The position numbers and the translations under genes are program-made. From a virus, in the IMG/VR virus record IMGVR_UViG_3300010412_000079, positions 1-46,550 of that record: 46,550 nucleotides of DNA; one strand, given 5' to 3'. This document shows positions 1-46,550 of the stretch, piece after piece (the stretch's first letter is position 1; each line of letters opens with the position of its first letter). The notes beneath the pieces are model-generated. The model was not told where the DNA came from and did not search any database. It saw only the letters and a list, made by a program, of their open reading frames with translations.

Positions 1-144
1 CACTTACCACTCAACCACATGGAGACGAAATGAAAAGTCTGCCCGCCTTGCTGTTTGCCCTGCTAATCGCCGTACTGATTGCCCCGATATCCGCACACGA
101 CGAACTGGTTGGCATGGAGACCATGGAGACCATGGAGACCATGG
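1..144. repeat. Direct terminal repeat, left copy
   Basis: Bases 1-144 are identical to 46407-46550, the last 144 bases of the window. The copy covers the leader and first 38 codons of the gene at 30 and ends inside its ATGGAGACC tandem repeat. The simplest reading is the overlap left when a circular or circularly permuted genome is written as a linear contig. A PBSX-type large terminase, which fits headful packaging, agrees with that. A true short terminal repeat cannot be excluded from sequence alone. Confidence 0.9.
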
Positions 145-404
145 AGACCATGGAGACCATGGTGGCTGCGGTGCCGCTCGCGTTCACCACCCAATTTGCC
201 CTCGCTGAGGCCACGGCAGCCACTGGAGCCACGGCAGCCACTGGAGCCACGGCAGCCACGGCAGCCACTGGAGCCACGGCAGCCACTGGTTACCGTGTGG
301 AGTGGCTGGTCAACAACATAATGGTGGCTGCCGCTAACTACACCCTGTCTCAGCTCGCCAGTGGTATCACGACCCGGCCGTTGACAGTAACCCCCGGGAG
401 CTAG
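30..404 (+). CDS. Secreted low-complexity repeat protein with signal peptide
   Basis: This is a 124-residue protein of unknown function. Residues 1-22 form a clear Sec signal peptide: a Lys near the start, a Leu/Ala/Ile-rich core, and ISA before a likely cleavage site. There is no lipobox Cys. Mature residues 29-43 are five Met-Glu-Thr repeats, and about residues 61-87 are Ala/Thr/Gly repeats with a six-residue period. A normal-looking tail of about 35 residues follows. GGAG lies six bases before the ATG. The gene has its own promoter (-10 at 46384-46389 in the repeated copy) and a terminator at 526-556, so it is a single-gene unit. The promoter resembles the one before the small terminase gene, so late expression is inferred. 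It could be a periplasmic or envelope protein acting in lysis or superinfection exclusion; neither is shown. Confidence 0.75.
   Translation: MKSLPALLFALLIAVLIAPISAHDELVGMETMETMETMETMETMVAAVPLAFTTQFALAEATAATGATAATGATAATAATGATAATGYRVEWLVNNIMVAAANYTLSQLASGITTRPLTVTPGS
114..158 (+). repeat. Five tandem 9-bp ATGGAGACC units
   Basis: Five perfect copies encode Met-Glu-Thr. The repeat is in frame, so copy-number change would not break the gene. The window's right end falls in the fourth unit of the duplicate copy. Confidence 0.95.
210..290 (+). repeat. 18-bp tandem repeat GCCACGGCAGCCACTGGA
   Basis: Near-perfect 18-bp units encode Ala-Thr-Ala-Ala-Thr-Gly, with one internal unit shortened to 9 bp. 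The near-identity at DNA level suggests recent slippage expansion. Confidence 0.9.
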
Positions 405-525
405 CAACGAGGACGGCAACGCACCGTTTGACCGATGTTGTATCTGACAGCGCCTATCTGGAACCCTGCCCAGGCAACCCCTGGTGGAATCGCTCCACCC
501 ACCCTGAGTGCTAGATACCCCAAAG

Positions 526-556
526 ATAAGCCCCGCAAGGGGCTTATTAATTTTAT
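526..556 (+). terminator. Intrinsic terminator after the first gene
   Basis: A perfect 9-bp stem (ATAAGCCCC with GGGGCTTAT), a GCAA tetraloop and a T-rich tail form a rho-independent terminator. It would end transcripts from the promoter at 46384 and any read-through from the tail genes. It insulates the early operon that starts at 657. The rest of 405-656 holds no gene. Confidence 0.85.
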
Positions 557-590
557 TAATCACGATAGCTGATCTTATAGTTAAAGTCTA

Positions 591-619
591 CTGGCTTTTT
601 GCACCTACGCTAGTACTAT
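591..619 (+). promoter_or_regulatory. Possible promoter of the first early operon
   Basis: TACTAT at 614-619 matches the -10 hexamer of the promoters at 14441 and 15384. A -35 match is poor (CTGGCT at 591-596). It lies 38 bp before the helicase start and just after a terminator, where a promoter is needed. Confidence 0.4.
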
Positions 620-656
620 AGGGGGTACAAACAAACACGGGGGGACGGGGGTTCAC

Positions 657-2243
657 ATGGACCAACAACAGTTTAACTTCAAGATGCCACCATACCAGCA
701 CCAGCTCGATGGGTGGCTCGTACAGCGGGACAAGATCGAGTTCGCCCTTACTATGGATATGGGCACTGGCAAGTCCAAGCTGTTATTGGACACCGTTGCA
801 TATCTGTACCTGAAGCGAAGGGTCAACTGCCTGCTATTGGTGGCGCCCAACGATGTCCACGTGTCTTGGGTGGAAACCGAGATTCCTAAACATCTCTCGC
901 CGTCTGTACCTTATAGGGCAGCATACTGGCGCAGTAGCATGAAAGCAGCCGAGCGTAAGCAGTGGGAGAATATGCTTGAGTGCCCTAGGGGCCACCTGTG
1001 CATAGCCACGTTTAACTACGAGGCACTACCTACGCTAAAAGCCAAGGCCCAAATGAAGGACCTGTTGACAAAACGGTTCGCGCTGCTAGCGTTAGACGAA
1101 TCGCATCGCATTAAGTCTCCCCGTAGTGCAGCAGCCACCACCTTGCGGCACTTACGCTCGCTCGCCAAGTATCGCAGGATACTAACGGGGACACCACTGT
1201 TGAACGACCCGCGCGATGTATACAGCCAGTTCTATTTTCTTAACCCCAATATAATAGGCCAGCGCACCTTTGCCAACTATAAAGCTAGATACTGCATGCA
1301 GACTCGACACTGCAGCCGGTGCCACTGCGAACCAAGCGAGCCACAAGCTACGACATGCGACCGCTGTGGTTCAAACAAGTTTTACCCGGTCGTAACCGGG
1401 TACCGTAACCAAGAAGAGCTTAGAGCTAAGATCAGTAGTCATATGTACAGGGTTAGTAAAGACAGGTGCACAGACCTACCACCTAAGACATATCAGCGTT
1501 TGGTGGTTGACCCCAGCCCTAAGCAACTTGCTTTGTACTCCACCCTGTTGAAGGATGGGGCTGCGCTGTTGCGGTCTGAGACTGGTGCTGATAAGTTAGC
1601 AGGGGAAACCGACGAGGACTACCTGTTACGGTTGTTGGTGGCGGATGAGGGCAAGGTTACCGCTAAGAACGCTATGCACCGCTTGCTCCGTGCGCGACAG
1701 GTGTGCGGTGGGTACCTGTACTCGGATGACCGCTCGGTACTGTGGGAAGCCTCGCCCAACCCAAAACTGCGAGCACTGCTCAGCATGCTGCAGGATATAC
1801 CGGGTAAGGTGGTAGTATGGGTGGCGTTTGTGGATGAGTTGCGTGCTGTTGCCAGAGGGTTGCAAGATGCCGGTATAAGCTATGTCACCTATTACGGCGA
1901 AGTACCTGTGGATGAGCGTAGGCAAGCACGTCTTAGCTTCGCGTCGGAGAACGGCGCAAAGGTGTTCCTAGGCACTGCTGCTGCTGCTGGAACAGGGTTA
2001 AACGAATTAGTGGTGGCGAACGTTGTCATCTACTACAGCAACACACTCAAGGCTGGCGACCGCTGGCAGAGTGAGGATAGAACACACCGTATCGGGTTGC
2101 GTGGAACAGTGGTGTATTACGACCTGGTACTGCGTGGTACTTGCGATACCAAGTTGTTAGGGTTGTTTGACAAGAAAAAGCGAATGGCTAGCTTTTTGCT
2201 GGGCGACCCAAACAATGTTGCTTTAGACGCAATAGTTAAGTAG
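657..2243 (+). CDS. SNF2-type superfamily 2 helicase/translocase
   Basis: This 528-residue ATPase should move along double-stranded DNA. Motif I is GTGKS (36-40), motif II is DESH (147-150) and motif III is TGTP (177-180). A Cys cluster at 213-237 (CxxC pairs) forms a zinc-ribbon-like insert. The C-terminal RecA domain ends with motif VI at 471-480 (DRTHRIG). The size and motif order fit the short SNF2-like helicases of phages, which lack the long accessory domains of chromatin remodellers. A G-rich Shine-Dalgarno lies upstream of the ATG. It heads the replication block (SSB-like, primase, UvrD-like), so a role in replication, recombination or strand opening is likely. The exact substrate is not visible. 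Confidence 0.9.
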   Translation: MDQQQFNFKMPPYQHQLDGWLVQRDKIEFALTMDMGTGKSKLLLDTVAYLYLKRRVNCLLLVAPNDVHVSWVETEIPKHLSPSVPYRAAYWRSSMKAAERKQWENMLECPRGHLCIATFNYEALPTLKAKAQMKDLLTKRFALLALDESHRIKSPRSAAATTLRHLRSLAKYRRILTGTPLLNDPRDVYSQFYFLNPNIIGQRTFANYKARYCMQTRHCSRCHCEPSEPQATTCDRCGSNKFYPVVTGYRNQEELRAKISSHMYRVSKDRCTDLPPKTYQRLVVDPSPKQLALYSTLLKDGAALLRSETGADKLAGETDEDYLLRLLVADEGKVTAKNAMHRLLRARQVCGGYLYSDDRSVLWEASPNPKLRALLSMLQDIPGKVVVWVAFVDELRAVARGLQDAGISYVTYYGEVPVDERRQARLSFASENGAKVFLGTAAAAGTGLNELVVANVVIYYSNTLKAGDRWQSEDRTHRIGLRGTVVYYDLVLRGTCDTKLLGLFDKKKRMASFLLGDPNNVALDAIVK

Positions 2244-2273
2244 TATAAAGCTTCACAACAAGAGGGGTATCAA

Positions 2274-2840
2274 ATGCTTGATTACAACGACCTTCAGGAT
2301 ACGGGCGCGGGCGAAGAACTAAAGCTAGCTGATCTCGGTGTAGTGACTGCTCTGGCTCGCAAGATGTGGAAGTTGGAGGTGGAGGTTAACGCTGAACGGT
2401 TCAAGCTGAAAGAGATGGAATCCGAGTTGCGTAGATTAAGCGAGGTGGATCTGCCGACTGCACTGCAGGAAGCGGGGGTGGAGAGCTTAACGCTTGCCAA
2501 CGGCTATCGGCTTGGAATCACCGAAACGCTGTATGCTTCCATACCCGAAAAGAACAAGAAGGAGTGTGCCGAGTGGTTGTGTGATCACGACCTGCCGGAT
2601 CTGGTAGGGTACGCCTTAATTACCACGTTCAGCAGCTACCAGGGCGAAGAGGCCGCGAATACCGCTGCTGCATTGCGCGAACAAGGGTTAATGGTGGAAC
2701 TGCGTCCAGGTATGAACACAACCAGCGTGAAAGCAGCATTGCGTGAGCTTATGGAGAAAGGGGAGGACGTACCCTTATCACTGTTTGGTGCCTATTTGCT
2801 CCGCCGGGCGGTACTGTCCGAGCCAAAGAAAGGAAAGTAA
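2274..2840 (+). CDS. Conserved-looking phage protein of unknown function
   Basis: The protein has 188 residues and no recognised domain. Residues 28-66 are strongly charged and predicted to form a helical coiled coil; a compact domain follows and the C-terminus is Lys-rich. An AGAGGGG Shine-Dalgarno sits before the ATG. It lies between the SNF2-like helicase and the SSB-like gene and is presumably co-transcribed with them, so a replication or recombination accessory role is a reasonable guess from position only. Confidence 0.75.
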   Translation: MLDYNDLQDTGAGEELKLADLGVVTALARKMWKLEVEVNAERFKLKEMESELRRLSEVDLPTALQEAGVESLTLANGYRLGITETLYASIPEKNKKECAEWLCDHDLPDLVGYALITTFSSYQGEEAANTAAALREQGLMVELRPGMNTTSVKAALRELMEKGEDVPLSLFGAYLLRRAVLSEPKKGK

Positions 2841-2907
2841 TTCATGATGGTGCGGGGGCGACCACTCCTCCTGGTGCAGTAATGCCCCAGTAACTGCCTC
2901 CAAGGTA

Positions 2908-3090
2908 GTGGGCACCTATCCCGACCCCGAGCTCCAGGGGAGTCCACAAGGAGCAAACGCTGTAAGCGGTATACAGCGCACTACCAGCGCGTTAAGGCGT
3001 TGTCGTGGCACTAACAACGGCGCCCCCTGTCGTCGGCAATACTGCAAACAGGGAAAACACACGACCCTAGTCCACAGGGGCTGCAAATAG
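2908..3090 (+). CDS. Possible small Cys/Arg-rich protein
   Basis: A 60-codon GTG-start frame whose last 30 residues carry C-x7-C-x4-C and a final HRGC, reminiscent of small zinc-binding phage proteins. The Shine-Dalgarno is poor: AAGG is only two bases from the GTG. The better AAGGAG at about 2948 has no start codon after it. It could be a real small gene or chance. If it is not a gene, 2841-3117 is a 277-bp gap with no other feature I can support. Confidence 0.3.
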   Translation: MGTYPDPELQGSPQGANAVSGIQRTTSALRRCRGTNNGAPCRRQYCKQGKHTTLVHRGCK

Positions 3091-3117
3091 TGGGCAACAA
3101 CCTTGGAGTTACTTGTT

Positions 3118-4002
3118 ATGGCAACAACCACAAAACGTGCCAGCGCTGGCACTGAGAGTACCGCAGTGACAACCACCAAGAACCAAGCGATGACAGCGCT
3201 CGAAGAACAGCAGCGTGCACTCGCTATCATGGGTGCCGAGTTTGAGCAGGAGGCCGACGGGGGGTACGAGGAAACCGACCGGGACAGTTACGCCATCCCG
3301 TTTATTAAAATACTCCAGAAAATGTCACCTGAGGTTGATGAGGAGAGTGGGCAGTATGTTGAAGGAGCACGTCCTGGGATGTTTTACAACAGCGCTACTG
3401 GAAAGCTGGCCGACGGTAAGACTGGAATCATTATTATTCCTGTGCATTTCCGCCGCCGTTTCCTGCACTGGGCGGACCGCGAGATGGGGGGTGGCTACAA
3501 GGGCGACTATAGCGTGACAGAAGCGGAGCAAATGAAGCGGGGAACCATCCGGGGTAAGTCCGGCCGCGATGAGTTCGGCGACGGCACTTACCTCGCCGAC
3601 ACTCGTGAGCATTATGTGATGTGGGTGGATGACGACGACTCCCAGCTTGGCGTTATCTCCATGTCCAGCACCCAGATCAAAAAGTCCAAGAAATGGCTGA
3701 ACCAGATGGATGCGGTTCGTCTCACCAATAGCAAGGGCATCAAGTACCGCCCGCCGAGCTGGGCAAGGTTATGGCGTGCTACCAGTGTGGCAGAGAAGAA
3801 CGACCAGGGTAGCTGGTACGGGTGGGTACTGGAACCCTTCGCGTGGGAAGACAACCCCGCGCGGTTCCAAGTGTGTAAGCAAATGCATAACGCCATAACC
3901 AGCGGCGAGCTGAAGCGGGAGGACCCGGTTTTCGACAATGTCCAGGCTGCTAGTGAATCGCCCAGCAACTACGACGTTGACGACAGCGACTTAGCATTTT
4001 AG
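3118..4002 (+). CDS. Single-stranded DNA-binding-like protein with acidic tail
   Basis: The product is 294 residues. The core (about 40-230) is a mixed beta-rich domain with many aromatic and basic residues. The C-terminus is a short acidic tail ending Asp-Leu-Ala-Phe, the arrangement used by SSB and T7 gp2.5-like proteins to recruit partners. A Gln/Glu-rich linker precedes the core. ATG 3118 is chosen over the upstream TTG at 3103 because GGAG lies nine bases before it. Neighbours are helicase and primase genes, which supports an ssDNA-binding role. I infer the family from the tail and context, not from a strong motif. Confidence 0.6.
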   Translation: MATTTKRASAGTESTAVTTTKNQAMTALEEQQRALAIMGAEFEQEADGGYEETDRDSYAIPFIKILQKMSPEVDEESGQYVEGARPGMFYNSATGKLADGKTGIIIIPVHFRRRFLHWADREMGGGYKGDYSVTEAEQMKRGTIRGKSGRDEFGDGTYLADTREHYVMWVDDDDSQLGVISMSSTQIKKSKKWLNQMDAVRLTNSKGIKYRPPSWARLWRATSVAEKNDQGSWYGWVLEPFAWEDNPARFQVCKQMHNAITSGELKREDPVFDNVQAASESPSNYDVDDSDLAF

Positions 4003-4010
4003 TTGTATGC

Positions 4011-4039
4011 AATGGGGCGCGGTGGGTCCGCGCCCCATT
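4011..4039 (+). other. Perfect 12-bp intercistronic hairpin
   Basis: AATGGGGCGCGG pairs with CCGCGCCCCATT around a TGGGT loop. There is no U tract. It ends just before the Shine-Dalgarno of the primase gene, so an mRNA-stabilising or processing element is more likely than a terminator. Confidence 0.8.
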
Positions 4040-4050
4040 GAGGAGACAAC

Positions 4051-5631
4051 ATGAAAAAACCACAAGAAACCCGTATGATGGCGTTGTTCAACGGGTTGAC
4101 TAGAGCTTTCGGTAAGTACCAGGAAGCGCAACAACCAACTACCGCTGGCGAAAAGAATAAAGGAAGAGGTATCACCGTCCACGGCGTGCTTACTGACGCC
4201 AATTGGAAAGCGCATTTATCTGGCCAGCAGCGTCTCGGGGTGGTACCCATACGAGATGACCACACCGTGTTATTTGGCGCTATAGACATAGACGACTATG
4301 GCTTGAGCGTAGAAACTATCGCTCAACGTGCGTCGCAGTTTCCGTTAGTTATTACCCGCAGTAAGAGCGGCGGAGCTCACCTGTGGTTGTTCCTTAAGAA
4401 ACCAGTACAAGCCAGCATTGTTCGTGCGCACTTGCATCGTTGGGCAGTCTACCTCGGCTATCCAAGTGCGGAAGTGTTTCCTAAGCAGGACACTCTCGCG
4501 GGGCAGGATGACGTAGGCAACTGGATTAACATGCCCTACTTTGACGCCGACAGGACAACCTGTTACGGCGTGGTTGGTGGTACGGCGTTACCGCTTAATG
4601 AGTGGCTAGACCTTGCCGAGTCAGCGCGGGTAGCTGAGACACAGCTAGAGCAGGTAGCACCCCCTGACGTGTCCGGGTTGGAGGGGTCTCCACCATGTTT
4701 GCAGGCTATGGCGCTGTATGGGGTACCACAGGGGCACCGCAATGTCGCTCTTTTCGCTTTTGGTGTACTGGCCAAAAAGCAGTGCCCGTCAGCGTGGGAA
4801 GATCAGCTACAAAAGTTCAACCAAACGTTATTGGTGCCACCCCTTGAGCTCCGTGAAGTAAACGACACGGTCAAGTCCCATAAAAAGCGGGATTATTTCT
4901 ACCCGTGTGGTAAACCCCCATTGGTCAGCTACTGCAATAAAGCCATCTGCAGAAAAATGGAGTTCGGTATAGGTGGGTCAGCTGAAGATCCGGGTGTGCA
5001 GATAGACTCAATAACTAAAATCAACACCGAGCCTCCATCGTACATAGTGCAGGTCAATGGCAAACGTGTTCAGTTTAGGGATGCTGACACGTTGCTGGTG
5101 CAAAATAAGTTCCGGCGGGTCATATTTGAGGTGTTAGATGTGGTACCAACACCTGTCAGGGCCACAAAGTGGGCAGAACTTCTCAATACGCTTATGCGCA
5201 ATGCTACTATGGTGGATGCCCCCGAGGACGCGGGTATTTTTGGCCAGTTTAGGTTGCATCTACACAACTTCTGTACTGGTAGAGCTAGGGCCAGAGATAA
5301 GGTTGAGATGCTGCAGGGTAAACCGTATCTTGACGATGAGGGGTGGACGTGGTTTAGGAGCCTCGACCTGCTAACCTACTTGGAACGTCAGAAGTTTCGT
5401 GCTTACTCGCCAAGCCAAATCTGGGTTATGTTGCGTGAACGGCTCGGCTGTAAGCATAAGTTCTTTAACCTCAAGGGGCAAGGGTGCAACGCGTGGGCAG
5501 TACCACCATTCTCCGAGCTAGGGGAACAAAACGAAGAGTTCGACGTACCGCACGTTGAGCAGGTAGAAACGTTTGATAACTTTGTGCCTGCCGAGTATCA
5601 TGAACAAAGCGTTTCTTGGGAGGATGATTAA
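4051..5631 (+). CDS. Archaeo-eukaryotic-type primase (PrimPol family)
   Basis: A 526-residue protein expected to make primers for phage replication. The AEP catalytic motif DxD is at 79-81 (IDIDDY) and the motif II-like SGGAH at 106-110 is followed by a hydrophobic strand. Next comes a KQ...GNWINMPYF stretch typical of phage and TOTE-type AEP primases. Residues about 220-300 look like a helical PriCT-type region. A Cys cluster near 285-300 could bind zinc. The last 200 residues are unassigned. A GAGGAGA Shine-Dalgarno precedes the ATG. With no DnaG- or DnaB-like gene in the window, this is the likely priming enzyme beside the polymerase at 12320. Confidence 0.85.
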   Translation: MKKPQETRMMALFNGLTRAFGKYQEAQQPTTAGEKNKGRGITVHGVLTDANWKAHLSGQQRLGVVPIRDDHTVLFGAIDIDDYGLSVETIAQRASQFPLVITRSKSGGAHLWLFLKKPVQASIVRAHLHRWAVYLGYPSAEVFPKQDTLAGQDDVGNWINMPYFDADRTTCYGVVGGTALPLNEWLDLAESARVAETQLEQVAPPDVSGLEGSPPCLQAMALYGVPQGHRNVALFAFGVLAKKQCPSAWEDQLQKFNQTLLVPPLELREVNDTVKSHKKRDYFYPCGKPPLVSYCNKAICRKMEFGIGGSAEDPGVQIDSITKINTEPPSYIVQVNGKRVQFRDADTLLVQNKFRRVIFEVLDVVPTPVRATKWAELLNTLMRNATMVDAPEDAGIFGQFRLHLHNFCTGRARARDKVEMLQGKPYLDDEGWTWFRSLDLLTYLERQKFRAYSPSQIWVMLRERLGCKHKFFNLKGQGCNAWAVPPFSELGEQNEEFDVPHVEQVETFDNFVPAEYHEQSVSWEDD

Positions 5632-5632
5632 T

Positions 5633-7054
5633 ATGCGCGTGCAAATGGTGCTTGGTGGTCCAGGTGCTGGTAAGACAACAAACTTGCTTAAGCATGTTGA
5701 GGGGTTTCTAGGTGAGGGTATAGCACCAAGCAAGATAGCGTTTGTTAGTCTCACTAAAGCAGCAGCAGAAGAAGCGGTCTCCAGGGCGTGCGACCGCTTC
5801 AGCCTTTCAAGGTCGAGGTTTGAGTATTTCAGAACCATTCATAGCGCTTGCTTTCGTGCGCTTGGTTTGCGTAAGAAAGACGTGTTGGGGCGAGGCGATT
5901 GGCGGGAACTGTCTTCAATGTTGGGGGTGCCATTCACTGGTCGTACTGCATTACCAGGCGAGCCGGTCGGAGATGGCCAGTGCGTGGGGGACAAGTGCCT
6001 GTCGATCATAGACCTCGCGCGTGCTACGCAGCAGCCACTGGAAGATGTGTGGCGTGCCATAGGTGAAGATCTGCAGTGGTACACCCTCAAGCTGGTTAAA
6101 GACACCATAGCACGCTATAAGGCGGACACAGGAAAGGTTGACTTTGGTGACATGCTTAGTATTGCACTTCGCCAGAAGCTAATCTTACCTGTAGACATAG
6201 CTATTATTGACGAGGCGCAAGACAACACTAAAGCGCAGTGGTCCGTATTGCGTTGCTTGTTTAGGAAGGCAAAGCTGGTGATTATTGCTGGGGACGACGA
6301 CCAGGCTATACACTCCTGGGCGGGTGCAGACATAAGGCACTTTCTGAGCATACGAGCAGAGCGTGAGGTGCTACCTAAGAGCCATAGACTACCCACCCCG
6401 GTGTGGGAAGTGGGCGCACGTGTGGCGAGCCGTATTGCACAGCGCATACCTAAGGACTGGCGAGCCGCGGATCACGCTGGTAGCGTGCAGCATGTTCCAT
6501 CCATAGATAGCGTGGATATAAACACTGGTACGGGTGGGTGGATGTTGCTAGTACGCAGTCACCACCAAGTACCAGCGCTTGAAAAAGATCTGCGTGCTCG
6601 CGGGGTGTTGTACAGCACACAGCGTGGACCTAGCGTATACCCTGCACACGTATCCGCTATTGTTGCATGGGAACGTAGGCGCGGCGGGCGTGAGTGTAGC
6701 GAGTCGGACGAGCAGCGCTACGCACCATTGGTAGACCCGCGTATCCCTAGCTCGGCCCCGTGGTTTGACGCGTTCGTGGGGGTGGACCAGGAACAGCGTG
6801 CATATTACCGTTCGGTGTTGCGTAATGGAACGAAGCTCACGGACAAGCCACAGGTGTATATCGGTACCATACACAGCGTGAAGGGTAAGGAGGCGGAAAA
6901 CGTAGTGCTATTCACGGACATGACGGAACGTATTGCACGTTCACACGATTCGGAGCCAGACACGGAACACCGGGTGTTCTACGTTGGTGCCACACGTGCA
7001 AGGCGCAACCTATATATAGTGGACCCGGAGGGACCGCTAGGCTATCGGGTTTAA
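5633..7054 (+). CDS. UvrD/Rep-like superfamily 1 DNA helicase
   Basis: The product is 473 residues and a 3'-5' helicase by family. Walker A is GGPGAGKTT (8-16), Walker B is DEAQD (193-197) and motif III is AGDDDQAIHSW, followed by a KSHRLP motif IV-like segment. Motif V is IHSVKGKEAENV, and motif VI is VGATRARRNL near the C-terminus. It is shorter than cellular UvrD and lacks large 1B/2B subdomains. ATG 5633 is chosen because GGGAGG is about ten bases upstream and it starts right after the primase stop. It closes the first early operon. Confidence 0.9.
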   Translation: MRVQMVLGGPGAGKTTNLLKHVEGFLGEGIAPSKIAFVSLTKAAAEEAVSRACDRFSLSRSRFEYFRTIHSACFRALGLRKKDVLGRGDWRELSSMLGVPFTGRTALPGEPVGDGQCVGDKCLSIIDLARATQQPLEDVWRAIGEDLQWYTLKLVKDTIARYKADTGKVDFGDMLSIALRQKLILPVDIAIIDEAQDNTKAQWSVLRCLFRKAKLVIIAGDDDQAIHSWAGADIRHFLSIRAEREVLPKSHRLPTPVWEVGARVASRIAQRIPKDWRAADHAGSVQHVPSIDSVDINTGTGGWMLLVRSHHQVPALEKDLRARGVLYSTQRGPSVYPAHVSAIVAWERRRGGRECSESDEQRYAPLVDPRIPSSAPWFDAFVGVDQEQRAYYRSVLRNGTKLTDKPQVYIGTIHSVKGKEAENVVLFTDMTERIARSHDSEPDTEHRVFYVGATRARRNLYIVDPEGPLGYRV

Positions 7055-7070
7055 CTCGCCAATAGCTATA

Positions 7071-7104
7071 TACAATTGTACGCGCCGACCTTATCTGATA
7101 ACAT
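7071..7104 (+). promoter_or_regulatory. Early promoter with palindrome over the -35
   Basis: TACAATTGTA (7071-7080) is a perfect palindrome overlapping the -35 hexamer TTGTAC (7076-7081). A 17-bp spacer leads to TAACAT (7099-7104), preceded by TG to make an extended -10. The predicted start is near 7110-7112. The palindrome recurs at 14414, 15349 and 19080, so it may be a shared operator. Confidence 0.7.
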
Positions 7105-7109
7105 ACAGT

Positions 7110-7138
7110 CTTAGTTGGTGCACGGGGCACCAACTAAG
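7110..7138 (+). other. Hairpin at the predicted 5' end of the modification operon
   Basis: A perfect 12-bp stem (CTTAGTTGGTGC with its complement) has an ACGGG loop. It begins where transcription from the promoter at 7071 should start, so the mRNA would begin with the stem. The same ACGGG loop caps the hairpin at 14454. No U tract is present. Confidence 0.8.
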
Positions 7139-7156
7139 TAGACCGGGGATACCATC

Positions 7157-8023
7157 ATGTCAAACACCTTTTACGTTGTCACCCTTGGTGGCAAGAAACA
7201 AGAGGCCGCGCTTGTTGCCGTAGGTTACAGCCTGGAACACGCCAGTGAGTTCGGCGAGTACAGTTTGGAGGTCCCTTACGTGGTATTATCAAGTGCTAAA
7301 GACACGGCCGCCCTGTTGAGGGGGACCGAGATACATACCATCCATAAGCAGCTATTCGGTACCGGTATGGGTAACGACACCAAGACTGGCTTGGCCAACA
7401 AGCTGTTTCCCAAGATGCAGGACTGGTATCAAGAAATGGTGGATGGCTCTGGAGACGGGCTCGAAAAGAAGGGTATCGTTGACCTGGACATATGGGCGCT
7501 GGGTCGAGTGCTGGAGGCCGCGCAGGTGGAGGCCGCGCAGGTGGAGGCCACGCAGGTGGAGGCCACGCAGGTTGAGGCCACGCAGGTGGAGGCCACGCAG
7601 GTGGAGGCCGCGCAGGTGGAGGCCACGCAGGTGGAGGCCACGCAGGTGGAGGCCACGCAGGTGGAGGCCACCATAACCAGTATGTCGTCGTGCGAGGTCA
7701 CCTATGGGTATGACTTCACCCGGTATGCACCATCTGCAGCGGCGGACAAGACTAGCGGAGCAAAGAAGCCACGCACCCCCAAGGAAAAGAAGGAGCGGCG
7801 CCCCAGTGTCAAACAGCGAATCCGCGGCATGCTGGTAAAAGGCTACCGGGTCCGGCCGTCAGACTTCCCAGATAACGCGTTCAACACGGTGAAAAGCCAA
7901 GCCAACTACCTGCGTTATCCAAGCTTGTGCGGTGATGGTGGCCCCATCAATGTACAACAGGGCACAGACGCACAGGGGGTGTTCTGGTACCTTCCGGATA
8001 CCGCACACAGGGGTGGCGAGTAG
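7157..8023 (+). CDS. Unknown protein with a ten-unit Glu-Ala-Thr-Gln-Val repeat
   Basis: The protein has 288 residues in three parts. Residues 1-119 are a globular domain I do not recognise. Residues 120-172 are ten tandem five-residue Glu-Ala-(Ala/Thr)-Gln-Val units, probably one long helix. Residues about 195-288 begin with a Lys/Arg-rich stretch and continue as a compact, possibly DNA-binding domain. It is the first gene after the promoter at 7071 and precedes queD, so it may belong to the 7-deazaguanine or replication operon. No catalytic motif is visible. Confidence 0.8.
   Translation: MSNTFYVVTLGGKKQEAALVAVGYSLEHASEFGEYSLEVPYVVLSSAKDTAALLRGTEIHTIHKQLFGTGMGNDTKTGLANKLFPKMQDWYQEMVDGSGDGLEKKGIVDLDIWALGRVLEAAQVEAAQVEATQVEATQVEATQVEATQVEAAQVEATQVEATQVEATQVEATITSMSSCEVTYGYDFTRYAPSAAADKTSGAKKPRTPKEKKERRPSVKQRIRGMLVKGYRVRPSDFPDNAFNTVKSQANYLRYPSLCGDGGPINVQQGTDAQGVFWYLPDTAHRGGE
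7514..7672 (+). repeat. 15-bp tandem repeat GAGGCCACGCAGGTG, ten units plus partial
   Basis: Ten near-identical units with only GCG/ACG alternation and one GTT for GTG encode Glu-Ala-(Ala/Thr)-Gln-Val. The repeat preserves frame and joins the two globular parts of the protein. Confidence 0.95.
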
Positions 8024-8042
8024 CCAACTACCCCAACTACCT

Positions 8043-8066
8043 GGGGGGCGGTTGTAGCCGCCCCCC
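8043..8066 (+). other. Intercistronic GC-rich hairpin before queD
   Basis: GGGGGGCGG pairs perfectly with CCGCCCCCC around TTGTAG. There is no U tract. It lies 32 bp before the queD start. Confidence 0.75.
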
Positions 8067-8097
8067 AAGCAACAACCACAACATCGGAGACATTACT

Positions 8098-8589
8098 ATG
8101 ATCACTATCACAAAGAAACTTACCACTGAAACCAGTCACCGTCTCACTAACCACCATGGCAAGTGTGCACACTTGCACGGACACACTTACCGGTGGGAAG
8201 TGGAACTCACGTGCCAGGATGGGGACGATGGTCTGGACGTCAGAGGTATGGTGGTGGATTTCTCGGACTTGAAGTACGCCATGAAAAATGTCATTGGCGA
8301 GTACGATCACGCCCTCCTGCTGCACGACCAAGACACTGCAGCCGAGGTTCTGTCGTCAATGGCCGCCACTAACGGTTCTGCCCAAAACGTGGTCATATTA
8401 CCGTTCAACCCTACTGCCGAGAACCTCGCCAAGCACGCCGGGGAGCGTTTGCAGTCCTGGGTTAACTCCCACTTTGAACACTTCTCCATCAAAAACGTGT
8501 ATACTATTACGCGTGTCACCGTGTGTGAAACCGAGTCGAGTTGTGCAACTTGGACACCGGGTGACACGCACAACCAGGCGCAAGCCTAA
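8098..8589 (+). CDS. queD: 6-carboxy-tetrahydropterin synthase
   Basis: This 163-residue protein is a QueD/6-pyruvoyl-tetrahydropterin synthase homologue. The family converts dihydroneopterin triphosphate to 6-carboxy-tetrahydropterin, the step before QueE. The zinc ligands are His14, His27 and His29 (HLHGHTY), Cys23 is the expected catalytic thiol, and Asp70-His71 (EYDHALL) and PTAEN match family motifs. A GGAG Shine-Dalgarno precedes the ATG. No FolE is present, so the substrate must come from host GTP cyclohydrolase. It sits with queE and the DpdA-like gene, pointing to a DNA-modification pathway. Confidence 0.9.
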   Translation: MITITKKLTTETSHRLTNHHGKCAHLHGHTYRWEVELTCQDGDDGLDVRGMVVDFSDLKYAMKNVIGEYDHALLLHDQDTAAEVLSSMAATNGSAQNVVILPFNPTAENLAKHAGERLQSWVNSHFEHFSIKNVYTITRVTVCETESSCATWTPGDTHNQAQA

Positions 8590-8635
8590 TTCACAGCAAC
8601 AACCGGGCATTAACCCTGCTACAAGGAGAAATCAC

Positions 8636-8935
8636 ATGACACAGCAAGAGCTCGATTTTGGCCTGATGACCACCACTATGGTTCGCACCCCGGATGGCCT
8701 GATGTTTGACAGCGCCGAGGCCGCCCGTGCGCACATGGTCGCCCTTGCCAGCGAGGACGAGATCAACGCGTATCTGGCCCAGAGCTCGCACAACCCGCGG
8801 GCATACACCCGCGCGAGCCGGACCATTAAGAGCTGGTTGGCTTGGAAGGCCAACGGTAGCCCCGGGTTGGCCGAGGCAAAGGCAGCAAAGGAAGCTGAGG
8901 AAGCGCAGAAAGCAAACGACGAGGGCGGCAGCTAA
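8636..8935 (+). CDS. Small unknown protein between queD and queE
   Basis: The product is 99 residues with AAGGAG before the ATG. The N-terminal part is acidic; the middle has a helical Arg/Lys segment (about 58-80); the C-terminal 25 residues are an Ala/Glu/Lys low-complexity helix. I do not recognise the family. Its place inside the 7-deazaguanine cluster makes an accessory role possible. Confidence 0.75.
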   Translation: MTQQELDFGLMTTTMVRTPDGLMFDSAEAARAHMVALASEDEINAYLAQSSHNPRAYTRASRTIKSWLAWKANGSPGLAEAKAAKEAEEAQKANDEGGS

Positions 8936-8955
8936 CCGGCGTAGTTAGCACACAT

Positions 8956-8973
8956 CCACGCATATCTGCGTGG
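8956..8973 (+). other. Hairpin, first of two before queE
   Basis: CCACGCA pairs with TGCGTGG around TATC. It is followed by TCTCCTT, so weak terminator activity is possible, but there is no true U run. Confidence 0.65.
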
Positions 8974-8981
8974 GTCTCCTT

Positions 8982-9006
8982 ACAGAGCGCCCTAGTGGCG
9001 CTCTGT
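8982..9006 (+). other. Hairpin, second of two before queE
   Basis: A perfect 10-bp stem (ACAGAGCGCC with GGCGCTCTGT) has a CTAGT loop. It ends 18 bp before the queE start and just ahead of its GGGGG Shine-Dalgarno. Confidence 0.8.
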
Positions 9007-9024
9007 CAACTTAGGGGGTACGAA

Positions 9025-9762
9025 ATGACAAAGCTAGTAGTGAAGCGGGTGTTCAGAACCATGCAAGGGGAGGGTCCGTTCGCTGGGCAACAAGCAGTGT
9101 TTGTGCGCTTGGCTGCTTGTCCGTTGAGGTGTTTCTGGTGCGACACAGACTTCAGCCTTGTTGGTAGTATGCGGGTACGCTGGTTTGATTTGTTGCAGGA
9201 GGTGGAAACACTTGCCCGCCCTATGTGTAATCTGTGTGTAATCACGGGCGGTGAACCCCTGGTGCAACCGATAGCCCAGTTCTGTGCCGCACTGCTAAGG
9301 ATTGGTATGCGGGTGCAGGTAGAGACCAGTGGCATCCTGCACCAAGATCTTCCAGAAGAGGTTGACGTAGTGGTAAGCCCCAAGACACAGCGGGTACTTT
9401 ATAGGGGACCGGTGCGTGCTTGGAAGTATATTATTAGAGCCGGGGAAACCGCCCCACCACTAGAGTTGGCGGAACGGCCCGAGTACGTCTATGACGGGTT
9501 GCCCTACTACAGCACACAGCGCAAGGGTACCTACAGCAGGTTAGCAAGGCCCTGGGACTCGCACATGGGTCAGACTACAAGACTGGAAGGGCATATTCCA
9601 CTCGCTGATCGGCGCACGGTGTATGTGCAACCCTGCGATGAGGAGATACTTGGCGGTGGGTCAGCAGACAATCAGCTCAACATGCTCGAATGCCTAAACT
9701 CGGCGCGTCAGTTTGGTTACACCCTCGGCCTACAACTCCATAAAATCGCAGGGGTAGAATAA
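9025..9762 (+). CDS. queE: 7-carboxy-7-deazaguanine synthase (radical SAM)
   Basis: The protein has 245 residues. QueE enzymes use a 4Fe-4S cluster and S-adenosylmethionine to turn 6-carboxy-tetrahydropterin into 7-carboxy-7-deazaguanine (CDG). The cluster motif is C-x3-C-x2-C at Cys32, Cys36 and Cys39, with QGEGP at 14-18 and GGEP at 75-78. Length and motif order are typical. ATG 9025 is chosen because a GGGGG Shine-Dalgarno precedes it; the frame upstream has no good start. No QueC is encoded, so the chain stops at CDG unless host QueC completes preQ0. Confidence 0.93.
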   Translation: MTKLVVKRVFRTMQGEGPFAGQQAVFVRLAACPLRCFWCDTDFSLVGSMRVRWFDLLQEVETLARPMCNLCVITGGEPLVQPIAQFCAALLRIGMRVQVETSGILHQDLPEEVDVVVSPKTQRVLYRGPVRAWKYIIRAGETAPPLELAERPEYVYDGLPYYSTQRKGTYSRLARPWDSHMGQTTRLEGHIPLADRRTVYVQPCDEEILGGGSADNQLNMLECLNSARQFGYTLGLQLHKIAGVE

Positions 9763-9920
9763 TGAACAAAAAATACGTGCAAGCGCGTCACCTGTGTATG
9801 GAGTCAAGGGGTATGTGCAAATATTGGCACAGCACCGTTACCAACGCCCTGCGTGGGGTGTTGACCGAAAATGCTGCATCTCGAACTGAATTTCTTTCGC
9901 TGGCCAATACAAAGGGGTGA
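9762..9920 (+). CDS. Small 52-residue protein coupled to queE
   Basis: The ATG overlaps the queE stop as TAATG, so it is probably translated by re-initiation. The preceding AGGGGTAGAA in queE is its Shine-Dalgarno. The protein is basic with two Cys and many Arg/His/Lys residues in its first half. The next gene's GTG starts four bases after its stop. Function unknown. Confidence 0.6.
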   Translation: MNKKYVQARHLCMESRGMCKYWHSTVTNALRGVLTENAASRTEFLSLANTKG

Positions 9921-9923
9921 ACT

Positions 9924-10106
9924 GTGGACAAGTGGCAAGAAGTGTATGAGGACATGGTGCATGCGTGTATCGGCATGGAAAGCCAGCTAAACACGTGGGA
10001 GCATGGATTCTTGCAGAGCTTAATCGAACAGCTCTCCACGGGCAGGCAGCCGAGCGAAAAGCAAGTTAGAAAACTGGAGAGCATTCATGAACGGCTCTAC
10101 CGTTAA
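9924..10106 (+). CDS. Small helical protein, 60 residues
   Basis: GTG start with AAAGGGG seven bases upstream. The protein is predicted to be all helical, with TWEHGFLQSL in the middle and a charged C-terminal helix. It resembles short phage proteins of unknown function seen near nucleotide-metabolism genes, but I cannot name a family. Its 3' end overlaps the next gene by 20 bp. Confidence 0.65.
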   Translation: MDKWQEVYEDMVHACIGMESQLNTWEHGFLQSLIEQLSTGRQPSEKQVRKLESIHERLYR

Positions 10107-10350
10107 GCAACCACCCACCCGCGATGAGGTGGAACGAGCGTTCTTGGCCGACCTGCGTGCGCTGCTGGTCAAGTATGGTAGTCATACTGCGTTGGATGCC
10201 GATAACTACTACCAAGGATACGCTGAGTGTGGTCAAGACATAAGAATGACTGTTACCATTGAAGCTAAATACGACAAATATAATAACATGGTGTCTCCAA
10301 TGGTTTTAATAGACCTCGGCGAGTACTTCACTGCCGAGACAGACAGATAA
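10087..10350 (+). CDS. Unknown 87-residue protein before the DpdA-like gene
   Basis: The N-terminal 35 residues look helical; the rest is a compact, beta-rich acidic segment with several Tyr. It overlaps the preceding gene and is followed by a hairpin. No recognised motif. Position suggests it is part of the modification and replication operon. Confidence 0.7.
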   Translation: MNGSTVKQPPTRDEVERAFLADLRALLVKYGSHTALDADNYYQGYAECGQDIRMTVTIEAKYDKYNNMVSPMVLIDLGEYFTAETDR

Positions 10351-10359
10351 GCAGCAACC

Positions 10360-10377
10360 ACCGCCCTCCGGGGCGGT
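10360..10377 (+). other. Hairpin before the DpdA-like gene
   Basis: ACCGCCC pairs with GGGCGGT around TCCG. No U tract. It lies 19 bp before the chosen start of the DpdA-like gene. Confidence 0.7.
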
Positions 10378-10396
10378 CAACATGATTGGAGGTCGT

Positions 10397-11338
10397 ATGG
10401 ACGTCTACTTTTCGGGTGTAGGCAGGGGGATAAGCTGCACTGGTGCGTTACTGTACGAGCAGTTAGCAGCCGAGGTACCTTGCAAGCTCAATTCGTGTCA
10501 CGGCAAGTATATGGCCGAGGCTGTCCTGTGGGGTAACGTAGTGCCTGAGACCGGCAAAGAAGGCAGGAAGCTGATGCTTGACTCCGGTGCCTTCACTGCG
10601 TGGTCCCTAGGCAGTGAGGCTACCTTAGAGGACCTGTTGCCCCGCTACCAGCGAATTCTTTCCTTGTGCGAGCACAAGTTTGGCGAGGTGTGGATGATTA
10701 ACTTAGACGTGATCCCGGGGCGCCGGAGGGGTCCACCACCCACTCCAAGCGAGATACAACAAGCACTGGACACCAGCGACGCTAACTACGAAAAACTCCG
10801 AGGAGAGCTAGGCGACCGGGTGATCCCGGTTTACCATTTGGGCGAAGACGGGCAGCGGTTTGATTACCTAGCCAGTATTAGCCACTACGTGTGCGTAGCA
10901 CCAGGTCAAGATATAAACCAGACCACCCGTGTTAGGTGGTCTCGCGAAACGGTCAACGGGGCTGGTGTTCGCACACACGGGTTAGCAGCCACGGGCGATA
11001 CCATGCTGCGAACTATAACGTGGCACAGCGTGGATAGCTCCGCGTGGCTAGTGTCATCTGGGAAAGGTGATATTATGCTGCATGACGGCGAAAAACTACA
11101 TGAAGTAGCCATAAGCAACGAAAGTCCGCGTCGCAAGAAAATGGACCGACACTATACCAACATGACCAAGCCAGAGCAGCAGCGCATTGACCAGATGCTG
11201 GCTAGTTATGGGTTCACACCCGATCAAGCAGCCACTGATTACATGGTGCGCCGCTACGTGTGCATGAAGGAAACCTTGCGGTGGGTAAATAGCATGGATG
11301 TTCAACCGGTGCATGAATTGGGGTTATTCGCACTATGA
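10397..11338 (+). CDS. dpdA: DpdA-like 7-deazaguanine DNA transglycosylase
   Basis: The 313-residue protein looks like a member of the tRNA-guanine transglycosylase superfamily of the phage DpdA type, which exchanges guanine in DNA for a 7-deazaguanine base. Supporting motifs are LDSGAF with Asp62, NLD at 102-104, HGLAATG at 194-200 and SVDSSAW with Asp213; the two Asp are the expected catalytic pair. It lacks the Cys-zinc C-terminus of bacterial TGT, which fits a DNA rather than tRNA substrate. ATG 10397 is preferred over 10382 because GGAGG lies between them. It shares an operon with queD and queE and overlaps the clamp-like gene by four bases. The exact DpdA subfamily is uncertain. Confidence 0.82.
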   Translation: MDVYFSGVGRGISCTGALLYEQLAAEVPCKLNSCHGKYMAEAVLWGNVVPETGKEGRKLMLDSGAFTAWSLGSEATLEDLLPRYQRILSLCEHKFGEVWMINLDVIPGRRRGPPPTPSEIQQALDTSDANYEKLRGELGDRVIPVYHLGEDGQRFDYLASISHYVCVAPGQDINQTTRVRWSRETVNGAGVRTHGLAATGDTMLRTITWHSVDSSAWLVSSGKGDIMLHDGEKLHEVAISNESPRRKKMDRHYTNMTKPEQQRIDQMLASYGFTPDQAATDYMVRRYVCMKETLRWVNSMDVQPVHELGLFAL

Positions 11339-12333
11339 AACAACAACTCGCATTCGTCCGAGGTGCACTAGCCAAGAAAGACTTGGTGCCCGTACTAAAC
11401 CACTTCCATATATACAACGGCAGGATACAAGGTGGCAACGGTAGGTTGAGCATAGACACCCCCTGTGAAGAGTTAGCGGGGCTGAATGTTACCGTCCCAG
11501 GCGAGCGTTTCCTGCGTGCTATTGATGCCTGTGACGGCGAGCCAACCTTCAAGGTCACAGAGGCCAACAGCTTAATGGTTAAGCGTGGTCGGCTGAACAT
11601 ACGTCTACCACTGCTCCCTCAGGATAGTTATCCACGCGCTCAACTGAGCGACGCGGGGGAGCGCATTCAAACAACCGGATCTTTGTTAGGCGTCTTGCGT
11701 GCGCTTGAACCGTTCATTGGTGATGACGCGAGCCGCCCCTGGTCGTGTGGGGTATTACTCAAAGGTGGTTACGCTTACGCTACCAACAACATATCCTTGG
11801 TTAGGATTGAGTGCCCTTACACCAACCCGGACCAGGAAATAGTTCTACCCTCCTACACCATTGATGAGCTATTACGCATTAGCCAGGAACCCACCTGGAT
11901 CAGCATACCAACCAACCAACACAGTATAGTGTTCGGCTATTCCAGTGGTGCGTGGTTGCAAAGCCTGTTAATTGACCTGCGTTGGCCCGACGTTGACAAA
12001 CGACTAACCACACAAAGCACCGAACAAGCGGTCACTGGCGTTGACCTAAAGACACTGACAGCAGCCATACAAAAAATCTCGCCGTTCTGCAGCGACAAGC
12101 ATAACCCAGTGGTGCTATTGAGCGAGCAGGGGGTGTCTACGGTAGAGGCTGCTACATGGGCGGAGGTGGGTGGATTAGCGCTACCGCAAGCCAAGTTCAG
12201 AGCTGACACCCTGTTGCCAGTGCTGGCAGTGTCTCATACTGTTGACTTCTCGTTTTGGCCTAGGCCGTGCCCGTTTGCCAGCAGCGACCTTATTGGTATC
12301 ATCGTTGGAGTACGTGACAATGTCGCGGGCTGA
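11335..12333 (+). CDS. DNA sliding-clamp-like protein (DnaN type)
   Basis: The product is 332 residues, a little shorter than bacterial beta clamp (about 366). The strand-helix pattern, a conserved-looking VTVPGERFLRAIDAC segment at about 50-65, and later repeats of the same fold fit the three-domain clamp. It would encircle DNA and hold the polymerase. Its ATG overlaps the DpdA-like stop (ATGA) and its end overlaps the polymerase start by 14 bp, so the three are translationally linked. No clamp-loader genes are visible; host loader would be needed. Assignment rests on fold-level similarity. Confidence 0.7.
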   Translation: MKQQLAFVRGALAKKDLVPVLNHFHIYNGRIQGGNGRLSIDTPCEELAGLNVTVPGERFLRAIDACDGEPTFKVTEANSLMVKRGRLNIRLPLLPQDSYPRAQLSDAGERIQTTGSLLGVLRALEPFIGDDASRPWSCGVLLKGGYAYATNNISLVRIECPYTNPDQEIVLPSYTIDELLRISQEPTWISIPTNQHSIVFGYSSGAWLQSLLIDLRWPDVDKRLTTQSTEQAVTGVDLKTLTAAIQKISPFCSDKHNPVVLLSEQGVSTVEAATWAEVGGLALPQAKFRADTLLPVLAVSHTVDFSFWPRPCPFASSDLIGIIVGVRDNVAG

Positions 12334-14371
12334 TGCGGTAGGTATGTTCTGGCAGGATTTCGCTGTCGCGCGTGAAACCAAACAGCAGCGAGCACGCGCC
12401 GACCTCACCATGCCGAGCATCCCAGACACCGGGTGGCGCCCACCCACTAGCTTCCCAAGGTTGGAAGCTGCGAAGGCGCTGAGCATTGACGTTGAGACCC
12501 GGGACAAAGGGTTAGAGCAGGGGTTAGGCCCTGGTTGGTGCTTTCCAGACGGCGGCTACCTGGTGGGTATTTCAGTCTGTACGCACGACGGGTACAGGTG
12601 GTACTTTCCAATGCGCCATGAGGTGGGTGGCGGTAACTTGAATCCTGCTGCGGTACTGGCTTGGGCAAAGGACGAGTTCGGTAGGGAAAACCAACCAAAG
12701 ATAGGGGCGCAACTACTGTATGACTTGGGGTGGTTATTAGCGGAGGGGGTTACAGTACGCGGCGAACTGCATGATGCGCAGTACGCCGAGCCCTTATTAG
12801 ACGAGCATGCTCGCAGCTACTCGCTAGGGGCGCTATCCGAGCGGTATGCTTTAACGGTGAAGGGTAAGGGCGAGGCCGAGGAGTCGCTATACCAGTGGCT
12901 GTCTATGGCGTATGGTGGAGAACCTACCCGCAGGGCGCAAGCCGGTAACATTTATCGGTCCCCCGTTGCATTAGCCGGCCCCTACGCCGAGCAGGACGCG
13001 GTATTACCGTTTCACCTAGTGCGCAAGCAGATCAAGCATCTCAAGGAACAGGGGTTGTATGACCTTTATCGTATGGAATGCGACCTGATACCAGTGTACC
13101 TCGCAATGCGCCTTGCTGGTATACGCGTTGACCACGAGGAGGCACAGCGTACAGCCGATCGGTTTGAGCGCGAAGAGCGCGAGTGGTATACCAAACTAGG
13201 ACCGGGTGCAAATGTCAACTCCGTTGACTGGTTGCAACGTGCATTTGATAAGGAGGGGATAGTGTACCCACGCACGGCACCCAGCAAGGCGCACCCACAG
13301 GGTAGAGCCAGCTTTACTGACCTGTTCCTGCAGAACGCTCCTGGTGACTTACCAGCAGCCATCCGAGCTATACGCAGGTTACAGAAAGCACGTGGCACGT
13401 TCCTAGATGGGTATATCCTGAACAAACACCGGGATGGGTATGTACACGGCGAGTTCCACCCACTACGTTCTGACCACAGCGGCACCATTAGCGGGCGGTT
13501 GAGTAGCTCAAACCCAAACCTACAGAACATACCAGCACGCGATCCCGAAATGAAACAGTGTGTTCGTGGCTTGTTTGTGCCGGACACAAAAGACAGCTAC
13601 ATCTTTGCACCTGACTACAGCCAAATTGAGTACAGACTCATGGTCGGTAAGGCTGTTGGACCGGGTGCCGAAGAAGCACGCCAGAACTACAGAAACAACC
13701 CAGACACTGATTACCATCGATATGTACAACAACGGGTCAAGGACCTGCTAGGGATTGAACTACCGCGAAAACCCATTAAGAATATAAACTTCGGGATTAT
13801 ATTCGGGATGGGAGAAGCTAAGCTGCGTGCAATGTTGGGGTTGGATGAAGCAGCGGCGAGTCAGTTCTTTGACGCGTATCACGCAGGTGTACCGTTCGCA
13901 CGCCCCACCCGCGAGGCTGCTACCAAAGCAGCCGACCGACGCGGGTACATCACAACCGTACTTGGTAGGAGGGCGCGTTTCCCACACTGGGAAACCAAGG
14001 ATTGGAAGCAGTCACGCAAGGATGGGTGGTTCCTGTATGACCAAGCGGCGGAGAAGTACGGCCCATATGCAATTCGGCGTGCACGCACACATAAGGCGTT
14101 GAACGCATACACGCAAGGGTCGGGTGGGGACATACTTAAAAAGGCGATGTTGCTGTGCTGGCGCGAGCTGGGGCTGGCACCTCGTATAAACGTGCATGAC
14201 GAGCTGGTGTTTGTGCTACCACGTGGGGCAGTGGGTGCAAGTAACGAGGCGGATATTGTGAGGATTATGGCCGGTGCAGTGGACATAGGGGTCCCCTTGC
14301 TGGTTAGCTCCCAGCGTGGGGAAAGCTGGGGGGCCGTGTCCGAGAAGGGTACACTGCCAGGTATGTGCTGA
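12320..14371 (+). CDS. Family A DNA polymerase with 3'-5' exonuclease domain
   Basis: The 683-residue replicative polymerase has a DEDD-type exonuclease motif DxE at 57-59. Its polymerase motif A is DYSQIEYRL starting at Asp432, motif B is near 480-495 (RKPIKNINFG then FGMGEAK), and motif C is HDE at 626-628. ATG 12320 is chosen over an upstream in-frame ATG (12242) because GGAG lies ten bases before it and the longer version would overlap the clamp gene by 92 bp. It is the last gene of the operon that starts at 7157. A polymerase made beside DpdA-like and clamp-like proteins suggests the modification is applied to newly replicated phage DNA. Confidence 0.95.
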   Translation: MSRADAVGMFWQDFAVARETKQQRARADLTMPSIPDTGWRPPTSFPRLEAAKALSIDVETRDKGLEQGLGPGWCFPDGGYLVGISVCTHDGYRWYFPMRHEVGGGNLNPAAVLAWAKDEFGRENQPKIGAQLLYDLGWLLAEGVTVRGELHDAQYAEPLLDEHARSYSLGALSERYALTVKGKGEAEESLYQWLSMAYGGEPTRRAQAGNIYRSPVALAGPYAEQDAVLPFHLVRKQIKHLKEQGLYDLYRMECDLIPVYLAMRLAGIRVDHEEAQRTADRFEREEREWYTKLGPGANVNSVDWLQRAFDKEGIVYPRTAPSKAHPQGRASFTDLFLQNAPGDLPAAIRAIRRLQKARGTFLDGYILNKHRDGYVHGEFHPLRSDHSGTISGRLSSSNPNLQNIPARDPEMKQCVRGLFVPDTKDSYIFAPDYSQIEYRLMVGKAVGPGAEEARQNYRNNPDTDYHRYVQQRVKDLLGIELPRKPIKNINFGIIFGMGEAKLRAMLGLDEAAASQFFDAYHAGVPFARPTREAATKAADRRGYITTVLGRRARFPHWETKDWKQSRKDGWFLYDQAAEKYGPYAIRRARTHKALNAYTQGSGGDILKKAMLLCWRELGLAPRINVHDELVFVLPRGAVGASNEADIVRIMAGAVDIGVPLLVSSQRGESWGAVSEKGTLPGMC

Positions 14372-14413
14372 GCTTGGAGGGGGCTATCGTGGGCGATGTT
14401 CTGATAGTGAATT

Positions 14414-14446
14414 GCAATTGTACCTTTAAACCCACTAAGGTACTAT
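14414..14446 (+). promoter_or_regulatory. Early promoter with palindrome, second of four
   Basis: GCAATTGTAC contains -35 TTGTAC (14418-14423). A 17-bp spacer leads to TACTAT (14441-14446). The arrangement and the downstream ACAGTC match the promoter at 7071. Predicted start is near 14453, at the base of a hairpin. Confidence 0.72.
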
Positions 14447-14453
14447 ACAGTCA

Positions 14454-14476
14454 TGGTGGCGCACGGGGTGCCACCA
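14454..14476 (+). other. Hairpin at the predicted 5' end, ACGGG loop
   Basis: TGGTGGC pairs with GCCACCA and an inner G-T and C-G pair extend it, leaving loop ACGGG. Apart from one G-T pair, the hairpin tip matches that at 7110, which suggests a shared leader element. Confidence 0.75.
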
Positions 14477-14494
14477 GAGCCATGGGGAACAAAG

Positions 14495-14740
14495 ATGGAC
14501 GAGCAGATCAACCGCAGAACTACCGCTTTCATAGTCGAGCCGCAGTACGCAGCCGAGCTGGAGAGTTTTCTCCACAACAACACGGACGTGGAAGAGTGGC
14601 ACCAAGTACAGACCAGGGTTGCACAGAACCAAGTGGGGTTAAGCCGCTTGTATGTTGCGGTGTGCTTTGAAGACTGCACCACTCTGGTTGAGCGCAAGTG
14701 GAACAAGCGGATCAAGGCACTGCGCAAGGCAGCAGCGTAG
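14495..14740 (+). CDS. Unknown 81-residue protein
   Basis: The first gene after the promoter at 14414. ATG 14495 is chosen because the upstream in-frame ATG at 14453 would coincide with the transcript start. The protein is an alpha/beta mix with a basic C-terminal helix. No known motif. Confidence 0.65.
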   Translation: MDEQINRRTTAFIVEPQYAAELESFLHNNTDVEEWHQVQTRVAQNQVGLSRLYVAVCFEDCTTLVERKWNKRIKALRKAAA

Positions 14741-14748
14741 ACACTGCA

Positions 14749-14768
14749 GGGGGTGGCCACCCACCCCC
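14749..14768 (+). other. Intercistronic hairpin, 8-bp perfect stem
   Basis: GGGGGTGG pairs with CCACCCCC around CCAC. No U tract; 48 bp before the regulator start. Confidence 0.7.
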
Positions 14769-14816
14769 ATCGGCTCGTTGTAGTGCTATTCATGGGACAA
14801 CTAATAGGAGCATCCA

Positions 14817-15170
14817 ATGCCTCGTACTACCTTCGCCCTAACTGATCCAGAAAGGGCTTACCTGTACCGTCGCAGGCTGAGCGCCACTCAGCGTCAGATG
14901 CACGTTGCCTTCGGAGAGAACTGGGGGCGGATAGAGCGTAACGAGGCTACGGCCTCTGACCGCACTCGCGCTAAGCTCGCGGCTATGCCACCGCCACACA
15001 CCGGCGAACTGTGTTCAATCCTGCGCAGGAGACAAGGGCTTACCTTGAACCAGCTTGCCACTGAACTACACTGCTCACACGTCACGCTTATTGCCAAGGA
15101 GTTCTACGGCGGAGAGTCCGCCGCTCCCGTCTTGGCCTATCTACAACAGAGGATCAACAATAATGCATAA
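14817..15170 (+). CDS. Two-HTH DNA-binding regulator, XRE-like
   Basis: The product is 117 residues. Residues about 8-50 and 62-100 each read as a helix-turn-helix of the lambda-repressor/XRE type; the second, with RRRQGLTLNQLATEL, is the clearer. Two HTH units in one small protein suggest binding of an inverted repeat. An AGGAG Shine-Dalgarno is present. It lies between the palindrome promoters at 14414 and 15349, so it is a good candidate to read that palindrome; this is inference. Confidence 0.7.
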   Translation: MPRTTFALTDPERAYLYRRRLSATQRQMHVAFGENWGRIERNEATASDRTRAKLAAMPPPHTGELCSILRRRQGLTLNQLATELHCSHVTLIAKEFYGGESAAPVLAYLQQRINNNA

Positions 15171-15336
15171 GCCAAACAACCGGGTCAGACCAATGACACC
15201 CAATCCAAAGAGGAACGACTATCTTGGCCCACAACCCACCGAAGAAGAAAAGCTCCACCGCAAAGCCACCCTAATGAATGAGCTTTTAGCCGAACGTCGA
15301 GCCATGGTCGCCATGTTGAGTGACCCATACGACTAA
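15163..15336 (+). CDS. Small 57-residue protein after the regulator
   Basis: ATG overlaps the regulator's end by eight bases with GAGG upstream. The N-terminus is basic and Pro/Asn-rich; the rest is one charged helix. Function unknown; it may act with the regulator. Confidence 0.6.
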   Translation: MHKPNNRVRPMTPNPKRNDYLGPQPTEEEKLHRKATLMNELLAERRAMVAMLSDPYD

Positions 15337-15348
15337 AGGTGTCATAAG

Positions 15349-15389
15349 TACAATTGATTGTACTTTATTGCCTGGGTGACACATACTAT
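15349..15389 (+). promoter_or_regulatory. Early promoter with interrupted palindrome, third of four
   Basis: TACAATTGATTGTA is an inverted pair (TACAAT and ATTGTA) overlapping TTGTAC at 15358-15363. TACTAT follows at 15384-15389, a 20-bp spacing that is longer than ideal; CATACT at spacing 18 is an alternative. Start predicted at about 15396, again at a hairpin. Confidence 0.62.
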
Positions 15390-15394
15390 AACCA

Positions 15395-15418
15395 TGCCAG
15401 GGGATGGTACCCCTGGCA
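15395..15418 (+). other. Hairpin at the predicted 5' end of the microprotein transcript
   Basis: TGCCAGGGG pairs perfectly with CCCCTGGCA around ATGGTA. It lies 20 bp before the start of the 30-codon gene. No U tract. Confidence 0.75.
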
Positions 15419-15438
15419 AGGCAACCAAGGAGAGCACC

Positions 15439-15531
15439 ATGACAAAGCTTACCGCCATAGTGGTTACGATCGTATTGTTGAACGCACTGGTTGATGCCAT
15501 TGTGTCGGCGTTGCAGACCGTTGCACAGTAA
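15439..15531 (+). CDS. 30-residue hydrophobic membrane microprotein
   Basis: A 31-codon frame with a strong AAGGAGAG Shine-Dalgarno and the first position after the promoter at 15349. Residues 5-25 are almost all Val/Ile/Leu/Ala, enough for one transmembrane helix, with a Lys near the N-terminus. It could be a holin-like, membrane-depolarising or host-takeover peptide. The promoter, leader hairpin and ribosome site argue it is real. Confidence 0.65.
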   Translation: MTKLTAIVVTIVLLNALVDAIVSALQTVAQ

Positions 15532-15565
15532 GGTCACTAACGGCCATTTACCAAGGGGATAGCGC

Positions 15566-15799
15566 ATGAAAACCATACCTAATTACGCGGGCGATCTACT
15601 GCAAAGCAATGACGGGCGCTTGTTCCGTAAGACAGACGCCAGCGAGAAGCACCTTTGCAACCTTGAGTGGGCGCAAAGTTTGTTGGCAGCCCCCGACGTG
15701 ATTTGGATTAATGGCAAACATTCCCATGTGGTTGCTGCCCGTATGCTGGAAAAGGCAGAAGATCATCTGTTGAACTGGCGCGTGTTTCAAGCAGGGTGA
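15566..15799 (+). CDS. Unknown 77-residue protein
   Basis: AAGGGG precedes the ATG. The protein is a compact alpha/beta mix with several Trp and His in the second half. No recognised family. Co-transcribed with the microprotein by position. Confidence 0.65.
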   Translation: MKTIPNYAGDLLQSNDGRLFRKTDASEKHLCNLEWAQSLLAAPDVIWINGKHSHVVAARMLEKAEDHLLNWRVFQAG

Positions 15800-15812
15800 G
15801 CAACCGTGACCT

Positions 15813-15843
15813 GCGGAGAACTAGCGGAAAGCTAGTTCTCCGC
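15813..15843 (+). other. Perfect 13-bp hairpin with GGAAA loop
   Basis: GCGGAGAACTAGC pairs with its exact complement across GGAAA. There is no U tract. Its left arm and loop match (17 of 18 bases) the start of the gene at 16184, so part of it looks like a duplicated gene fragment. Confidence 0.8.
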
Positions 15844-15849
15844 GGGGCT

Positions 15850-15890
15850 GTACCATTCACTGCAATTATAGGGGTAGAAGACAAATGACC
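15850..15890 (+). pseudogene. Vestige of a duplicated gene end
   Basis: The 41 bases match 16149-16189 with four differences. In frame they encode Val-Pro-Phe-Thr-Ala-Ile-Ile-Gly-Val-Glu-Asp, nearly the C-terminus of the protein at 15885-16184. So a copy of that gene's end lies just before its own start. Together with the matching fragment in the hairpin at 15813, this indicates an old tandem duplication mostly deleted. Confidence 0.7.
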
Positions 15891-16184
15891 GACAAGGGCA
15901 AATTGCGGTATGGCGAGCGTATCCTGGTTACCGCACTGTATAAGCGCAAGTTTCGCTACGGACTTCAGGCAGCTGGGGTTGAGGCTTACTGGGAAACCTA
16001 CACACACAGGGCAGGTGGTATCTACTTGGGGCAGCGCACGCTGGCGAACGGCACCGTGTCGCACGCCAGCGACGGGCACAACTTCAAGGCCACTGAGTAT
16101 CTGCGGGTGGCGTTGGTGTCGATCGGTCCATCGCGGAACCCTGTGTATGTACCATTCACTGCAATCATCAGGGTAGAAGACTAA
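15885..16184 (+). CDS. Unknown 99-residue protein
   Basis: A beta-rich small protein, basic at its N-terminus, with AGGGGTAGAAGAC upstream of the ATG. It ends as TAATG with the next gene. Its 3' end is duplicated upstream at 15850. No recognised domain. Confidence 0.7.
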   Translation: MTDKGKLRYGERILVTALYKRKFRYGLQAAGVEAYWETYTHRAGGIYLGQRTLANGTVSHASDGHNFKATEYLRVALVSIGPSRNPVYVPFTAIIRVED

Positions 16185-16408
16185 TGACCCACGAAGAACT
16201 AGCGAAAAGCTACACCCATCTAGCGCAGATAGTCGAACAGCTCGTTGAGCGGATGGAACACTGGGAGCCTGTGTTGAACCCAGGGCATTCCGGTAAGCCA
16301 CAGTTCCAGAAGTGCCACTACGGCGAATGGGTTAAGGCCAAAGACATACTGTCCTTGCTTGACTACCTCACCCATAGAGCCGAGGAAGCGAGGGGGTACA
16401 ATGAGTAG
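16184..16408 (+). CDS. Unknown 74-residue helical protein
   Basis: The start overlaps the upstream stop by one base, implying translational coupling. The protein is mostly helical with His and Trp near the middle. Its first codons (EELAKSY) match the fragment in the hairpin at 15813. Function unknown. Confidence 0.65.
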   Translation: MTHEELAKSYTHLAQIVEQLVERMEHWEPVLNPGHSGKPQFQKCHYGEWVKAKDILSLLDYLTHRAEEARGYNE

Positions 16409-16772
16409 TTGTTATTGCGACTACGCGGACCAACCGAACGCGTACTGGTCCAGGCGGCCGAAAGCACGCAAGGTCCATCCATGCTACGAATGTGGCGGGC
16501 AGATACTACCAGGGGAGCGATACGAGCGTGTGCGGGCGGTGTATGCTGGTGAGGGTCCAATCACTATGCGCACCTGTGTTCACTGCTTAGCTGCCCGAGA
16601 CATGGTGAAGGAACGGGTGCCTTGCTTCTGCTGGCAGCATGGAAGCATGCTGGATGACCTGAAACAAACACTGCTCGATGACGGTGAGAACCTCCCGGGG
16701 TTGCGTATGGCAGTGGGGCGAGTACTGGTAGAAGCACGCAGAGTGCGTGCTCAACGCAAACGGGGTGGTTAG
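16401..16772 (+). CDS. Small zinc-finger-like protein
   Basis: The product is 123 residues from ATG 16401, which has AGGGGG upstream. Cys pairs CYC (4-6), CYEC (about 28-31), CVHC (about 59-62) and CFC (about 75-77) look like a treble-clef or zinc-ribbon fold, followed by a basic helical tail. It is the first of at least eight Cys-rich small proteins in 16.4-21.7 kb. Likely nucleic-acid or protein binding; no function known. Confidence 0.7.
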   Translation: MSSCYCDYADQPNAYWSRRPKARKVHPCYECGGQILPGERYERVRAVYAGEGPITMRTCVHCLAARDMVKERVPCFCWQHGSMLDDLKQTLLDDGENLPGLRMAVGRVLVEARRVRAQRKRGG

Positions 16773-16774
16773 TT

Positions 16775-17092
16775 GTGTTCAAGACAAAATGCAAAATGAA
16801 CGAACTGAATTGTGTTGACTTGGTGCGAATGGAGATGGCGTACCAAATACAAGAGCGGATTGAACTTTTCATTGTGGCCGACATGACGGTAATGGACGAC
16901 ACAGAGGCGCAAACGTACGCTCTTCTTATGCGCACACTGCGCAGAGACATTGAACACTTCGTTGCCAAGTGGGTTCCAGGATCAACGGTGATTTTCTGGC
17001 TGCCCGGGTTATCGGCCGAGGTGAAAACACTAAATCCATGTGCTTTTCTAAAAGCCGATGACCAACTCGGCGAGGAGGTGCCAAGTGCGTGA
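16775..17092 (+). CDS. Unknown 105-residue protein
   Basis: Two starts are possible: GTG 16775 with a GGGG sequence upstream, and ATG 16796 with none; I use the GTG. The protein is acidic, helical in the first two-thirds, and overlaps the next gene by eight bases. No recognised motif. Confidence 0.6.
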   Translation: MFKTKCKMNELNCVDLVRMEMAYQIQERIELFIVADMTVMDDTEAQTYALLMRTLRRDIEHFVAKWVPGSTVIFWLPGLSAEVKTLNPCAFLKADDQLGEEVPSA

Positions 17093-17756
17093 GAACAAGT
17101 ACCGGTCAACCATCACTAGAGCGGTGGAAGAAGCGGGTGGTAGGGGCTTACCCGTTGAGAACGTGGCGCAGGAAGATACCCCGGACATGGTAATCACCCT
17201 GGACGGGATCACCCTGTTAGCCGAGCTCAAGTCCTTGGAAAGCTTACCCGCAAGGCCAGAAACCGCGATAAAAATACGCCATTACACCCTAGGCCAGCTC
17301 CGATTTCTGATAGATTGGTGGAAGGGTGGTGGAAATGCCTTGCTGGCTGTCCGTTCCCCCACAGGTGAGTCACTGCTATTCACCCCCACCCAAGCTATAA
17401 GGGTGTACGCGGGTCTCCCGTGGGACTTGCTACGTTGCAATGCAGCGTGGAAGGGGTACCCGCGCGGTCTGGCGCAGGGGCTGTTGCAAGCGGTAGAAAT
17501 GGCGCACCAGCAGCGCAAGAAAATAGTGGCGACCGTGGTACCGCCCCACACTCCAGTAGCAGCAACGCTGCACGAGCTCATCAACGGGTGTCAGCAAAGC
17601 TCAAGCTACCTCGGCGCCGCTTCCACGGAGGTTTCCATGCTGCTGGGTAGCAGCGAGGCGACCGAGACGTTACAGTGTGTGTCAGGGTGGTTGCTCGATA
17701 TGGCCGAGCAACTCCAAACCCTTCTTCTGCAGGTGGATACCAAGCATGCCAAGTGA
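17085..17756 (+). CDS. PD-(D/E)xK nuclease-like protein
   Basis: The 223-residue product starts at a GTG with GAGGAGG upstream. Residues 33-49 give Pro-Asp, twelve residues, then Glu-Leu-Lys, the core signature of PD-(D/E)xK nucleases such as VRR-NUC and Holliday-junction resolvase folds. An upstream Glu (about 15-16) in a first helix and a later Gln fit the same fold. The C-terminal half is helical and unassigned. It may be a resolvase, repair nuclease or host-DNA nuclease; substrate unknown. Confidence 0.65.
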   Translation: MRENKYRSTITRAVEEAGGRGLPVENVAQEDTPDMVITLDGITLLAELKSLESLPARPETAIKIRHYTLGQLRFLIDWWKGGGNALLAVRSPTGESLLFTPTQAIRVYAGLPWDLLRCNAAWKGYPRGLAQGLLQAVEMAHQQRKKIVATVVPPHTPVAATLHELINGCQQSSSYLGAASTEVSMLLGSSEATETLQCVSGWLLDMAEQLQTLLLQVDTKHAK

Positions 17757-17967
17757 ACCGGCTTTCACCGATTGGATTCACCCACGTTGTCCGCGCTGCG
17801 GTAGTAGAAGGGTACACGTACGGGTTGACGCAGGGGTGGCACATTGCGATAACTGCGGGTGGGAAAAAGCGTTTGACATTGAAGAGCTGGCTTCCGACAC
17901 GGACCACGGTCCAGTGGTGGCAGGCCCTACAACCAGGAGAACACCATGCGAAACAAAAGACAAGTAG
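17746..17967 (+). CDS. Small zinc-ribbon protein
   Basis: 73 residues from ATG 17746, which overlaps the nuclease-like gene's end. CPRC and CDNC pairs about 16 residues apart make a classic zinc ribbon. The C-terminal part is Asp/Thr-rich. Possible nucleic-acid-binding or RNA-polymerase-interacting factor; inference only. Confidence 0.7.
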   Translation: MPSEPAFTDWIHPRCPRCGSRRVHVRVDAGVAHCDNCGWEKAFDIEELASDTDHGPVVAGPTTRRTPCETKDK

Positions 17968-18176
17968 AGCGCGAGCTTATTTACTCGCTGGTAGAAGTAC
18001 TGCAGAGGTTTGGACCAGGCACCGAACTCCGCGTGAACGATCAAGGCGCCATGGAGGTGTTTGTGCCCGAGCACGTTAGACCGGGGCGGGTGATCCCCAT
18101 TGTGGACCGTATGGAATGCACCGTGCCCTTGGGGTCCGTTGTTGGGGTGTACGGGGAGTGGAACAATGTCGCGTGA
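17946..18176 (+). CDS. Unknown 76-residue protein
   Basis: AGGAGA lies before the ATG; it overlaps genes on both sides. A basic N-terminal helix is followed by a beta-rich acidic domain. No known family. Confidence 0.65.
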   Translation: MRNKRQVERELIYSLVEVLQRFGPGTELRVNDQGAMEVFVPEHVRPGRVIPIVDRMECTVPLGSVVGVYGEWNNVA

Positions 18177-18369
18177 CCACAATACTATGGGGCGGTGCGG
18201 CGCATGCGGTGCACTGGCAGTCACCAAGCTGTGCTCAAACTGCATAGGCAACCTACTCGATGAGTCCAACGACCGACCGGATGACGCCGAGCTAATGACC
18301 GGTTCCACCACCATGTGGGGGGATACCAAGCGCAACCGCTGTGGAGGCAAACCAAGGAAAAAGAAATGA
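18166..18369 (+). CDS. Small zinc-ribbon-like protein
   Basis: 67 residues from ATG 18166 with GGGGAG upstream. CGAC and CSNC pairs near the N-terminus suggest one zinc site; the C-terminus is strongly basic. ATGA overlap with the next gene. Confidence 0.65.
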   Translation: MSRDHNTMGRCGACGALAVTKLCSNCIGNLLDESNDRPDDAELMTGSTTMWGDTKRNRCGGKPRKKK

Positions 18370-18593
18370 ACCGTTGTAACTTATGCCAGTTCCCAGTAGA
18401 CCGAGTGGATACGTACTGCCCAATGTGCGAGATCGAGTTGGCGCGTAACCTACCACGCATCGCTAGGGACACACCAATCCAGAGGGTGGCTATCCCACCC
18501 TCTGGCTACGTTCACAGAGATCGAGCGCCAACACGGCATAGGAGCGATAGTAGCCATGCACGAATCGCAGCGCACAACAACCAAGCAAAGTAG
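18366..18593 (+). CDS. Small zinc-ribbon-like protein with an internal hairpin
   Basis: 75 residues; ATG overlaps the upstream stop (ATGA). CNLC and CPMC pairs 14 residues apart form a probable zinc ribbon in the first 25 residues. A perfect 11-bp hairpin (18479-18505) lies in the coding sequence, and the last 38 bp overlap the next gene. Past the ribbon, the sequence is basic and low in structure. Confidence 0.6.
   Translation: MNRCNLCQFPVDRVDTYCPMCEIELARNLPRIARDTPIQRVAIPPSGYVHRDRAPTRHRSDSSHARIAAHNNQAK
18479..18505 (+). other. Perfect 11-bp hairpin inside a coding region
   Basis: CCAGAGGGTGG pairs with CCACCCTCTGG around CTATC. It resembles the intercistronic hairpins but lies within a gene, 50 bp before the next start, so it may mark the boundary of a former shorter gene. 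Confidence 0.7.
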
Positions 18594-18852
18594 CAACGTT
18601 GAGCTATCAGCAGAACAACTCCACGTTCTTTTATTCACTCTTGGTATCGTTCAGCGAGGTGTAATCTACCGCAATCACTACTTGGTTAGCATACGATCCC
18701 AGGCGTTCGGGCACTGTACTGCTCTGGAGGAGAAGGGGTTATTCAAGCTGGTTGAATTGCAACCAGAATTGTTGGGGGACCCCAACTACCGCTGTTTCGC
18801 AGCTACCGAACAAGGGTTGGTAGCTGCACGACCATATATGAGGCAGGAATGA
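18556..18852 (+). CDS. Unknown 98-residue protein
   Basis: The ATG is inside the previous gene. Residues 12-98 look like a compact helical domain, possibly winged-helix-like (a helix, a helix with ALEEKGLFKL, then a short hairpin and TEQG). That is the layout of small transcription regulators, but the match is weak. ATGA overlap with the next gene. Confidence 0.6.
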   Translation: MHESQRTTTKQSSNVELSAEQLHVLLFTLGIVQRGVIYRNHYLVSIRSQAFGHCTALEEKGLFKLVELQPELLGDPNYRCFAATEQGLVAARPYMRQE

Positions 18853-19046
18853 TTCGCCCGCTGACCTGTAATAGCTGCGAACACTATAGGGTATGGGTAC
18901 CACCCCAGCACACCAAACCAACACACCGTGGAAGCGTAAAGCTGCACACTGCGTGCGCACTTGGTCACTCCGTGCTACCACTGCAGGAGCTGGCCAAGTG
19001 TAGATGGGGTGTGTATCTCCCTGGCAGCGACGAGCACGACCAGTAG
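18849..19046 (+). CDS. Small Cys-rich protein
   Basis: 65 residues; the ATG overlaps the upstream stop. CNSC near the N-terminus and further Cys about residues 36 and 51 could bind one metal. Last gene of the unit that starts at 15439; the next promoter lies about 35 bp beyond. Confidence 0.6.
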   Translation: MIRPLTCNSCEHYRVWVPPQHTKPTHRGSVKLHTACALGHSVLPLQELAKCRWGVYLPGSDEHDQ

Positions 19047-19048
19047 TG

Positions 19049-19074
19049 GCTATCGCCGGCCGTAAGTCGATAGC
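19049..19074 (+). other. Weak hairpin before the fourth early promoter
   Basis: GCTATCG pairs with CGATAGC across a 12-base loop, followed by A-rich sequence. It could end transcripts weakly. It overlaps the region just before the palindrome at 19080. Confidence 0.45.
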
Positions 19075-19079
19075 AACAA

Positions 19080-19119
19080 ACAATTGTACCTTTGTTTGTA
19101 TGTTCGGCTATTCTATAGT
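19080..19119 (+). promoter_or_regulatory. Early promoter with palindrome, fourth of four
   Basis: ACAATTGT is a palindrome overlapping -35 TTGTAC (19084-19089). The -10 is less certain: TATTCT at 19109 (spacing 19) or TATAGT at 19114 (spacing 24). No strong 5' hairpin follows, unlike the other three. Confidence 0.55.
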
Positions 19120-19157
19120 CGTACCAAGCAACCAACCCCAACACTCAGGAGAACCAC

Positions 19158-19421
19158 ATGTTCGAAAATCGCATTGATCAAGAAACCCTGCCGGAAGCCA
19201 TTTATGTACACGGTGTTGGCGAGCGGACCCAGGAACTGGTGTATGACGTACTTCCACCAATTTGGGACCGGCTTGACACTGACCCAGACGCTCCTAATAG
19301 CTTCTTCAATTTCGTGCCAGGGCTCGTGGAGCAGGTGGTACGCGCCCGTGATCTCGAAGAGAAACTGGACCGCTTGGCTGCTGGTATTGAGCAGGCCATG
19401 GATAGCTTTGACTACAACTAG
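19158..19421 (+). CDS. Unknown 87-residue acidic protein
   Basis: First gene of the fourth early unit with AGGAGA before the ATG. An acidic, mostly helical protein with a coiled-coil-like C-terminal third. No recognised family; an acidic early protein could be a DNA mimic or host-protein binder, but nothing shows this. Confidence 0.7.
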   Translation: MFENRIDQETLPEAIYVHGVGERTQELVYDVLPPIWDRLDTDPDAPNSFFNFVPGLVEQVVRARDLEEKLDRLAAGIEQAMDSFDYN

Positions 19422-19469
19422 CAACCTTCTCCGGTAGCCATGGATGGCACCAATCTACAGAGGTACGTC

Positions 19470-19652
19470 ATGATCGGTGTATATACGTGTTGGAACGAGG
19501 ACCTACTAGGTAAGCGTGCTGAGTTGCGTTACGGGCACGACGGCCTATTTTTGACTGCCAAGTTCCTTGACCCGAAGCTTGCTGCTACGTGGACGCAGCA
19601 GTGGCACGTGTTTCCAGCAGCGTGCTTTTGCCCCTTGCAAGAGGAGGTGTAA
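19470..19652 (+). CDS. Unknown 60-residue protein
   Basis: ATG 19470 has AGAGG six bases upstream and is preferred over ATG 19440, which has no ribosome site. The protein is beta-rich with several Trp and looks like a small SH3-type barrel. Function unknown. Confidence 0.6.
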   Translation: MIGVYTCWNEDLLGKRAELRYGHDGLFLTAKFLDPKLAATWTQQWHVFPAACFCPLQEEV

Positions 19653-19656
19653 TGCC

Positions 19657-19923
19657 GTGTTCTACGCACTAGCAGCATATGACGCCATACAGCGCCGCAA
19701 GGAGCAAGATTCGTGCTTACGCAGGGCAAGGAAAGAAGCGTGGGGCGAGAACTACAACCTGGAAGGGGTGTACGAAGATCGAGCGGAAGATGCCTACTTT
19801 GCACGAGGTGTGGCACTGCAGTACCTGCTCAACCCCACTGACCCGGGGTGCCGTTTCTACTACACACAGCGGATAACAACAAAGAGGAGTAACAAATGGA
19901 ACAGAACCTACGCAAGAGCGTGA
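19657..19923 (+). CDS. Unknown 88-residue protein, GTG start
   Basis: GAGGAGG precedes GTG 19657; the alternative ATG at 19652 is in another frame and stops early. The protein is helical and charged with a basic end. It overlaps the next gene by 28 bp. Confidence 0.6.
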   Translation: MFYALAAYDAIQRRKEQDSCLRRARKEAWGENYNLEGVYEDRAEDAYFARGVALQYLLNPTDPGCRFYYTQRITTKRSNKWNRTYARA

Positions 19924-20201
19924 AAAAGCGGATTGTCTCGCTTAAGAAGCAAATAGCCGAGAACAAGGTCGCGGGAGACATGCACAGTAGCAGCGAGCTA
20001 GAGTTCGAGCTCTTGGTATTGCGCATTTCGATCTTGGACGCTACCGCAGCCGAGGTAGTGCGCACGGTGTGCAACACCAGCAAGGGGGTCAAGAACGGCG
20101 ACTTGATGTCTTGCTTCGTGTGGTCGGAAGTCGAGCCAGGGCCTAAGTACTGGGTTGAACTCAACCAGCGGTTGGAGAGCAACGAGGACGGGTTTGGCTG
20201 A
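19896..20201 (+). CDS. Unknown 101-residue protein with N-terminal coiled coil
   Basis: AGAGGAG precedes the ATG. Residues 5-45 form a charged helix that could be a coiled coil, followed by a mixed domain. No known motif. The 106 bp after it hold a possible -10 (TACAAT at 20247) without a good -35. Confidence 0.65.
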   Translation: MEQNLRKSVKKRIVSLKKQIAENKVAGDMHSSSELEFELLVLRISILDATAAEVVRTVCNTSKGVKNGDLMSCFVWSEVEPGPKYWVELNQRLESNEDGFG

Positions 20202-20307
20202 GACCACACGTAGTAGGTACAAACGTCGCAAGGACGCGACTGGCGGTACAATGCTCTAACGTATGGGTAAAAGAGAGTGTCAACCAACCTTACTTGAGGA
20301 TACTACC

Positions 20308-20535
20308 ATGACGCAGACAGAGCGGTATGTGGACAGCCAGCGGGTTTCTGGCGAAGTACTAAGGTGGGGGTTAGTTTGTATTCATCCTTGTATTGTGCAC
20401 GAGCAAAGGTACAACAAGGGGGATCTGCTGCAGGGGCAGTTCTACCGGACCCGGATGGCGGCACTGTTGGCACGTAACAATATACACCACTCGGCGCCAT
20501 TTGATGCCGTATTACTTGAGGTAGGGCAATCATGA
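20308..20535 (+). CDS. Unknown 75-residue protein
   Basis: ATG 20308 is chosen because TGAGGA lies upstream; the in-frame ATG at 20263 has none. The protein has an alpha/beta pattern with His and Tyr in the middle. The stop overlaps the next start as ATGA. Confidence 0.6.
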   Translation: MTQTERYVDSQRVSGEVLRWGLVCIHPCIVHEQRYNKGDLLQGQFYRTRMAALLARNNIHHSAPFDAVLLEVGQS

Positions 20536-20624
20536 AGATCCATGTGTTAATACACAGCATCGCAAAGAAAGCGGTGCTGTGCCAGAAAGCAGAAGACACC
20601 GGTCCACTGCGGAGGGTAGCGTGA
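20532..20624 (+). CDS. 30-residue peptide, coupled to both neighbours
   Basis: A 31-codon frame whose ATG overlaps the upstream stop (ATGA) and whose stop overlaps the next GTG start (GTGA). This chained overlap is the main evidence for translation. The peptide is basic, starting Met-Lys-Ile-His. Function unknown. Confidence 0.5.
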   Translation: MKIHVLIHSIAKKAVLCQKAEDTGPLRRVA

Positions 20625-20842
20625 ACACTACCGAGGGTTACTACGTTATCAGGCTCGGACCACAAGGCGAGTGGAAACCACTGGGGGTATACACAGATCA
20701 GGGCGCCAAGCGTCGCGCAACCATGATCGCTAACAAGGAGGAGGTGCGCGAGGTGTACGTTGGGATCAAGCGCCCCGGCGGAGGCGTGCACCCCCTGTTC
20801 GCTAAGTACATGAATAACTCAAACAAGTGGGTGGAAATATGA
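20621..20842 (+). CDS. Unknown 73-residue protein, GTG start
   Basis: GGAGGG lies before the GTG. The sequence is a basic alpha/beta mix (YYVIRLG strand, then Arg/Lys-rich helix). The GTGA and ATGA overlaps tie it to genes on each side. No recognised family. Confidence 0.6.
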   Translation: MNTTEGYYVIRLGPQGEWKPLGVYTDQGAKRRATMIANKEEVREVYVGIKRPGGGVHPLFAKYMNNSNKWVEI

Positions 20843-21099
20843 ATGGGAAAAGTGTCCGGTGTATCTGCGAGGGGTGCGTGTACGCACTATGGGCCACGAC
20901 CGCGGCCGGTAAACGCCACCCAAACGGGAACGGGCGGTGCATGTACGAGATAAAGCTACCAGTGCTGCCTGCAGCGTTCCACACGCTAAATCGCGTGTGG
21001 AACCCGCGGGGCCTAATCTGCGGAGGCTATATCCAGCGTGCTACCAAACATAGCGAAGCATATCCCACTGAACCCTGTGTATACCGCTCGGAGATATAA
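20839..21099 (+). CDS. Small Cys-rich protein
   Basis: 86 residues from ATG 20839. CxCxxC near the N-terminus and Cys at about 34, 61 and 80 suggest a metal-binding fold, with many basic and aromatic residues between. The ATG overlaps the upstream stop. Confidence 0.6.
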   Translation: MNGKSVRCICEGCVYALWATTAAGKRHPNGNGRCMYEIKLPVLPAAFHTLNRVWNPRGLICGGYIQRATKHSEAYPTEPCVYRSEI

Positions 21100-21101
21100 G
21101 C

Positions 21102-21311
21102 ATGGGCAGTATGACTTACATCCGTCGCATGTACCGGGTACTGGCCTACAGAGGTGGGCGCGTGAGCTACTTGTTTGGTGACGGCATTCGCCGGTTCGGT
21201 CGCATTACTGGTTCGCGCTGCGGGTTGTTGAGGGTACTGGTTGGCAATACACACCGTATGCTGGTGCACCCGAAAGACACCCGCTTGGTATATGAGGACC
21301 ACGTGAAATGA
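21102..21311 (+). CDS. Unknown 69-residue basic protein
   Basis: CGGAGA lies before the ATG. Arg-rich throughout, with a beta-rich pattern that might be a small barrel; it could bind nucleic acid. Overlaps the next gene by four bases. Confidence 0.6.
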   Translation: MGSMTYIRRMYRVLAYRGGRVSYLFGDGIRRFGRITGSRCGLLRVLVGNTHRMLVHPKDTRLVYEDHVK

Positions 21312-21553
21312 ACCACCCTGCACTATTCGGCGTCAAATGCCACCAATGCGGTTGGTTTGTGGCATTCATCGACTCCAAAGATGTCAGCGAAGGGTTGCTA
21401 CCAGTTAACCACGTGTGGAACTGGTTGAACAGGGGTTACACCGTGGTACCGCTGTGGGACCCCAATTGGTCGCGCACCGCTCCACCATGCTTGTGCTCGG
21501 AGATGTACCATGAACATAAAGAGCTATTACGTTATGGTTCCAATCCGGGATGA
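21308..21553 (+). CDS. Small Cys/Trp-rich protein
   Basis: 81 residues. A CHQC pair near residue 11 and CLC near residue 62 could form a split zinc site; five Trp lie between. ATGA overlap with the previous gene and a 44-bp overlap with the next. Confidence 0.6.
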   Translation: MNHPALFGVKCHQCGWFVAFIDSKDVSEGLLPVNHVWNWLNRGYTVVPLWDPNWSRTAPPCLCSEMYHEHKELLRYGSNPG

Positions 21554-21725
21554 GCTACCGCGGCCGGGGCGGCTGTTCATTATGGTTTGTTGCCCAATTT
21601 GTGGGAAGTCCGAGACCATGTTGAACGGTGCCACCCAGCTGCCAGAGCCGCACGGTTACGGCGAGGGGCGCTGCGGCGGGGTGGCGCCGTGGAAGCTGCA
21701 CCCAGCGGGGCTAGTGCGTGGGTAG
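21510..21725 (+). CDS. Small Cys-rich protein
   Basis: 71 residues with GGAGA before the ATG. CCPIC at about residues 27-31 and a Cys at about residue 55 may bind zinc. The gene overlaps its neighbour by 44 bp. The following 112 bp contain a short hairpin (21810-21826) and a TACAAT at 21774. Confidence 0.6.
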   Translation: MNIKSYYVMVPIRDELPRPGRLFIMVCCPICGKSETMLNGATQLPEPHGYGEGRCGGVAPWKLHPAGLVRG

Positions 21726-21837
21726 CTGGGGCGAACAGGGCGTAAGCGTGGGCGCCGAACGGAATCGGCCCGCTACAATGGTATTGGTATGGTGCTTGGA
21801 GGCGCATGGAGGCGCCCAGAGCGCCTAGGAGGGTATG

Positions 21838-22023
21838 ATGGAAGGTACATATACGGGTCCTGACAAGCGGTTCGCCGGTAAGACGGCGCTGCTGCGTGAA
21901 TGCGTAGAGGTCGAGGGGCTTGTTCTGGCACAGTTTGATGACATGGACCTTAGACCATGGTGCTATGGGTGGCACCCCTTCCCCGCTAAGCACTTCAAGA
22001 TTGAAACGCCAGAGGAGGGCTAG
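21838..22023 (+). CDS. Small SH3-barrel-like protein, 61 residues
   Basis: ATG 21838 is chosen over ATG 21835 for its better distance to AGGAGGG. The pattern (GTYTGPDKRFAGKTA, then strands and WHPFPAKHF) looks like a small beta barrel found in many phages. It is the last gene of the early array. Function unknown. Confidence 0.65.
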   Translation: MEGTYTGPDKRFAGKTALLRECVEVEGLVLAQFDDMDLRPWCYGWHPFPAKHFKIETPEEG

Positions 22024-22114
22024 GCACTTTGTGCGCGGGTAGAATGGCGGTTACCATATGACCTATTGTTTGCCATAGCAGTCCTCCCCGCGGCCATAAC
22101 GGCCGATGCCCGTT

Positions 22115-22145
22115 GAGCCAGTGCCCCCTCGCTGGCTCTTTTTTT
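22115..22145 (+). terminator. Strong intrinsic terminator closing the early region
   Basis: GAGCCAGTG pairs with CGCTGGCTC (one G-T pair) around CCCCCT and is followed directly by seven T. It separates the early gene array from the late control region. Confidence 0.92.
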
Positions 22146-22164
22146 GCCCCGGGAAAGCACTTTG

Positions 22165-22272
22165 GGTGCCGGGGGTGCCGGAGGTGCCGGAGGTGCGACC
22201 GGGGTGCGACCGGGGTGCGACCGGGGTGCGACCGGGGTGCGACCGGGGTGCGACCGGGGTGCGACCGGGGGT
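22165..22272. repeat. Non-coding iteron array: three 9-bp then seven 11-bp units
   Basis: Three copies of GGTGCCGG(G/A) run into seven near-perfect copies of GTGCGACCGGG, one DNA turn apart. They lie in the largest gene-free stretch (22024-22660), immediately before an AT-rich segment. The phasing suggests a DNA-binding array, such as a replication origin or packaging site. The open frames across it are repetitive and have no start signals. Confidence 0.9.
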
Positions 22273-22332
22273 GCCTATTGGCCTATGCCCTATTACGTAA
22301 GGAAATACAAAAAGCAAAAAAAATTTGGGAAA

Positions 22333-22362
22333 TATTGGCAATAGTGCCAATAATGCCAATAG
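22333..22362. repeat. Inverted and direct TGCCAATA boxes
   Basis: TATTGGCA and TGCCAATA flank ATAG as a perfect interrupted palindrome, followed by a direct ATGCCAATAG. Similar boxes occur in the other control region at 46207-46289. The preceding 30 bp are very AT-rich, as in DNA-unwinding elements. Confidence 0.75.
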
Positions 22363-22475
22363 GGGGCAGGTAACTGGTTGAAATTGTTGGGCAGAATTGT
22401 ATTGGGTGTACTTATTACCACAACCGTTTTTGTAATATAGGAGACAGTCAACAGGGGGGGTTTAGTCGGTAACCC

Positions 22476-22606
22476 TCCTAGTTGCATGGCGAACTTGTGC
22501 TTTTTTTGTTGGGGTGCCCACCCGGCTTCGCGCGTAGTGGCCCTGTGCTGCCCACACAGCCCACGGCGTACATAGCGGTATCGACGACGTCGACCCCTGG
22601 TATACT
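22476..22606 (+). promoter_or_regulatory. Late control region and promoter for terS
   Basis: Blocks shared with 46309-46389 are TCCTAGTTGCATGGC (22476-22490), a CCCACCC...CGCGCGTAGTG block ending at 22539, and CCCTGGTATACT (22595-22606). The last gives an extended -10 (TG-G-TATACT). No good -35 is present, so an activator may be needed. Transcripts would start near 22613 and run through the packaging and structural genes. Confidence 0.7.
22581..22593. promoter_or_regulatory. Perfect palindrome TCGACGACGTCGA in the late promoter
   Basis: Two 6-bp arms around a central A end seven bases before the -10. The copy of the control region at 46 kb lacks this 51-bp insert, so the palindrome is a candidate operator specific to the late promoter. 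Confidence 0.55.
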
Positions 22607-22660
22607 TTCGGTCTAGAATAGAAGTGCTCCCCAGATACCATTGACCTAAGGAAGTGAACC

Positions 22661-23020
22661 ATGTCAAACCCGCACGAACCAACAGACGCCACGAGACGGG
22701 TGGTGGCCGTGTTGACTGCCGCAGGTATACGCCAGGAAATCATTGGCCGAGCCATAGGCGTGTCTGATACCACCCTGCGTAAGTACTATCCAGACGAGAT
22801 TGCAATGGGCACAGACATCGCTACTGCTCAAGTAGCTGGGTGCCTGTTTAAGAACGCCACCGAGAACATGAACGTGGCTGCACAGATCTTCTGGTTGAAG
22901 AGTCGCTCCGGGTGGAATACCCCCCAGGTGATACAAAACCCAGACGGCTCTGCGCTCGCACCTGTACACCTGATGGTTGAGTACGTTGATGCCAACACCC
23001 ACACGAGCACCGGAGATTAA
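22661..23020 (+). CDS. terS: Terminase small subunit
   Basis: The 119-residue product has an N-terminal helix-turn-helix (about 15-45: AAGIRQEIIGRAIGVSDTT) and a helical oligomerisation segment containing CLFKNATENMN and FWLKSRSGW, the usual layout of phage small terminases. It would recognise the packaging site and load the large subunit. AAGGAAG precedes the ATG. It is the first late gene, and the iterons and boxes at 22.2-22.4 kb are possible binding sites. Confidence 0.85.
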   Translation: MSNPHEPTDATRRVVAVLTAAGIRQEIIGRAIGVSDTTLRKYYPDEIAMGTDIATAQVAGCLFKNATENMNVAAQIFWLKSRSGWNTPQVIQNPDGSALAPVHLMVEYVDANTHTSTGD

Positions 23021-23025
23021 GTAAC

Positions 23026-24003
23026 GTGACTACTGTACGCTTACCTGCAATAACCAATGCAGAGGGGCAGTTTGTTTCAGCACTGCTGAGCATGACCATA
23101 GTGGACAAAGCTGGGGCGGTACGCACCTGTTGGCGTATCAGCGACGGGACGGCCGTGTCAGAACGGCGGGCGTGGCATATCCCACCCGAGGGGTTGGTGC
23201 TTAATCTGGAACCCACTGTCAATCTGGCCATTGACGCCGACGGCTCGCAGACCTGGTACCGCTGCGTCTTGTCTACAGACACCACCCTTGAGCGCTACGA
23301 CTTGGTGGTACCGGACAGCCAGGAGGAGCAGTCGTTCTTTGATCTGGCCATGCTCTCGGCCATCGACCCAGGTAGCTTGTTATTCTCGCAGCTGCTACCT
23401 GACTATGCAGACGGGGAGGTACCCGCGGTGCTGGTATTGCAAGCGGGTGAGGGCGGCAATACCCCTTCCTGGTTGCCAACGAGCCTTGACATGTTCGTGG
23501 TTGGGTGGGACGACATGTCGCGCGAGGCTACAGCAATACCCACACAGGGGCAACAAGGTGACCCAGACCGGGACACGGACGGGTCCTTGCTGTTTAGCGG
23601 TTCTTCGATAGAACAGATAGCGTGCCTGTACCAAATGAGACACGTGTGGGTAGGTACTCCCATACGTCCACATATGCACTGGGCTAAAACCACGGCTGCG
23701 AGTGGGGACGTGGTTTGGGAGGAACGGCACCGTATCTGGAATAACGGTGAAGTACCACCCGATTGGTCTGCTTGGACGGCCGCCACTCTACGTTCACTCC
23801 CGATCGATGACACCCTGCGTACACTCGTTGACGCATGGGACCAACTTGACATGACGGGCAAGCGTGTGAGTTGCATGGTGTCGGTACAGTACCGCAGGAA
23901 CCCAACCGCAGTCGGGGACACCTACACTGCTGACGCCCGGTTGTATGACGCCGACATACACTACCAGCGGCTCGGTGGTAGCCTTCAGGAGTACCCAACA
24001 TAA
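23026..24003 (+). CDS. Probable virion fibre or structural protein
   Basis: The product is 325 residues with a GTG start ten bases after GGAG. Residues 1-100 look beta-rich. Residues about 200-320 contain PHMHWAK and a strand-rich region similar to head-fibre or tail-fibre tips in other siphophages. No enzymatic motif is seen. Lying between the small and large terminase genes is unusual for a fibre, so the role is uncertain. Confidence 0.5.
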   Translation: MTTVRLPAITNAEGQFVSALLSMTIVDKAGAVRTCWRISDGTAVSERRAWHIPPEGLVLNLEPTVNLAIDADGSQTWYRCVLSTDTTLERYDLVVPDSQEEQSFFDLAMLSAIDPGSLLFSQLLPDYADGEVPAVLVLQAGEGGNTPSWLPTSLDMFVVGWDDMSREATAIPTQGQQGDPDRDTDGSLLFSGSSIEQIACLYQMRHVWVGTPIRPHMHWAKTTAASGDVVWEERHRIWNNGEVPPDWSAWTAATLRSLPIDDTLRTLVDAWDQLDMTGKRVSCMVSVQYRRNPTAVGDTYTADARLYDADIHYQRLGGSLQEYPT

Positions 24004-24024
24004 CCCATGGTGGTACATCATTCA

Positions 24025-24056
24025 GCGGTGTGGTTGAGGTACCATACCCACACCGC
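24025..24056 (+). other. Hairpin before the lysozyme-like gene
   Basis: GCGGTGTGG pairs perfectly with CCACACCGC across a 14-base loop. No U tract; 33 bp before the next gene. Confidence 0.65.
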
Positions 24057-24089
24057 AGCTAGCGGGGCACTGGCATAGGAGAGAACTAG

Positions 24090-24593
24090 ATGAACAAGAA
24101 ATATTTGCGTACACGTATTCACCAGATAATAGCGGACACAGCACAGTTAGAGGGGCTAACGGGTGTTCCGTGTAACACCCACACTACTCAGTTCCTAGCT
24201 ACAGTGGCGCTGACCGAGTCCAATTTGACGACACGGTATCAGCTAACACCCGGATTGCCTGGACCAGCACGTGGCTTCTGGCAGTTTGAGCTCAACGGTG
24301 TCAAGGGGGTGTTCAATCACCGCCGCACGCGCAAACCCCTAGCTCAACTGTGTGCGTCCTGTTCAGTGGAACACACCCCATCAGCTATCTGGCGTGCGTT
24401 GGAAGGGCACGACATGCTCGCTGTTTCGCTGGCTAGGCTACTGCTGTGGACAGACCCGTACCCTCTACCCACCGAGCGGGAGGAAGCGTGGTTGTGCTAC
24501 TCTCGCCTATGGCGCCCAGGTAAGCCGAATAGACGGCGGTTTGACGAATCGTGGTCCATGGTAGAAAACGCGCTATACCAGAACGAGGAATAG
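24090..24593 (+). CDS. Lysozyme-like protein, candidate endolysin
   Basis: The protein has 167 residues. Residues 30-70 contain a TESN stretch with a possible catalytic Glu, followed by GPARGFWQFE, as in lytic-transglycosylase-like phage proteins. The rest is helical. There is no signal peptide or transmembrane segment, so release would need a holin. GGAGAG precedes the ATG. It is the only cell-wall-enzyme-like gene I can see apart from the cysteine hydrolase at 32975. It could also be a virion-associated lysozyme. Confidence 0.6.
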   Translation: MNKKYLRTRIHQIIADTAQLEGLTGVPCNTHTTQFLATVALTESNLTTRYQLTPGLPGPARGFWQFELNGVKGVFNHRRTRKPLAQLCASCSVEHTPSAIWRALEGHDMLAVSLARLLLWTDPYPLPTEREEAWLCYSRLWRPGKPNRRRFDESWSMVENALYQNEE

Positions 24594-24597
24594 CCCC

Positions 24598-25857
24598 GTG
24601 TATGCGCTCACCCAGCAGGAACAGGTAGAGAAGAGGGTGCGGGTTCAGCTCCCAGCGTGGAGCCGGGTTTTGGACGAGCCGCGTAGATACAAGGTTTGTT
24701 ATGGTGGACGCGGTTCCGGTAAGTCGTGGACCTATGGGCGAAAGTTGCTGCTGCGTGCGGTAGCTCGCCCCCTGCGTATACTGTGCACCCGTGAGCTTCA
24801 GGTCAGCATCAAGGACAGCGTGCACCGTCTGCTTAGTGACCAGATAGATGCAATGGGGTTGCGGCAGTACTTTGACGTCAACAAGACGGGGATAGTTTGC
24901 AAGGTGACTGGTTCAGAGTTCCTATTTAAGGGGCTACGCCACAATGCGTCTGAGATCAAATCAACAGAAGGGGTGGACGTTTGTTGGGTCGAAGAGGCGC
25001 ATGGTGTATCACACGAGAGCTGGCAGCTACTCACCCCCACGGTGCGTGCACCAGGTTCAGAGATCTGGGTCTGTTTCAACCCGGACCTTGAAACAGACCC
25101 AACCTATCAGCGCTTTGTTGCGTCGCCACCCCCTTCGGCGCTTGTGCGGTTAGTTAATTTTAGGGATAACCCGTGGTTCCCAGAAGTGCTAGAGGAGGAA
25201 AGGCTGTATCTGCTAGGGTCTGACCTTGACGCATATATGCACGTGTGGGAGGGTAAGCCGCGCAAGCGCAATAAGGCGGCTATACTAGAAGAAAAATGTG
25301 TGGTTGACCGGTTCAGCATTAGTGACACGTGGTCAGGCCCCTATTACGGTATCGACTGGGGGTTTGGTTCCGATCCATTCGCATGTGTCACATTGTATGT
25401 TGACGAGGATAAGAACAGGTTGTATGTACGAAGGGAGACGTGGGCACTGAAGCTGGAGCTGAATCTCACTGCTCCAAGAGTGCGTAAAGAACACCCTGGA
25501 ATAGAGCGGTACGTGGTACGCGCCGACAATGCTAGACCCGAGTCAATCTCACACGTATCACACACCCCCGTGGGCGAGGCACTGCCACGCATAGTGGGGG
25601 CGGACAAGTGGCCAGGGAGCGTTGAGGACGGTATAGAGTACCTGCGCACCTTTGACGCCATAGTTATCCACGAGGAGTGTACCCACATGCAACAGGAAGC
25701 GCATGACTACTCCTACGCGGTGGACCCCAGAACTGGCGACGTATTACCGAAGATAGTAGATAAGCATAATCATTTGTGGGATGCTATTCGGTATGCGTTA
25801 GCCCCTCGGATAAGGCAGCGCAAAACAAACACAGCTTACGCGGGCACGCACCGCTAA
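24598..25857 (+). CDS. terL: Terminase large subunit, PBSX/terminase-3 type
   Basis: The 419-residue DNA-packaging motor has Walker A GGRGSGKS at 36-43, Walker B ending Glu132-Glu133, and SEIWVCFNP as the coupling region. The RNase-H-like nuclease has Asp253 (GIDWGFGSD) and a late Asp395 (WDAIRYAL). The GTG start follows CGAGGAA. Relatives in this family usually package by headful, which agrees with a permuted genome and the 144-bp end overlap. A perfect 14-bp inverted repeat lies within the gene at 25066-25101. Confidence 0.95.
   Translation: MYALTQQEQVEKRVRVQLPAWSRVLDEPRRYKVCYGGRGSGKSWTYGRKLLLRAVARPLRILCTRELQVSIKDSVHRLLSDQIDAMGLRQYFDVNKTGIVCKVTGSEFLFKGLRHNASEIKSTEGVDVCWVEEAHGVSHESWQLLTPTVRAPGSEIWVCFNPDLETDPTYQRFVASPPPSALVRLVNFRDNPWFPEVLEEERLYLLGSDLDAYMHVWEGKPRKRNKAAILEEKCVVDRFSISDTWSGPYYGIDWGFGSDPFACVTLYVDEDKNRLYVRRETWALKLELNLTAPRVRKEHPGIERYVVRADNARPESISHVSHTPVGEALPRIVGADKWPGSVEDGIEYLRTFDAIVIHEECTHMQQEAHDYSYAVDPRTGDVLPKIVDKHNHLWDAIRYALAPRIRQRKTNTAYAGTHR
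25066..25101 (+). other. Perfect 14-bp inverted repeat inside terL
   Basis: TGGGTCTGTTTCAA and TTGAAACAGACCCA flank eight bases. It is among the longest perfect hairpins in the genome. It encodes ordinary terminase residues between Walker B and the nuclease domain. No T tract follows. Confidence 0.85.
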
Positions 25858-25869
25858 CAGAGGCCAACC

Positions 25870-27570
25870 ATGTCCATACTTGATTACTTCCGGTCCAGGC
25901 AACCAAGCACTGGTGCTTCACTAGCAGTACCAGCCCCAGCCCCAGCCCCAGCCCCTAAGCCAGCTGGTTCTATGCTGTCCAAAGAACAAGCGGTCGAGAC
26001 AGCGCTTGACCTGTTGTCCCGCTTAGACGACCCGGATCTGGTGTTGCAGAAGCTGGGTATAGCAAGGTGGGACCTTAACCGGTTGGAAACGGATGACGAG
26101 ATAAGCGGTGCGCTTGAAACCCGGCGGGAAGCTGTCATGGCAGTACCCTGGCACCTTGACCCGTACGACTCCGAACAGGCTGAATGGTTGGAAGCGCATC
26201 TGCGCCCGCACATGGAAGACTTGTTGGTCACGGCATGGACAGCCATCCCGTATGGGTACAGCGTGCAGGAACTCGTCTATACTCGCATGGATGGCGGCCG
26301 TATAGGGTTGGCACGCGTTGCCTCCAAGCCCATGTCCTGGTTCGAGCCTAGGCGAGACGGTACCCTGTGGATGACCTTGCCAAACCAGACCGCAGCGCAA
26401 CAAGTAGACACCAAATTTAAGTTCGTGCTCACCCGCAACCGCCCCTCGCACACTAACCCTTACGGCGAAGCGCTGCTGTCCAGGGCGTATTGGCCCTGGT
26501 TGTTCCGGGTTAACGGGTGGCAGTTCCGCATGAGATTTCTTGAGCGGTTTGCAGACCCGTTGCTACTTGGTAAGGTCAACAACCCCCAGGGGTTCGTAGA
26601 CGCCATGACCGCTTTGGGGATGACTGCCATTGTGGGGGTTGGCCCAGACGAGGATGTATCGGCAGTGACCGCTAGCGGTAAAGGGGAGTTCAGCGAAACC
26701 GAAGACGCGCTGGTCCGGCGCATACAGCGGTTGATCCTGGGGCAGACCGCTAGCTCAGGCGACGCGGGCGGTTTCAGTAAGGGCCAAATGCAAGAGAACG
26801 TCCGAATCGATAAGCGCAACGCGGACGTTCGGCTACTCACCCGCTCGGCACAAACCGTGGTCTCTGGTCTGTGGCAGCTGAACAACTTTCCAGGGGAACC
26901 GCCCAGGTTTGTGCTTGAAGACGGCACAGGGTTGGAGTCAGAGCGGGCGGATCGGGATGCTAAGCTGGTCTCAAGTGGCGTGGTTAAGGGGTTCACTGAG
27001 CAGTACATGCTTGGGAACTATGACTTCGAGCCGGGGGACTTGATATTGGCCGCCCCTGGTGAGCAGGAAGGGGAAGCAGCCGAGCAGCCAGACATTGATG
27101 ACGGGGTTGACCCCACTAGCAGCGAAGCTGATGCAGAAGACGCTGATGCAGAAGACGCTGATGCAGAAGACGCTGATGCAGAAGACGCTGAGGACATGCA
27201 CGCACCCACGCGAGCCAGCATTGCGCGAGCCATTGCCCAGCTCGCCGAGGAACGTAGGGATTTGGCAGAAAACCCTGTTGATCAGTTGACTGAGGACCAG
27301 CAGGAACTGGAGGGTCTGGCAGACAGTGCCCTGGCAGACAGTCCGCAGCCACTACCGCCGACCTTGCTGCGTGAGGCAATACTAGCAGCCACCGACCCCG
27401 AGGACCTGGTAGAACGCCTCTTAGGGCTGTACAGCGGCGACAATACCGCAGCCTTTCGGGACATGGTAGAACGCGCCCTGTTTGCCGCTGACGTGGTTGG
27501 TTACGTGTCCGCTGATACCCACATGGGGCAAGATCACCTTGGGCTTGACGACCAGGAGGGGCAACAGTGA
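25870..27570 (+). CDS. Portal protein, DUF935 (Mu gp29-like)
   Basis: The product is 566 residues. The portal ring forms the DNA entry vertex. The core (about 40-390) matches the DUF935 pattern: a charged N-terminal helix, EISGALETRREAV, a WSWF-like segment around 155, and the long stem and clip helices ending near 380. An Ala-Pro repeat at about 22-32 and four Ala-Asp-Ala-Glu-Asp repeats at 420-439 are linkers not expected in the family. The last 120 residues are helical and acidic. The stop overlaps the next gene's GTG (GTGA). Confidence 0.9.
   Translation: MSILDYFRSRQPSTGASLAVPAPAPAPAPKPAGSMLSKEQAVETALDLLSRLDDPDLVLQKLGIARWDLNRLETDDEISGALETRREAVMAVPWHLDPYDSEQAEWLEAHLRPHMEDLLVTAWTAIPYGYSVQELVYTRMDGGRIGLARVASKPMSWFEPRRDGTLWMTLPNQTAAQQVDTKFKFVLTRNRPSHTNPYGEALLSRAYWPWLFRVNGWQFRMRFLERFADPLLLGKVNNPQGFVDAMTALGMTAIVGVGPDEDVSAVTASGKGEFSETEDALVRRIQRLILGQTASSGDAGGFSKGQMQENVRIDKRNADVRLLTRSAQTVVSGLWQLNNFPGEPPRFVLEDGTGLESERADRDAKLVSSGVVKGFTEQYMLGNYDFEPGDLILAAPGEQEGEAAEQPDIDDGVDPTSSEADAEDADAEDADAEDADAEDAEDMHAPTRASIARAIAQLAEERRDLAENPVDQLTEDQQELEGLADSALADSPQPLPPTLLREAILAATDPEDLVERLLGLYSGDNTAAFRDMVERALFAADVVGYVSADTHMGQDHLGLDDQEGQQ
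27127..27186 (+). repeat. Four tandem 15-bp units in the portal gene
   Basis: Four identical GCTGATGCAGAAGAC units encode Ala-Asp-Ala-Glu-Asp. Identity at the DNA level implies recent expansion. A shorter GCCCCA run at about 25938-25960 lies in the same gene. Confidence 0.95.
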
Positions 27571-28997
27571 ACGTAGGGTTTCCACAAGAAGCCTATGACT
27601 GGGCAAGCAAGCGCAAGGTGGTACTACCCAGTGAGTACTATGGCGAGCGGCACGGGCTAGCCCGTGCTGAAGCCTTTTCCATCGCCGGTGTCGGTAGCGT
27701 AGAACAGCTCGCCGAGGTGTTGAACTCGCTAAATGAGCACATGGTTAGCGGCGAGACGTTTGAAAGCTGGGTGAAGAAGGTACGAGCTGGGCAAGTACCA
27801 TTGACGCTGCCAAAACACCGCTTGGACAACATTTACCGGACCAACATCCAGTCAGCATTCGCGCGTGGGCGGTGCTTCCAGCAAAGCAGGACCACGCTCA
27901 CCCACCCCTGGTACATGTATGACGCGGTCAATGACTCCCGCACCCGCGAGGCGCATCGTGCTATGGACAACTATCTGGCCAAGTACGACGACCCGATTTG
28001 GGAGAAGTGGACACCACCCAATGGCTACCGCTGCAGGTGTAGGCGCATTGCCTTGTCAGAGAAACAAGCCGCCCGCATGAAGGAAAGGCAGGTACAGGGG
28101 GACGCACAGGAGCCAGGGCGCAGCGATCGCCGGGCAGGCGCTGCCCTAGCAGGCCCCGACACGGGGTGGGACTACAGCGTGTGTAAGGAGCCGCAAGCTG
28201 GCACCCAGCGGGCGGTGACCAGGGTGCGTAAGAAGCCAGTAGCTAAGCCACCCGTGGTATCCACCCCCAAGACTGCCGAAAAGGTGGTGGATGCCGCAAC
28301 CAGCGCACCCAAGACATTGGATGATTTTATCGCCTCTGGTGCGAACGCACTGCAGGCGCTGAAGGACGCGGCAAGGGTACCCTACTTCAAGCAAGTGTCT
28401 TATGACGCCGTGGCGTTCGCACGTGTTCAGAAGGCGTTAGCAGACCTGCTCAAACCACGCATCGACCCCAAGGTCAAAGTGAGGTTTGAACTACTTGGCA
28501 CCGACACAGCATTACAAGAACAAATCCCACGTGCTGTGTCGGTGCTACCTAGCGAGTGGCTGCAGAAGGTGAGTAGTGGGCGATTGAAGGTGCGGCGTAT
28601 ACCAGAGCGCAGGAGTTACGCTAATAAAAACGTGCTTAGTATTGGTCCAGACGTTCCAGATGAGGTGGTACTGCACGAGTTCATGCACTATGTGCAAGAA
28701 AAGATACCCGCCATGAACTATTTGTTCCACCAGTTATGGCAGCGTAGGACTCAGGGGGAGGAACTGGTGCCCTGCTACCCGAACAAGAAGGGTAGTACTG
28801 AGATGTGCAAGAAGGACCGGTTTATAAACAGGTACATGGGGAAGGTGTACACCATTGGCAAGCGTTCAGCGCCAGACGAAATGATTACCATGGGGTTTCA
28901 ATACTTGCTTGGTCAAAACCAACTAAATTTCGCCATGTTCCTTGACCAGGACCCTGAATACGCTAAGCTAGTGCTCGGCATATTGCTCCACTTCTAG
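27567..28997 (+). CDS. MuF-like head protein fused to a zincin-like domain
   Basis: The 476-residue protein has a phage minor head (Mu gpF / SPP1 gp7) module in residues about 1-180, with RTNIQSAFARGR and the terminal GYRCRCRR. A low-complexity linker (about 200-250) leads to a C-terminal domain with HEFMH at 370-374, the HExxH zinc-metalloprotease signature. Glu438 in APDEM is a possible third ligand. Such C-terminal extensions of MuF proteins are known to be diverse toxin- or enzyme-like domains. The protein may enter the host with the DNA. Function of the zincin domain is not known. Confidence 0.8.
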   Translation: MNVGFPQEAYDWASKRKVVLPSEYYGERHGLARAEAFSIAGVGSVEQLAEVLNSLNEHMVSGETFESWVKKVRAGQVPLTLPKHRLDNIYRTNIQSAFARGRCFQQSRTTLTHPWYMYDAVNDSRTREAHRAMDNYLAKYDDPIWEKWTPPNGYRCRCRRIALSEKQAARMKERQVQGDAQEPGRSDRRAGAALAGPDTGWDYSVCKEPQAGTQRAVTRVRKKPVAKPPVVSTPKTAEKVVDAATSAPKTLDDFIASGANALQALKDAARVPYFKQVSYDAVAFARVQKALADLLKPRIDPKVKVRFELLGTDTALQEQIPRAVSVLPSEWLQKVSSGRLKVRRIPERRSYANKNVLSIGPDVPDEVVLHEFMHYVQEKIPAMNYLFHQLWQRRTQGEELVPCYPNKKGSTEMCKKDRFINRYMGKVYTIGKRSAPDEMITMGFQYLLGQNQLNFAMFLDQDPEYAKLVLGILLHF

Positions 28998-29007
28998 GAG
29001 ACCTACT

Positions 29008-29307
29008 ATGCGCATTGTACTGATAGGGGACCAACCAGAGAACAGCGTTGTTGTGGAGTGGGACCCGGAGGCAGGGACCTTCACCGGCGAAGGTGACGGG
29101 GTGTTGCAGGTGCGCACCCTGGTAGAACGCGCCAAAGCTGTTGGATGGGTGGTCACCCATCCATGGCCTTCTGTCTACCCCTGCGTTGACCCTCAGCACA
29201 ACCCCCGGGATCTCGCCCTGGTGTTGAGTTCGGTGTGGCATCTACCAGATGAGCTAGACACCCTGTTGCCCAAAGAAAAACCAGCGGTCGATGGTAGGGT
29301 GTATTAA
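29008..29307 (+). CDS. Unknown 99-residue protein
   Basis: TAGGAGA precedes the ATG. Acidic, beta-rich, with WVVTHPWPSVYPC in the middle; no recognised fold. It contains a 9-bp hairpin (29142-29163) in its coding sequence. Between the MuF-like gene and the protease gene, an accessory head protein is plausible. Confidence 0.6.
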   Translation: MRIVLIGDQPENSVVVEWDPEAGTFTGEGDGVLQVRTLVERAKAVGWVVTHPWPSVYPCVDPQHNPRDLALVLSSVWHLPDELDTLLPKEKPAVDGRVY

Positions 29308-29310
29308 CTC

Positions 29311-29339
29311 GCGACAAACATTTTACCGGAGAGTATAAT
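29311..29339 (+). promoter_or_regulatory. Sigma-70-like promoter before the protease gene
   Basis: GCGACA (29311-29316), a 17-bp spacer and a perfect TATAAT (29334-29339). Its start would fall near 29346, one base from the ATG at 29347, which would give a leaderless mRNA. It would boost capsid gene expression within the late unit. Confidence 0.6.
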
Positions 29340-29346
29340 TCGTGCT

Positions 29347-30297
29347 ATGAACGCCAAACGCACCTTGTTCCTGAATGCCCCCCTCAACCTGGCAGCAGCC
29401 AGCGAGGGGGGCCTACCTTCTACGTTCCAGGGTGACGCGTACACCGGGGCTGTGGTCGAGGAGTATGGATACCGTTTTATAGTTGACCTGTCTCAAACCG
29501 CGGTCGAGCCCAAACACGCCCTGCTCCACGAGCACCAGCGGTCTGCCGTTATTGGCTTGGTGACGCAGAGCACTAACAACGGGCAACAAATAACCGTATC
29601 CGGCGACCTGTACAGCGACGTAGATGCAGCAGCCAAGGATATAGCGATCAAAAGCCAAAAAGGGTTCCCTTACCAAATGTCCATAGGTTTGTACGGGGTC
29701 AAGGAAGTAGCACGGATCAAGGATGGTGAAACCCTGTCGATCAACGGTCGGCAGGTCGTGGGACCCATAACCGTTCTGCGGGGCGGTACAGTGCGCGAAA
29801 CCTCAGTGGTCACGCTAGGTGCGGACAGTGCCACCAATGCAGCGTTCTTTGCGGCGCATGACGCGGAGGACAGCCAGTCACTCACTAACACTGTTGGAGA
29901 CAACAACATGACCGAAGAGCAATTGACCGCCCGTGTCACCGAGTTGACCGCTCTGGTGACCCAGCTCACCGCCCGCGCAGAAGCGGCAGAGGCACAAGCG
30001 ACCGCCGAGCTGGCACGTGCCGACGAGCTTCAGGCAGAGCTCGCCACCCTGCGCACCGAACAGCGTAGGGCCGAGGTGGTTGCCGCCTTGACCGCCGCTG
30101 GCGAACCGACTACGGACAGCGACGTGGTACCCTACATGTCAATGGCGCAGGAACAGTGGACTGCTGTCAAAACCCTTCTGTCCCGCCACGGTGGCACCCG
30201 CGACCACTTGTTTACCGAGCAGGCAACTGGTGGCGATAGCTCTGGCGTGGTCATTGACGCTGGTGCTATCTACGCCGCCCGTAGAGTGGCCAAGTAA
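29347..30297 (+). CDS. Prohead protease with C-terminal scaffold region
   Basis: This 316-residue protein pairs a Ser protease with a scaffold, like Mu gpI and lambda gpC. Residues 57-63 have the expected catalytic His, and QMSIG with Ser112 is the likely nucleophile. The end of the domain is marked by ETSVVTLGAD (about 150-160). Residues about 190-250 are a coiled coil of Ala/Glu/Thr/Leu, the scaffold. GGAG is 15 bases from the ATG, longer than ideal. The scaffold can also start internally at 29908. Confidence 0.82.
   Translation: MNAKRTLFLNAPLNLAAASEGGLPSTFQGDAYTGAVVEEYGYRFIVDLSQTAVEPKHALLHEHQRSAVIGLVTQSTNNGQQITVSGDLYSDVDAAAKDIAIKSQKGFPYQMSIGLYGVKEVARIKDGETLSINGRQVVGPITVLRGGTVRETSVVTLGADSATNAAFFAAHDAEDSQSLTNTVGDNNMTEEQLTARVTELTALVTQLTARAEAAEAQATAELARADELQAELATLRTEQRRAEVVAALTAAGEPTTDSDVVPYMSMAQEQWTAVKTLLSRHGGTRDHLFTEQATGGDSSGVVIDAGAIYAARRVAK
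29908..30297 (+). CDS. Nested scaffold protein, in-frame internal start
   Basis: An in-frame ATG (residue 188 of the protease) has GGAGA seven bases upstream and would yield a 129-residue coiled-coil scaffold alone. This copies the lambda C/Nu3 and Mu I/Z arrangement. The internal ribosome site is the evidence; expression is inferred. Confidence 0.65.
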   Translation: MTEEQLTARVTELTALVTQLTARAEAAEAQATAELARADELQAELATLRTEQRRAEVVAALTAAGEPTTDSDVVPYMSMAQEQWTAVKTLLSRHGGTRDHLFTEQATGGDSSGVVIDAGAIYAARRVAK

Positions 30298-30351
30298 CCA
30301 CATTAGCATTCACCGTAACTACTCACCAGCTAACCAACAAGGAGTTCTAAT

Positions 30352-31041
30352 ATGACTTCTCTCACCGAACCCACCCGTGCTCAGAGCTTTGTTGTTAGCG
30401 AGGCGCCGGGTACTCTCTCTCGCGAGGCCGTGACCATTGCCTCTGGCACCGCTGCCCTGTCCCCTGGGGCGGTTGTAGGGCGTCTGCCAGCGACCGGCGA
30501 ATACACTGCCTATGACCAGACCGCCACCAATGGTAGTGAAGTGGCTGCTGGGATCGTGCTGGAAGCGGTTGACGCTTCCGCTGCTGCTGCAGACGTGGCC
30601 ATTCTGGCACGTCAGGCCGAAGTGGCTACCGCCCGTGTCAGCTACACTGGATCACGGGTAAAGGCGTCGCTGGCGACCGGTGTGGTCGGCAACAACAACG
30701 CCATTACCTGGACCGCCCGCGACTACGGCCGCCCTGGCAACCTGATCTCGGTGGCACTGGTAGACCCCAGCGGTAACAACCAACCCCTGGCCGTCTCGGT
30801 CCTGGACCTTGCGGTCACCGTGTCTCTGGCCACCAATGGTGCCGGTACCATCACTAGCACTGCCGATGAGGTCAAGGCTGCGGTGGCGGCGTTGGACGCA
30901 GCGAACGCCCTGGTGGTCGGTACCGATACAAGCACCAGCGACGGTACCGGTGTGGTGGCAGCGGTAGCAGCCACGAGGCTCTCGGGCGGCAAGGACCCAA
31001 TCACCGACTTAGCCGCGAACAACGTGATATTCCGCGCGTGA
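30352..31041 (+). CDS. Head decoration protein with an extra C-terminal domain
   Basis: The 229-residue product has N-terminal residues about 15-95 similar to lambda gpD-type decoration proteins (LSREAVTIASG, VVGRLPATGEY, AAGIVLEAV). Residues about 100-220 form a second beta-rich domain with an Asn/Thr-rich NNNAITWTARDYG segment, as seen in other phage surface proteins. AAGGAG precedes the ATG. The extension would protrude from the capsid. Confidence 0.82.
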   Translation: MTSLTEPTRAQSFVVSEAPGTLSREAVTIASGTAALSPGAVVGRLPATGEYTAYDQTATNGSEVAAGIVLEAVDASAAAADVAILARQAEVATARVSYTGSRVKASLATGVVGNNNAITWTARDYGRPGNLISVALVDPSGNNQPLAVSVLDLAVTVSLATNGAGTITSTADEVKAAVAALDAANALVVGTDTSTSDGTGVVAAVAATRLSGGKDPITDLAANNVIFRA

Positions 31042-31078
31042 TAGAATGGCGAACCATTTCAACCTTGGAGAATAGAAA

Positions 31079-32068
31079 ATGACCATGACCGACCCGTTCG
31101 CCGCTACTCCTGGCTTCACCCTGCGTGAGCTGACGGCCGCCATCAACAATCTCCCGTACGCCCCTGGCAGACTCGGCGAGATGGGGTTGTTCAACGAGCG
31201 CGGTATTCCCACCACCATCGCCTCCATTGAGGAACGCAACGGCGTTATTTCCTTGGTCACCCCGCAGCCACGCGGTAGTGTGGGGCAGCCGGTGGATCGC
31301 ACGACCCGCAAGCTGCACCCGCTCACCATTCCTCACCTGCCCCAGAACGATCAAATTCTGGCCGCTGAGGTGCAGGGTGTACGCGCCTTTGGGAGCGAGG
31401 ACCAAGCGCAGCCTCTAACCCAGCGTAGGGACGAGGTGTTGGGTTCCATGCGAAGCAATATTGACTACACCATTGAGTCACACCGGGTCACGGCGGTCAA
31501 GGGTAGCTACATGGACGCCAATGGAGACGCCACCAGCTTGTTCACTCTGTTCGGTGTGGCACAGCAGACCCAGGATATGGCGTATTCACCCAGTGCCTCC
31601 AGCGGGCAGCGGGCAGCATGTTTCGGCGTGCACCAGAAGATCAAGGCCGCCCTGGGTGGCCTACGATATAGCGGTGTCACGGCACTATGCTCGGATGCGT
31701 TCTGGGCACTGTTGATTGAGGACCAGGACGTCAAGGCAACCTACCTGCAGACCATGATGGCGGCTGAACTTCGTAACGACCCGCGTCAGGCATTCTTTTA
31801 CGGTGGGATTGTATGGGAATGGTACTCCGGCACCAGCGATGTGAAGGTTGACGATGGTTTTGCTTACGCGGTCCCGATGGGTGTTCCTAATCTGTTCGTT
31901 ACCCGTTACGCCCCAGCCGACTACATCGAGACGGTGAACACGCCAGGGCTGCCGTACTACGCGAAGGCCGAGCCGCTGTCGATGGGTAAGGGGTGGAAGG
32001 TTGAATCGCAGTCCAACCCGCTGAACATTTGCACGCGCCCGAGAGCGATTATCAAGCTGGAAGGGTGA
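31079..32068 (+). CDS. Major capsid protein, lambda E-like
   Basis: The 329-residue protein fits the lambda gpE family in length and pattern: an N-terminal arm, LTAAINNLPYAPGRL, IPHLPQNDQI, and a C-terminal RPRAIIKL. It forms the icosahedral shell. GGAG is nine bases before the ATG. The gene follows the protease and decoration genes, the usual order. Confidence 0.93.
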   Translation: MTMTDPFAATPGFTLRELTAAINNLPYAPGRLGEMGLFNERGIPTTIASIEERNGVISLVTPQPRGSVGQPVDRTTRKLHPLTIPHLPQNDQILAAEVQGVRAFGSEDQAQPLTQRRDEVLGSMRSNIDYTIESHRVTAVKGSYMDANGDATSLFTLFGVAQQTQDMAYSPSASSGQRAACFGVHQKIKAALGGLRYSGVTALCSDAFWALLIEDQDVKATYLQTMMAAELRNDPRQAFFYGGIVWEWYSGTSDVKVDDGFAYAVPMGVPNLFVTRYAPADYIETVNTPGLPYYAKAEPLSMGKGWKVESQSNPLNICTRPRAIIKLEG

Positions 32069-32071
32069 TCA

Positions 32072-32497
32072 ATGGCCTACTGCACGGCAGCTGACCTCAA
32101 GTCAAGGTTCGGCGAGCAGGAAATACTCCAGCTCGCCGACCGGCAGAACACTGGTGCGGAGAACGCGGACGTTCTTTCTATTGCTATCCTTGACGCCGAG
32201 GCAACCATTGACGGGTACCTGTCTGATGGGGGTTATGACCTCCCTTTGGAAGTGGTGCCGTTCATGCTGGTGCGGCACGCTTGCGCCATCGCTCGGTATC
32301 TACTCTATACCAACGGCAAGCCTGAAGCAGTGCAGCAGGGCTACGATCGGGCATTACTGTTCCTGGAGAACGTTGCCACGGGTCGGATACGCCTGCAGGT
32401 ATCCGACCCCACCCCCACTCCAGCGCCAAGGTCACCCATCGCCCCCACTCGCACACCGTTAATGGATGACGACGTGTGGAGCACCTACAGACAATGA
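32072..32497 (+). CDS. Mu gp36-like (DUF1320) neck protein
   Basis: The 141-residue product has the DUF1320 pattern: YCTAADLKSRFGE at the start, helical core with LSDGGYDLPL, and a C-terminal RIRLQV strand. In related phages it is a head completion or adaptor protein. The C-terminal 35 residues are Pro-rich. Confidence 0.8.
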   Translation: MAYCTAADLKSRFGEQEILQLADRQNTGAENADVLSIAILDAEATIDGYLSDGGYDLPLEVVPFMLVRHACAIARYLLYTNGKPEAVQQGYDRALLFLENVATGRIRLQVSDPTPTPAPRSPIAPTRTPLMDDDVWSTYRQ

Positions 32498-32982
32498 TTG
32501 AAGCCAAGGCGAACACTGCGCCTGTGGTGGCACTGCTGAACCAACTAGGGGCGCACCTAAAGGACCTGACCCCTGCAATGGACAGCATTGCTACCACGTT
32601 ATTGACAGAGGTGGACCTCGCGTTCACCACTGAGCGCGACACTGGTGGTTATGCGTGGGCGCCCTTGAAAGAAAGTACGCTCAAGCGTAGGCGCGACCAG
32701 GGTAGAGATGGCGTTTCAATACTGCGCGACAACGGCTTGCTCGCCACCAGCTTTTCTACCAAAGTAACTAAGTTCAGCGCGACGGTGGGGACGAACGATA
32801 TCCGCGCTGGGACGCATCAGTTCGGAGCGCGACAGGGTGCCTATGGTAAGACTCGGCGGGGCGGTCCAATCCCATGGGGTGACATACCAGCTCGCCGAAT
32901 GCTACCTGAACCTGACGACCGGGTGGTGCAGGAGGCTGTTGAGGACGCATTGACCACTTTATTGGGAGCCTACGATGCTTAA
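32494..32982 (+). CDS. Mu gpG-like virion morphogenesis protein
   Basis: The product is 162 residues from ATG 32494, which overlaps the previous stop; the upstream in-frame GTG at 32476 is less likely. Features of the phage tail-S/gpG family are seen: LKESTLKRRR near the middle and a C-terminal PIPWGDIPAR with the charged loop before it. Role: head-tail joining. Confidence 0.8.
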   Translation: MIEAKANTAPVVALLNQLGAHLKDLTPAMDSIATTLLTEVDLAFTTERDTGGYAWAPLKESTLKRRRDQGRDGVSILRDNGLLATSFSTKVTKFSATVGTNDIRAGTHQFGARQGAYGKTRRGGPIPWGDIPARRMLPEPDDRVVQEAVEDALTTLLGAYDA

Positions 32983-33505
32983 CTTACGCAGGGTAATAGA
33001 TCACGCACAAACGGGCGACCTGTTACTGGTTGAAGGGCGATCTATATTTGGTGTACTGATCCGCGTGCTGACTGGGCAACAGTTCAGCCACGTGGCCCTC
33101 TTACAGTGGGTGGGGGACGAGTTATACGTGGCTGAAATGAAGGAAATGCATGGTTTTCGTCGAATGCCCTTAGACAAATGGGTGAGCAGCCAAACCCCCA
33201 CGTCAGCGCTGTACCTTGGTGTGGCACCTACCCCGGTTCGGACGGCCCCCGTGGTTGTGAACGACGGTATAGCATATCTCGAAGAGTTCCATTATGGGTA
33301 TGCATCTCTTTTTACAATCTGGTTGTCCCAAATACTCCGAAGGACAGTGCGTGCTGTTGGGTCGTACGTATGCTCCACCGCAGTTCAACACGTTTGGGAA
33401 AATTGCGGTGTCCACTTCGAGCGCTTAGCCGATCCAGGGGACTACCTGCCACTATGCGATTACATCTACCCGATCAACGCGAATACCAATGGCCGTATCA
33501 ACTAA
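32975..33505 (+). CDS. YiiX-like permuted papain-fold cysteine hydrolase
   Basis: The 176-residue protein has the permuted NlpC/P60 order, with His39 (FSHVALL) before Cys133 (VCSTAVQ) and a Glu54 in YVAEM between. Related YiiX/YebB proteins act on amide or lipid bonds. It lies between the gpG-like and tail-terminator genes, so it may be a virion-associated wall or tail-assembly enzyme. It overlaps genes on both sides. Confidence 0.65.
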   Translation: MLNLRRVIDHAQTGDLLLVEGRSIFGVLIRVLTGQQFSHVALLQWVGDELYVAEMKEMHGFRRMPLDKWVSSQTPTSALYLGVAPTPVRTAPVVVNDGIAYLEEFHYGYASLFTIWLSQILRRTVRAVGSYVCSTAVQHVWENCGVHFERLADPGDYLPLCDYIYPINANTNGRIN

Positions 33506-33959
33506 TTTTCTGCTGCCCGAGCAAACCATAAGCACGCGGCTTACTGAGCTATTTGCCGAGGGTGGGGCGCCGATTAACTCTGTGCGCGTGCTTTCGGCCG
33601 AGAGCATAGCAGGGGTTGAGCTGGGCGCCTTACCAACCCCCTGCGTGTGTGTGGTGTACCTGGGGGATAGCTCCGTAAAGTCTCTTGGTGCTGGCCGAGC
33701 GGCGCAGATAGAGCAGACTTGGGGGGTGGTTGTGGCTGTCCGCAATGTTCGAGAGTACACTAGCGGCACAGCGGCGCGGGCGGATGCTGGAGTGATAATT
33801 ACAGCGGTCCTGGAAAATCTACTCGGGTGGTCCCCGTCCGCAGGGTGGTCGCCTCTTAACCATACCAGGAGCTCGCACCGCCCTGGATATTCTAACGGGG
33901 TGTGGTTCCACCCGTTGGCATTTACCACAACTATTGAAGTGAGGTCCAGAAATGACTGA
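33489..33959 (+). CDS. Mu gp37-like tail terminator protein
   Basis: The 156-residue product is in the position of Mu gp37 / tail completion proteins. The pattern (VVVAVRNVRE, RADAGVIITAVLENLLGW, then a strand with FTTTIEV) fits the fold of tail terminator proteins. It overlaps its neighbours by a few bases. Assignment depends on context. Confidence 0.65.
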   Translation: MAVSTNFLLPEQTISTRLTELFAEGGAPINSVRVLSAESIAGVELGALPTPCVCVVYLGDSSVKSLGAGRAAQIEQTWGVVVAVRNVREYTSGTAARADAGVIITAVLENLLGWSPSAGWSPLNHTRSSHRPGYSNGVWFHPLAFTTTIEVRSRND

Positions 33960-34710
33960 CTTTTCCAAACCCCTACTCCTCGCCGGTGACCTGTACATTG
34001 GCGACGCTTCAACCGACGGTACCTTTGCCGAGCTGGACGGTCCGTTCGAGACCGACAAATTGGCGGTTCAGCCAAGTGCCAACACCGTTGAAATGACTTC
34101 CAAAGCCATTGCCACTTACGGGCAGGTTATCTCATCGGTGGTGTTGCCCGGAGTAACCAATGTGTCTATCAGCTTCATGGACATACCGGCGGAAATCCTG
34201 GCTCTCATGTTCATGGGCACCTTCGCTGCGCTGACTCAAAGCGGCTCCACTGCTACGGACGAGTCAGTGACCGCTGCTCACGATCGGTGGGTACCGCTGG
34301 CAAAAAAGAAAATCACTGCTGGCTCGGTGGTGGTTACCACGGACCCCGCTGGAACCACCTATACGGAAGGAACCGACTACGAGATAGAGTATAATACCGG
34401 TATGCTCAAGGCGCTGAGCACGGGGTCCATTTCAGACGCACAAGCCCTGTTGGTTGACTACGCGTACGGTACTATCGCCGGTGACACGGTCACTCTGGCA
34501 ACCAGCTCCCAGCAGATCAAGGGGCTGAAGCTGGTCGGCGTAAACCTGCACGATAACACCCCGTGCGAGTTGCTGCTCTACCGCGTCAAGCTGCGTCCGA
34601 CCGGTGAAATGGACCTCAAGGCAGGTGAGCACGTTAAGGCGGACCTATCCGGTATCGCCGAGACCCCCACCGGCATGTCCAGCCCCGGCTCCTTCAGCTA
34701 TCTTGGGTAA
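33952..34710 (+). CDS. Major tail tube protein
   Basis: The product is 252 residues, beta-rich, with ETDKLAVQPSAN and a C-terminal segment of strands, in the usual place before the tape measure gene. GAGG is before the ATG. It builds the tail tube. Confidence 0.75.
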   Translation: MTDFSKPLLLAGDLYIGDASTDGTFAELDGPFETDKLAVQPSANTVEMTSKAIATYGQVISSVVLPGVTNVSISFMDIPAEILALMFMGTFAALTQSGSTATDESVTAAHDRWVPLAKKKITAGSVVVTTDPAGTTYTEGTDYEIEYNTGMLKALSTGSISDAQALLVDYAYGTIAGDTVTLATSSQQIKGLKLVGVNLHDNTPCELLLYRVKLRPTGEMDLKAGEHVKADLSGIAETPTGMSSPGSFSYLG

Positions 34711-34753
34711 TATGACTCGGTAACCTCCAACCACAACTTGAGGTCCGTTGACT

Positions 34754-37700
34754 ATGGCTGACCGTACATTTGAACTTGCCCTACAAATAAGAGCCATAGT
34801 TGACGGACAGCGACAACTACTGGAAATGGTGGCTGCCCTGGAAAGGACCGGGGAGCTCACCAAGGAACAAGAGACCACCCTCGCAGGGTACCGCCAAGAG
34901 CTTAGCCGCACCTCTGACCAGCTCGAACAAGCAACTTCCACCATTGCTAAAGGTGGGGATAGCCTCCAAGGCTTATCCCGGGACTCTGGGCGAGTTGATC
35001 AGGAGCTTAGCCGTGTAGCCAGTACTCTAGGCCGCACTGGGAAGGAAACACAGGGGCTGCAAAGGCGCGTAGACGACCTGGGTACCGAGCTGGGGGACGC
35101 TTCGGCCGCAAGCAACAAAACCAACAAAGAACTTGATGATCTAGCTCGCGCCATGGACCAACTGGGGGATACCGCTGACAGTAGCGGTACCGCAGTCGGC
35201 GATATGCGCCAGCAGTGGCAACCCCTGGGAGACGAGGTTAAGGAGATGTCCCTTGACCTTGACCATCTTGAGGGCACTATGACCGATGTGGACCAGGCAG
35301 TGGCAGAGCTGGGTAACCAGTTCACCCGCACTGACCGGGACATTCAAGGTACGACCCAAGAACTAAAGAAAGCAGACAAGGCTGCTGATGGTGTAGCCGA
35401 GTCGCTAGACAAGGTAAAAACCCGTAACACCTTCTGGGCAACTATGCGCAATGGTGCTGAACAAGCGGGTAACGGTATCAAGGGGCTATACAACCAGCTT
35501 TTCAGCCTTAAGAACCTTATTGTTGCCACTGCCGCTAGTTGGGGGCTATTCAAGGTTGCTACTGACGCCATCGAGGCGAGCAGTAAGTTCGAGCAGATGC
35601 AGTCCCAGCTAGTACTCATAGAGGGGTCGGCAGGGGCTGCTGCAGATCGCATTGACCAGCTTAACAAAACCTTCACGGCTGGTCAGGTGGATAAGGCAAT
35701 CGATGCGTACGTGCAGCTATCCCGCTTTGGCTTGAAGCCTACCGTCGAGCAGGTCCAGTCGCTACTAGACGCTAATGCTGCTCTAGGCGGGCAGACAGAG
35801 AACCTAACCGGTATCATTACCCAACTTGGTCAGGCATGGGGGAAGCAGAAATTACAGCAGGAGGACATTATTATCCTGTTGGAACGTGGGGTCCCGGTTT
35901 GGGAACTATTGGCGAGTGCCACTGGTAAAAACGCGCGTGAACTGCAGGAGCTGGCTTCTAAAGGCCAACTTGGTAGAGTCGCCATTTCAGCCCTCATTGA
36001 CGAGATGGGGCGTGCCAATGAGGGTGCCGCCACCGCTGGGTTAACCACGTGGAAGGGGTTAGTAGGCGAGCTGACCGCCCTATGGGAACGCCTACAGCGC
36101 ACTATGCTTCAAGATGGTGGTGTATTCGACTTTCTAAAGCAAAAGCTAGCGGAGGTTAACACCCTATTGGAGTACCTGGTAGCCAGCGGTAGGGTTACAG
36201 AGTGGGCCAACCAGTTTGGCAAGGCCGTGACCGAAGTGGGCACCTATGCTGAAGCAGCAATAAAGGCCCTGCAGGGCGTGGTTGGTGCGGTGCGGGTGTT
36301 TGTCAACGGTTTCACTGCTGGTATTGAAGCAATTGGGGCCGTAATCACAGGATTCTATGCCTCCATGATTGAAGGAGCGCAGAAGGTACTGGAGTTCCTT
36401 GGGGCTGACCAGTGGGCGGCCCGTGCGAGGGAAGTGGCCGACAGTGTACGCGCAGTGCAAAAGGGTTTCCTTGATGCATTAGCCGAAGATAGCGAAGACG
36501 TACGCGCTGCGTTTGCACAGCTCGGCGATAGTATGGGGGAAACTAAAAGCGAACTCGGCAATCTACTGGATGAGGCCAAACAGTGGAAGGAAGGCATCAA
36601 GCTAGCAGCTGACCAGACGGAAAAGGGTGAAGAAAGCATCGCCGGTTTAGGTACTGCTGCACAGCAGACCGCTGGAAATCTGGGTGCTATCACTGGGGCG
36701 GCCGGGGCGGCCGGGGCGGCCGTAGGCGCAATGGGGGTGTCGCTAGTTGACACCGACAGCGCGATGAAGGAGTTCGGTATTGACCTACAGCAGCTAAAGA
36801 CTGGTGTAGGCGAAGAACTCACTGGTGCGTTCGATAAGCTGGACGCGGTCATTGCTAGGTTGAACCAAGAGCAATTGACTGCCGAGCAACGGGGGAACGC
36901 TTTGGCTCAAGCTTTCGGCGCTGTACTCGATAAGGTCTCAAACCGCGCAGAACTAGATGCCTTCAGAGAAAAGCTAAATACCGTCTTTGATGGCAGCATC
37001 AGGGGTGGGCAGCAGTACATGGACATACTCGGCAGGATAGCGGCAAAGCAGCGTGAGCTGGCCGTAACTGCCGACCAAGCGGGGCGTGACATTTCCAGGT
37101 GGTACACGCAAAACCTCATCTCCGCCAAGCAATTCGCCGATGGTATGCGCGACCCAATTGGTCGTTATGCTGAGCTCAAGCAAGCTGCGGAAGAAGCTGG
37201 TATCGCAGCCGAAGAGGGTGCAAACCGCGCCGTCACTGCATTGAACGCTGAGGCGGACGCTGCGAACAATGCTGCACGTGCACACCAGAGCAGGGGTGAA
37301 GCTGCTCGTGGCGCAGGTGGTGGTGGCGGTGGAGCCGTGGGTGGTGGCGGTGGAGCCGTGGGTGGTGGCGGAGGTGGCGGAGGTAGCTATACCCAACTGC
37401 AGCCTTCCGCTATCGGCGGGGCGCGTGGCTACATTATTGACCAAATGACTCTGAAAGGGTATCCAGAGTTCACCCCTATAGCGTTGATCAAGTTTGACCA
37501 GCTCCGCACCGAACCATCAGCGTTTCGAGGGTTGCCGTATCGTGGGGAAGCTTCCGGCCGCGCCTATAATGCCTACCAGGACAGGTTGTTTGAGATTGCC
37601 GATAGGGCGATCGCATGGGCAGTGCAGCAAGCGCACATACAGGAGCGCAAGGAATCCGAGGGCGGTGGCGGTGGCGGTGGCGGTGGCGGTGGCGGTACCA

Positions 37701-37927
37701 GCCCTGCGCTGAACCGCCCTGGGGGCGGTGCCCCTGCCGGTCAACCGACCCCCTATGGGAACACCGTTTATAGGGGGAGTGGTGTTAAGCCGGGCGGTAC
37801 CCCATCTGGGAGTACTGTCACGGTCAACGTTAATGGACCTTCTGGGTCGGCTAACCTGAACGGCGAACCAGAAGAAGTGGAACGGTTCTTAGATATACTT
37901 TCCCAGTTCGGCTCGACTACCAACTAG
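34754..37927 (+). CDS. Tape measure protein
   Basis: The protein has 1057 residues. ATG 34754 has GAGG ten bases upstream and is preferred over the TTG at 34748. The first 240 residues are long coiled-coil helices. A tail-measure core (about 250-500) follows, including TFTAGQVDKAIDAYVQLSRFG; then come more helices and two Gly-rich linkers (about 855-880 and 966-979) around a small domain. At about 0.15 nm per residue it would give a tail near 160 nm. No tail assembly chaperone pair with a frameshift precedes it, as there are only 43 bp before the start. Confidence 0.9.
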   Translation: MADRTFELALQIRAIVDGQRQLLEMVAALERTGELTKEQETTLAGYRQELSRTSDQLEQATSTIAKGGDSLQGLSRDSGRVDQELSRVASTLGRTGKETQGLQRRVDDLGTELGDASAASNKTNKELDDLARAMDQLGDTADSSGTAVGDMRQQWQPLGDEVKEMSLDLDHLEGTMTDVDQAVAELGNQFTRTDRDIQGTTQELKKADKAADGVAESLDKVKTRNTFWATMRNGAEQAGNGIKGLYNQLFSLKNLIVATAASWGLFKVATDAIEASSKFEQMQSQLVLIEGSAGAAADRIDQLNKTFTAGQVDKAIDAYVQLSRFGLKPTVEQVQSLLDANAALGGQTENLTGIITQLGQAWGKQKLQQEDIIILLERGVPVWELLASATGKNARELQELASKGQLGRVAISALIDEMGRANEGAATAGLTTWKGLVGELTALWERLQRTMLQDGGVFDFLKQKLAEVNTLLEYLVASGRVTEWANQFGKAVTEVGTYAEAAIKALQGVVGAVRVFVNGFTAGIEAIGAVITGFYASMIEGAQKVLEFLGADQWAARAREVADSVRAVQKGFLDALAEDSEDVRAAFAQLGDSMGETKSELGNLLDEAKQWKEGIKLAADQTEKGEESIAGLGTAAQQTAGNLGAITGAAGAAGAAVGAMGVSLVDTDSAMKEFGIDLQQLKTGVGEELTGAFDKLDAVIARLNQEQLTAEQRGNALAQAFGAVLDKVSNRAELDAFREKLNTVFDGSIRGGQQYMDILGRIAAKQRELAVTADQAGRDISRWYTQNLISAKQFADGMRDPIGRYAELKQAAEEAGIAAEEGANRAVTALNAEADAANNAARAHQSRGEAARGAGGGGGGAVGGGGGAVGGGGGGGGSYTQLQPSAIGGARGYIIDQMTLKGYPEFTPIALIKFDQLRTEPSAFRGLPYRGEASGRAYNAYQDRLFEIADRAIAWAVQQAHIQERKESEGGGGGGGGGGGGTSPALNRPGGGAPAGQPTPYGNTVYRGSGVKPGGTPSGSTVTVNVNGPSGSANLNGEPEEVERFLDILSQFGSTTN

Positions 37928-37990
37928 CTTGACAATGTATTGCCGTTCATCTCTGGGGGGATTACCATATGGACACATTAGGAGATCGCC

Positions 37991-38359
37991 GTGTCTATAA
38001 CGCTTGATGAAATAACACTTCCACCCGACCTGCACTGGGCAAACGAGTTCAACTGGTCGCGGGTGGCGCGTGCTGAAGACTACCTGTTATCTGGTGCGTT
38101 GATAGTAGAAGAAACGCTGAAGCAGGCTGGGCGCCCTATCAGACTTTATGGTGCTGTAGCCACACGCAACACAATCGAATCGTTACAAGCGAAGGAAAAC
38201 CCTGCCGAAGACATGGTGCTTACCATTTATGGCAATCAATTCACAGTTCGGTTTGCTGGCGATAGCCCCATACAAGCCACCCTTTTCGTTCCTGAACAAG
38301 CAGACGGCCAGAGCGGGGATACCCTGTTCTGGTTAACGCTCAACTTCATAGAGGTTTAG
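37991..38359 (+). CDS. Tail-associated protein of unknown function
   Basis: 122 residues, GTG start with AGGAGA upstream. Strand-rich, ending WLTLNFIEV. It lies between the tape measure and the large tail gene, the position of small distal-tail proteins in Mu-like siphophages. TTGACA at 37929 has no partner -10, so I do not call a promoter. Confidence 0.65.
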   Translation: MSITLDEITLPPDLHWANEFNWSRVARAEDYLLSGALIVEETLKQAGRPIRLYGAVATRNTIESLQAKENPAEDMVLTIYGNQFTVRFAGDSPIQATLFVPEQADGQSGDTLFWLTLNFIEV

Positions 38360-38360
38360 C

Positions 38361-41300
38361 ATGCCTATACAAGAAACCGATATCCGCTTATTACAAGCAC
38401 AGCGGATGCAGGACACAGACGATGGTGGCGGGTTAATTACTGGAACCGTGATACTAGACGGTGTTAGTAACATGGTGTTTGATGACATAAGCGGGCTGGA
38501 CCGCGTGAACGGTGACGTCTCGCTACGCAAGGTGTTTCCGGCGGTATGGACACTGGATACTAACCGTTATTACGGAGCACATATCTCAGTAGACGAGCCT
38601 TTTGCAGACCCTCTGGTCGATGGGCTGCTCTTCGACACAAATAGTTGGTCAGATGAGCGGGCTAACGCGGCTAACCAGGTAGAAAGCTACGTTATTGCGG
38701 GTCCCACCTCACCCTATTACGTGTGGGGGCGGCACGTCACAGGGCAGCGTTCGTTGCTACTGTGGGGCAGGGTAGGAGTTGCCCCTCCCGATGTAGGCGA
38801 GGTCTACTATGTGGTGGAAAATGAGGGAGACCCAGAGGAGTACTTCCAATATGTTCGCCTGGTGAGCGTTGAGGTTGAAACTCGTACGTTCACAGATAAC
38901 TTTGGTGATTTCCAGCGTGACATTATCACCTGCGAAATCTCTGCGCCACTGCGGTACACCTTCAACGGGCCAGAGGTGACCAGGTCAACCCCAGTAGCAC
39001 TTACCTGTAAAGTGCGTGAAACGGATGTTGCCGACTCCACCATGTACTATGGCATAACCAACCTAAGTGCAGTAGGTGCCCCGGGGGACACCACCATACA
39101 GCTAGCTTCCGTGTACGCGCAACTCGTACCCTCGGCTCGGACAGAGAGCCCCGTCGCTGACGTGTATGTAGGGGCAGATGTCACGCAGCCGTTCACCTCT
39201 GGCGGTGAAGAGTTCGGTATCGTTGGACCCGTACACACGGGCAGTATTGACATAACGCTAGCGAACAGGTCATACGTGTACGTGTACTCCTGTGTCCCGA
39301 TACCAGCCGCAGAAACCATGACGGTCAGCTACCGCGCCCTCAACAAGTGGTACACCTTGCGCGACGTGGGTAATGGCGTCCTTGAGGGACAGGGCGGTGG
39401 TGCAGGCTCGATCAATTTCCTCACTGGCACTGTTAGCGTGACCCTTGGGGCGCTGCCTGACGTAGGTTCTGCGGTGGTGTTTACCTGGGGTGGTGTTGTG
39501 CACTACGTTGACCGCGCTGGTACCACCCTGAAGACTGCGCCGCGTGTAATGCACTCGCTCGGCGAGCCGGTTGCCCCTGGTAGCGCTTCATTCTCTTGGA
39601 CCGCTGGGGGTGTTGGTGCGACCGCCACTGCTGCAGCGAACGGCGACATTTCTGGCGATGCCACGGGCCACCTGTGCCATGCGACCGGAGAATTCTGGTT
39701 GGACTTCACCACCATACCAACCGCTGGTGGACAGATACAGGTTGACTATGACGCAGACGTAGAAAAACTTGAGATTTTTACAGATCTTGTTGCTGCAGGT
39801 GGGGTGGTCAACTTCACCCTCACGAATGTACCCGCGAAAGCTGGATCTGTGCGCTGCTCATGGCAAGTGCAGGACTTGGTTGAGGCTAGCTCCTCAAGCC
39901 AAGTAATCGACATTACCCCTGCCTTTGGTCACCGCATTGTAGAGACCGTCAGCGAAGCTTCAGTCCAGTTACGCAAGTACTATCTCAGTACCACCGACGA
40001 CGGCGCAACCAGCTTCGCCGCTGGTGGAAGCATTAACTACACCACAGGGGCATGCACCCTATCCGTTACCCCCTCGCTGGTAGCCAACAGTTATGATTCG
40101 CGGCTCGGCGAATGGTCCAGTGGCGGTAGCCACAGCGTGGAATTCGCTTCAGGTACAGTAACTGTCAAGTACATAGAAAACACGGGTACTCCTACCACCA
40201 AACAGGTGTTTGTTGATATCCCGGACGTGACCATCCAGTTTTTACCGCTGTTGGGCGACAGGCTTGTTCCTGGAACCTTGCGCTTCACTCTCGGTGGCAC
40301 CAACTTCACTGACGGTGCCGGCTTGGGGGTGGTATACTGGGACGACAACACTATTGCCGGTTCCGTTAACTACGAGACTCGCACCGTAACACTCAGTACA
40401 CACACAGGAGGGTCAACCATAGCGGTCACCAGCTTAGTTTCAGTATATGGCGACTGGATAGGATACGCCTATAGCTTTAGAACTCCCGGTAGCCCCGTGC
40501 AACCAGGCTCGCTGGTTATTTCGGCAGTGGCGCATGATGGCACCCTGTTGACCGCGGCGGCTGACGCCAATGGTGACATAACGGGGGATCTGGCAGAAGG
40601 TTACATAGAGCAAGATATGGGGGTTGCTTATGTTCGGTTCGGCGAGTCCGTGCTGGACTCTTCGCTGACCCCAGAAGAAAAGGCAGAACCCTGGTATGAC
40701 GCTGGCGATGTCGATGAGTTTGGGTACATTTGGAAACCCACCCAAGTATACCCGGCAACAGTGCGCTTCTCGGTGGTGGTGTATACCTACCTCCCACTGG
40801 ACGCCGAGGTGTTGGGGTTGGACCCAGTACGGTTACCTTCGGATGGTAGGGTTCCTATATTCAGACCCGGGAACGTTGTTGTGGTGCACCATGAAGACTC
40901 GCTATCAGTCCCGACACCATCGCTGGGCTTAGAGGTGGATTGCGGTAGAACTCGCCTCGCGAGGGTGCGTATATATGACGCTGATGGTGACCGGCTGCTG
41001 GAAGACACGGATTACACTGTGGACCTTGACACTGGTATTATCACACTTGGTGACCCTGCAGGGTGGACGGCCCCTTACACCGTACTACACAGGGTGGAAG
41101 ATATGGCGCTGGCTGCTGACGTACAAATTGATGGTGCGGTGCGCCTGACCCAGCAACTTACCCATGACTTCCCAGCAGATGAAACCTATGTTTCCAGCAG
41201 CATGATCCTTGGTGACCTATACGCTAGGGTCGCAGGGTTGTTTGAACAGGAGACGTGGACGGGGGAGTGGTCCGACACCATCATAGGTGACGCACCGCTA

Positions 41301-41666
41301 AGTAGTTACGACGACGTGAACTACCCCATAGCGGTCACCAACACCGGGGCAATAACAGAACGCTGGGCGCTTATTTTCACTGGTAGCACGTCGTTCATAG
41401 TAGTAGGAGAGAACGTTGGTAATATTGGCTCCGGCAACACAGTGTCTGACCTTGCCCCGGTCAACCCAAACACCAGCGTCCCGTATTTTGAACTCGCTGC
41501 TCTTGGGTGGGGCGCCGGGTGGTCCACAGGTAACGTGGTTCGGTTCAACACTGTTGGAGCAAATCACCCAGTCTGGTGCGCACGCTCAGTGCAGCAGGGC
41601 TCTACCGCTGCTGGAACGGATTCCATGGTAATATACATCCGTGGCGACATAGATACAGAGGTTTAG
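38361..41666 (+). CDS. Large tail-tip structural protein
   Basis: 1101 residues. The N-terminus (MPIQETDIRLL, DDGGGLITG, DISGLDRVNGDVSLRKVFP) matches a protein found in tails of D3112/B3-type siphophages. The rest is made of repeated beta-rich, Ig-like segments, many with Tyr/Gly turns. It is probably part of the tail hub or a fibre support. No enzymatic motif is visible. Confidence 0.75.
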   Translation: MPIQETDIRLLQAQRMQDTDDGGGLITGTVILDGVSNMVFDDISGLDRVNGDVSLRKVFPAVWTLDTNRYYGAHISVDEPFADPLVDGLLFDTNSWSDERANAANQVESYVIAGPTSPYYVWGRHVTGQRSLLLWGRVGVAPPDVGEVYYVVENEGDPEEYFQYVRLVSVEVETRTFTDNFGDFQRDIITCEISAPLRYTFNGPEVTRSTPVALTCKVRETDVADSTMYYGITNLSAVGAPGDTTIQLASVYAQLVPSARTESPVADVYVGADVTQPFTSGGEEFGIVGPVHTGSIDITLANRSYVYVYSCVPIPAAETMTVSYRALNKWYTLRDVGNGVLEGQGGGAGSINFLTGTVSVTLGALPDVGSAVVFTWGGVVHYVDRAGTTLKTAPRVMHSLGEPVAPGSASFSWTAGGVGATATAAANGDISGDATGHLCHATGEFWLDFTTIPTAGGQIQVDYDADVEKLEIFTDLVAAGGVVNFTLTNVPAKAGSVRCSWQVQDLVEASSSSQVIDITPAFGHRIVETVSEASVQLRKYYLSTTDDGATSFAAGGSINYTTGACTLSVTPSLVANSYDSRLGEWSSGGSHSVEFASGTVTVKYIENTGTPTTKQVFVDIPDVTIQFLPLLGDRLVPGTLRFTLGGTNFTDGAGLGVVYWDDNTIAGSVNYETRTVTLSTHTGGSTIAVTSLVSVYGDWIGYAYSFRTPGSPVQPGSLVISAVAHDGTLLTAAADANGDITGDLAEGYIEQDMGVAYVRFGESVLDSSLTPEEKAEPWYDAGDVDEFGYIWKPTQVYPATVRFSVVVYTYLPLDAEVLGLDPVRLPSDGRVPIFRPGNVVVVHHEDSLSVPTPSLGLEVDCGRTRLARVRIYDADGDRLLEDTDYTVDLDTGIITLGDPAGWTAPYTVLHRVEDMALAADVQIDGAVRLTQQLTHDFPADETYVSSSMILGDLYARVAGLFEQETWTGEWSDTIIGDAPLSSYDDVNYPIAVTNTGAITERWALIFTGSTSFIVVGENVGNIGSGNTVSDLAPVNPNTSVPYFELAALGWGAGWSTGNVVRFNTVGANHPVWCARSVQQGSTAAGTDSMVIYIRGDIDTEV

Positions 41667-41669
41667 AAA

Positions 41670-42881
41670 ATGGCAACTACCAGCGTCAAACACTTCACTA
41701 GCCAAATGACTGGCGCACCCTCTTTGTCAGGAACAACCGGGACGTTAATCGCCCTGTTAGACGCATGCCTTATTAACGGGTTCAACCTGGTTACTCTCGA
41801 TAGCTTGGTGGTATCTGGAGGGGTGGCTACCGCGACCAAGTCTGGGGGGCATGGATACTCCTTACACCAGGTGGTTACTATCGCTGGCGCAACCCCGAGC
41901 GGGTTAAATGGAGAGCAGCGTGTCTCTGAGATTTTGAGCTCAACACAGTTCACCTTTGCCACTACTGAGGGCGATACTACCGCTAGCGGTACCATAACGG
42001 CAAAAGCCTCACCTGTTGGTTCTTGGGAGAAGGCATATTCCGGTACCAACACCGCGTCCTACCGCAGTACGGATGCAGCTTCCACGGGGCATTACCTGTA
42101 CATAGCGGATGATGGATCACACGCCTCTGGTGCGCGGGTGGCAAAAGTGCGTGGTTACGCAAACATGACTGATGCTACCGACTCAGGTACATGGCCGTTT
42201 CCAACGGTGGCCTCAGCAGCATCGGGGTGGTCAGCACTCAAGAGCTACACGGCAGACTCGGCCGCCATGCCCTGGTCGCTGGTGGCGGATGAACTAATGT
42301 TCTATTTCGTCGCTTCTCCGCGTGTGTTCTACGAAAACGCTGGGGCTGCTCTGTTTTTTGGCGACATTAAATCGTACCGTGGCGGAGACGGGTACCAGTG
42401 CGTTTTGGTTGCACTGGATACGAACTGGTCGGTGTATTCCTCCACTCCATCAATAGGGTGCTATTTCCTCGCATACCTCAACAACATCGCCCAAAGGCGT
42501 GGAATGTTGGCGTCAAGATCATACACGGGAGTTGGGGACCCTATTCAATTATCGTGCTTTGGTGGTGACGGCGACCAGGTTTATTCCGGGTATGGCTCTG
42601 TTGGCGTGAACATATATACTTACCCGCACCCTATTGATGGTGGCCTATGGTTGACTAAAACGATTGCTAAGGAAGACAGCCATGACAATGTAAGAGGTGA
42701 ATGGCCTGGTGTATTCACTCTTTGCCATTCACACGTATTTTCACCGTTCTCGGTCGTTGACGGGGTTGGGGAAAATTCAGACCGCGTTGGTATGGCAGTG
42801 CAACTCGCACAAGGAACTAGCTGGTCGAACACAGCTTATATTGAATATCTAATGGACATTACGGGGCCATGGAGGAACTAA
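41670..42881 (+). CDS. Tail protein, Mu-like siphophage type
   Basis: 403 residues following the large tail gene. The N-terminal 110 residues include a repeat-like beta domain (SGGVATATKSGGHGYS, STQFTFATTEGDTTASGT); the rest is compact with many Tyr and Trp, likely a receptor-binding or baseplate part. No recognised enzymatic site. Confidence 0.65.
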   Translation: MATTSVKHFTSQMTGAPSLSGTTGTLIALLDACLINGFNLVTLDSLVVSGGVATATKSGGHGYSLHQVVTIAGATPSGLNGEQRVSEILSSTQFTFATTEGDTTASGTITAKASPVGSWEKAYSGTNTASYRSTDAASTGHYLYIADDGSHASGARVAKVRGYANMTDATDSGTWPFPTVASAASGWSALKSYTADSAAMPWSLVADELMFYFVASPRVFYENAGAALFFGDIKSYRGGDGYQCVLVALDTNWSVYSSTPSIGCYFLAYLNNIAQRRGMLASRSYTGVGDPIQLSCFGGDGDQVYSGYGSVGVNIYTYPHPIDGGLWLTKTIAKEDSHDNVRGEWPGVFTLCHSHVFSPFSVVDGVGENSDRVGMAVQLAQGTSWSNTAYIEYLMDITGPWRN

Positions 42882-42882
42882 C

Positions 42883-43263
42883 GTGTGGTTTATTTTTCAA
42901 GACAGGTATAGACGTGCTCAACAAAACGGGTACGTTACTCTTCCAAACACAGCAATATATCCAAACCATAAAGTTAGCTCGCGGTGGGTAAACCAAGGCA
43001 TCATGTACCGTGGAGGTAGGGGGATTATCTCGGCTACCGTTAAAGTCACTCCAGCAACACCCATAAAGTGTAGGGTGTTGCTGTACGAACGTATATCTGG
43101 GCGACTACTGCAAACAGCTGTATCCGACCTCGCTGGTAATTACGTGTTCAGGGGAGTCGCTCTACATACAGAGTATTTTGTGGTAGCAGTGCACCCCACT
43201 AGGGCATACAACCTCGAAGGTGCTGATGCTGTGTACGCAACACCAATCCCATACCCAGAATGA
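42883..43263 (+). CDS. Small tail protein with a CarboxypepD_reg-like fold
   Basis: 126 residues, GTG start with GGAGG upstream. Residues about 55-115 fit the beta-sandwich seen as a carboxypeptidase-regulatory-like domain (VLLYERISGRLLQ, AGNYVFRG). Common at the tail tip of such phages. Overlaps the next gene by four bases. Confidence 0.65.
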   Translation: MWFIFQDRYRRAQQNGYVTLPNTAIYPNHKVSSRWVNQGIMYRGGRGIISATVKVTPATPIKCRVLLYERISGRLLQTAVSDLAGNYVFRGVALHTEYFVVAVHPTRAYNLEGADAVYATPIPYPE

Positions 43264-43661
43264 ACATTGGGTTGATAACTGGAGTCCGAAACGCGAGGCT
43301 CGCGGTGATACGGGACGCCATTGATGCAGCGGCCACCCCTGGGGTGTTGCGGTTATATGTAGGTACCCGCCCTGCTACTGGTGCAGCGGCCACCCCTGAG
43401 GACTTAGTGTGTTCGGTAGCGCTGCAGCAGCCTTGCGCTACCATTGACGCCGGGGTACTAACTTTTCTCTTTGGTGGCGAAACCCCCGCCAGTGCTTCCG
43501 GAGAGCCCACTTGGGGGCGATTCGAAGACGGCGACGGTAACCCAGTGCTAGATGGTGACGTCGGTGCGGGCGAGTTGATACAGGTAGACACAGTAACGGT
43601 CTATTACGGAGGCTTGGTTTCTGGCAATGTAAGCAGTACTCTCACAGAGGGGAACCCATAG
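43260..43661 (+). CDS. Tail protein of unknown function
   Basis: 133 residues. Helix at the start, then beta-rich, with repeats around AATPG and TGAAATPED. Position within the tail-tip group of Mu-like siphophages; no motif. Confidence 0.6.
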   Translation: MNIGLITGVRNARLAVIRDAIDAAATPGVLRLYVGTRPATGAAATPEDLVCSVALQQPCATIDAGVLTFLFGGETPASASGEPTWGRFEDGDGNPVLDGDVGAGELIQVDTVTVYYGGLVSGNVSSTLTEGNP

Positions 43662-43662
43662 T

Positions 43663-45702
43663 GTGGCTGAATACGACCTTGTCTTCAAGCGTGCTACTTG
43701 GACAACAGACCTTGTTTTCGGATCAGGTGACAGCGAAATACTGGACTCAGTTGTCACTGTTTCTGGCACCCTTGATGGCGTAAGCAGCAGCACAGTCGCT
43801 GTTCACTACAACAACAGCGTTGAGCGTCCACTCGGACCGCTCACCTCCTTCCGGCACCAGTATGGAACTGGGTTACCAGCTTCCAGGGTGCTCCCACAGG
43901 AGAGCAGTACCCTACTGGGAGCTCAGGTGCAGGTACAGCACCAGCAAGCCCGCCCTGCTCCCACCCAGACAGCCCTACAGCACGATATAACCACGGTCGT
44001 TCCTGCTGCTAACAGGGTGTCGCACAATCAGGGTACACCCACCCCTGCAGGGCACCGGTTCAAGCATTTGGGCCTCGACCCAACACCGCTTGCGGTGCTG
44101 GTGGCGCACCAGCGGGGCACCCCGGTACCAAAGAGGACCAGCACGCGGTGGCTCTCCCTGCTTCCACGCCCGCTAGGCCCTATAGCCACCTCGTACCAGG
44201 GTGCCACCCCGATGTCGTTCGCCGCTAGGGCGGCCGTAGGGGCAGCGAGGGGCAGGGGTAGGAGCGTCACCCTGCAAGACAATTTGCTGGCGGGACGGTT
44301 TGGGTGGGGCGGTGAGTACACTTACACTCCAACAACACCCCCGGTCGTTGAGGAAGCACCCTGTTATACACCAGCAGTAGCTGGAACAGCGGTACCAATT
44401 GTCTTTATGTCAGCCGTACCAGACACGTATGACTTGCTGTTCTTCAGCAATTTGTGTCTTGGGTTATTACCTATTCGGAGGGTGTATGTTGTGAACCACC
44501 AGTTTTCCATAGTGCGTAGTGACACCCTTGCGGAAATACCAGCTTCAAGCGTGACCATGTCAGTGGATGCTGACTCTTGGGCCTGGACCCTACGAGCAAC
44601 ACTACGCGGGCCTAACGCTGTGTCGCTAGTTGACCCAACCGAAGAAGAGGTGACCGTAACCATTTCGCTCGACGGTTACCAATGGGTATTCGTGGTCGAA
44701 AGTTGGGAGGAAACTAGATCTTTCGGTGAGCGTTTGGTGAACATAACCGGAAGAAGCCTGACGGTTTTGCTTTCTGACCCCTTCAGCCTTGAGCGTGATT
44801 ACGTAGAAACCAATACGCGACTCATGGCACAACTAGCCACCAACGAAGTACCTATTGACTGGACGCTCGACTGGAACACCAGCGATTGGACGGTGCCAGC
44901 CGGGGCGTGGAGTTACCAGGGGCTGACCCCGATACAGGCTATTGCCAGGCTCGCCGAAGCGGCTGGTGCGATAGTGGTACCCAGTACTGACTCACGGTTA
45001 GTCACGGTACAGCCGAGATACCCCGTGATGCCCTGGGACTACTGGGGGGCGATACCAGCTCATACGATACCGGAGAACACGCTCAGCAACCTGCAGACAA
45101 GGTGCTCACCTCAAAGCGGCATCAATGCAGTGTACGTCCATGGAGCCGAGACAGGGGGTATACTAGCGAGAGTGTTACTCTTCGGATCGGCGGGTGACGC
45201 CTTGTGCAAAACGCAAATGGAGCCACTAATTACACATACCACAGGAGCTCGCGCTCTTGGCGCTCGGCTAATTGCTGCTGCACAGCAGCAAAGCATTGTC
45301 CGGTCGTTCACCATGCCAGTTGATGACGGCACCTACTTTCCACTTATGCAGGTTGGCCAATTGCTTCAGGTAGCATTAGAGCCACTTCAACGGTCGACTG
45401 TCTCGGCTGTTTCTGTGGTAATAACCAACAACAAGGGGGCGATATCTGTACGGCAGACTATCACCTTGGGCGAAGATTCCCGCAATCAATGGAAAAGGTT
45501 CAAGAGTATGGTAGCTGCACAACCTACCGTGGTTGGGTTAGTTACCGACGTACACGTCGATGGGACTATAAGCGTATCTCTGTATGGTGGTGGCACTATG
45601 CGCGTGCGAGGTACCGCCCTGGTAGGCCAAAACGTCTACATAACAGGTGGTGTGGTGCAGGGTGTCGCTCCTTCCTTACCCTACTATTCTCTCCCAATAT
45701 GA
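43663..45702 (+). CDS. Tail hub/baseplate protein
   Basis: 679 residues, GTG start. The first 240 residues are low-complexity and unusual. Residues about 250-640 look like a hub domain: DSWAWTLRATLRGP, LSDPFSLERDY, then IAQLAEAAG-type and GLTPIQAIARLAE segments. In related phages it is part of the central tail hub. The C-terminal 60 residues form a beta barrel (ending SLPI). No enzyme motif. Confidence 0.65.
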   Translation: MAEYDLVFKRATWTTDLVFGSGDSEILDSVVTVSGTLDGVSSSTVAVHYNNSVERPLGPLTSFRHQYGTGLPASRVLPQESSTLLGAQVQVQHQQARPAPTQTALQHDITTVVPAANRVSHNQGTPTPAGHRFKHLGLDPTPLAVLVAHQRGTPVPKRTSTRWLSLLPRPLGPIATSYQGATPMSFAARAAVGAARGRGRSVTLQDNLLAGRFGWGGEYTYTPTTPPVVEEAPCYTPAVAGTAVPIVFMSAVPDTYDLLFFSNLCLGLLPIRRVYVVNHQFSIVRSDTLAEIPASSVTMSVDADSWAWTLRATLRGPNAVSLVDPTEEEVTVTISLDGYQWVFVVESWEETRSFGERLVNITGRSLTVLLSDPFSLERDYVETNTRLMAQLATNEVPIDWTLDWNTSDWTVPAGAWSYQGLTPIQAIARLAEAAGAIVVPSTDSRLVTVQPRYPVMPWDYWGAIPAHTIPENTLSNLQTRCSPQSGINAVYVHGAETGGILARVLLFGSAGDALCKTQMEPLITHTTGARALGARLIAAAQQQSIVRSFTMPVDDGTYFPLMQVGQLLQVALEPLQRSTVSAVSVVITNNKGAISVRQTITLGEDSRNQWKRFKSMVAAQPTVVGLVTDVHVDGTISVSLYGGGTMRVRGTALVGQNVYITGGVVQGVAPSLPYYSLPI

Positions 45703-45703
45703 T

Positions 45704-46126
45704 ATGGAACTAGACCTATACCAATCAAGAGTTGTTGAAAACATCGCCCACATAAGGGTTATGCAGGAACAACTTGCTGCAGCAACAGCCAAGCAGCTGG
45801 AACTGTCAGAACAAATGGTTGAGCTTATGGTTCGGCTGTTGACAGTGGAACACGAAGCGATAGACTTCAAACGAACGCTTGAACGCTTATTTAACCAACA
45901 AGAGCGGTTCGAGCAACACCACCTAGAAAGGTTCGAGAAGTTTGAGCGTGTCGTAACCGAACGGTTGGATCGTGCTGATACGAAGTGGCAGAACCAAAAC
46001 GACCTTGTTAACGCGGAACTAGAACACGTGCGAGGGGTGCGCCGGGTGTTGAACTGGCTCGGTCCTACTGGTGTTGGCGTCCTTGTGCTCCTAGGGTGGC
46101 AGGTGCTGCAAATTTGGAAACCCTGA
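45704..46126 (+). CDS. Coiled-coil membrane-anchored protein, XhlA-like layout
   Basis: The product is 140 residues from ATG 45704, one base after the hub stop; an upstream ATG at 45647 would overlap the hub by 56 bp and is rejected. Residues 10-115 are a long coiled coil, and 118-137 (WLGPTGVGVLVLLGW) is a transmembrane helix at the very C-terminus. That layout matches XhlA-type and phage lysis-associated proteins. It is a candidate holin partner or spanin-like factor. Confidence 0.6.
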   Translation: MELDLYQSRVVENIAHIRVMQEQLAAATAKQLELSEQMVELMVRLLTVEHEAIDFKRTLERLFNQQERFEQHHLERFEKFERVVTERLDRADTKWQNQNDLVNAELEHVRGVRRVLNWLGPTGVGVLVLLGWQVLQIWKP

Positions 46127-46308
46127 TATACCCACTATTGGGGTATTGGGGTATTGGCTATACGCGTAAGAAAGTTTTTGGAGGTAAATTTGCCGTACCA
46201 ACAACTTTGCCAATAATGCTAATAGCGCCAATAAACAGTAATGCAAACAGTGGGTTGCAATGTATTGGCATTTTGCACCGTATTGGTGCGTGTAATAGGG
46301 GTAGAGCG
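46127..46308. promoter_or_regulatory. Second control region: CCAATA boxes and hairpin
   Basis: A gene-free stretch beginning with three GTATTGG-like copies. It holds TTGCCAATA (46207), GCGCCAATA (46225), TATTGGCA (46263) and TATTGGTGC (46281), direct and inverted as at 22333. GCACC and GGTGC can pair near 46275-46289. No terminator with a U tract is seen after the tail genes. It may be a site for an initiator or regulator shared with 22.3 kb. Confidence 0.6.
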
Positions 46309-46389
46309 TCCTAGTTGCATGGCATAATTGCCCCGTTTTTTCCACGTGTCCCACCCAGTTACGCGCGTAGTGCGCTACCCTGGTATACT
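46309..46389 (+). promoter_or_regulatory. Promoter of the first gene, late-promoter homologue
   Basis: TCCTAGTTGCATGGC (46309-46323), CCCACCC with CGCGCGTAGTG (46362-46372) and CCCTGGTATACT (46378-46389) are shared with 22476-22606. The extended -10 TATACT sits at 46384-46389, so transcripts begin near 46396. The 51-bp segment with the palindrome present at 22540-22593 is missing here. Confidence 0.7.
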
Positions 46390-46406
46390 GCAGCGGTGCA
46401 GCGACT

Positions 46407-46550
46407 CACTTACCACTCAACCACATGGAGACGAAATGAAAAGTCTGCCCGCCTTGCTGTTTGCCCTGCTAATCGCCGTACTGATTGCCCCGATATCCGC
46501 ACACGACGAACTGGTTGGCATGGAGACCATGGAGACCATGGAGACCATGG
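46407..46550. repeat. Direct terminal repeat, right copy
   Basis: Identical to bases 1-144. It ends within the ATGGAGACC tandem repeat, so the last gene is cut. Confidence 0.9.
46436..46550 (+). CDS. Secreted repeat protein, partial second copy
   Basis: The first 38 codons of the gene at 30-404, including the signal peptide and three Met-Glu-Thr units. Most likely the same gene seen again across the circular join, not a true second copy. Confidence 0.85.
   Translation, partial: MKSLPALLFALLIAVLIAPISAHDELVGMETMETMETM

What the first reader, a model, noticed from the sequence alone, without database searches (positions are those of the whole stretch)
7157..14371. 7-deazaguanine DNA-modification genes in one operon with clamp and polymerase, stopping at CDG
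QueD, QueE and a DpdA-like transglycosylase are seen with their key residues. QueC and FolE are absent. From pathway knowledge QueE makes CDG, so the phage either inserts CDG itself or relies on host QueC to make preQ0. The DpdA-like gene overlaps the clamp-like gene, which overlaps the polymerase gene, suggesting modification is tied to new phage DNA. The unknown genes at 7157, 8636, 9762, 9924 and 10087 in the same operon are candidates for additional steps.
Basis: partly seen in the sequence, partly recalled or inferred. Interest (0 to 1): 0.78.

Follow-up and report, generated by a model that had tools for sequence, protein, structure and literature searches.

The report
Phage DNA-modification operon with gutted folE
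This phage carries a recognisable set of genes for swapping guanine in its DNA for a 7-deazaguanine base, but it has lost the last synthesis gene (queC) and the inside of the first one (folE), so it must borrow a host enzyme and probably ends with an unusual base; this is a trimmed version of a known system.

Summary
The operon is real. QueD (8098-8589), QueE (9025-9762), DpdA (10397-11338), sliding clamp and PolA are confirmed; the first three keep nearly all positions conserved across ~130 relatives. The DpdA model (pLDDT 90.5) has tRNA-guanine transglycosylase as its best PDB match. QueC is absent from the whole record. FolE is not simply absent: the 'unknown' gene at 9762 is folE with most of its interior missing in frame. 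It keeps the start codon overlapping the queE stop and the last ~47 codons, but lacks residues needed for catalysis. No other folE seen in over 150 related loci is truncated like this. Clustering with clamp and polymerase is the ordinary layout of this phage group. Genes 8636, 9924 and 10087 have no detectable relatives and are not supported as pathway steps. Best reading: a complete preQ0-DNA pathway was pruned, host FolE supplies the first step, and phage QueD and QueE make CDG. Direct CDG insertion (about 0.5) is somewhat favoured over preQ0 made by host QueC (about 0.3). QueC-less relatives exist: Mycobacterium phage Bipper and at least three other lineages, two with a methyltransferase beside dpdA. 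New variant of a known kind; moderate interest.

The parts
7157..8023 (+). first gene after a 12-bp hairpin (7110-7138); 288 aa with a 15-bp tandem repeat (7512-7671); function unknown
   Evidence: ORF; no significant Pfam, PHROG or phage match; partial match only in L088 E=6.6e-12; repeat
8098..8589 (+). queD, 6-carboxytetrahydropterin synthase
   Evidence: PF01242 E=9.6e-29; TIGR03367 QueD E=4.5e-25; 12 of 12 columns conserved in >=95% of 127 relatives kept
8636..8935 (+). orphan ORF, 99 aa, unknown
   Evidence: no significant match in Pfam or PHROGs, none in phage records or 246 related loci
9025..9762 (+). queE, radical-SAM 7-carboxy-7-deazaguanine (CDG) synthase
   Evidence: phrog_2076 E=1.2e-34; TIGR04349 QueE E=3.3e-23; 30 of 31 columns conserved in >=95% of 129 relatives kept
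9762..9920 (+). folE remnant: own ATG overlapping the queE stop (TAATG), ~5 codons, then the C-terminal ~47 codons; ~138 interior codons missing in frame
   Evidence: PF01227 136-178/179 E=2.9e-8; PDB FolE E=3.8e-6; 63.6% identical to Me-ZS1 FolE 145-187; junction comparison; only PF01227 match in record
9924..10106 (+). orphan ORF, 60 aa, GTG start, unknown
   Evidence: no significant family match; no relative in related loci
10087..10350 (+). orphan ORF, 87 aa, unknown
   Evidence: no significant family match; no phage match
10397..11338 (+). dpdA, DNA-guanine transglycosylase (TGT superfamily)
   Evidence: phrog_887 E=5.8e-41; model pLDDT 90.5; best PDB match TGT 2pwu E=2.1e-5; 20 of 20 columns conserved in >=95% of 142 relatives kept
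11335..12333 (+). DNA polymerase sliding clamp (processivity factor)
   Evidence: phrog_947 E=6e-51
12320..14371 (+). family A DNA polymerase
   Evidence: PF00476 E=1.8e-54; 45-46% identical to Bhz54, S0112 and Me-ZS1 polymerases

Best explanation
The operon is a pruned 7-deazaguanine DNA-modification pathway of the DpdA type. An ancestor carried queC, queD, queE, folE, dpdA, clamp and polA, as the nearest DpdA relatives L114 and L012 still do. This phage lost queC and most of the inside of folE. Host FolE, present in most bacteria for folate, supplies dihydroneopterin triphosphate (inferred). Phage QueD and QueE convert it to CDG (homology). DpdA exchanges guanines in phage DNA for a 7-deazaguanine base (homology and fold). 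The base inserted is most likely CDG itself, giving dCDG (inferred, about 0.5). The alternative is preQ0 made from phage CDG by host QueC (about 0.3). The purpose is protection from host restriction (established for CAjan). The folE remnant is an inactive relic; it is still open and may be translated.
For: QueD, QueE and DpdA keep 12/12, 30/31 and 20/20 strongly conserved columns. QueC, FolE2, QueF and the preQ0 transporter YhhQ are absent from the record. FolE C-terminus identified; in nearly all of the 18 other loci where queE directly precedes folE, the queE stop overlaps or abuts the folE start, as in the window, so the remnant keeps folE's own start and its own end. L114 has queC-queD-queE-folE-dpdA-clamp-polA, the same order plus queC, and with L012 is the nearest row to the window in the DpdA tree. 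QueC-less operons with intact QueD, QueE and DpdA recur: Bipper, L046/L074, L121/L143, L161. Bipper's host group lacks all queuosine genes (PMC6884629), so Bipper cannot get preQ0 that way, and those authors propose CDG for it. Retaining QueD and QueE while losing QueC makes most sense if CDG is the useful product (inference).
Against: The window's nearest DpdA relatives all have QueC, so its DpdA descends from enzymes presumably using preQ0. The host is unknown; a queuosine-making host would have QueC. No base analysis exists. The loss could be so recent that the pathway no longer works in this particular phage. The contig is one metagenomic assembly; a population with intact folE cannot be excluded.
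Confidence: 0.5

Rival explanations
1. The phage inserts preQ0 (or its amide, ADG): its QueD and QueE boost CDG, and the host's QueC completes preQ0. queC and folE were lost because the host supplies both.
For: DpdA groups with DpdAs of QueC-carrying phages. Host participation is documented: phages 7-11 and MED16 encode dpdA only and yet carry dADG (PMC6884629, PMC8306585).
Against: Phages that rely wholly on the host in those studies show very low levels (traces to ~0.1% of G), and a host with QueC would normally have QueD and QueE too, so keeping those two alone is odd.
Confidence: 0.3
2. The pathway is decaying: after loss of queC and of the inside of folE little or no modification is made, and queD, queE and dpdA are relics still intact.
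For: One gene is already broken and one lost; this folE truncation was not seen in any other related locus.
Against: QueD, QueE and DpdA keep essentially every strongly conserved position, and even the folE remnant keeps 9 of 9 positions conserved in >=90% of relatives, so decay, if any, is very recent.
Confidence: 0.15
3. The 52-aa folE product is a working microprotein, for example one that joins host FolE decamers and alters their activity.
For: Open frame with Shine-Dalgarno and start, embedded in the operon; conserved positions retained.
Against: No other phage seen here has such a short form; a recent in-frame deletion explains it without function.
Confidence: 0.05

Closest known systems
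Mycobacterium phage Bipper dpdA-queD-queE-folE operon (KU728633)
   Same: QueD, QueE and DpdA present, QueC absent from the whole record; proposed to carry CDG (PMC6884629)
   Different: Bipper keeps full-length FolE (208 aa) and its operon is not joined to clamp and polA
Stenotrophomonas phage Bhz54, Microcystis phage Me-ZS1, Shewanella phage S0112 operons
   Same: queE/queD/folE-dpdA-clamp-polA layout; polymerase 45-46% identical
   Different: All carry queC and full-length folE; their DpdA is only 24-27% identical to the window's
Nanhaivirus DpdA (Dinoroseobacter R26L, Pseudanabaena Pan1)
   Same: Closest named DpdA, 41-42% identity over ~200 aa; primase-helicase-x-queD gene order upstream
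   Different: They carry queC, folE and queF, predicted preQ1 type
E. coli phage CAjan preQ0 system
   Same: DpdA homologue essential for insertion and restriction resistance in CAjan (PMC6884629; tblastn E=4e-13)
   Different: CAjan has the full FolE-QueD-QueE-QueC set and carries dPreQ0
dCDG and dDG in phages (Cui et al. 2023, Nucleic Acids Res., gkad657; not held, recalled from memory)
   Same: Reports 7-carboxy-7-deazaguanine in phage DNA, the base predicted here

Membership tests
Phage DpdA (DNA-guanine transglycosylase) | TGT-superfamily fold | tested here: met
   AlphaFold2 model pLDDT 90.5; best PDB match TGT 2pwu E=2.1e-5, TM 0.55; viral matches with informative names are queuine/queuosine tRNA-ribosyltransferases
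Phage DpdA (DNA-guanine transglycosylase) | Conserved catalytic aspartates (DSGAF and S-x-DS motifs) | tested here: met
   D62, S63, G64, A65, F66 and S211, D213, S214 invariant in 31 sequences
Phage DpdA (DNA-guanine transglycosylase) | Inserts a 7-deazaguanine base into DNA | not testable with these tools
   needs LC-MS or an enzyme assay
preQ0 DNA-modification pathway (FolE-QueD-QueE-QueC-DpdA) | QueC present | tested here: not met
   no PF06508 match in the record; no trace by tblastn with Me-ZS1 QueC
preQ0 DNA-modification pathway (FolE-QueD-QueE-QueC-DpdA) | Functional FolE present | tested here: not met
   only the C-terminal ~47 residues remain
preQ0 DNA-modification pathway (FolE-QueD-QueE-QueC-DpdA) | QueD and QueE with conserved residues | tested here: met
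   12/12 and 30/31 conserved columns kept
GTP cyclohydrolase I (FolE) - ORF 9762-9920 | Homology to PF01227 above the curated cut-off | tested here: met
   33.8 bits against cut-off 27
GTP cyclohydrolase I (FolE) - ORF 9762-9920 | Full catalytic domain with Cys-x-His-His zinc/catalytic motif | tested here: not met
   positions 1-135 of the Pfam model are absent; residue roles from general knowledge of E. coli FolE

The most novel reading that the evidence does not exclude
The phage has pruned a preQ0 pathway at both ends to a two-enzyme CDG module fed by host FolE, and its DpdA, descended from preQ0-type enzymes, now inserts CDG directly, so that dCDG replaces part of the guanine in its DNA.
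Probability: 0.42. Interest if true: 0.45.

Novelty: new variant of a known kind. Interest (0 to 1): 0.4.

Why it matters
If CDG is the end product, the operon shows how a phage changes its final DNA base by losing genes rather than gaining them, and gives a natural test of which 7-deazaguanine a DpdA accepts. It adds another independent QueC loss to several seen here. In two of the other lineages a methyltransferase gene sits beside dpdA, which points to CDG-derived bases that can be sought directly. It also warns that 'unknown' small genes in such operons can be remnants of pathway genes.

Tried and rejected
FolE or QueC encoded elsewhere or split: rejected; tblastn with Me-ZS1 proteins and Pfam scans of the whole record find only the FolE C-terminus. 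FolE2, QueF and YhhQ in the record: none. A riboswitch or other Rfam RNA: none. tRNAs: none. Gene 7157 as a member of the conserved C-terminal-domain proteins found upstream of queE in relatives: iterative profile search did not recruit any window ORF. Methyltransferase next to dpdA as in L121/L143/L161: not present in the window. Close relatives in IMG/VR by single-protein search with DpdA or PolA: none, so selection on the folE remnant could not be tested with near relatives. Host: capsid, terminase and portal point only loosely to phages of Gram-negative hosts, and the search of bacterial genomes gave one weak hit; host not assigned. PDB sequence search with the DpdA profile found no relative; the fold search did. 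L159 looked QueC-less but its contig is cut and its sister L156 has QueC, so it is not counted. L017, L023, L043, L098 and L141 looked QueC-less with my seed profile but carry divergent QueC by Pfam.
Full report
What was checked. The window is a 46,550-base virus record with a 144-base direct terminal repeat, so it is probably a complete genome. ORFs, sequence and family scans confirm QueD at 8098-8589, QueE at 9025-9762, DpdA at 10397-11338, a sliding clamp at 11335-12333 and PolA at 12320-14371, all on the + strand with short gaps or overlaps. The DpdA is related by sequence to CAjan DpdA (E=4e-13), the enzyme shown to be essential for base insertion (PMC6884629).

Enzyme integrity. Across ~130 to 140 related loci, the window keeps 12 of 12 strongly conserved QueD columns, 30 of 31 QueE columns and 20 of 20 DpdA columns. 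An AlphaFold2 model of DpdA built from 31 aligned relatives has mean pLDDT 90.5. Its best match in the PDB is tRNA-guanine transglycosylase (2pwu, E=2.1e-5), and the leading viral matches with informative names are queuine/queuosine tRNA-ribosyltransferases. Sequence search alone did not connect it to solved TGTs.

FolE. The ORF 9762-9920 encodes MNKKYVQARHLCMESRGMCKYWHSTVTNALRGVLTENAASRTEFLSLANTKG. Residues 6-48 match the last 43 positions of the 179-position GTP cyclohydrolase I model (E=2.9e-8, above the cut-off), solved FolE structures and phage FolEs; 98 phage records match over at least 80% of it (as BLAST counts coverage, joined places). It is 63.6% identical to the end of Me-ZS1 FolE. 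Nothing else in the record matches FolE. In nearly all of the 18 other loci where queE directly precedes folE, the folE start overlaps or abuts the queE stop codon; the window has the same kind of junction (TAATG). The simplest history is an internal, in-frame deletion of about 138 codons in folE. The remnant keeps 9 of 9 positions conserved in at least 90% of relatives and scores within the range of intact FolEs (26 of 87 score lower), so the deletion is recent or the piece is still constrained. It cannot be an active cyclohydrolase, because the region that carries the first zinc Cys and the His-His pair is gone (residue roles from general knowledge of E. coli FolE).

QueC. No QueC match exists in the record, nor a trace by tblastn. 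FolE2, QueF and YhhQ are also absent.

Comparative layout. Searches with DpdA and PolA alignments brought 160 rows of related loci from IMG/VR. Mapped with profiles, queE/queC/queD/folE followed by dpdA, clamp and polA is the common layout; in 153 of 167 distinct dpdA loci the next recognised gene is the clamp. The clamp and polymerase overlap is therefore inherited group architecture. Two folE genes besides the window's gave short profile spans, but these are intact genes interrupted by inteins, so the window's truncated folE is the only one of its kind among 158 distinct dpdA loci with a folE match. A further search with the FolE C-terminus brought 79 new loci, none of them truncated. The nearest rows to the window in the DpdA tree are L012 and L114, both with queC; the window's branch is long and its place not firm. 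L114 has the order queC-queD-queE-folE-dpdA-clamp-polA, the window's order plus queC.

QueC-less relatives. A whole-record Pfam search shows no QueC in L045/L046, L074, L121, L143 and L161 (several of these contigs may be incomplete) and none in Mycobacterium phage Bipper. Bipper keeps queD, queE, folE and dpdA, its host group has none of the queuosine genes, and the authors who listed it suggested CDG as its base. In the DpdA tree the metagenomic cases fall in at least three separate places, so QueC loss has happened repeatedly.

Unknown genes. 8636, 9924 and 10087 have no relatives in the 246 related loci; 8636 and 10087 also have none in the phage collection. 7157 has one partial match (L088, E=6.6e-12) and none in the phage collection. 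They are lineage-specific, and there is no positive evidence that they carry out chemical steps.

Mechanism. Shown: the genes present, their intact conserved residues, the predicted fold of DpdA, the absence of QueC and the broken folE. From established pathway knowledge: FolE, QueD and QueE lead from GTP to CDG, and QueC turns CDG into preQ0 (PMC13329287). Inferred: host FolE supplies the first step; DpdA inserts CDG (about 0.5) or preQ0 made by host QueC (about 0.3); little or no modification is made (about 0.15). The argument for CDG is that a phage needing preQ0 would gain little by keeping QueD and QueE but not QueC, since hosts with QueC normally have the other two as well; phages that relied on hosts in published work carried only low levels (0.02% of G in 7-11; low levels also in MED16, PMC8306585). 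The argument against is that this DpdA's nearest relatives come with QueC.

Known background. Phage DNA with preQ0, preQ1, ADG and archaeosine is published (PMC6884629, PMC8306585). dCDG and dDG in phages were, as recalled from the abstract of Cui et al. 2023 (not held here), also reported; so ending at CDG would not be a new base. The finding is a new variant of a known kind, not a new kind.

Noticed in passing
L121:7237-7890, L143:5039-5617, L161:7544-8134: A Methyltransf_23-type methyltransferase (the L161 copy by profile from the other two) sits directly upstream of dpdA in these QueC-less operons; elsewhere only a marginal match (L015, E=2e-4) was found. L161 lies in a different DpdA clade from L121/L143, which suggests that QueC loss with this gene arose twice and that a CDG-derived methylated base may exist. 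The L143 protein has no match in 50,697 phage records.
   Followed up: partly
L045, L046 and L074, upstream of queD: QueC-less operons that instead carry a PAPS-reductase-type PP-loop protein, a PIG-L-like protein and a family 1 glycosyltransferase, possibly a hypermodification branch.
   Followed up: partly
L122:5185-6933 and L013:5460-6863: folE genes carrying an intein (PF14890 E=3e-14 and 9e-13) placed just before the active-site Cys-Glu-His-His, in two distant phage lineages.
   Followed up: partly
window 7512-7671: 15-bp tandem repeat, 10.7 copies, coding for VEATQ-type repeats inside gene 7157; it also keeps other frames open.
   Followed up: no
window 7110-7138, 8042-8067, 8955-9005: Strong hairpins between operon genes (fold z-scores about -3 to -3.5); no T-run on the + strand, so not simple terminators of this operon.
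   Followed up: partly
window 1-162 and 46407-46550: 144-bp terminal repeat that ends in a 9-bp tandem repeat (CATGGAGAC)n.
   Followed up: no
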